Shown in pieces: positions 1 to 64,000 of a stretch of DNA of 64,000 nt; within the stretch, counting starts at the first letter, position 1; each line of letters opens with the position of its first letter. The stretch is from Cloeon dipterum (lineage: Eukaryota; Arthropoda; Insecta; Ephemeroptera; Baetidae): assembly GCF_949628265.1 (NCBI RefSeq), contig NC_088790.1, forward strand, positions 8,312,545 to 8,376,544. The letters are read 5' to 3'. Under the pieces are notes generated by a model that saw only the letters and a program-made list of their open reading frames with translations, had not been told where the DNA came from and did not search any database. Both the position numbers and the translations under genes were made by a program.

Positions 1-1431
1 TCAAAATGCGGGAATTCGTTGGTGATGCTATCGCATCGGTTGATTTTCAAAGCATCTTTCTCGTCTGCAATAAAAATCGGTCAGAAACCATTAAACATAT
101 TCTGTGTTGAGTTAAATACCAGTGAAACTTCTATCAGTCTGCGGAGAGTTGCTACGACTGTTCCCTTGTAGGGGCTTGACTTTGGAAAAGAACACGTCCA
201 AGGGGCCTCTGACTGACGAAGACCCAGAGGCCAGCGCGCCCAATTTGTTTTCCTTGTCATCTGTCTTCTGCTCTCCATTCTGTATCACGTCCATTGGTTC
301 AGCTTTGTTTTGTAATGATCCATTGATATCCTGAAACAATTGTTTTTATCCAGTCATCATTTTGAAATGAAACGGCATTTAAATCCATGAGAGGAATCGA
401 TAACAATCTTGAAATAACGCAGTTATCAAGTTGTATAAAGAGAAGATAATGTTACACCTCAAGTCTACAGATAAAGGCACTTCTAAGTTTGAACACGATT
501 TGACGGTGAATGGATGAATGAAAAACAAATACCTCGGTGGAATCTTGGGCATTGTTTGATATCTGAGGTTCAAAACAAAGAAGGCGCCTTATCTAATGTT
601 CGCGAAAAATGACAAAACACCTCTAAAACGCCAATAAAATTATTTTTGTTGGAGTAAAAAAAACTTCCTGAAAGAGCAATTTCGCTTACCAGCTCAATTT
701 GTGACTGTAACTCCCTCGCTATTCGCTCGTCCTCCTCTTCCCTTCTCTTTAAACTGTCCTCCTCTTCCTAAAAAATGACAAAATGCACCTCACTCAACTC
801 AATTCAACGACGCAGTTGAAATTGCGAAACAGCAAATCAATAGACAAGTGCGAGCTTGTACACACACGACTAGATAAAATGTTAAGTGTCGTACCTGCAA
901 CTGCATGATGAGTTCGACCGAGGCTTTTTCCTCGGCCTCTTGCCGCTGCTTTAGCTCTACCTCGAGTTTGGCCTGGCTCGTCTCGAACTCCTTCCTGATT
1001 TCACCAGGCTGGCTGATTTTGACTGGCGCTGGCCCTGATCCCTCGAGCACTGCAAATAGGCAACAAGGTCGCCAAGGTTAAGTTTACGTCCGAGCAAGGT
1101 TATATTATGCGTGTATACAATTCGATCAGCTCAACTCACCGTCTTCCAAGCAATCGTCTTCGCCTTTTTGTTTCATTGCGACGTAATCGGCGTAGTTTCG
1201 CTGGATGTGCTCCCAGAGTTTCGCATTCACCAGGCTGCCTTCCTTCCTTTCCTTGCGCAACCACGCGCCGACTCTTTTCCGACACATCGGGCAAGTGAGG
1301 TTGGCCATTTCCATGGAGCCGTCGAAGCACTCAAGGCACAACGCATGTTTGCAAGGCAGCGTAACTGGCTCCACCAGAATGCCTCGGCAGATCGGGCAGA
1401 TCAGTTTTTCCAGGGTCAGATTCTTAAACAT
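1..1431 (-). CDS. RNF168: RNF168-like RING-type E3 ubiquitin ligase (3' end off window)
   Basis: Read on the minus strand as exons 1431-1140, 1049-895, 767-690, 562-533, 330-120 and 64-<1; all junctions keep frame. The chosen start (1429-1431) begins MFKN; an in-frame upstream ATG at 1471-1473 is also possible. A C3HC4 RING lies at about residues 12-50 (CPIC, CKHALC, CPMC), followed by the leucine-rich stretch LVNAKLWEHIQ that also follows the RING in vertebrate RNF168. Exon 2 carries a PGEIRKEFE segment, and exon 3 ends in an acidic-helical EEEDERIARELQ stretch that resembles the ubiquitin-binding MIU motif. Known family role: recruited to DNA double-strand breaks to ubiquitinate histone H2A. 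I infer the same nuclear role here. RNF169 is the main alternative name. The C-terminus is missing because the gene leaves the window. It is head to head with the first Tpr gene. Confidence 0.85.
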
Positions 1432-2013
1432 TTTGCAGCCCTCTCCGACACATAGGGCCCCGTCGATGTGCAAAATTTCGCCAATTCAAACGTCACAATT
1501 GAGAATGAACTTTTCCCTCCAGCTGGGGCTCTGATTGATAAACATCCGTCAAAGCAGCACCACCAGCGCCACTCTCCGTGCAAGTATTAGCAGGAAACCC
1601 CGTAAGGTTAGCATTGTCTGCGAATGTGGCCGCAGCGGGCAGCACCGTTTGCGCGTCGTAAACACAGTACGCATGCGTCGCCTACTAATGGATAGTACGA
1701 AAACGTAGCACGGCAAAGCGAAAACCAGATGGAGCTCGAATCAATGAACTTAAAAATGGATGACAAGCTGCTTGAGCAGCACGTCGCACAGGTTGCGCGC
1801 CACTAGCGCTAAACAAAGACGCAGCGGTTAGCGCTATAATCAAAATCATAAAATCAACACACGGCGCCGAACAAATTTTGGTTGAATCGCGCTCCCACAC
1901 AACGATAATTTGCGGTGAAGATTGCTGTGCTGTTATTTCAAGAATTCAGTTCTTCCTGCCATAGAGAATTTAGCGTAATGTCCTGAGAATTGGTCTGATT
2001 ACTCTGATTCATA
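1432..2013. promoter_or_regulatory. Shared upstream region of RNF168-like and Tpr-1 genes
   Basis: This stretch of about 580 bp separates two divergent start codons (1431 on minus, 2014 on plus). It holds no supported exon and must contain both 5' UTRs and both promoters. I see no clear TATA box that would decide a start. Calling it a bidirectional promoter is inference from the geometry alone. Confidence 0.5.
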
Positions 2014-5000
2014 ATGGACCCGAAGAAAGACCAAGAACAAGAGGTTGCGGTGTCGGACGACGACGGGCCTGAACAGGAGGACGCCGAATCTGAGCCACAG
2101 AACCCTGAAGACGATGGTTCAGATTACGATGACGATGATGATGACGACGTTGAGCAAGTGGAAGATGAGGAAGACGACACAGAGGAGAGATATTCGGCAC
2201 GGGCTCAGCCACCTTCTCGAAGTCGCAGTCCGATTGAGGTCGAGGTTCTTAGCAGCGATGATGAGGAAGAGCCGCCTGCACAGGCGTCTTCGCAAACTGC
2301 CCGAAGCAGTTCCCCTAAAGATTTAGAGCAGTCGTCTCAGATGACCGAGGAAGAGGATCCCACTGACGAGGATGAAGATGAAGAAGAGGAGATGCAGCAA
2401 GAAGTCTACGAGTCGTACGAGGAGTCTGCGGCTTCTGATGAGGAACAAAGCGAGGAGGAAAATCGCCTTCATATTTCTGAGCAAGATAGAGAAGAGCCAG
2501 GTTCGCCTGAAAAAAACGAAGAGGTCGAGGAAATGGAAAGCGAGCAAAAAGAGCCTGAATCTGACGTTGACTACCAGTTCTCCAAACCCTTTGAGCCCAC
2601 AGAACCGCTTGACTTGCCTGTGATGGATCCGCTGACTCAATACTTAATGGACAGCGTTGAAGAACTCAAGGTGTTACCTGATTACGTACTCACCAAGCTG
2701 ACAAATATTTGGGCTTCCAAGGATAGAGAGTTGAAAAACCTTAGAGAACAATTGTCAGGTTGGTTTCAAACAATTTGTACATTCATATATTTCTTTATTG
2801 CTCTATTTTTTATTTTACAGTTAACAGTGAGGAAGCTTCAACCTCAAGGATTGCAGACTTGGAAGAAACCCTTCAGTCAGAAGTAGCACCAGTGGAGCAA
2901 ACCGTGGAAGCCCTTAATGATGCGCTTCTGAAGTGAGCATTTTAATTTCCTTCACAACATATTTCCACTTAACATTTGTTTGCAGGAAACACAGAGAGTT
3001 GAAAATCTTGCACTTGCAAAGAGATGGCATCCAGTTGAGGGAGAAAGAGTTGTTGAGGCAGCTTAGATGCAAAGATGAGGAAGTGCAACGAATTGTCTCT
3101 GAAAACGCGAGCTTGAGTGCCCAACTTAACAGTGCGATTACTTCAAAGTGTGATGCTCTTTTGAAGATGCAGAATATCGAAGGAAGAGAAATCCAATTGA
3201 ACAACAAGTGAGTGATTATCTAGATTTCACAATGTTCAATCTATTTATTGTCTTGCTAAGGGAATGGAGACTGGACCAAGAAAACGCCTCATATAGATCC
3301 AACTTAAAAAATATGACTGAAAAGCTGGACTTGCATACTCGTGAATTGACCCAATTGAAGCACGAGACCTCTGTCAAGATAACTGACTTGGAAATTCAAC
3401 TGAGAGAATCTAAAAAAGAGGTGAATAATTGTTACTGATAAAGTGTTGCTCAATTTAACCATGAATAAAATTATAGGCTGAAGAGTCGGAGAAACTTGCC
3501 TCATACCTAAAAGAGGCACTAGCGCAAAAGGAGCGCAAAGTGGAAAATCTCCAAGAAAAGCTTAGGGATGTCAGAGACGCTGAAATTTCTTTGCAGGAGG
3601 CCCACAATCAAGAGATTCAAGCCAAGACCAGAATGGCAAAGTTATATGAGGGTAAATAATTATGTGCTCCCGACCTTCATATTTAACAAAACATAATGTT
3701 GAACAGAGCAAACTTCTGATTCCGACAAAATCATCACCGAGTACATCGCCACAATAAAAGATCTACAGAGCACTGTGAAGGAAGCTGTTGAGAAATGCGG
3801 AGAGCTGGAAACCAGGGCTGAGACTGAAAAAGCTAGTTACGAACAAGAAATCAGCCAGAAGAATAAGATGATTTTTGAAATGCGTGATGAGTTGAAACGT
3901 GCCAACGAGCTGATTGAGCAGCTGAAAGAGGCTGAGATGGAGGAGCAAGTGTCATCAATCGCGCCGTCTGCCTCAACAGCTAGGCACATCATAAACTCAA
4001 AGCTCTCCTTCACTGAAATCTACAACATGTACAAGACCAAGGAGAATGAGCTTGCCCTTGCCAGTGCGGAGATTGAGCACTTGAAGGAAACAATGGAGTT
4101 AGTTGTACGAGAGGTAAGCATTTGTATTTATCTTCAGATTTAATGGCAAAATCAAATTTTGACCTGAAGGATTTGGTGTCGGATGGTTCAAACAAGACCA
4201 GTAACACGGCTACTTACTTAACTTTTTTCACTAAATCAGTAATGGGTTGTAACAAATATTTAACAAATAATTAGTCAAATGACACATCAATTTCATCTAG
4301 TTTTGGGCAGGGGGAACTCTGAGATCGCGGCTACAGGGTTGGGAAATCTGGTGTTCAAACTTCATGCCGCAATTTAGAGTTTATTTGAATTATAATTATT
4401 ACTCTGCACAACTGCTTGGAATGAAATTTAGTTTATCTTTACTCTCAGAAATTACAGTACATTATTACATCAATTAATTGGAAAATAAATTTGTAATTTA
4501 ATTAGAATATCTGATTAAAGACAATTTGGAATCGAGAATTCTGGAACTTATTTGGGAAACTTAATTTTATGCTCATTTTCATATCTACAGGTCGAGGAAA
4601 AGGCTCCAATCATCAGCAAGGACAAAGAAATTCTGAACATGACGCAGGCAGAAAATGAGAGAATCCTGGGTGATTATGACAAGGTGGCCAAAGAACTGGT
4701 GCTTGCCAAAGAAGAAACCCGACAGATCAGGCAAAATGCCGGTCTGTACAAGAGAGACAATGAGCGAAAGGATGTCCAAATTGCTGACTTGAGCAAGCAG
4801 GTGGGATTTATATTTTTTTATATTAGAATTGTAGAATTTAACTGTTGAATGTTAGGTTGTGGTGCTTCTTCGCGAAGTCGAGGCTCTAACATCAAGGCGG
4901 CCAATGATGCGTGCGAACCTCAATCAAAGCTTTGACGTCTATGCGAGCATGACTCCAAGTCAAATGCTGACTCAGCGTCTTGTACCGTTCAGAGACATCG

Positions 5001-8000
5001 AAGAGTTGCAAAGCAGAAATCTGGAGCTGCTGGCCATTGTCCGAGATTTGACCCAGCAAGCTGAGGAAGCTGCGCAGATGAAAGAAAGTGGAATGGTAAG
5101 TCTGTTGTATGTTGCTTTGATCGAATTTTATTAAAAATTCATTGCTCAGGACCTTGTGACGTTATCAAATCAGCTAGAAAAGGCCCTTGAAGAGCTGAAA
5201 GAGCTGAAGGACAAAGAGAAGCAACACACACTCCTCATTGAGCAACTCACAGAACAAAGAAACCAGTTCAGAGAAATATCTCAGTCAGGCAAAGGATTCC
5301 AAGACACTGGTGTATCTCCTATGAAATTCGTAAGGTTTTTGTTTCCCAATTTAGCTTAATTTTAACGTTTTTTGTGATTCAGGATGCTTCTCCAATGAAG
5401 AGAACTTTCATTCCCTCTCTTGAGGATCGCGAACTGAAAGCCAAACTGCTCAAGACGCAAGAGTCATTAGCAAAAATCAACCAAGAATTTGATTCATTGA
5501 TCAAGGAGAGAAGCGAGGAATCTGCCAACTACAAAAAGGAGATCGAAAAGCTGAAGCAAAATATCGAGGATAAAAAGTTAGCATTCAGCATTACAAACAT
5601 TAAAGAAACTATTGATCCTTTTGTTTTTTCAGCATTGCTCAAGCCAAGCTGAATGCATTGTGTGAAAATCGTGAGGGCAAACTTGCCAACGCCCAAGACA
5701 AGGTGAAAGAACTCACCAAGCAGATTGAGTCGCTGGAGTCCAAGTGCAAGGCGCAGACTGAATGTGTGACAAGTGAAACTAAGGTACGTGTAAATTATAT
5801 TGTGTGGATATCGTGATATATAACATGGAGTAGAAGCGGCAAGAGCTGCTGAATGAGATGAATCACGTGCGCTGCAACCTGAATCGTTGCGAGGCGACTT
5901 TGAGCAAGACTCGCACTGAGCTGGAGAGTGCCAGATCCAAGGAAGAGGCTCTCAAGAAGGAATGCGAAACTTGGAAGAAATCCTTTGAGGAGCGTGGCTC
6001 AATTCAAGCCTCTGTTGAACAAATGAGACTGGCTTTGGAAAGGTCCAGGAATGAGGGAAGTGAAATTTTGATCCGCCAACTTGATGAGGCTAGACTTGAG
6101 GCAGCAAGTTTGCGAAAGCGGCTTCAGGTAATGTCAAAATTTAAGTGACACACCAATTTAAATAGCTGACAACCTAGATAGGAGTGCTTCAAATATGCTA
6201 ATATGATAAAACCAAGAATTGAATCGCATAAAATCAAAATAATTCTTGTCATTGAAATTCATTTGGTTGGGTTGTAGGAGGAGACCAAGAGGTATGGAGA
6301 GGAGTTGAACCAACTGAAACTCGCTCTCGACCAAGAAAGAGAAAACGTGCTTAAGGAACGCGCAAGCACAGAGCAAGTGTGTGACGAAAAGCTGGTCGTT
6401 CAGGCACAACTCTCTCAAGCATTGCGTGATGTACAAGCACTGAGGGCCCACAGGAACCCCAGCGTGGACTCTTCAATTCAGACTGAAGTGTTTGGTATGT
6501 TTTAAAATGTTTATTGAAACCCTTTTTATTATATCGATAACTGCATATTTAGTGAGTGAGGAGGTTGTCAGAGAGAAGATTATGGCCCAGCGTGCTTCCG
6601 AGTACGAGGTGTTGGTTGAGTCTCTGAAGTCTGAACTTGACCAAGCCAAGAAGAAGGCTTTGGAGTTCAAAAACATCGCAGATGCTACAGAGCGAAGTTC
6701 TGTTGAGCTGAAAGAAGCTCTTGAAACTGCCCAGACAGATGCGAAACAGAGGTACATAAATCAGCGATTGATCAGGGTTGGTAATATATCATCTCTTGAA
6801 CAGCAAAGAGACTTTTGAAGAAAGTGAGAAGCAAACAAAATTAAAGATCGAGCAGTTGGTGTCTAAGCTAGCTGAAGCGCAGGCAAAGGTACAAACTGCT
6901 AGCGCAGAAGCCACTCACCAGCTGGACATAGTGAAGCAACAGTTGCAGGAGGTTCAAGCGGAAAAACAAAGACTGCAATACATTGTCGAGGAGAGCCAGG
7001 TGAATTATTTTTAAATGTTTTTTTGTGTTGCTCAATACTTAGGTATTTTTGCTGCCTAAATTAGGTTCTAAAGAGTGCTTTGGCTGCTGCTGAGGAGGAG
7101 TCCAGACGCATTGGCGAACGCCTCACGCACGAAACGGAGCAGAACATGAAAAATATGGAGAGCATTGAGGCACTCAAATGCGAAATAATCGTTGTTGCTG
7201 CTGACAAGGCGGCTGTTGTGTAAGTTTTCGTCTTAATAATAATTTTTATTTTATTAAAACCGAAATATCAGTGATGAGCTTGAAGAATACAAACGCCTGG
7301 TTTCTCAATTTGAAATCGACCTGGAGGAAAAGGAGAGGTGCTTGGCAGAAGCCAATTCTGGGCATGAGCTAGAGAAGCAGCAAATCAAGGAGCACAACGA
7401 AGCCCTGCACAATCAACTGCAAACGATGGGTGCTGAGTTGAGCGCTCTGAAGCAGGGCACTCTGTCTGAGAGGAGCATGTTCTTGGGCGAAGGAGCCAGT
7501 CAGCTAAATCTCAGCAAGCAAGTCAATAAAGCAACAAACCTATAAAGATACTAATTTTTTCCACAGCATCTCTGTTGATGACTCACAGTCTTCGGAACAA
7601 CTGATGCAGGTCATCAAGCATTTACGAAGAGAAAAAGACTCTCTCTCTCTTCAGTGCGAGGAGTTCAGGGTCAAATGGGCTGAAGCAAAGGCCAGGTCTG
7701 AAGCTCTTGACCAACAGGTAGGACTCACAAAATTTAAGGAGCTCCCAAACTTAAACATTCCCAAAGTTGGAGGAGGCGGCCAGACGTTCTGCATTGGATA
7801 CTCCAGAGGGTCCGGAACTGGTGACCAGGGCCAGATACGAGGAACTGCTTCGAAAAATTGAGATGATGGATGCTCTGAGCGAATCCGCAAAACTGAAGCG
7901 GGAGGCGTGCACTGAACTGCAGAAGGCCAACACGGAGTTGGAGACTAGAATCCGATCGCTACTGCAAGAAGTCACGGATGCCCAGGCACAAGCTAGGAAG

Positions 8001-11000
8001 TACGAGGCAATGGCTGGCTCATTGCAGGTAAATAGAAATTTAAATGCGATATTAAACGCTGTCCATTTAGTTAAAATATATTCAAAAATTAGATTTTAAG
8101 CCGTTAGTGCCCTTATTTGTACAATCAGTACAACTCATTGATAAAATATTTTATTTTCTCCAAGGCCGACTTAGTGGCTGTGAGAGGAGAGACAGAAAGA
8201 TGGCGAACTTGTGCCAACCAACTAACTGAAAAGGCTAATCAAGCCAACCCAGAGGAACTGAAGAGACTGCTGCAGGAGCGAGAAAACTTGCAGAAGCAGT
8301 TGCATTCCGAGCGGGAAGCGTTGAGCAAGGAACGGGAGGAAGGCAAAAAAATAAAGGCCGCTCTCGCTGAAAAGGAGCAGCAATTAACTAGCCTTCGAAC
8401 CGAAGCCACTCAGACCAAGACCAATCTGGCCAAGATCACAGAGGAGCACACTAAACTAACCGCTGCTAACAAAGAACTTGGCGACAAGCACAAAGATCTG
8501 GCTTCGAAGGAACTGACTGTTCGACGAATAGCCAAGAAGTACAAGACTCAGTATGACAATCTCTTGGTGGAAGTGAAAAAGAAAGAGGAATCCAGCGCAA
8601 GCTCTAACGCCGCTGATGCGGAGCAAATTAAGGAATTGCAAGAAAAGCTAAAAACATCTGAGACAAGAGCCGAGGAGTTGGAATCCAAGGTGCAAGAGCT
8701 GGAAGCTAAGATTCAAGATAATGACTCGCAGGTCAGAATTTGCAAATTTATTATATTTTGTTTTGAATTTCATAACATTTATATTACAATCTAGTATTCG
8801 ACGAAGCAAAGTGAACTCGATCAGCTGCAGGAAGAGATTAACAGTATAAAGCAGAAGGGTGACAAACTGAAGGAGTTTTTGACTCAGGCCAGGAAATCCA
8901 TTGCTGAGAAAAACAATCAGTGCGAAGAATTGAAGAAAGAAGTGAAAATCCTGTCTGATGCTCGAAATCAGCTAGTTCAACACAATGGTAATTTAGTTCA
9001 AACACACCCATCTCACGCAATGTGTGACCAATGTCACTTTTCAGATGAGTACAGATCAAGAACAACTGCTCTACAGAGCAACTATGAGGGTAAAATTGCC
9101 AGGCTCGAAAAGGAGAAACAGGAATTGCTAGCTCAGTTGGAAACGCTGCATTCCGCGCAGCAGCACCAACCTCAGCAAGATGTTGAGATGCCAAAAGTTC
9201 AGGAGGAAAAGCCCCAGTCATCTCCTCAAATAGAGATTCAGGTAATTTTAAAAACATTTGTAGATATTGAGGTTCGTTTTGGAATGAATTGATGCAAATG
9301 ATAGAAGTAATACAGACTATTTAAATTTTGATCTTAACATTCACTATCTTTCGGTTTGGTCTCAACCTAATCCGAGTTTTAAAATCTTAAAATATTTAAC
9401 AGCAGGCCTCAACAAGTGATGCAAAGAGCCTGACGCGAACTGCCAACGTTCCTCCTTTGTTCACCGCTCAAGGCCGTGGACGTGGACAAGTAAATATCAA
9501 GCGACTCTTTTTTAGCCTTAAATTTTTGTCTTGCGCAAACTTGTAAATAACAAAATTAATTTCAGTCAGTTGTGGTTACTCCGACCACCCGCGGTACGCC
9601 GACTGCCCTTCTGAAGCCAATGCAATCTGAGAGCGGCCAGGTGCAGGCGCCGACAAGCAGCGCCGTCGCTGAGTCCAGCACCTCTAGCGCGCGTGCACCG
9701 ACCACCACCGTCAGGAGCACTGCCAAGGTGGAGAACCAGCCAGTGGAAGCCGCATCCACCAGCATGGAGGGGCAGGAGGACGTGCCTACGCTGCTTGTCC
9801 GCCCGCATGAGGTGCACCCAGCAGTCTCTTCAAGCCAGACGCCGGCTGCCTCGAGCCATTCACAGGCAGCAATCAGCAGCCATATCACCCTGAAGAGGAC
9901 ACGTGACTCTGTGTCCCCTATGCCTCAGGAGGAGGAACCCAGAGTGAGTTAATTTCTGTAAAATGACAAATTTTCTTTAAAGCCGAGGATAGTTTTGCTT
10001 GAGCAAAGATTTTCATTTAAAAATTTAAACGTCTTTAAATGCTTTACCAAACTGAAATGTGCTCTTAGGTTTCATTTTTTACTAAGGATAAAATTTAGTG
10101 TGGAAACAAACTGCTTGACCTCAAATTATTTTCAGGGAATTAAAAATGCTATTGTATTATTTCCAGACTAAACAATTAAAGAGTGAGGTTGATTCAGCTA
10201 GTGCTGCTGTAGAAGAAATTGATGAAGAGCCCAGCTCTTCCCATAATGAAATGAGTGAAGAGGACGTGATATTCGTTGAAGATGAATATGCAGGCACTGA
10301 TAATGAGGTAGATTTTTTACATCTTTTGTTACTGGGCGTTGTTCATATTTATTTATACCCTAGATGCAGGCCAATGCTGATGAGGAGGCGATTGAGGACG
10401 TTGAAGATGAGGAAGAAGAGGATGAAGAATCGAAAGAGGAGGAGGGAAACCTTGAAGGGGAAAATGACGAAAATGAAGACGGAGATGAGGATAAGCGAGA
10501 TGGTGATGGAGCAGCTCAGAAATTCCTAGAGGTAATGGACTTTGTTGAAGGTGTCGCTGTTTCTAAAAAAATATTGCAGAAGCCTGAAGAGGAAGCTGAA
10601 GGTAATGCTGATGAAGACGAAATTTTGACTGGTGAGGACCAAACGATGGAGCCTCAAGAGGGACAGGTTGAGGATGTGGAAGATGACAATGAAGTGCTCA
10701 TTGAAGGTACAATCGAAATTTATTTTACTTTTGTTAATAGTGTTTATATTGAAGAGGGAAAATTTTCAAATTCCTTTTTGTAAAATTCTGACTTATAGCA
10801 TTGTTCAATTAAGTGCGTGAATGACGGAAACTGGATCACTTAATTCCTTATTTTCAGATGAAGAAGAAAGTGCCCCAGCTGCCGTTGTTGAGAATGAGCC
10901 ACCACTTGAACAGCAGCAGGTTAATGTTGCTGTACCCCTGGCCCCGGTTGGTCAGCAGCCACCCCCACCAGCACTGGTGAGAACCAAGCAGGCAATGTCC

Positions 11001-12453
11001 TAACAAAAAGCTAACTTTTGAAAACAGTCGCAGCATCATGCCTTTGAAGAGTTGGGAGATTTTGGAATAGTTCCATCGACGCCCACGCTGTTTGCCCGCC
11101 AAAATGTGTTCAGCGAGGCGGTCGGATCGGCCCCTCAAGTTCCTCAAGTTAGTGCCGGCTTGCAGACCCAAGAGGCAGGCCCTTCTCATTCCAGTGGTAT
11201 AATTAATTTGTTGCATTCAAACAATTTGATTGACTATTATTTGCAATTCAGCCCCTGAGGCACACTCAGCTGATCGCTTGGAGGTTGCCGAGGAGAGCAC
11301 AGGAAGAAGCGTTCCCACCACGCCTCTCATGACTTCGCCACCAGAAAACATCCCAGAAGGTGACGATGAGGGGGTTAATCGTGTCAATCAGATTGATGAT
11401 GTGATCGAGATCGAGGATGACAACGAAGGCATCATCATTGTTATGAGCGACCAGCCCAGCTCCAGCTCTGCTGTCCCTTCCATCAGTGTCACAGCCCCTG
11501 CTGGTGGACCAGTTGGTAATAACAAAATTTAAGGTCAATTTTTCCACATTCAATCCATTGACACAGTAAATTATTTCTGAGAAAAACCTGCAAACAAATT
11601 TTTTTTTAAAAGGGAAAAGATGCGTGTTAGGCAGGCGTATAAGAAAAAAAGGGTTTTCAGTGTTGTATAATTGAGTCTGCGTCATCAAAATAAATTTAGA
11701 GTATGGTTTTTCAAACGTTTTTCTGGATATTTCGTAACAATTTGGCAGTGAAAAAGAAAAGGTTTGGATAGTGTTTCATAACCCAATTTATTTTACGTTT
11801 TTCTAACTAATTTTTCATATTTCGTAAGTATTACTGCGCTGGAGGTACATACATTTTTTTTTGATAAATAAACTACCTTGGTTTTTCTTAATATCCTGGA
11901 CTCAATTCACAAAACTGGAACAAATTTGCACTGTGTGCAGACTTAATATTTTTTTAATTATCTCTACTGATTTCACAATGGCTACTCCCACTGCCAAAAA
12001 TCAGGTATGAATGACTTACAAATATTGATTAGCCTTGTACAAATCGAGTTATTTTGTCACTCTTAAATATTAGTATCAACTATATTTGTATGTGTCTCAA
12101 AAGAGACTGGGCTTTTTAATATCAAAAAGGTTTCCATTTTAGAAAAATGAAAAATAATCATTTTTGAACTCCCTTTTTACTGTAATAACTAGCAAAATGA
12201 AGACCCAACAATTTCAGCTAGAGGAGTGAATCGAGCCCGTCGCTCTGGAGGAAACTTTGGCCCAGGACGTGCTCGCGCAGCCAGACCAACCCCTATTGTG
12301 TGGGAACCGTCTAGCAGTCAGCAACAGCAGCAGCAGCCGCCGCCACAGCAGGCGACAGCCAGGGGCAGAGCTTCATCCAGCAGGGCTCGTTCAACCCGCT
12401 CAACTCGCGGTGGAAACAGCGGAAGTCCCTTCACGCCGCTCGATTTCATGTGA
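2014..12453 (+). CDS. Tpr: Nuclear basket protein Tpr/Megator, copy 1
   Basis: Exons: 2014-2758, 2821-2932, 2986-3207, 3261-3420, 3477-3651, 3707-4113, 4591-4800, 4856-5095, 5150-5329, 5383-5576, 5633-5783, 5834-6127, 6278-6494, 6553-6751, 6804-6999, 7065-7219, 7272-7517, 7567-7717, 7767-8027, 8165-8731, 8795-8987, 9045-9241, 9403-9489, 9566-9943, 10167-10307, 10364-10531, 10580-10706, 10858-10976, 11028-11196, 11252-11515, 12218-12453. They sum to 7161 nt, 2386 aa, close to vertebrate TPR. After an acidic N-terminal region (about residues 1-195) comes a near-continuous coiled coil to about residue 1690, with TPR landmarks: FTEIYNMYKTKENEL before EEKAPI, then FRDIEELQSRNLELL, then HLRREKD. 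The tail is disordered and S/T/P-rich, with acidic exons, DFGIVPSTPTLF, RSVPTTPL and a basic R/G/Q end. TPR forms the nuclear-pore basket and works in mRNA export and spindle-checkpoint scaffolding. Odd points: the acidic N-terminal extension and one GC-AG intron at 7518. Confidence 0.93.
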
Positions 12454-12492
12454 ACTCAATTTTGTTTTGTTTCTAGTAATATGCTGTAAAAG

Positions 12493-12498
12493 AATAAA
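12493..12498 (+). terminator. Poly(A) signal of Tpr-1
   Basis: A canonical AATAAA sits 40 nt after the stop codon at 12451-12453, the usual place for 3' end formation in a compact genome. Confidence 0.6.
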
Positions 12499-13022
12499 CA
12501 AATCGCATTTTTTAACTTTGATGAACACTAATCAATGCCATTTAATTGCCATAACTCATCCTAAACATTTATTTTCTTTCGGAAAAGAGTTATAACTATA
12601 AGGGAAATAGTTAAAGATCATAGCCAGCTTCATTGAGCCAGGATAATTTTGGGTCACATGATCAGGCGCCAGCCAGTGGGCCAAAGTTGATAGTGCTGGG
12701 GAAAATTTTGGTCTTTGGGCCAGTAAGCATTATTATCTTCACTTTGAACGTTTTGTCAGCCACATCAGCTGCCACCTCAAAATCAATGAGGCTCAAAAAA
12801 TATCAGTTGCGCTTACACTGAATGGAAATCCTATTCAGGTTGCAATTTACCCATTAACAACCATGAATTTAGACTAGCTTCTTGGGATATTCGATTTTTT
12901 TCATTCCAACTGAATTCTCATCTTTAATTTGTATTTTTGTTCTGGGCCTGCAAAGTGGGAATGTTTTTTTCATTTGTTTATGAATAAGGCGAAATTATTA
13001 TATTTTGACAGTTATACACAGA

Positions 13023-13028
13023 TTTATT
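13023..13028 (-). terminator. Poly(A) signal of SA
   Basis: On the minus strand AATAAA lies about 90 nt past the SA stop codon (13119-13121). Confidence 0.6.
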
Positions 13029-13118
13029 CACTAGAAAAGAGATATGAACATGAAACATTACAAGAAATATTTGAAATAATCAATTTATGAAGATGACGGG
13101 TGAGTCTATGGTGTAAAA

Positions 13119-16100
13119 TTAGTACTGGGGATAATCTGGGTCATTTTCATCTCCATCATCGTCACCTTCATCATCAGCTGCAACTGAAGCGGAATTAATA
13201 ATTGCTGGAAGATAGAAATTGTGAATCGTCTTACCAGCATCTTTCCTCTTCCTGCCATAAGCCCTCTTTGAGGTCTGCGGCGGTAGGTCAGTTTCTCCAT
13301 GCACCAAACTGTTGCGGTACATCAACAGAGGCTGCCAGTCTTCTCCCCTGCTGGAGGGCATACCAGCTGTGATCCTCCGATCCAAGTAATTCAGCCTGAT
13401 ATTAGGGATAATTTTTTTTCAAATAAATATTTGTGCTCATCAAATGAAGCCAAAACTTACACAACACGCTTGTCTTGTTTTAGCAGTTTGTTGGTGAACT
13501 CAGTCAGAATCTCTAAGAATGGCAGATTTGGCGGTGGGCCCGTCGGATCCATGGCGTTCTCCAGCGGGTTCACTGCAAACAAGATGCCTTCCCTGTGGAG
13601 CGCAGTGATTGCTTCTCTATTGCGCACGGCATCAAGGCCAAACGATAGAGCAAAGCGTTTCGCCAGTTCCTGCGGTGGATAATTTATATATATATTTTTT
13701 TTGCTCTTTTTAATATATATAAAAGTATACAATTATATATACTTTTAGGGAGATGCGAACCATCACACAAAAGAGTTAAGAAACCAGTAGTAAATATTTC
13801 GTTTTAATGCCCAGTAAAAGGATGGGATATTTTTAGTGCGAAATTTAATGGAAAATACGTAGTTTAGCAAACGAAACAGCATTTTAGCCGCTAAAATGGT
13901 TAAATAAAGCTAGATGAAATTTTCACCTTAAGACTGATGAATTCTTCTCCTTGGCGGTTGATACGGACGCCCTCTCTATGAATGTCCCTGAAGAGCATGG
14001 TGAGGGAGGCAGCCATTGTGCGGGCGCAGTTGACTTTGTTGATCTCCCTCGCCTTGCCGAGAGTTGACTTGATGATGTCGCCATAGTCATTGTAGTACTG
14101 AACGAAAACAATTTGTAAAAATATACCCTGTTCTCGATGCAAAGCGAACCCATACCCTGACATAGTGTTTGAATACGTCCGCTGCGACTTGGGTAGGCAT
14201 TACATTGTACACTACCAGTTTGCAGAAAGAGGCCAAAAAGTTGCGCCGCTTGTGCAGTTCCTCAATTTTTGTGTGCTCGTCAGGATCTAAAAAATATATT
14301 TGAAACTGTTAAGAAAAAACGAATTTATACAAACTACACTAATAAATTTAGTCTGATACTAATATAAATTTTAATTTCAAGTGTGCAAAATTTGAATTTG
14401 GTGCACCTCATACCTATTTCCTCGTCAATGAACACATAGCTCTGGATGAAGTCATTGAGCATTTGCTGGAGCGACCTGTCCGGTTCATAGACCAAAGGCA
14501 CCAGGGTTGGATTGCTGCCGAGCTGGCTGCAGAAGAGGATGAGGAAGTCGCAGATGGTGATGTAAGCCTCCTCCTTGAACAGTTGTACAGGCGACATCAG
14601 CAGCATTTCCTTCATCGTGTCCATGAACTGGTTGTTGCGACTCTTCAGTGTCTCCACTTCTTGCGCCACTGTTGTGTTCGTGGCAGTGGTTGAGCCGCGC
14701 TCCAGCATGTCCTCCAACTGGCGCAGACCCCACAGGATGGAGAAGAATGCGGCAGACATGCAGTACTTGACAGCCTGAAAATAAATACACCTAAATGAAT
14801 CTCTTAATTGCGAAATTATCTAGAAAAAAAATAAACTACGTCCACACTGAGTAGGGTTCTGTTAAAAGTGACATCTTACTAACCATTAAAAAAGAGAGAG
14901 TATAAATATATTGCTTTTCCATCTCAAATATTCCCAAGAGAAGCTAAAATTTTTAGGACAAATATCTACTCTACCTCATCAGGGTACATCTTGTTCCCAT
15001 CTTTAGCCTTTTGAATGCACTCATAGAGCAGCTCATAAATGCGCCAAGCACCCATGTTGTGGCATGCATAGAAGATCGAAACTTTCTTCAAACTATGAAC
15101 CAAGCTGAAGGTTTCATCCTCGTCGGGCTCCTCGTCCTGTAAGTTGAAGGCATGAAGAGGGGAAATCAAGAAGAGAAACACCAACCCCTTCAATGAGTGA
15201 GTTGTACTCATCAAGAGACTCCTTGAACTTGTTGACGATCATGTCGATTAAAGTGCTTCTGGCGACGTCGCAGCGAGTGTAAATTGCCAGGTTTTCGCAG
15301 CACAAAGTTTCAAGAGTTTTAGCACAGGATTCAAGTACCTCAGTATCTGTGTGCCTCTCCACCAAATCTTGGATGATCCTCAACAAGGAGTCCAAACTCT
15401 GCATATTTTAGCGCAAAATAAGATCCATTTAATAAAACCAAGTTACACGGAATTGTACCTTTTCCTGCCGAGACGAAACATAGACGTCCAAGTCAAAGTA
15501 CTGAGGAATGCTCATGAGGTTGTTGATTTTGTCCGGGTCGGCGCTGTATTTGGCTAACAGGAGGGGCAGGGTGGGGATGAAATGCTCAGTCAGCTTGGCT
15601 CGGTCGTCATTGACTTGCTTGATTTCTTTGGCGGACAGAATCTGCAGCAATCACAGGAATAAATAAACATTCTGTGTTTTAGTTTAATTTATTTATACAT
15701 ATAAGTTTCATGAAATAAATTAATTACAACTGACAATTCAGTATAATTTTATAAATACCTTTCTTGTAGGTCCTCTGCCAACTGGAGGCTCACCAGTCGC
15801 AGCTTGTCTGATGCAGCAGGTCATGATTTCAATCAGACTCGTCTCCTGCCTGTCGTCCAACGGCTCCTCCTCAGCGCCGGGCTCCTCAAGCAGCAGATCA
15901 GTCATGCACTCCCAGTCCTTCATCATTTCGTTGGACTCAATGAGCGAGTCGACCAGGTAGGCCCCATGCTCGTGCAACTCAGATTCAATGAAGAACTGGA
16001 CCAAATCTCTGATGAGCGGCGTGGTGGGGAGGCGCCGCTTACCCCTCCTGGTGCGCTGACCGGTCTGCGTGTCCTCGTCAGGCACAAAGAGGCGCTCGTT

Positions 16101-18065
16101 CAAGAACTCCCCGGCCGCTTGAGCCACGGCGCGATGCGAAGAGTACACCAACTCGTACACGTGTTCGCAGTCTTTGTCTGAGAGGATGTCTCGGTGGTGT
16201 CTGTTTCAAATGAGAATTGAGTTTTGGATAATTTTAAGGAAGTATACTTTACTTTAAAATGCTGATGACCAGCCGGACAGCTTGAACTGCCACGTCGTAT
16301 TCCTTGTCCAAAGTCATAGCCACGATCCTGTCCTTAAATTTGCTGGTAAAAAGTTCCAGCTTTCCTTTCAGCTCATCAGAAGCATAGAGTGGTTGCAGAG
16401 CCTGAAAATGGAATTAACATGCAAGCTTTAGATCTGATATTTTTTCCAACTGGCATTAGTGAAGTCTGTGCTTAGAAATTAATTACCTGCAAACACTTGA
16501 GGCGAACTTCTCCACACTTATCATGCAGGGTCCAACCTATGTACTTCAAGTAAGAGTCGTCCAAAAAGTTGTTGTGGAACTTCTTCATCCAAATGCCAAT
16601 CTCGGCCATGCAAATGGCTCTGATTTCAGGTAAGGTGTCCCTGTTAAAATTTTTAGACTAATTATCAATATCCTTTAACAAAGAAGCAGATAATCCCAAC
16701 CTGTATCTGTGCACAAAGACAGACTTGAACATGTAGGTGAGCATGTTCTTTATTTCATCCATGTTCTCCTCCAGCTCCTGTCTCTTGGTCATCAGCGTCT
16801 CCAGCCTGTCGCTGGCCCTCTTGTCCCTGCCCTTCTGTCTTTCAGCCTCATACTGTCGTTGGGTGTTGTCCAAATTCACGGAGACGGTCAAGGCGACGTC
16901 AACCAAGGCAGTCATCAGCTTCATGGCTAAGAGTATTTTTAGCTTTCCCCGTTTAAATAAAAAGCAACAATTATTACCAGCTAGAGTGGCTGTGTGACGG
17001 AAAGCTCGGACCTGAGAGTCAGACAAGCCTGTGAGGAGGGAGATTACGTTGTCCATAAGGTATTGATCGTAAATGATCGAGTACTGGCACTGCTTCACCA
17101 AAAGCTGCACGAACTCGCAAAAATTCGCTTTGAATTTTTTCCACTGCTGGCCAGTCATGGTGAGAGGGTATTCTCCGCTTTCCTGAGAGAAAAAAATTCA
17201 TCAAATTATTTACTCTGAGAATGTGTCAGAATAGTCTTTAAACTGATTTTCTGCAAATAATATAAACCAACCTCATCAAACTCTTCAGTCATTTTCCTGA
17301 TGACCTTCGCGTGTTCCATCTCCTCCTGCATTTCTTCAGTGATTTTGCCCTTGCAGCCGGACGCATTGATGAAAAACTGCATTAGAGAGAGCAATGCTGA
17401 CCCCCTCTCCGTCTTGTACCGCTCAATCCAGTCATCCACGACCTGCTGCAGTGACAGCCGTCCGCTCTTGATGATGGAGTATAGGCTGTTCTCATCATCC
17501 AAGCCCGACTCGTTCGCAGGTCTGCGCCCTGGCTTCCTGCCAGGAGTGCTGGTGGTAGAACCTCTGCCTGCTCCACCGCCGCGATTGTATGTGCCTCTTG
17601 GACGGCCACGGCCCCTCGTGGACTTCGGGATTGTCGGAGAAGCTGCTTGCGGCTGCTCAAATTGGTGCTGTGGCTGCTCATATGTGGAAAAACTCTGCAT
17701 TGGCTGCGCGAACGAGGTGGAGGGTTGATTGTAGCTCTGCTGCAGCTGGCTGCTCGTGTCAAACTGCGATGAATCGCCACCTCCGTAAACTGTGTCTGAC
17801 CTGAAAATATAAGCATGAATTTAGTTCAACCTTTTAATTACATATGGTTTTAACAGTGAAAGGCGTTGCAAAGCTGCATTGAATTCTTGCAAACATACCC
17901 ATGGGACATAGGTGTGGGAGGCTGCGGTGTGTAGGCCTGGTAGGCGTTGTAGGACTCGTGCATGTCGCTGGCCGACACGTCCATCGGGGTCATCGGTGTC
18001 ATAGGGTTTTCATATTCCGGTGGTGGATCATCCATCCGGATCCTTTTGCCGCCTCGGCGCTGCAT
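13119..18065 (-). CDS. SA: Cohesin subunit SA / stromalin (STAG)
   Basis: Exons on minus: 18065-17899, 17800-17272, 17182-16978, 16926-16701, 16640-16487, 16401-16253, 16200-15759, 15641-15459, 15398-15186, 15136-14975, 14774-14414, 14286-14156, 14097-13927, 13669-13461, 13395-13235, 13177-13119; 3522 nt, 1173 aa. An N-terminal Pro/Gly/Arg-rich, disordered part has an [10 protein letters not shown]-hook-like stretch. The STAG domain follows (MTEEFDE to HTATLAAMKL, about residues 215-380), then the stromalin conservative domain ([31 protein letters not shown], about 376-460), then HEAT-like helices with FKHYV and [11 protein letters not shown] binds SMC1-SMC3-RAD21 and loads and holds cohesin on chromatin. 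The C-terminus after the LLKQDKR segment is short and ends in an acidic tail rather than the long tail of vertebrate STAG1/2. The last intron (13178-13234) is 57 nt, in frame and stop-free, so it may be retained, giving 1192 aa. Confidence 0.94.
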
Positions 18066-18879
18066 TTTATCTCTGGAAAGGATTTAAATTGGAGCATCAA
18101 ATATTTTGTGCTTTTTTATGACCCATTACATATAATCCAATAGGTTTCGATTGTTTGAGGTATCATTATCATACAGCTCTTTTTACCTCTAAGATAAAGC
18201 AGACACCTAAAAAAATCCACTGAGGGTAGTGAGGGTTCCTCAAATCCGTCCACTTTTGCGGGCAAACTGATGTACACAAAAGGGACGCCGAAAATAAGCA
18301 CTATCCGCCCTCTGTGTGTTCAATTGTCAACTATAGATAGATACATTGATACTGATACAAAATGTCATACATTATACAAGCAATGCATTTAATGCATTCT
18401 AATTATTTTGCTCTATTTGTATTACACAAACATTGGAAACTTTATGTCTCGAACGAACTGTGTGTTTTCAGAGTTAAACTTTTTGTTTAAAAGTTCCTTC
18501 ACATTATCAACATAACAATATTAATTATTATGAATTTAAATAAGTAATTTGAGCGGGAGCCTGGTTGGTTGCGCCTGGTTGCGCCCACGCCCACCTATCT
18601 GTGAGAAGTGTGAGACAGGAGACTGCTTGCTAGGCGCCAGAATTCAAATCAGCCATACAGACTGGCGCACCTGATCAGCAGCACAAACAGCAGTCAGCAG
18701 CAGGTCAGCAGTGTGTTGTGTTTGTGTTTAGTGACTTGCCTGTGTTGTGGATCAAATTGTCGGCGAAAATATTTTAATTTATTGTCAGATTAAAAGAAGT
18801 TAGCTTTCCACTTCATACGAGATAAGAAAATTTGAGATGTCGAGCACCTGATAATCCACGATTTCACTTAAGCTGAAAA
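18066..18879. promoter_or_regulatory. Shared upstream region of SA and Tpr-2
   Basis: About 815 bp between divergent start codons (18065 minus, 18880 plus), with no supported coding exon. Around 18590-18730 is a CAGCAG/GTCAGCAG-rich stretch ending in TGTGTTGTG repeats, just upstream of the Tpr-2 start; this could be 5' UTR. Shared regulation is inferred only from orientation. Confidence 0.45.
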
Positions 18880-21800
18880 ATGGATAGCGGTTTAAAAGAG
18901 CCTGCACCCTCTGATGATGGTTAGTTTGTTCATCATACCTCTCAATATTTTCGTCAAATTTAATGTGAATTACAATAATTTTATAGCTCAACAGCAATCT
19001 GACGATGGGAAGGCAAATTCAGAAGAAGATGAGAAGATTGTCGCCTTGCGCAACCACATCGAATATCTCTTAGAGAGAAACGTTGCTGGACAAAAAGATT
19101 ATGAAAAACTGATCAAGCAGTATAAAAGGTTTAATAACACATACAAAACGAAATTGTGTCATAAAAGCCCACATTAATTTACAGCCGTGAGCAAGAACTT
19201 AATTCTGCCAATGCAAAGATGTGCGAGGCATTATTTCAAGTTGCAACATTGACCGCACAATTGCATGTGAAAGAAGATGCGGTGAAAAACCTGAAGACAG
19301 ATGTTGATGTGTTGGGAAAGCAATTGGCTGAGGCCTCGAGAGCCAAAAACAATGCATTGCTGAAGCTGGACAATATTGCTAGTAGAGAGGAGACTTTTGA
19401 GAACAAGTACACAGATAAAGCACTGTTTGAAATCTTAAATTATCAATTCAATTACAGGAAAAGAATGATGGAGCAAGAAATTGACTTGCTCCGAGGACAG
19501 ATTCTCAGTTTTGAGCAAAGAGTTGAGCGCCAGGAGGCTGAGCTTGTTGACGCGACTTCGTCCTCAAGAGTTGTGCAACTTGAGAGTCAGCTACAGAGAA
19601 TGATTGATGAGGTGAATCTTGTCAATTCATTCCCTCTGGATTGGATTTAAATTTTTTGGGTACTTTCAAGCTTGCCGCTCGCGACCAAACTGCTCTCAGG
19701 CTTCGCAACCAATTGAAAGAAGAACAGTCCAAAGTGTCCAAACTCGAGGAAAGACATAAGTTGGACCAAACCAAGGAGTCCCAACTGCAGCTTATTCACA
19801 AGAAAGAGCTTGAGTCTCAAATCAATTTATCTCGTATTTCTCAAGGTGAATTGTTACATTCAACAGTGATTTGCTTAACTTATTTGTTTTTGTTTATTAT
19901 AGAGAGATTTGAAGAAAATGAGAAGAAGTTGCATGAGTTTAGCGGCCTTATAAAGAAACTGGAAGCTGAGCTTGAAATAAAATCAATACCTGGAGATGCT
20001 GAGAGGAAAGCTCTGGAGGAAATTAACAGGCTAAATCAAGAACTGGAGAACAAAGACAACAAAATTCAGAATTTGGAACTCTCTGTATCACAACTTGAGA
20101 TTGAACTGGAGCAGATCAAGAAAGGTTGGTTACTGGGTCTTTTTTAAAATAGGTTGTGATTAGAATATTGTGTATTTGCAGACAACCTTGACCAATATAT
20201 TCAGAAGTTGTTCCCTTCCGCCTCTATCGTCAGCCAGCATTTGCAGGGTGATTTGAGCCTCTCCCAACTTTATGAGAAGTATTCTGCTGTGCTTGAGGAA
20301 TTTAACACAACCAAATACGAAAGAGACATGCTGAGAGTCAAGTTCAATGGCCTCACAGATGACGTTAGTATTTTCTTAAGTTCCCTTACCAAATTTCACT
20401 GGCGAATTATCTAGCTGACAGTCAAGGTTGACGCGTTGCATGAGTGCAAGAAGAAGCAGGCGGCAGCAGAACAACAAGTGCAGAGGCTCATGAATGAGAA
20501 CAAGAAGCTAATGATCGAGTACGAAAACATGAAGCAGTCGGCCAAAGAATCAGCGCGCAGCGTGGCCCAGCACTTGATTGATAAAAGCCAGCTTAAGCAG
20601 CAGAATGATGACCTGCGCAAGCAGGTCATACGCCTGGTGCAGGAAATTGCTGTCTTGAAGTCAGGTGAAGAAAGTCAGCTGACTGACGAGGACCATCTCG
20701 TGCTGTTCAGGGACATTGATGAGCTGCAGCACAAGAATATCGAGCTGCTGTCCCTGGTGCGAGAGCTGCAGACGCGGGCCGAGGCAGCTGAGAAGGAGAT
20801 GGAGAACGTTGAGAAAGTGGCCAGTTGCAATGAGCGCCTGGATGAGCTGGTTGAGCAGGTGAATTAATTTAAAAATTGTTTTCTTTGCAGTATTTATTAG
20901 AGGTTTTAATGACTTAATTCTCGATTATATAAATAAACATTAGGGTAAATTTTTGCGAATCATAAAGTATTAATTCATTATAAGCGACAAAAATATGAAA
21001 TAAATAAATAAAAGGTCATGGTCAAAGTTAAACTAAACAATTAAAATTGTGATAATTGAAATTAGATTAAAACCGCACTGCTTTTAATTTTAATTTGCAT
21101 ACCGCTTTAGCAAGTGCTACCCATGCCCAGCCATATATTTATTGAATTTAAAGAAATTTAAATTCTCAAATTAGCAAGACTTAGACGTTTCCTCTATAAA
21201 TTATCACTTTTCTCTCAAGCAATTAATAATGTCGCTAATTTAAATACAATGAAAGGATTGTACCTAAAATTCTAACTAGAGCATCTTTAACGAAAAACTA
21301 TCATACAGGTGAAACGCTACCAGGAGCGGGAAGCATCGCACTCAGAAATGATGCAGCTGCTCATCCGGCAGCGGGACCACTTTGAGGAGATGTCCAAGAG
21401 TGCGATCCGAGCGGCCGAGGAGAAGGTGCAGCAGATGAGAATGAGCCTTACCCCAGTCAAGGGCTCAGAGCCCATGGACGTGGCTGCCTCGCCTGCACCG
21501 CAGCAGCCAGAGCAGCGTGTCCTTTCGCCGCAGGTATCCTCACCAAGACTGCAGGGACAGCAGCAGAGGCCGCAGTCTCCTCAGATGTCAATGCAGAGGG
21601 CAAATAGACCGCGCTTCTCACCGTACACCGCTGGTGGGGTGCCCCCGTCGAAGGCTTACGTGGACGCCCTGCAGCTGCGCTACAAGAAGTGCCAGGACGA
21701 GCTGGAGAGTTCCAACAAGGCTTTCGCAGAGTATCGGGAGAACTCGAAAAAGAACATGGACATGGTGATCAACCAGCTGGAGGAGCTGCGCAACGAAAAC

Positions 21801-24800
21801 CTGGACATCAAAATGGAGCGGTCAGAGCTGAAGGCGCTGTGCGAGACGGGCAAGGACAAGCTGGCCAGCATGAAAAACATTATGGAGGGGCTGCAGAGGC
21901 AACTGGATGCCGTGCAGAAGATGCGTGACATCCAGGATGTGATCATCGGCAAGCATGAAAAGAACACAATCGAGCTGAACAAGGAGATAGTGAAGACTTA
22001 CGCCAAGCTGTCCAACGTGGAGGGACTGCTCGAGCGGGCCAACGCAGAAATCCGCAGACTGCGGGTCAGTGAGAGCTCTGCCAGGCATGAGTGTGAGTCG
22101 CTGAGAGCGTCCTCCTCCAGCCAGAATCTAGTGTTCCTCGGTGCTCAAGAGCTGAAGGCCGCGAGACAGCGGGCCGACGCAGAGGACAGTCTGATCCTTT
22201 CCAACCAGCTGCAGGCGGTGATGAATGAGAACAAAGAGCTGAAACAGCAACTTGAGTCGGGTCAAGTCCATCTCAAGGACGAAATCAACCGTCTGGAGGC
22301 GTGTCTCAACAAAGAACGTGCTCTGCTGGCCGGGGCAGTGGCCGAGAAGGAGACGGCCGTGTCTGAGTGTGCCCGCGCTGCAGAGCTGCTCTCGCAAGCG
22401 CAGCGGGACGTGATGGTTCTGCGCACCAACAAGAATCCAAGCGCCAGCACCGAGGTGCAGACAGAGAACCAGTTTGACTACGAGCACCAAATTGGCCAGC
22501 TTGAGGAGGAGCTGCTTGCCGCAAATGCGCGCAACGTGGAGGTCAAAGCCAAATACGAGGAGCTGACCGAGACGCGCGCTCGCGACGAGGATGTAATTGC
22601 TCAGCTGAAGAAACTTAATGATGAGCTGAAGCATGCTATCGACGTGAGCAAGGAGGAGTTTGAAGCGGAAAAGAACGCTGCCAAGCAGAAGATAGACTCA
22701 CTCGAAGGCGATTTATCCGTCGCTAAGGAGCAGCTGACGGTCGCTAAAGAGCAGCTGTGCAGGGCTGAGAAGCAAATTGACTCGCTGCGGGCTGAGGTGG
22801 CAAATGCGGGCCAGCGGCAGGCGGTGGCCATCGTCGGGCAGGAGAAAGAGGAGGCCATCAGGAATCTGAAGAAGGAGTTGGCGGCCATGAAGGAGAAGCA
22901 AGAGCGGGGCGAGGAGAGTCTCGAAAGAGAGAAGGAGCAGCACAAGCTTGACCTGCAGGCGCTGTCCATCACCAGGAAGCAGCTAGTGGCATTAGAGAAG
23001 ACGTCCTTGGAACTGAAGGAGCGAATCTCCAGCCTCGAATTCGAGGTACAAAAGGCCAAGAGTGACCTGGAGAACGCCAGACTGACGGCCAACGTCGTTT
23101 CCGGAGACCAATCCGATGAGCTTAGGGAGCAGAACCGAATTCTGTACCAACAGCTGGAGCAGGTGTTGAGCCAGCGGGGCAGAATCGAAAGTTCCCTCGG
23201 CGAGGAAGACGCCCTGCTAGGCGTGCTTAGTGTTTTGCGGCGCGAGCGAGATCTAGCGCAAGCGAAAGCAGACGCCTTCGAGGCCAAGGCGGCCAACATG
23301 CAGATGCAGATTCAGACTCTGAGCGCCAACCACGCTGAGCTGAGTGAAGAACTGGCCAGGCTGAGGGTGGGCGAGTCGAACCAAGTGACGGTGTCTCGGA
23401 GCAAGTATGAAGAGTACCTGCAGATGGCCGAGAACCTGAACGCGCTCACCGATTCGAGCATAGTGCAGAGGAAGAAGAACGACGACCTGGCCAAGGAGAT
23501 CGCCGAGTTAAGGCCTAAGTGGAAGAGCGCGATGGAAGAAATCGAGAGTTTGAAGAACAGGAATAACCTGTTCCAAGAAAAGATCATTGCGGAAGAAGAG
23601 GCTGCGAAGGAACTCATTGAAAAGCACAGGTTGGAGGTTGAGAGGGCAAATCAAGCCGAGTCGAAGATTCGAGAGATGGAGCAGAAACTGAACTCGACTG
23701 GCTCGTCGCAGCAGCAGCTCAGCTCGGAAATTTCCAATCTGAAGGTTCGCATCAACGCTCTAGTCCAGGACATGACAAAAAAGAATGCGGATATCAGGAG
23801 GATGACTTTGGAGAAAAACGCTCTTCAAAAGCAGCTTGAAGCTGCCAAGGGTTTGACTAGCAAGATTTCGGACGAGTTGGCGCAAGAAAAGGCTAATGTT
23901 GCAGCCAAGGCCACGGAAATCGAGCAGCTTAAGACCAGCTTGGAGAACACGAAGAAGGAAATGACCGCCAAAGTGAACGAGCTGACAGGAGTGGTCAACG
24001 AGACTAAAGAATCTCTGGGCAAGAAGGAAAAAGAGTTTGAAGACCTCAACTCAAAGCACGGCAAGGTGCGCGCCATAGCGAAGAAGTACAAAGATCAGTA
24101 TGACGCTCTTGTGGCCGAAAACAAGGACAAAGCTGCTGCAGAGGCCAAAACTGGCGCACAGGAGCAGGCCAAAACCAAAGAGATGGAGGGTAAAATTGCT
24201 GAGATGCAGACCCGACTGGCGGAGGCGGAGACAAAAGCTACAGAAGCGGAGAATGAAGTGCAGAAACTCAGCCAAAACCTGGATAACATCTCTAAACAGG
24301 TAATATCGATTTTTGTTTCAATTGCCTTTATATAAATGAACTTTGTTAGCTGGTGGAAAAGTCGACGCAGCTAGAGCAAGAACAGAAAACCAACGCAGAG
24401 AGGCAGAACCGCACCAAGACGATCATCGCTGCCGCACGTAATAAGATAAAGGATCAAGCAGAATTGATCGCCAAGAAGGATGAAGCGATCAAAGAGAAGC
24501 AGGAAAAGATCTCTCATCTCGAAGGCTCTGCTCAAAATAGCGGTAACCAAGGTATGAATAACGTCACTTTTTGTAGATGAAAATATTAAAATTCATGCTG
24601 CCTAGATCAAGAAGATATGATCAGCCAGCTGAAAAAGGAAAACTGTGAGCTTCGGGCCCAGATGGAGCAGTCAAAGCAGGATTCTAAGGTAACTTTCGTA
24701 TTTCATTCCTTGAATTAGCATTTTAATATCGGTCCGTTCTTACAACAGGCTTCCAAACCAGCTGCTGGTCCGTCAGGTGCCACTCCGTCAGTGAAAATCA

Positions 24801-27389
24801 GACCAATGGCTTCCCAGTCACAGCCTCCAAAAGTCAAGCCTCAAACAGTATGAACTTCGCCAGTAAAATCATTTTTTTTTTTTAATTCGTTGAATATATT
24901 TTTAGTCTGCCGCTGTCATCCCGACAACAAGGGCTGCTCCGACCGCCCGCCTCCGGCCTATGGTAAACACGCCAGCCAGAAACGTGGCCGTCCTCGCGCC
25001 CAGCCAACAGGATCTGCCATCTAACAGCGTCACTCCAATTCAGGGCACGCCACGAACACACTCGACCCCTCCCAGATTGCCCTCCAGAGAGGAACATTCC
25101 AGCGACTCGTCCACCAGCCTCGATGAGTCCGCTGCTCAGTCAACGAGTGCCAACGTGGTGCTAGTGCGTCCCAACGAAGTTTATCCAGCCCCCTTTTCCA
25201 GCCAACCGTCCACTTCAGCTGGCCCGTCTGGGCCACCATCAGCAGGTCCTTCCTTATCCTTGAAGAGAGCCAGAGACACTGAAACTTTGACTATTCAGCC
25301 AGATGAACCTCAGGTTTGACATTATATCCTAAACAAGCCTATTGAAAGTATTATTTTGGTGTGCTCTTTTATTTGGCATTAAATTAGTGTAACAAATTTA
25401 GAACTTGAAAATTACTGACTGGTTACTGATCCATGCAATTTGTAGGCAATGGCACTGGAATATATTTTATTTTCATACTAATCTATGGAATTTACACAGC
25501 AAAAATGTTGATAATTTATTTATTCTTCATTCAGATATGCAGATTATGTAACAAAATCATTTCTGAGAAGATATAAAGACAGCTACACCTATTTTTTAAC
25601 ATTATAATTGTATATCTGATTTCAAAATGTTTTCAATGTTGCTCTAAAAGTAACATTTTTTATATTTAGGCCAAACAATCTTGCACTGAATCAGCGGAAG
25701 AGCTTGTGCCTGAAATGGTTGAGGAGCCAGAGGTTGAGGAGAGACTGGAAGAAGATCCAAATACAGAAGGTGCAGTCGAGGGTGAGGAGAACGAAGAGGC
25801 CATCAACGAAGAACTGGAGGAAATGGCGGTATCTTGGATTGATTTCAATTTGAAAAAAGTAAATCTGATTGATTTTGATCAGCTTCAAGCTGTCGACGGA
25901 GATGACGAAACTGAAGAGAATTTGGAGGAGGAAACTGACGAAACTCCAGGGGAGCCAGCTGTTGATGCCGACGGAGGCAACGCAGAAAATTCTCTAGCTG
26001 GTGGTGTATTCATTGTTATTTGGTCTATCAGTTTCCAACTAATCATAATGTACCCGCAGCTGCGGAGGCTGCTAGCAATGAAGAAGGCCTCCAGGGCGGA
26101 GGAGACGCAGAGCAACCAGCACAAGTTGATCTTGTTCCGCAGGCAGCTCCAGCACGCGCCAACTTCATGCTGGTCAGTCCTTACACTGTGTATCAGTCTG
26201 GTGATGAGTGGTGTGCTGTTCCTGCAAGGACCGCTCTAAGCACACCAAGTGCTGAGAGCGACGATGACTCTCTATCGCTGTCTTCACCTTTTGACATGGA
26301 CCCTTCAAGCTTTTTGCCATCTGATTAGCCAAAATAGCATGGTCGCAGTTTTTCATTTCTCTCTTGTGCTTCTTTTTGGTTTTGGTCTGTAAATATGCAT
26401 GTACGAATTTGCAAGCTTTTCTGTTTCACATTCGCATATGATTTTGCTTTGTTCCCTTCATTAAATTTACTTTACCATTATTCTACGCTATTTTTATTTG
26501 AGCACTGTTTGCTTTTTGTACCGATTCCAGCCGTTGTTGCAACAAGGCTTTGAGGAGGTTGGCGATTTTGGTATCGTCCCCTCAACGCCCACTCTGTTTG
26601 TGCCACAACGCCAAAGTGGTTTTGGTGAAGTAGTTAGCTCACCATACGTTCCTCAGGGTCGTCACTTTACTTTCGCCTCTGAACCTGGTTTTTCCTCACA
26701 GTCGCAATCGGCCTCAGGTGGTCCTTCGGACACCGAGGAGTCGGCCGGCGGACACACAGTGCCTGGCACGCCCATTGCCAGTTCTCCAGACGGTCAGTAA
26801 ATTTACCAGGCGTCATCTGTAGAGCTAATCGCGCTTATTTTAGATGTCGTTCCAAACGTGCATGTTACTGACGCGCAAGCAAGTGACGAAGCGGAAGCTG
26901 GCCCCTTGGAAGCCTCGCAAGAAGCTTCCTCAAGTAGTGACGCCCAAGCTCCTACTGCGACACCGCTCATGCAGCGCAGGATCCCGACGGGAATCCCCAG
27001 CTCCGCCAGAAATCCGAATTATGCGTCCCGTGGATACACCTTCGGGCAGAGACCGCCTCTGTTGTCCAGACCGACGCCCATTGTGTGGGAATTGGGTAAA
27101 TAACGTGCAGCTAACCTTTTATCTCAAATAATCATAGCGTATGTTTATTAATTCTTATTTTGTTGTTTGACCTTTTCAAATCAAGAAAACGTTATCACGC
27201 TTTGCCAACAAATTGCTTTGGAATAAATATCATGCTTTTTTCAATTTCTTGACAGATCCAATGAGACAGGTCCAAGGTGACAGATCCAATGGCAGGGGTG
27301 TACGCAGGGCGTCCGGAGTCGGGGCACAACAGAGAGGGCGAGGAAGAAGTCGTGCTAGGGGCCCCAATCCTTTCCAGCGAGGACATTAA
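18880..27389 (+). CDS. Tpr: Nuclear basket protein Tpr/Megator, copy 2
   Basis: Exons: 18880-18919, 18987-19128, 19185-19406, 19458-19611, 19671-19845, 19903-20124, 20182-20363, 20415-20858, 21309-24299, 24350-24551, 24606-24688, 24749-24847, 24906-25313, 25670-25828, 25883-26000, 26060-26172, 26531-26792, 26844-27095, 27256-27389; 6402 nt, 2133 aa. It shares with copy 1 the order of landmarks (FRDIDELQHKNIELL, VLRRERD, IAKKYKDQYD, GDFGIVPSTPTLF, RPTPIVWE) and several intron positions and phases, but the sequences are well diverged. It lacks copy 1's acidic N-terminal block. Coiled coil runs to about residue 1620; then S/T/P-rich and acidic exons and an RG-rich end. Exon 9 alone covers codons 528-1524 and is visibly more GC-rich than its neighbours. 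A read-through past 26172 gives an alternative C-terminus ending at 26328. The 25829-25882 intron is 54 nt and in frame. A role at the nuclear basket is expected; a split of functions with copy 1 is inference. Confidence 0.92.
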
Positions 27390-28419
27390 TTATGTTCTCG
27401 TCTCAACTCTCAACGTCAGTTTGTGCGACTAATATTGTGTAATATAGAGTAAAACATTTTTAAATACATTACATATAAAATCTGTTAGTTTTATTAAAAT
27501 TTGGAAGAAAAAATTCCAGGAATTTGACAATAGTGATTTCAATAATGATTAATCAGTTTTGAGCTACAGCTTTTCACAAAGATAAGGCACTTTTGTCAGC
27601 TACTGCGCAAAGTCTCTTCTACTATCTCAACATGTCCGAAAGTTCAAAGAAAAGCAAGTGACGCGTTAAAATGAAAAGTTAAATAAATTATATGTTATAG
27701 CTACACACAAGCTGTGTGATGTTTTGTAAAACGACGTATCAAAATTATTTAAGAGCCAAAGTCAGTTAAAAAACAATTCATCAATCTTGCACAAATATTC
27801 GCAAATCTGCAAGGGTGAGTAATACTGACTTTCGTCAAAATCATTGTTCGTAGTGTTTAAATTTTCATCACAGAAATGTTCAATTATATATGCGTTTCTC
27901 TTAAAATCCTAATGGTGTGCGAAACCGTCGCAGTTGCTCGTGAGGAATAGCAATCGATTGCACTGCGTGGCTCTATTTACATCATTTATCGGCGAAAAAG
28001 TGAAATGCATCCAAGTAGTTTATATTAAAGAAGTTAAAATCACTTTCATGACATGTACATACAATAAATTATTTAAAGGTAAGTATTTAAATCATCTGCA
28101 TGTAATCTGCGCAGTGTGAACAGATGTTATTTAATATTAATTGCAAGTAATAGGAGTTGCAGTTGCTTTTAAGTAGTATGAGTTGCGTGAGTTCCTTAGC
28201 ATTCACAGGAACAAGTGGTACACAAACAAATTCGACATCCAAAAATTAACAATGGTGTCAAAGAAAAGATAGGAAAAACTAAAGATATAATTCAATTGGT
28301 ACCCAATCTCTTGCGACGTTAAGTAGTAAACATTTAAAACTTTGCAAACATGTACAGTCAAAAGAAGAATTGATGTGTTCGCAAAAAAAGATAAAGAAAA
28401 ATGCAAGCGCGGCTGTAAA
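27390..28419. other. Intergenic, convergent 3' ends of Tpr-2 and RasGAP
   Basis: AT-rich DNA between two convergent genes. I find no exon with supporting splice signals, no RNA gene and no recognisable repeat here. It must contain both 3' UTRs. Confidence 0.5.
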
Positions 28420-31400
28420 TTAAATTTGTCTGTCGGGCAGTAGGCTGGCTCTCGTCGTTAGAAGCAGGTAGTTGTCGTCGCCAATAGGAGCGTGTCTGCA
28501 AACAGAAACATCAAAGTGATGCGTGTGCGATCTACATGGCCACAGAGACTACTCACATTGTTCCGAGTTGTGTGCGCGACTGCGCTGAGTTGAGATGGCT
28601 TCTGTGCCTCTGCACCAATTTCAGGGTGATTTCTTTAAGGGCGCGTAGCGTGTTGAAGCACGACCTCGCGTCCTCGAACAGAGGCGGCAGTGAAGTATTG
28701 GCAGATATATTGTTCGTTGTACTCTCTGGGTTCTCCCCGGCATATGATTGGTGTTCGCACGCAGCTGCAACAAAATATTCATTGTTAATATCACTTTTGC
28801 CAGCTTGCGATGTATTAATTAAATTTGTATACCGATGGCACATATTTTCTCTTCAATGTCCCAGGAATCGTCTATTCAAAAGTTTAATAATTAATTAACA
28901 TAATTCCAGTTGCAAATCTCATTCATTAATTTAACCTGTGGCGTACTATATTGTGTTGTAATTAACCTACTAATGGTCATATTTAAATTTCTGGTACATC
29001 TTATTGCATTAAAGTTGTTAAATGGCGCAAATTCAATAAAAGATTACGGGAAAAACTTCAAAAGTTCGTGACAAAAGATTTTGCTATATTCAAGTTAAAA
29101 TCCAATTCTGGTCCCTACTGACCTTTCAATGCCTCCAATTTGTTCATGTGGGCAGCAAATAGCGAATGGATTCGCTCAAGCTCCCGGTCTGGATCCAAAC
29201 TGAGCTGCAGACCAGCTCCTTGAAGTCCGCTGGTCACATCTCGACAACCCTCAGCGTCCTCTCTTGTTTGCCTGCAACTGCAAGGAAAGCGTTAGTGACA
29301 AAGTGGCCGTTGATGTGGAACAGCTAGTTGTAGATTGCGATGAGGAAAATAGCAAATACACGTAAATTAAAAACAAAAATTAAGTTTTCATTGGAGCAGT
29401 TATTTGCGAGATTGGAGGTCGATTGGACGCGATTTTTCAGCGTTGAAATTTTTAGGTGGCAGTCATATTTGCTTAAAGTACTTGTTAATAGATGGTGAAA
29501 TTCCAAATTTGAAGCTCGGGAATGGGGGCGTTCCCTATTTTTTCGGTATCTCAAAAATACCCAAAAAACGAATTCTGTAAATGAATTCTAAACTGCAACT
29601 CTTGACTGCATTGAGGTATCACCTTGAAATTTTCACTGCCTAACCTAGTTTTTAATCCTGAACAACTTTTGCATTTACAAAAAATTCGCAGGTCGAAGGT
29701 CAAGGTCACCTTTTGTGACCTTTTTTTGAAAATTCAAATTTAAGGGATGATAGCCCCCTACGATTTTTTTGGAGTTCAGGGCTGAAATGTAGCCCGTGAA
29801 ATTCTGCACAAGTACACCAAGTTTCATAGGTGCAATCGCGATGCTTTTGCTGCAATTTGAATTTGAAGTTTGAAAACCTGCTCGAGGCCGCTTGACCGCG
29901 CATGCACTTTGAGCGGCGAGTTTGCTACTCGTTCTTCAAGTTGATTTTTTTTGCATTTCACTTGCTTAGAAACACCAAGAGGGCCTAGGGTAGACCAAGG
30001 AAGGTCGAAATCGACCTTCAGGGTCTGTCCCTGACGTGACCCTGAGATAAAAAATTTCGAAAATTTCCAATTTCATCGAACTTGGTGTCTTTTTATAGGT
30101 TTTCACCCCTGTACAGCTCAAATATACAGCCAAAATTGCCGAATTATAATCCTGAAACCGGTTCTTGAAGTAATTGTGGTAGCCATTCATCCAGACGTGA
30201 TGTGCAAAATGGTCAAAATTTTAAAATTTTAAATTTATGAAAAGATGCTTCTATTTTGCACACATGAAGTTCATAATATGTGTTGATAATAAAGGATCTT
30301 AATGCTTAATACTATGAAAAAATGGTATTAAATGCACTGGCAAAAAAGCCACTTTTAAAAACCAAAAATTTGTGTTTCCTTTCTTTTTCAAATGAAAAAT
30401 TTTAAACATGTAATTTAATTGTTATTTGCTCTACATAAATCTTGTAACTTTTTTTAAAAAAACAATCGTTAATTTTTAACACTCAATATGAACTTAGTGT
30501 GTACAAAACAGAAGAATCATATCATAAATTAAAGATTTTAAAATTTTGACCATTTTGCACATCACGTCTGGATGAATGGCTACCACAATTACTTCAAGAA
30601 CCGGTTTCAGGATTATAATTCGGCAATTTTGGCTGTATATTTGAGCTGTACAGGGGTGAAAACCTATAAAAAGACACCAAGTTCGATGAAATTGGAAATT
30701 TTCGAAATTTTTTATCTCAGGGTCACGTCAGGGACAGACCCTGAAGGTCGATTTCGACCTTCCTTGGTCTACCCTAGGCCCTCTTGGTGTTTCTAAGCAA
30801 GTGAAATGCGAAAAAAATCAACTTGAAGAACGAGTAGCAAACTCGCCGCTCAAAGTGCATGCGCGGTAAAGCGGCCTCGAGCAGGTTTTCAAACTTCAAA
30901 TTCAAATTGCAGCAAAAGTATCGCGATTGCACCTATGAAACTTGGTGTACTTGTGCAGAATTTCACGGGCTACATTTCAGCCCTGAACTCCAAAAAAATC
31001 GTAGGGGGCTATCATCCCTTAATTTTGAATTTTCAAAAAAAGGTCACAAAAGGTGACCTTGACCTTCGACCTGCGAATTTTTTGTAAATACAAAAGTTGT
31101 TCAGGATTAAAAACTAGGTTAGGCAGTGAAAATTTCAAGGTGATACCTCAACGCAGTCAAGAATTGCAGTTTAGAATTCATTTACAGAATTCGTTTTTTG
31201 GGTATTTTTGAGATACCCAAAAAATAGGGAACGCCCCTATTCCCGAGCTTCAAATTTGGAATTTCACCTTCTATTAACAAGTACTTTAAGAAAATATGAC
31301 TGCCACATAAAAATTTCAACGCTGAAAAATCGCGTCCAATCGACCTCCAATCTCGCAAATAACTGCTCATTGTTTTTTTAACTTAAAACATTATGTCTCC

Positions 31401-34400
31401 TACCATGAGCTCTTAACAATTTTAAACAATTTCCAATTATTTTCTACTTTATATAAAAGACGTTTTTCTGGTTAAGGAGTGACTTTATCTCGCAATAGTT
31501 AGTTAAAAAAATTATGAAAAAATATTTTTTTATTTATGTGTATTTGCTATTTCATTATTGCAATCGTTAAAGGTGTTTCGCAGCTTACCAGAGCCAGTTG
31601 CTGTTTAAGTATGCAGCGGGATGGTAGTGCTTCAGCCTCTGTTTATTTGTTTGGCAGATCTTGGTAAGCAGATCAACCCATTCCTTCTCAGCCACGCAGT
31701 TGGAAGCCTGCATGTCAAGAGAGAATCAAGACACAGATTTATTAAATGATGATTTGACCTACCTGGACGTAAAGGGCTCGACCGTTTGGTTGCACGATTT
31801 GGAACATGTTTTTCTTCTTGAAGGAGTCCTCTTGAAGGCGTTCCACCGCCAAAATATCCGATAAGGGAATGCAGAACAAGGGTGGCTCTCCTTTATTAGA
31901 AAAGGATTGTGGAACAATGTAATTTTATTGATAGTACAATTACCTTTCTTTTCTGAGTAACTCAGGTCCTGAGTTGTGAGTTTGAAAAATCTTTTTTTGA
32001 AGTTCTTCCTTCCAAATTTCTTCCTCCCTTGAGCACGTTTGATGAGCATTCTGTTTGATACATTTTTAATTTAGAATGCATCATTATCTACCACGCAATG
32101 ACAAGAAACTAACTATCAGCGGTTAGTGCGATTGTTTCAATTTTTTATACCAGATTTTTTTAACTCTAGGAACTCTAGCAAAGCAATTTGGCTTATAGAA
32201 TACTCACTTGTTAGTCCTATCCACTTAGCAAAGAGTTAAAACACACAAAAATTTGAAAATTTGAAAATTTTTAGCTCAAACCATCAAGCTTTTGAACTTA
32301 CCCTTCCTTCAACATTACTGGCTCAGCCATGACATGCTTGTCAGGGTTGGATGAGGCAGAAATTATTTCTAGAAACTGCAGACAAACAGTTAGAAACTTT
32401 TGACACTAATTAGCTTAGAATTATTCACCTGTCGCACCGCCTTGATGTGGTCTTCAGTGTAGCAGAGCGAATGCACTGGCTGCATGTAGTCCTCTTTCAC
32501 TGTCTGACGCTCCTTGCAGCTGACCAGGTTACCCAAGCTCTGCACGGTTTTAGAAATCAGCGTCAGAGTTCGGTGGGTTTGAGCATCCTGCGGAGGCGTA
32601 AAATTTCATGAGAAAATACCGTTAAGACTAAACGCGTTTTCTCACGATTGTTTCCGTTGTGAGATCAAAGAGTCTAGGTCCAAGAATGGCTGGTGCAAAG
32701 AACCGCAGGAAGATGAAGCCTGATATTACTGAGTAGCGCACTTCATTGTTGCCTTTGAAGAAAGAGCACGCGACTTGCTGCAGCTGATGGAATGCTTCGC
32801 ACATCAGAGCTGGGCACTGCAGCGCCGAACTAGTGATGGCTTTGAACACTTGCCTCACATAACCCTGTAGTAAAAATGTGAGATATTAGCAAATTTAATA
32901 GTGAGTTTCCTTGTGTATTTAATTGTTTCAATTCGAAATTTGTTATTAATGGGCTAAAGTATTATTTCATTAACCAAGACAAAATTTTCTCATATTTTAG
33001 TGGGTGCTTCAACAGTTTTATCCCTGTTAATCTGATCCTTGATACATCATATTTTTAAGTAGACATTTCATTGAAATTGCTGCTAAATGAGCGGGAGCAA
33101 AAATAAAGAAGTTAATAAGAAATTATCTTTAAATGATCATCTACATACAGATTGATTCGTGCACTCGGCACTTACCAACAGGTTTTCCAAATTAGCCGCA
33201 GCTTCCGCAGGGTTTTTCAGGCGCACAGGATCAACCTCACATGGTTTCTTTTCGGATAGGACGGCATCAATGACAGGTTTCAAAGTGCTGCGCAGGTAGT
33301 GTGGCCCCGACACCTTCATCAGTTCATCAACCAACTTAGTGGCCAAGGAATTCCCTCGGAATATCGTGTTAGGGTCACTGAAAGTGGCGTGTTAAGACCA
33401 TTGGCGATCAAGGTAAACAACAGCACGCACATCACTCTTGCGGTTTCGTGCGTTGCCAGCACTTTGATGAGTGGCACCAGCTTCTCGTGGTGCATGAAAA
33501 ATCTCACAAGGGGTTGAGCTGCGTCTAGTTTGGCACCAACTATTTCTCCAAGCAAAAATACAGCACTACTTGAGACAGGCTAGAAAAATGATTATTCCAT
33601 TTTAAGAGACGCTGATGAATACAAAAGAATCGATTTACTTGTGCGGTTACGCTGGCCAACAGCAAATCTCTGAGTGAGGAGTAAGCGGCCGAGGGTAAGA
33701 CATGGTCGGCTGTGTAGTGAATGCGGAGGCGGATGGAACCAAGGTCAATGTTTTGTGAGGCGGCAGTCGGCGAGCGTGCTCCTTCCCTTGGGTTCAGAAG
33801 GTACCATATCGGCTTCTGGTCCATCGACAACAGGCCTTGCAGGTTGATTTTGACCTCGCCGAGGAAGGCAGCCTCAGTGGTGCCAGCCGTGTCGTGCCGA
33901 ATGGCGACCTGCAACTCAACTGCTTCAGGACTGTCCCGCAGCTGGTACAACTGGGACGTTGAGGTTGACGCCTTGGACCGCACAGAGGCGCGCAGGTCCT
34001 CTCTGTCAAAGTCAGGAAGCTGTGCATTGGATTTGTGAGATTTTTTCTAAATTGATGACAGTATAGTAACATACATCAAAGAAAAAGCATTCATCGAATA
34101 CAGGACTCGTGGTTTTCTTTTTTATCCTCGACTTTTTTGAAGAAACTCGACCGTTTGAATACAGAAGCGAAACTACAGCGTACGGATCACACGCACCATT
34201 TTTTACACTTAGCTCCGCGCATTCGATTAACCTGTAGACGAGTATTAGTAATTAATGAGGGTATTAAATAATCAATTTCTCCTGTCAACTTGCCTGACGC
34301 TAAGACGGTGCTTTGGTTCGGACGAAGAGTTGTTTGGTACTATTGTCTCAACTTTGAATTCGAGATGGACTTTGCCCTGAAAGCGACAGTGTTAAATTTC

Positions 34401-35551
34401 CATCTGGTTGCTCCAGATCGAGGCTTACCTGCACTTCAGAGTCGGCATCCACAGGTCTCAGAGGAAACCAGTGGTCCATGTCGTGAATATTGGAAAGATG
34501 CTGTCTCCTGAGGGCGACCTTCCCGATCACCCTGGAGGTTCCAGGTCCAACATTGTCTCTGACGTACACAGACAGGAAGCGGAACAGTCTTGGAACCTCA
34601 AATTCATACTCCTCACCAATGTATGGGCTATGGAGTTTACGATTTTTATTATTTTTTCCTCAAAACATGAGAAAAATCCACCTTAAATCGGATATAATGG
34701 AAGTGCGGTAGATCTCCTCCTGGTCCAGCGATACCGTGCAGAAAATGTTTGCATCTGAGCCATGGGAGCGACGAGGAAGATTTTTAGCCTCCCCTTAAAC
34801 ACGAATAGTCACAAATTTTAGACTTGAATAATCCCGGACAGCCGGGACAGTCCTCCAAAGTCTTAAATTTTTATTTATGACAATTAACGGGTATGATGAA
34901 GCAACTCGCGTGTAATGTTAATTTTACAAGCTCTTCTTTCGCAGGTCAGACTAAAAAGGCGAGTCAGAGTTCAGTCGGAGCAGCCTTCACAATAACTTTA
35001 TTCATAATCTGGAAATACCCGTAAGCCGATCATATTTCATCCGAGAAACGAGCAACGGAAACTCCACTCGTGCACTTGACGGAAAATACGTTACGTCGAG
35101 TGAAAGTGCACGATATTTAATGAATGGGTCTCTTTATCATATCAAACTCTCGAGACAGGAAGGGTGGGGACCTAATGAATGAATCAACCATCTATGTAAA
35201 CAAACTGATTAACACTGGCCCAGACTCGTATCTGTCAACGCAGCGCCGGCGCTGGAAAAACGCGTCGCGACGCCGAATGCCGCGTGCCAAACGGCGCCGA
35301 CAACACGCCGCCGACGGCCCCCGCAAGTGGCGAGGCCCACACTCGGGCCAGGAGACAAGAGACACCTGTTGAGCCACATGTCGCGATTCTGCGTCCGTGC
35401 GGCCGTCGCCGGCCGCGAATCACTTGTCAATCCGATCCCCGCAATTTCGGGCTATCGTACCGCGTAAAAGGGACGCGCGCGGGGCGCTGCACTCACCGAT
35501 TTTAATTTTTACTCGCTCCTCGACTCGAACGGACTCCTCGTCGTCTGCCAT
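28420..35551 (-). CDS. RASA3: GAP1/RASA3-type Ras GTPase-activating protein
   Basis: Exons on minus: 35551-35497, 34793-34682, 34627-34429, 34376-34294, 34231-34075, 34019-33639, 33579-33431, 33377-33176, 32864-32646, 32587-32429, 32375-32302, 32050-31944, 31890-31763, 31707-31589, 29277-29123, 28871-28833, 28764-28557, 28495-28420; 2622 nt, 873 aa (vertebrate RASA3 is of similar length). Domain order: C2A (VKIKIGEAKNLP onward), C2B (LIECAEL, NGACDPYAVVSL, FDECFFFD), RasGAP with arginine finger in NTIFRGNSL (about residue 385) and the FLRFFAPAI motif (about 498), PH (GRKKFGRKNFKKRFF, about 597-700) and a Btk-type zinc motif (HP...CC...C, about 703-727). The family switches off Ras by stimulating GTP hydrolysis at membranes. 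Intron 4 is GC-AG (starts 34293). A 1975-bp palindromic element sits in the intron before the Btk exon. RASA2 and Drosophila Gap1 are the same family, so the ortholog name is not certain. Confidence 0.93.
29394..30285. repeat. Left arm of long inverted repeat
   Basis: Pairs with the right arm. Matching landmarks include ACGTGATGTGCAAAATGGTC (around 30196-30215), which appears as its reverse complement around 30545-30565. The inner edge is approximate because similarity fades toward the centre. Confidence 0.8.
30478..31368. repeat. Right arm of long inverted repeat
   Basis: Near reverse complement of the left arm. Visible differences include GGTAAAGCGG here against the complement of CCGCTTGACC on the left, so the arms have begun to diverge but remain close. 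Confidence 0.8.
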
Positions 35552-35858
35552 GTTGGTTCATCTCCGTGAGCTGCTGTGCTTGTGATCACCTTCTTCAATG
35601 ACGCGATTGGTTCATTCATGCAAACATGGCCGCCACCCGCTCGGGCAGTTGGCGTTCACTTCCTGTTTCTTCTGCTGGCCAGTGTGAGAAAAAGTAAATA
35701 AACAGGAGAGGAGCAGCAAACAGCGAAACAGCCACCGTCCGCCTACGTACCGCATAGCACGCACGCCGCAGCCGCACCGCACGTAATCGCGAGAGGCGCT
35801 TCCACTGTCCCCAGGTGCTCTCGTAAAGGAACAAAAGACGCAGCAACCGGCCGCGAAA
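35552..35858. promoter_or_regulatory. Shared upstream region of RasGAP and ENY2
   Basis: Only about 307 bp separate the divergent start codons of the RasGAP gene (minus) and ENY2 (plus). The region is moderately GC-rich with several CpG dinucleotides, which fits a bidirectional promoter, but no single element stands out. Confidence 0.55.
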
Positions 35859-36455
35859 ATGAAAGAAGAGGATGTCCTAACCGCCAAAATGATTGAGTCT
35901 GGAGAACTGAATAGGTTAATTGTTGTTGTTGTTTACTTGCCTATTTCGTGGGAGTGTTATGCATGATACTTAAAATTCTTACATTCTAGAAAAATAATAC
36001 AAATAATGTATGTATCTATGTATGATATTATATTATCATAGCAGAATCACAAAAATTGTCAAATTTCCGCCAGTTTCTTATTTTATTCCAAAATCGTGGT
36101 AGTACATAAAAGATATATGTAATGCTCCGAATGAAATTAAATTTTATTCGGATTTTGTATTCACTTCAGATGGAAAGAGCTTCTTCGTTTGAGGCTTACG
36201 GAATGTGGCTGGAGAGACCAAGTCAAGCTTCTCTGTCGCGACGCAATCAAGCAAGGCAACGTGGAGGAAATGACTGTGGATCAGCTGAATAATGAAGTTA
36301 CTCCGAAAGCCAGACGTAAAAACACTAATCCTCAATATTCAGGCTTTAAATTAAACCATTTTATCGCAGAATTGGTCCCTGATGCTGTGAAAATTGAGCT
36401 GCTGACAAAAATCAAGACCTTCCTGCAAGAGAACACTCTGCAAGAGTCGCAGTGA
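35859..36455 (+). CDS. ENY2: Transcription and mRNA export factor ENY2 (Sus1)
   Basis: Exons 35859-35914, 36170-36315 and 36370-36455; 288 nt, 95 aa, the usual size. Family signatures: IESGELNRWKELLRLRL, TECGWRDQ, TVDQLNNEVTPKARQLVPDA and a C-terminal LLTKIKTFLQ helix. ENY2 is a small helical adaptor of the SAGA deubiquitinase module and of TREX-2, which tethers active genes and mRNA export to the nuclear basket built by Tpr. The second intron is only 54 nt (36316-36369), a multiple of three and without a stop; splicing it restores the conserved R-Q-L-V-P-D join, so I treat it as an intron. If retained it adds 18 residues. Start choice: first in-frame ATG before the conserved helix. Confidence 0.95.
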
Positions 36456-37305
36456 CTTATTGCTCTGTTGACTGAATATATTTTTTTTCACTCTCTGTGC
36501 ACAGACTGGAGGCATGAACTTTGAAATGATTGAAGTAACCAGCTGTATGATTGTGTAACTATATACAAGCAAATAATACCCTAATTAATTAAACGTTTAA
36601 AAATTAATTGAACTTTCTATTTATATTATGTTCATGGAATCGTCTGGGATAATTTGGACCAGGGTTACATTTTGCTTACCACCCTGTTTTTTTCCACTCA
36701 ATTTTTACAAATTTCTTGAGCAAGAAATTAATTTGTTCCATTTTTCTTCAGTGAACTCTAAAATTTCGGTTGGGAGTGCTCAAAATTTCCGCCAATGTGC
36801 AGATATTTTCATCTGAATTTCGTAAATTTCCACTTTCCTGCCTCAATTTCTCCAAAAATTGTTCTTTTACAAATTTTCATGTCAAAGTTATAAATATGCT
36901 ATAATATTTAGTAAATTTTTGAAAAATAAAGTGCCTGCAAGTAACTGGTAAAAGTTGAAAAAACGCATTATGCCACTGCACTGCATTTAAAAAAAATCGA
37001 GTTTTTGCAACCTGCAAGTATTCGTTTTTGATTTTGATTAGAATTATTGGTTCATTGTTGATGATATTTTTCACCTTTGGTCACTTCCGGCAGGTGGCAG
37101 TAGTGAGAGCTTCACTCTCCTCAGGTGGCAGCACTGCTTTGTAAGTTTTGTTGAATTTTGAATCACTTCACCATACGGGCACACGTGCTATAAAAATGTT
37201 ACATTATCTGAATCTCAGTGCTAGAAACGCGCTCTGCGATTTTCTGCAGTAATTTTACAAAATCAAGGTTAATTGATCAGAACAGACGTTAGACAGTGGC
37301 CAAAG
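36456..37305. other. Intergenic; contains duplicate of the PDE6D 5' flank
   Basis: The first part holds the ENY2 3' UTR. From about 36628 the sequence matches, with gaps, the DNA upstream of PDE6D (from about 38573): shared marks include the TTCCGGCAGGTGGCAG block (37086 and 38814) and TTACAAAATCAAGGT before the start codon. Confidence 0.65.
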
Positions 37306-38253
37306 ATGCCTTCACCGTCAGAGAATATTTCAGCCCAGGTATTTGAAGAATTTAACTTTGTATATTATGTTAGGAAACTGGAATTTATCAAAGTGACTCT
37401 ATTTTCCTCAAAAGTAGTTATTTTATGAGGGTATGCTCGGAAGTTTTGGCCCTATTTTCACCAAAAAAGCTTCGGAGCAACACTTCAATCAGTTTTAAAT
37501 TTATGACGAATTGCTTGGAGTCACAAAACTGAATTGATTTAAATAATCAGCGGCTTTAATTGCGATGGACTGCTTTGGTTAATTCATGAAAGAGCTAAAG
37601 GAAAACTAATATTTTTTAAATCCATTTATTATGCAATAATATTTGGTAATTTGTTTCGAACTTGTTGAATAACGCCGATTTAAAATTTCAGCTGCCAAAC
37701 CATGGAGAAGGCCAGACTATAAGGAATCCGACTCAAGGAAGTACGGGGAAGTGAAAGGTTAAATATTTCGTCTGTGTGTTTATCATACATCCTTTAAATT
37801 GTACTTTTTTCAGTCGAAAAAATCAGAGAAAAATTGACTGAGCCACAAATGAAAGAAATAAGAGATAAGTATACGGCGAAGTATGGATACTTGGATACCT
37901 GCTGGGCACTTGAGTGCATATACGATATGGAAAAGAATGAAGATGGAACGGAGAGTGCTGAATAGCTCAAATGAGCTGACTGAAACTGCGAAAACTAGGC
38001 AAACAAAAGAAGAAGCAGAAAGCAAAAGTTTGATCAGAGTGAAATCTGAATATTATATTTTCATACGCAATAGAACAACCTGTTGTAGAACAATAAAGTC
38101 ACGAAAGCAGAAGAAGCGGAAGGCTACCAAGGCGACAAATCTCTAGACAAGATCCTCAAGTATATCGGCATAGATGACAAGTCTGACCATGAACAGACAA
38201 GTACTAAAAAGAATAAGAAAATGATGGGTTCCAAGAAAAACAAGCCAACCTAA
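37306..38253 (+). pseudogene. Chimeric duplicate: PDE6D-like first exon plus decayed copy of the 41-44 kb gene
   Basis: Exon 1 (37306-37338) begins MPSPSE and is a copy of the PDE6D first exon (MPSRSE) with its 5' flank. From the first intron onward (about 37339) the sequence instead matches the gene at 41233-44596. Exon 2 starts at 37692 but runs into TGA at 37752-37754 in the expected frame. Exon 3 encodes KYGYLDTCWALECIYDMEK and then hits TAG; the intact copy has KYGYLDPWALECLHDMEK and reads on. The last exon keeps an open frame (KAEEAEGYQGDKSLDKIL) to the stop at 38251-38253, and AATAAA follows at 38345. Two frame breaks argue for a pseudogene; unusual splicing that avoids them cannot be fully excluded. 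Confidence 0.65.
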
Positions 38254-38344
38254 GATGCGACTCAATAGGAAGGAAGATTTATAATTGTGTACAACTCATA
38301 TGTTCCTAAATAACTGACCATAAATTAATATTTTTTATCATGTT

Positions 38345-38350
38345 AATAAA
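38345..38350 (+). terminator. Poly(A) signal of the chimeric duplicate
   Basis: AATAAA lies about 90 nt after the last in-frame stop (38251-38253), so 3' processing could still occur if the locus is transcribed. Confidence 0.4.
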
Positions 38351-38549
38351 ACCTTTTTATGCATTAAACCATCAGTCTACTGCTTAAGCTAACCAGGTGT
38401 CATTCCTTAATATGATCCACTCCCTCAAAGACGGCAAGGCAAAAGAGCCACCTGAGGTGCAAGGTTTGCGTTTGGGCGAAGAGACGAAATTCCTCTAGCA
38501 GATAAGCGGCATGAAATTTGAAAATTACCCTTATGAATTAAATATTTGA

Positions 38550-38965
38550 AAAAATTGAACACTGTTTATTTCATGTGCATGTATGTATGAAAACGTCCGG
38601 AGTAATTATTTGGACTTGCAATAGGTTATTTAATAAGTGTTCGCTGAAAAATATTGCAAATTTTTTTAAATACCGCAGCATATCACAATTTTATATTAAT
38701 CCTTTTTATTTAACAGCCAAGCATTCTCAAAAATTCATTACTAATAACAGAATTGGTTTATAGTTCGATAAAAGATGAGTGCCACACTTAATGACATTTT
38801 TCACCTTAAGTCGATTCCGGCAGGTGGCAGCACTGCTTTTGTTGATTTACTTATTCACTTGACCAGGTGCTTTCGCAGTGTTAGAGAATGCTCTGTTGTT
38901 TTCTGCATTAATTTTTACAAAATCAAGGTGTATTGATCATAACAGACGTCGGACAGTGGCCGAAG
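38550..38965 (+). promoter_or_regulatory. PDE6D promoter and 5' UTR (duplicated upstream)
   Basis: The last 400 bp before the PDE6D start is the source, or sister copy, of the block at about 36628-37305. Conserved pieces are GGCAGGTGGCAG, TTTTCTGCA, TTACAAAATCAAGGT and GACAGTGGCC immediately upstream of the ATG. Conservation between the copies shows common origin, not function by itself. Confidence 0.5.
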
Positions 38966-39828
<863 letters not shown>

Positions 39829-41232
39829 ACAGCCAGACCTGACAATGACTATAATGTGCAAAAAATGGATTTTCTACCTAAGTGGGACCACTTTAAGTTT
39901 GATTAGTGATTTAATTTCGCCCAAAATGCTGATAAGTTTTTGGCTTTTCGTTCTCCGTGTATGGTTTTTCACGTTTACAATGCCTGTTTAAATGTCGAAA
40001 ACAGGACTGAGCCATGTGTCTTTCTACCCCACTAATTTTCTTAAGTTATCTGAGTCAGGAATATTGATGTAACCATTACCGAGTGAAATCACCAGCACAT
40101 ACCGTTTGGAATTTCATAAAATATTAAGACACAAACTTGCACGTAAATTAAGTGCAGTCAAAACTCGAACTCAAGAATCACATAGCTGCTTCATTTAGTG
40201 CTTTAAAATTGAGCGCAGCTATCTTGGAGTTAAATTGCTCCTTGTGTTTGTTCCTGGCGCATGTGTTTAATTGCATAAAGAAAAATTTGCAGTTTAAAGT
40301 TTCATTGTTTTTATTTTATTTACATGTCCATCTCTAGTCTTATAAGTGTAACTGTTCACATTTCACTGATATTGATCAAATAAAATAAAAACATGAATAG
40401 CAATTGAATTTCTATCAAACCTCAATGATAACTTTACAATTTTAGGGGGTAACTAAAAATTGAACATTTTTTTTCAATACCTGAGACTAGAGAAAATCAA
40501 TTGACATAATTTATTTCACATCAGAAATTCATCAGGCGTCATTTATCAGCAAAAAACTTATGACCAGTCAGTCAGTCGCTTCATCTTTCTCTCAAAACGC
40601 TCAAAGGTCATAAGAGTCCCTTTAAGAGCTTTATTTGATCTTTATATTTTTGCATTAGACATTAAAAACCAGTGCGTCATGGAGTCCATTCTCCCCCCAC
40701 TCTGCCACAGAATTAGGAAATATTAAAAAGCACATTCATTGCGGGGCAATCACAAGAATATGTCGGCCACTTGAATTAATTTTTTCTGTCGTCGAATTTT
40801 TGTGGTGAGAAATAGCATTGTTAGCCTGAATTCCTTCACCACGTACTTCCAAACTTGCTCAAAATCGCACCATTCCGGCAATTTATTGGTTGTGACAAAC
40901 ATTTATATGCCGCATTTTTGTGCGTTGAGAATTGCATGCTTAAAATTTTCTAGTTCCTAGTTCGCATTTTTGTCGCGGCTGAAATGCTTTCTCGGCTGCT
41001 CAGCTCTAACAGCGAAGTCATCAAATCTCGAATCTCGACATGGTTCCAAGAGTCAAGGCGTTAGCAAGCGTTGCTTAACTCAATTTTATCCCTCCGAAAG
41101 TACAATCTTTGGCCTGATTGTATTCCAGTTGTTGGTAAATACGATTTTTAAATAAGAAGAGCTTCAGCTTAAATTTGTATTCCGAAAAAATATTTTTTTA
41201 GACGCTCCCCGAAGGCAGATTTGGATGCGAGA
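39829..41232. other. Intergenic between PDE6D and the charged-protein gene
   Basis: AT-rich DNA with the PDE6D 3' UTR. A double AATAAA-like run lies at about 40378. I find no exon or RNA gene. Confidence 0.5.
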
Positions 41233-44200
41233 ATGCCTTCGGAGGGCGACGATGTGCAGTTTGAACCTGCTGCCTCCACTGGACAGGTATATCCTAGTTT
41301 TGCAAAATTTTATATATTTCAGGCTCACTTGGAAATAGAGACACGCTTAAATTTCAAATCGAAACAATGCTGGAGTTTTTGGATTAGACTTATTCTGAAA
41401 ATGAAAAAATAAATGGACTGTCTTTAATTCATCTGGTTCCCAAAAGAGGTTTTAATAAATAATATGCTGCGAAAATTTGAAGATATTAAGAATTATATAA
41501 CAAAATCCTTGATTTTCAACCCAAGTATTTAAAGAATTTAACTTGGTATGTTACGAAACTGGAATTTATCGTAGTGACTCCCCTTTATTAATTTGCTCAA
41601 GAGTAAATATGAGGGTATGTTTATAAGTTTTTGCCCCATTTTCACGAAAAGCAACAGTTCAATATTTAAATATTTTTCGATTGGATTCACAGAACGGAAT
41701 TGATTTAAATAATCAGCTGCCTGAATTGCGATGGACTTAGCTTAATTCACCGAAGAACTAAAGGAAAACTAATATTTTTTAAATCCATTTATTATGCAAT
41801 AATATTTTGTAATTTGTTTTAAACTTGTTGATTAACATCGATTGAAAATTTCAGGAGCCGAACTCTGGAGAAGGAAGAAAGTACGAGGAAGTGACAGGTT
41901 AATATTTTGACTGTGAGCTTATTGTCATGTCCTTTAAATTGTACTTTTTTTCAGTCATACAAATCAGACCAAAATTGGATGAATCCCAACAGATTGCTCT
42001 AAGAAAAAAGCTTGAGCCGAAATATGGATACTTGGATCCCTGGGCACTTGAGTGCTTACACGATATGGAAAAGGATAAAGAAAATGCAGAAAATCCAGAA
42101 ATACCTGGAGAAGATACAGATATTGCTGGTGAAAAAGATGATAGTTCCATGCAGGCATCAAATAAGCAGACTAAAACGGCAAGAACTAGCAAACAAGGAA
42201 AGAAGAAGTCACAACCAAAGGTTCGATCAGAGTGAAAACTGAATATTATTTTCATACGCGCAATGAAACCTCCTGGTTTAGGTCGAAATTTCAAAAGCGG
42301 AAGACGTTAAAGGCTTTCTAGGTGACCAAGCTTTGGAAAAAATCTTACTGAATATAAATGGCAAGTCTAATGATGAACAGACGCCAGTTAAGAAAAAGAA
42401 ATGGCAGCCCCCCAAAGATGCGCCTCAAAATGAAAGTGATGAGGAAGAGGAAGACAAGGGAAAGGAGCCTCCTTCTTCCGAGGCTTTTGCTGATACTTCT
42501 GACAATAATAATAAAGTTGATCCTGAGATAAAGACGCCTGAGCTTCCCCAACCTGAGCCCACTCCTGATGAAGACAACAGTTCACGCATGCCATGGAATG
42601 TGCAACAAAAGAAAAGGCAAAAGCTGAAGAAAAATGACGCACCTTCCGTGCAAAGTACTCAGGGACCGACACAAGGTGCGCAGCCTCCATTTCCGCAAAG
42701 AGAAAACGCAAAAAAAGGACAGTTTGATGCACCAAATACAAAACCTGTGCTCCCTCTGCCAAAAATTTCTCCTGCCAGATTGCCTTCGAGAGAAGTCCAG
42801 CCAGAACATTCATACTCTGCTGTGCTACAGCCTGGTAAATATTATGTCAATAAAAAAGAGTCAACCAATTACATACATTCAATCAATAGCTAGAGAACTG
42901 GGACAAGGAGATGGAGAGAACAACCAATCTCCAGAGGAAAAGAATTTGCAATGTAGCCAGAAACTTGAGGCTGACTTCACCTTTCAAATTGGCCCAGAAG
43001 TTAACGAAAGTGATCACAAAGTTGAAACCCCTGAGGAAAAGGATTTGAGAAGTAGCCAGAAACTTGAGGCTCAAAATGGCCCAGAAGTTGATGTCCAAGA
43101 TAAAAATAATGAAAACCCACAGGCTCAAGGTAAGATTGTTGATAGAACAGTCAAAAGACGAAAGTTAAATCTGTAATTAAAGGAGATGGAGAGGACAACC
43201 AATCTCCAGAGAAGAAAGAATTTGAAGGTAGCCAGAGAGTTGAGGCTGGCTCCACCTTTCAAATTGGCCCAGAAGTTAACGAAAGTGATCACAAAGTTGA
43301 AACCCCTGAGGAAAAGGATTTGAGAAGTAGCCAGAAACTTGAGGCTCAAAATGGCCCAGAAGTTGATGTCCAAGATAAAAATAATGAAAACCCACAGGCT
43401 CAAGGTAAGATTGTTGATAGAACAGTCAAAAGACGAAAGTTAAATCTGTAATTAAAGGAGATGGAGAGGACAACCAATCTCCAGAGGAAAAGAATTTGCA
43501 ATGTAGCCAGAAACTTGAGGCTGACTCCACCTTTCAAATTGGCCCAGAAGTTAACGAAAGTGATCACAAAGTTGAAAACCCTGAGGATCAAGGTAAATAT
43601 ATGTCAATAAAAAGAGTCGAACAACCAATTCCAGAAATTAAATCTGTAGTTCAAGTAATGGAGGCTGACAAAGTGCTTAAACAGGACCCAAATTCTAATG
43701 AGTCAAGAGTTGAGGAAGACGACCAATCACAAAAAGAGGATTCTGACCAGTCTGAAGGTTCGTCAGGCGACCCAAGTGAGGATGAGGAACCTTATAATGA
43801 AGAGCCAGATTTTATTGAGTCAGATTTTAATGAGCCAGTTACCCCGTTGGCAGAAACCATGGGAAACTACAAATTTTCTGATGAGGGAAACTTCTCCTCA
43901 GAGGAAACAGAGCTTCCACTGCCAACTAACGTTCTAGCCAGAACCTCAGGGACTCAGCAAAGACAAGAATTGAAAGTTATGCCCCCAAGAGATGATGAAA
44001 ACCAAGTTCCAGCCATGCCTCCACCAATGGGACGCCACGAGAAGGACCGCAATGAAGCCCAGGGACATGGCGTTTCTAAATCAAAGACGCCACCAAAAAT
44101 AAAAACTGAGCGAGCCCCTGCTCAGTCTGGACACGAACCGTCAGAAGATGAAGACAGACGAGAAAGTTCTGGCAACAATCGTTCTAAAACCAAGACGCTG

Positions 44201-44596
44201 AAGAAAAGAAAAACTGGGCAACCCCCTGCTCAGTTTGGGGACAAATTGTCAGAGTGCAAAGACAGACGAGAGAGGCAACAAAACGCTGACAACAATCGTC
44301 CTAAATCTAAGTCGCCGCCAAAAAGAGAGACCAAGCAAAACCTTAGTCAGTCTAGAGATGAATCAGAGGAGGAGAGTGAGCCTCAAGATAAATATGAAGA
44401 AGACCAAGTGAATGATGAGCATTACAACCTCAATAAACGCAGAGACGAGCGAAGGAAGGATTCAAATGGAGACCAATCCAATAGTGACACCAGAGGAAGC
44501 AGAAATCAAAATGGTTTCATGATAAAAATTGCCTTTGAGATCGAGATTTCCGCCCCTGGCATGGAAATTAAGTTCAGTAAATCCAACAGCAATTGA
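41233..44596 (+). CDS. Unrecognised highly charged protein with tandem exon repeats
   Basis: Exons 41233-41286, 41855-41897, 41955-42220, 42282-42834, 42908-43129, 43183-43404, 43458-44596; 2499 nt, 832 aa. I do not recognise the family. The only compact, possibly folded part is residues about 30-75, with LRKKLEPKYGYLDPWALECL; this is also the part kept in the upstream duplicate. A second conserved piece is DVKGFLGDQALEKILLNI. The rest is low-complexity, rich in E, D, K, S, Q and P, and probably disordered, with K-rich patches that could act as nuclear localisation signals. Exons 5, 6 and 7 start with the same sequence (GDGEDNQSPEEK type); exons 5 and 6 are both 222 nt and are followed by near-identical 53-nt introns. 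A further 63-nt intron (43593-43655) is possible; it is in frame and stop-free. The start (MPSEGDD) was chosen as the first ATG of the exon. Confidence 0.7.
42908..43592 (+). repeat. Tandem repeat of a 275-bp exon-plus-intron unit (2.5 copies)
   Basis: Units start at 42908, 43183 and 43458, exactly 275 bp apart. Each full unit is 222 nt of exon plus a 53-nt intron, and the third is cut after about 135 nt. The units are nearly identical; the main differences lie early in unit 2 (GEDNQSPEKKEFEG against GENNQSPEEKNLQC). Inside a unit a shorter SQKLEA-GPEV motif also occurs twice. Confidence 0.9.
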
Positions 44597-44890
44597 CCTT
44601 GGAAGTCGAGTCAAACGATGGCTCTTAAGCATGAGCCATTTTAGATTTTAAGTCAACTATAGTGACAATTTTCCACTTAAGGAAGCGAGCATTCAATTTT
44701 TAGCATTTAAGTGTATAATATGATACTCAACATGACCTGCGAAGCTTTTCAAATGTAAAATTATATACATTTTAGGAATGTAATTTCAAATTAACTGCAT
44801 GCATACTTTTCTAGTATTAGCATTTCTGAAATCACAGTTGTAAACTTATCGGCTTAATGGAATTATATTTTTAGTTGAATTGGCTTGAAT

Positions 44891-44896
44891 AATAAA
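44891..44896 (+). terminator. Poly(A) signal of the charged-protein gene
   Basis: AATAAA about 295 nt after the stop codon at 44594-44596. It is the first canonical hexamer downstream, with further AATAAA-like runs shortly after. Confidence 0.45.
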
Positions 44897-46901
44897 TATC
44901 TTAATCTTAATATAATAATAAATCTTAATAAAGCAGGAAAAGCTAATTTTTATTTACAACTTTTCCCACAAAAGAATGATGTTTGTTGTAAGATTATAAC
45001 AATATTTTAAACGTGACGTTTGACAGTGCTTAACAGCCCGAAGGGTCGGAAGACATTTTATGCTCCTGCACTTTTTAATTTTTGACCCTTTTCACTGGCG
45101 GCTGCCCACGTGACGCAAAATTTGCTGGCTGTCGTGGCGCCTCTAATCCTCTACTGCTGATAACTCTCAAATTTACAAAAAGAAATTTTCCAGAAATACG
45201 AATCAAGAGACGAAATCCCCTCGATCGCCTTATGGAGGACAAGACTATCCCGCATATGTAATAGTTAATCAGCGAGGGTTGCATAACGGCTGAAATTACT
45301 TTCTAAAAATAGGATATCTGAATTTTTTAAATAATCTACTTTCCCGTATTTCTATGAGAGCATTCACATCCTACCCCCTTCACTTCTAATAAAAGACAAT
45401 TTTCTTTGCAGCATTAATAAATTGACTGATCCATCGCTCTACTGAATCTGAAATAGATTTACAAAATACTCTTTCATAAAAACCAAATGAATGAACACTA
45501 AAACACGGTTAAATTGGAGAAGCAATATTTTATTTTATTAAATCCAGTGTTCAACAAAACAGACGAAAATTTTAGCAGACATTTTGAGATTTTTCAAAAA
45601 TAAGGGGATTTGATTTGGTAAAAGGCCGACAGCACTGAAATTTCGAGATTGAAAACAAGTTTTCACCCACCAACTGCAATAGTTGTGTGATAAAGAGTAC
45701 AAATTTTCGTTACCTGATAACATTATTTCTCCTTGCACGGATTGCAATGGTGAGAGTACACATGAAAGACTTAAACGTTCCATGCAAGTTGGCGAACGGA
45801 ACCTTCGCAAATCAACAGAAGAAAGCTGTCTCCAGAGTTTTTTAACATTTATTTTGCATCATGTTTACATATTTTCAATCTGCAATAGATCTTGCGACGT
45901 TTTTTCCACTTCAAGAGCGACAACTGTAAGTTTATTTTGCAGTTCGGTATTTTGATATATCGTAAGAGGGAGTGTGGGGGGAGGGGGAGAGGAATCGGGG
46001 TCGTTGAAGTTTCCAAGTTGTACAAGTCGGGAAGAATTAGGCCAAAAGTTTTCACGGGCAGCCAAAATTTCTATGGGCAATTTGTCTCCAAACACTCGGA
46101 AGCAATCCATACATTTGACGCGTTCACAACCCCGCGAGAGGGGACACGATCCTTTTAAAAGTTCATTCTCTGCTGAATACGGACGTAACAGGGGGCCGGG
46201 CGGGGGGAGCAGTGTAAGCAACCTTTTGCGGGGCGCGCGCGCGCGAAACGAAATGGCACCTGCGAATGGAACCCGCGATCACAACAAAAATAGATTATGC
46301 GGTATCTTTTGATCGCTTGTACTGCATATATTTATATTACACACAAGTTGATGCAGCTCGGCGGCGCATAGGTGCCTGGATGGAGTGGGAAATGATATTA
46401 ACAACTGTCGAGGGGCGCCCGAGAGCAAGACTCGAGATTGTCAGGGGAGGGTTCGACAACGGGGGCAGGGGGGCTCCTTATTGGCGCTCTCGGGGTGATC
46501 AGTGCGGAACCCAATTTGCAACGGAAACAATAGACGTCACACGGATGATGTATCATTTTTTCTCGCAACAGGTGAATAATGAATGTTATGTTAACACTGT
46601 AAGTTTCCATTCTGATATCGTGTTTTGTTTCAAGTGTGAAGTGTTTGTGTGTTTTTGTGTGTGTTTATGTGTGATATTTTTCACTTTTTATCTTAATTTG
46701 ATTACTCTTTTTGTGTTTTTGTTTTTATCGTCATCCCAGTCTTACAACAAAAAGTAGTTGATTCTAAACGAATGATATTTCTACGTTTTGAGAGGTTCAA
46801 ATCGTGAATTGAGAGTGACAATCTTTTTCTTTAGTACAACGTAAGGAATGATTTAAAGACAAAATCAGAAAACCGTATTCAAATCTGAGAAACACAATGG
46901 T

Positions 46902-46930
46902 TGGTAGGTAGGTAGGCAGGCAGGCAGACA
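46902..46930. repeat. GGTA/GGCA tetranucleotide microsatellite
   Basis: Tandem GGTA units pass into GGCA units. It is short, in non-coding DNA, and likely variable in length. Confidence 0.7.
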
Positions 46931-48561
46931 AATCGTAGTATAAAATTTGTTTTCTTCCAACAGAATAAATTAACGGCATTCAAGAGTAAAACATGGGTTA
47001 CAAGTTTGAAACACGCATTTGTGTTCACCATTCTCGGTTCTTTTAAGTATATTGTCTCATCTCTTGCAGCGAATTCGGTTAGTCTGCGTTTTCTCTGGCA
47101 TGACACGCAACAATCAGTGACTTTATCAACAGCAAAAGTCCAGTCGGGCGGGGGATTATTTTCTTCTCGCATATTGCTAGAATTAGCAGCACTTGGATCG
47201 ATTAATTTCATTACGGGCTCAAGTGTGAGAGAGTTACTCTTATTGCTCTTGGTGTCATCCCACTTTATGGACTAGTATGACCAGATATTCGCAAAATCTC
47301 ATTGGTCGTGATTGAAAAAACAAATTTTAACCAAATACGTAACTATGCAATCAATCTGTTACAATCTACTTGCATTCATTTACGTCCTCGGCCGCACAGG
47401 AGCCAAAATTGTTTTCGCACAGCAAAAGTCTATTTTCACTTCAACAATTTCTTTCAATGAACGGAGGAACCTTTCAACTTTTCGTAACACGCTGCGTCTC
47501 TCAGTGTTCCGTGTGTGTTAAGCAGTACTTTTTTTCTCATTCGCAATTATCACAAGGCCACGACGACGTAACACTAACTCGAGTTCGAATGGCTGGCCGC
47601 CTTGGCGTGGTAGCAGCAGATGCAACGATTATTTTTGTGTTTTACTCTCGCTCGCTCGTACGAGGGAACAGGAACACAACACACTGCTCTGGAGTCCGTC
47701 ATCTTGAAATGACCGGCGGTAGGAAAATTTCGACCAGCAAGTGACCCATGCCAGAGGTAGTAGTCTGTCCTCAACTTTCACTAGGGACAAAACCACGAGA
47801 TGTTTCGGTTGCTCGAACCTGCCGTGCTGAGTTCAAGTTCGGTGTCATGCCAGGCTGAGGGGGAAAAACCAGAGATATTATTAATGCAAAATCGTCGCCA
47901 GCTCAAGGCACCCTGAATCTAGGTAGATCAGAGATCTACAAGACAGCACCAAATTTGTTTTTAAACTAGTGGCTTATGGAATACAAGATATATAATCGAG
48001 TAGCTTGTGGTTGGCAACTCATAGGTCGAAGATTTTAGTACCAAAATCGACATCCATTCATATTAATCATGAACATTTATTAGACGACACCGATTTCTTT
48101 AATGTATTGTGTTTGCTGAGCCAAATTAATATTTTTAGTTTGGAATGGCATTAAAAAATCACTAAAGTTTCAAGAAAGTCATATTTAAGATGATGCATTT
48201 CTAAATTAGTGCAAACTTTAAATATTGAGTATATTTTTTATTTAATTTAGATGGATGATTTCAGATAACAATTTACCTAATTTTGGGTAATTCATTATTA
48301 GCAATGTTATTAAATTTTTTTTTAGAAAATATCCTTAGATGAAACTGGAAAATTTATATTTGCATATACGATCAGAGAGTTTAAAGTTGATCAGAGATAC
48401 AAATAATATAATTAATTTGATACTTCCATCATTCGTGTCTCTGCACAGATCATTTAAAATTTCACCCTCTTAACCTTGCAAGAAAATATAAAGTTTCTAA
48501 AATTCCAAACATCAGGAATTTTTCTGAATTAGTTTTAACATCCTTCTTCATCGAACCAGGC

Positions 48562-48567
48562 TTTATT
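48562..48567 (-). terminator. Poly(A) signal of the 939-aa gene
   Basis: AATAAA on the minus strand about 115 nt after the stop codon at 48683-48685. Confidence 0.55.
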
Positions 48568-48682
48568 TCATAAATAAAAACGAAACAAACAAGTTCAGTG
48601 CCTTCAACAAAAGCAACAGTTAAATAAAGCAGTAGGATTTAATTTTAGGATGCAGCAAAAACTTGGAAAAAATAAATAGGGC

Positions 48683-62836
<14,154 letters not shown>

Positions 62837-64000
62837 CTTGACGCCCAACTCAAAAGTCTCTTCTCGCGGCTGTCGGCTGGTCGGGAGCGGCTTAGACGGT
62901 GTATCGACCGCGGCCCGACATGTCCACGGACGCTGGTGCACCAACAAAACGCCTCCTAACACACGCGGCTAATGCAAACAGGACAGACGAGGCCAAGTCT
63001 ATTTTCTTCCATGCTCGTCGTCGTCCTTACCACCATTCGATTCTCGGCACGGGTCGCCACAGCGATGCTCAACTGTCTGTCAAGAACTTTGCTAGCGAAA
63101 AATACGCAACTCGCAAGTTGGCAGCATTCGAAAAGTTGTATGGCCAGACGCCCGAGAGTTCTCTGATAGTTGCGCAATTTAGAGGTCAGTTTGGTTTTCG
63201 GAGAAGCGGTTTTAACCAAACCAAACCAAACCAAACCACGGTTTGGTTATATAATTCCCTAAAAACAAGATGGCGCCGTGGTTTTGGTTTTAAAATCAAA
63301 GAGATGGTTTGGTTTGGTTGGTTTCGGTTTTACCTCTGTAAACCGCAAACCGCAAAATTTATGCCAATAATAAAGCAACAGCACAGTTGCACCTACAACC
63401 CGCCGGAAAATATATTCTACCACAAATAGACAAAAATCCGTTTTTGGATTTTTTTTTATTTTGAAATTCAATTAAAAAATATCGACTTTCAGGCTTTTTT
63501 TGCACCACTAATTCTCGAGTTCTAACAATCAGAATTTCAACAACTAACCCCCTTTAGACTCATCTCGACTTGCACTAACGAGCCAAAGTGTTTAGGGGGT
63601 GCTTAATACCCCATCCCATTTCAACGCGATTGCTACAATTTTATTATGCTTCCTCTGGGCTTATAAATACTTGAAGTTATCCGAAATTCATTCCAAATTA
63701 TCACGCTGTTGCACGTACCCTGTCCCTTCTTTTAACAGGAAAATATTTTCCAACTAAATAGTAATTCACCGAATGCATAAACCCTTTGTGTTCAAAGCCG
63801 TCAACAGATGGCACCACCGTACACTTTTGTAGTAAATTTAATTTTAAGGCCACTGCGATTTCTGACTGAATCCTGCCACTGTAAATTCATCATTTAATAA
63901 GTTTTCTTTTGACGTACTGAACACCAAAATCAGTCCTGCCATTCGCCTTTGAAACGTTGCAAAAGATTTTATATTTCAAAAAATTGTCTTCCACAATTCT
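62837..64000. other. Upstream region of the 939-aa gene
   Basis: Holds the likely 5' UTR and promoter of the minus-strand gene. Its frame is open upstream of the chosen ATG for about 125 nt, so an earlier start cannot be excluded. No gene is seen beyond that. The TTTGG-type repeats lie at 63190-63350. Confidence 0.45.
63215..63340. repeat. AACCA/TGGTT inverted pentamer repeats
   Basis: A run of AACCA-type units (about 63215-63238) is followed by GGTTTGGTT at 63240 and by TGGTT-type units at 63280-63330, so the strand can fold on itself. The unit is not the TTAGG repeat of most insect telomeres. Confidence 0.6.

Follow-up and report, generated by a model that had tools for sequence, protein, structure and literature searches.

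A foldback-like palindromic element in a RasGAP intron of Cloeon dipterum and the concerted evolution of the arms in its family

The arms of the Foldback (FB) elements of Drosophila are tandem-repeat arrays, and their target duplication is 9 bp long. Kolobok and Sola3 elements duplicate the tetranucleotide TTAA, and the ends of CMC (Chapaev) elements begin with CAC. TTAA is also the duplication of piggyBac according to the accessible part of a publication in which 7-8 bp are given for the P superfamily and a length limit of <800 bp is used for MITEs (PMC5199201). For Sola2 of Dictyostelium fasciculatum, the available text reports A/T-rich 4-bp duplications of the form AWWT and TIRs of 12-21 bp (PMC3627910). 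The closest precedent for the element analysed here is Galileo, a member of the P superfamily in Drosophila, the comparison concerning mainly its two-TIR copies. In the accessible portions of the work on D. buzzatii, the arms within copies 1 and 2 diverge by 0.0018 and 0.0071, and those between the two copies by 0.067-0.069; in two other copies, located at inversion breakpoints, the arms are dissimilar, with divergences of 0.063 and 0.057, and this was ascribed to ectopic recombination (PMC2775673). For D. mojavensis, a within-copy identity of 98-100% is given in the part of the source at hand, and repair of one TIR from the other as well as conversion were proposed (PMC3573991). Outside of transposons, inverted palindrome arms on willow and mammalian sex chromosomes are conserved via gene conversion, as stated in the available text (PMC7023750).

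Here, an inverted repeat of C. dipterum and the family of copies to which it belongs were analysed computationally. The window, i.e. the whole stretch of DNA under analysis, comprises 64,000 nucleotides of contig NC_088790.1 (positions 8,312,545 to 8,376,544), and unlabelled coordinates refer to it.

The element and its host gene

The inverted repeat at 29394-31368 has a total length of 1,975 nt and is composed of a left arm on the plus strand (29394-30297), a non-palindromic AT-rich loop of 167 nt (30298-30464) and a right arm on the minus strand (30465-31368), each arm being 904 nt long and both being 97% complementary. The element starts with GAGCAGTTATTTGCGAG at 29394, and the reverse complement of this sequence forms its other end at 31368. 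The flanks read ...GTTTTCATTG on the left and ATTGTTTTTT on the right, so that ATTG is present on both sides, at 29390-29393 and 31369-31372. Both the near-perfect palindrome of 1975 bp and the ATTG duplication had been proposed in the original prediction and are confirmed here. For five ORFs in the arms, no Pfam match exceeded a curated cut-off; one weak match (E = 0.07) was treated as chance. The RNA of the element is predicted to fold with an energy of -1607 kcal/mol; of its 921 pairs, 880 join the two arms in register, and the helix continues without a break for at most 336 bp.

The host is a RasGAP gene on the minus strand, in which two of the three stretches tried, 32628-32882 and 33137-33388, match the RasGAP model; the stretch 33319-33576 gave no match to the models. 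The segment 34012-34248 (minus strand) matches the C2 model. The minus-strand intron extends from the GT donor at 31588 to the AG acceptor at 29278 (2,311 nt), and the reading spliced across it matches the full 30-position profile of the BTK motif. These splice sites and model matches bear out the predicted position of the element inside an intron of a RasGAP gene. The Btk-motif exon had been expected next to the element, and the BTK motif is indeed there, but the exon does not merely adjoin the intron: the intron splits the motif within a codon, namely that of the first of the two Cys residues forming the CC pair in ...NWLCCRQTREDAEGC.... From the coordinates, the element is separated from the donor by 220 nt and from the acceptor by 116 nt, and the intron minus the element and one duplication measures 332 nt. 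On one side of the RasGAP gene, long coiled-coil frames on the plus strand (19611-27400) resemble, by eye, the nuclear-pore protein TPR, and on the other side the reading frame 36141-36455 is taken by us, likewise by eye, to resemble ENY2.

The family in the genome and its relation to described elements

For the termini, 190.1 Mb of the genome on 10 contigs, five of them 33-43 Mb long, were searched. The first 31 nt of the element, with at most 3 mismatches, matched at 168 places (85 forward and 83 reverse) and a control pattern at none, so the absence of further copies sharing these ends, which would have spoken against a mobile element, was not observed. A 34-nt loop motif with at most 3 mismatches was found at 59 places in the genome (control 0). 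A 25-nt TTAGG array had no match, in a type of DNA search that may pass over simple repeats. The copies analysed are a part of the family; nine (L098-L106) of 23 further loop-bearing places were read. Full-length copies are 1,905-1,985 bp long, and the ends of family copies start with GAGCAG. The first 40 regions read hold 41 copies having both ends, 35 of which are flanked by a perfect 4-bp target duplication; among the remaining six, three have one mismatch, two fit 5 bp and L040 fits neither. The chance level is given by identical 4-mers at shifted offsets, which occurred in 5 of 820 comparisons. The duplications vary between copies and show a weak T-ANNT-A core in A/T-rich surroundings, the two middle positions not being restricted to A/T. 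The palindrome, the target duplications and the many dispersed copies bear out the predicted mobile element of foldback type.

Several copies deviate from the common structure. The subfamily L098-L105 has the ends GAGCAGTTATTCGCGAGATTGGAGGTCAAT, and a loop variant ending in AAATGG is present in L098-L103 and absent from L104 and L105. In L041 (G000:C2:28977140-28982514), two copies lie 441 bp apart with 0 arm differences in 1,560 columns, different duplications (TGAT vs CGAG) and opposite loop orientations, which suggests a local hop. In L039, an insert at about 1940-3797 has CCCGCACC-rich segments on both sides by eye and is apparently another repeat nested within the palindrome.

Among the family members read, neither an autonomous copy nor a transposase was detected. 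Termini without a nearby second end were read out in L014, L015, L021, L022, L028 and L035 and in the 13 regions L085-L097. Four of these 13 regions (L089, L090, L095 and L097) are full-length copies, and the other single-terminus regions are truncated or deleted copies or run beyond the stretch read (L015, L028). The large copies L039 (3,820 bp) and L040 (2,845 bp) contain inserted DNA. Ten longer frames of L039, L040, L085, L087, L091, L092, L093 and L096 gave no transposase match in Pfam, all frames beyond these ten being judged by eye; the only match above cut-off among the ten was DM9, in a frame adjoining L085 that is taken as a host gene. Six candidates have related ends with a different continuation, and similarity to the family is confined to L079 (1501-1663). 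This is a single diverged end with an identity of about 89% over 163 bp that is not followed by a palindrome, and it may be what is left of a related family. The exact 25-nt element end had 0 matches in viral contigs and 0 in prokaryote contigs.

With inverted repeats that constitute most of the element (904 + 167 + 904 nt) and dispersed insertions with a target duplication, the family fits the foldback-like structural class. Like FB of Drosophila, it has long inverted repeats around a short middle and a predicted foldback, and the same holds for Tetris of D. virilis as far as the available part of its description goes. Unlike FB, only five weak arrays of 1.9-3.3 short units each were detected in a scan of 29300-31500, and the duplication is 4 bp in 35 of 41 copies rather than 9 bp. 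Galileo, in the accessible accounts, likewise has very long inverted repeats, and its arms within a copy can be far more alike; the 4-bp duplication differs, however, from the 7-8 bp that the available text gives for the P superfamily, and, unlike in Galileo, no transposase-bearing copy was detected among those read and the ends start with GAGCAG. The accessible portions of the Galileo literature describe no bracketed tracts, no AU test and no boundary common to homogenisation and breakpoints. The A/T-rich 4-bp duplication is shared with Sola2, and the weak ANNT preference is comparable to the AWWT reported in the text available; this likeness concerns the duplication, whereas arms of 904 nt stand against the TIRs of 12-21 bp given there. 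The varying duplications differ from the TTAA of piggyBac, Kolobok and Sola3, and the GAGCAG ends differ from those of CMC (Chapaev). With MITEs, the family has in common that it is non-coding (in view of the five arm ORFs), with inverted ends, a target duplication and multiple copies, but its full-length copies exceed the length limit as used in the accessible part of the source. Inverted arms kept alike through gene conversion are also known from sex-chromosome palindromes, as far as the available account goes; those are large and lie in non-recombining regions, whereas the present family is dispersed as a transposon, so that the process is replicated at dozens of places. Neither a publication naming this family nor one reporting a matched boundary of homogenisation and breakpoints in a transposon was found in the literature searched, most subscription journals lying outside the search. 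The family is real, is not named in that literature and is of a known kind, and its superfamily assignment stays at the level of foldback-like structure, as no transposase was seen in the part read.

The dispersal of the family also bears on two other ways of regarding the locus. Long inverted repeats are difficult to assemble, and this general difficulty would be the reason to regard the palindrome or the identity of its arms as an artefact of assembly or polishing. Such an artefact is exceedingly improbable, since dozens of copies differ in their flanks, target duplications and deletions and several preserve 22-24 arm differences. The original prediction had named an assembly artefact as a possible objection, and on the assembled sequence the different flanks and the copies' own duplications argue against it. 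Regarding the host gene, a long intronic hairpin RNA is predicted in the RasGAP transcript by the folding model, and it might be retained for a function, as a source of siRNA, as a substrate of ADAR or in the control of RasGAP splicing. The high predicted stability of the hairpin and the distances of the element to donor and acceptor would be in keeping with such a role, which is nevertheless given very little probability here, the element being one among dozens of copies on all five large contigs and nothing having been found to set the copy in the RasGAP intron apart from the others. The element in the intron is probably a passenger that is spliced out.

Concerted evolution of the arms

If the two arms evolved independently, the difference within a copy would be expected to be at least as large as that of same-side arms across copies. 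Over 780 columns in 44 full-length copies, the arms of one copy differed by 1.57% in the mean and 1.28% in the median, whereas the difference between copies was 5.07% for A-A, 5.04% for B-B and 5.10% for A-B comparisons, and none of 10,000 permutations in which arms were re-paired was as low as the observed within-copy divergence. The arms were mutual nearest neighbours in 23 of the 44 copies (ties allowed), and a two-arm cherry was present in the tree for 24. The A/B labels changed 32 times on the tree, 28 of these changes being forced by well-supported branches, which is not fewer than obtained with shuffled labels (mean 29). Constraining the A arms together cost 1,367 log-likelihood units, and their monophyly was rejected (p-AU 2.5e-59). 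The evidence for concerted evolution of the arms in this family is unusually clear. The ratio of within- to between-copy divergence was 0.12-0.53 up to column 760 and 0.71-0.92 beyond.

Among 32 copies, 59 copy-private alleles were present in both arms and 58 in one only; with 44 copies the counts were 79 and 113, respectively. The same private change in both arms almost never results from independent mutation, and many recent changes are not yet shared. Because private alleles of the 44 copies are more often found in one arm than in both, conversion is intermittent. A GC bias of the kind expected of conversion, suggestive with 32 copies (P = 0.006), was not robust with 44 (P = 0.039 for all copies, 0.62 without six divergent copies and 0.07 at a stricter majority) and is not claimed.

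The asymmetric loop could be oriented in all 32 full-length copies first examined and later in all 44, and the loops of the 32 copies aligned as homologous. As one oriented loop is shared by all 44 full-length copies, the palindrome arose once. This weighs on the idea that each subfamily is a fresh palindrome made from a single arm by an error of fold-back replication, and not an old one with converted arms. The clustering of arms by copy, or by group of close copies, would be expected of such an origin; a single orientable asymmetric loop shared by descent, within-copy differences past column 760 that nearly equal those between copies, and the tract-like runs in L056 and L075 described below led to the rejection of a repeated new origin, which we regard as highly improbable. 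It could also be supposed that transposition itself homogenises the arms, by way of a folded single strand or by remaking one arm from the other, and that new copies start with identical arms, as the many copies with near-identical arms (the 23 mutual nearest neighbours) might indicate. However, L057, L065, L073 and L076, which occupy different sites with different duplications, show only 0-2 differences per 1,560 columns from each other, and each preserves 22-24 arm differences in columns 1-780 (30-32 in columns 1-832); L065 and L076 are identical across the 1,560 arm columns, yet have different duplications. Preserved arm differences in columns 1-780 were also counted in L054 and L059 (23 and 24), L060 and L078 (19 and 22) and L072 and L075 (12 and 9). 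Arm differences that survive the move to a new site show that the arms are not homogenised by transposition as such; for these lineages the proposal is largely refuted, and as a general account it is very unlikely.

A tract-like switch is present in L056, which is close to the L057/L065/L073/L076 group. At nine consecutive diagnostic sites (413-767), its arm B is in the A state, and this tract is bracketed by preserved differences at 278 and 777; differences are preserved in 137-278 (save 233) and from 777 on, and isolated switches outside the tract occur at 91 and 233. Inside the run, a change at 637 occurs in just one of the 88 arms, an arm of L056, and hence arose later than the run. In L075, a three-site run at 691-754 is switched. 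In these groups, the A and B arms are still on the same sides of the loop, which is most simply read as exchange without crossover. Gene conversion fits the homogenisation of the arms, including the L056 tract. A third copy could have been the donor of the tract, and we infer that the donor was the other arm of the same copy.

Taken together, the family is likely to be a non-autonomous foldback-like DNA transposon with a palindrome of single origin and with arms that are homogenised by conversion after insertion. The near-complete palindrome would be of the cut-and-paste type and mobilised by a transposase supplied elsewhere, both of which are presumed. Insertion generates 4-bp duplications at A/T-rich sites with a weak T-ANNT-A core, and at transposition the palindrome is copied faithfully. 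Subsequently, gene conversion within a copy would make its arms evolve in concert as far as about arm position 760, with the loop keeping its orientation.

For the copy in the window, 12 arm differences were counted over 780 columns, all of them in columns 62-559, and two more (829, 832) are located near the loop. Its nearest relative among the 44 copies analysed, L052, is 2.76% away, the between-copy median being 5.3%; two other pairs of copies among the 44 share identical arms. The near-perfect arms had been read as a mark of a young element. As the arms are homogenised in the family, their identity is no sign that this copy is young, and the distance to L052 does not favour that reading either. 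The intact duplication allows a fairly recent insertion, without proving it.

The homogenisation boundary and a possible hairpin-associated breakage

Breakpoints were mapped in 21 broken copies, the copies with inserts (L039, L040) and those partly read (L015, L028) being excluded. Two breakpoints beyond arm position 905 (L046, L047) were left out, those of L035 and L092 were counted once because the neighbouring DNA is shared, and those at 802, 804 and 828 were converted by hand from the far end; 29 breakpoints remained, and their coordinates may vary by some bases with the reference copy used. Twelve of the 29, from 11 copies, fall into arm positions 742-780, which correspond to 30135-30173 in the left arm of the window copy and, mirrored, to 30589-30627 in its right arm, and which also contain the boundary of arm homogenisation. 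The width of 39 bp was chosen post hoc, but in the simulation every draw is represented by its densest 39-bp interval: in 20,000 uniform draws, the most breakpoints in any such interval were 10 (mean 4.5). In the deletion copy L021, arm positions 1-763 are followed, about 769 nt inward from the matched end, by the terminal 6 bp of the opposite end and the 4-bp duplication AAGT, a structure as expected of an internal deletion sparing the far end.

We propose, tentatively and as a possibility only, that the element breaks itself at a fixed place: DNA of the folded arms might be cut close to where the well-paired stem ends on the inside (arm 742-780), after which outward copying of the other arm would homogenise the stem and end joining would delete the apex or one arm. 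Conversion and deletions would then both start from breaks near the hairpin apex. If this is true, a single structure-driven break point accounts for the end of homogenisation near 760, for the inner limit of the L056 tract, which lies between columns 767 and 777, for the loopless palindromes L045 and L086 and for the half elements.

As for the host gene, every transcript that is still unspliced would be expected to contain a hairpin of about 900 bp. The match of the two ends is often taken to indicate how old and how active an inverted-repeat transposon is; here this clock is reset by conversion. Moreover, with dozens of dispersed copies carrying one loop, a single genome shows how long the tracts at long palindromes are, where breaks occur and how they are repaired, and, if the proposed breakage holds, the family would be a natural and replicated assay of hairpin-induced breakage and repair.
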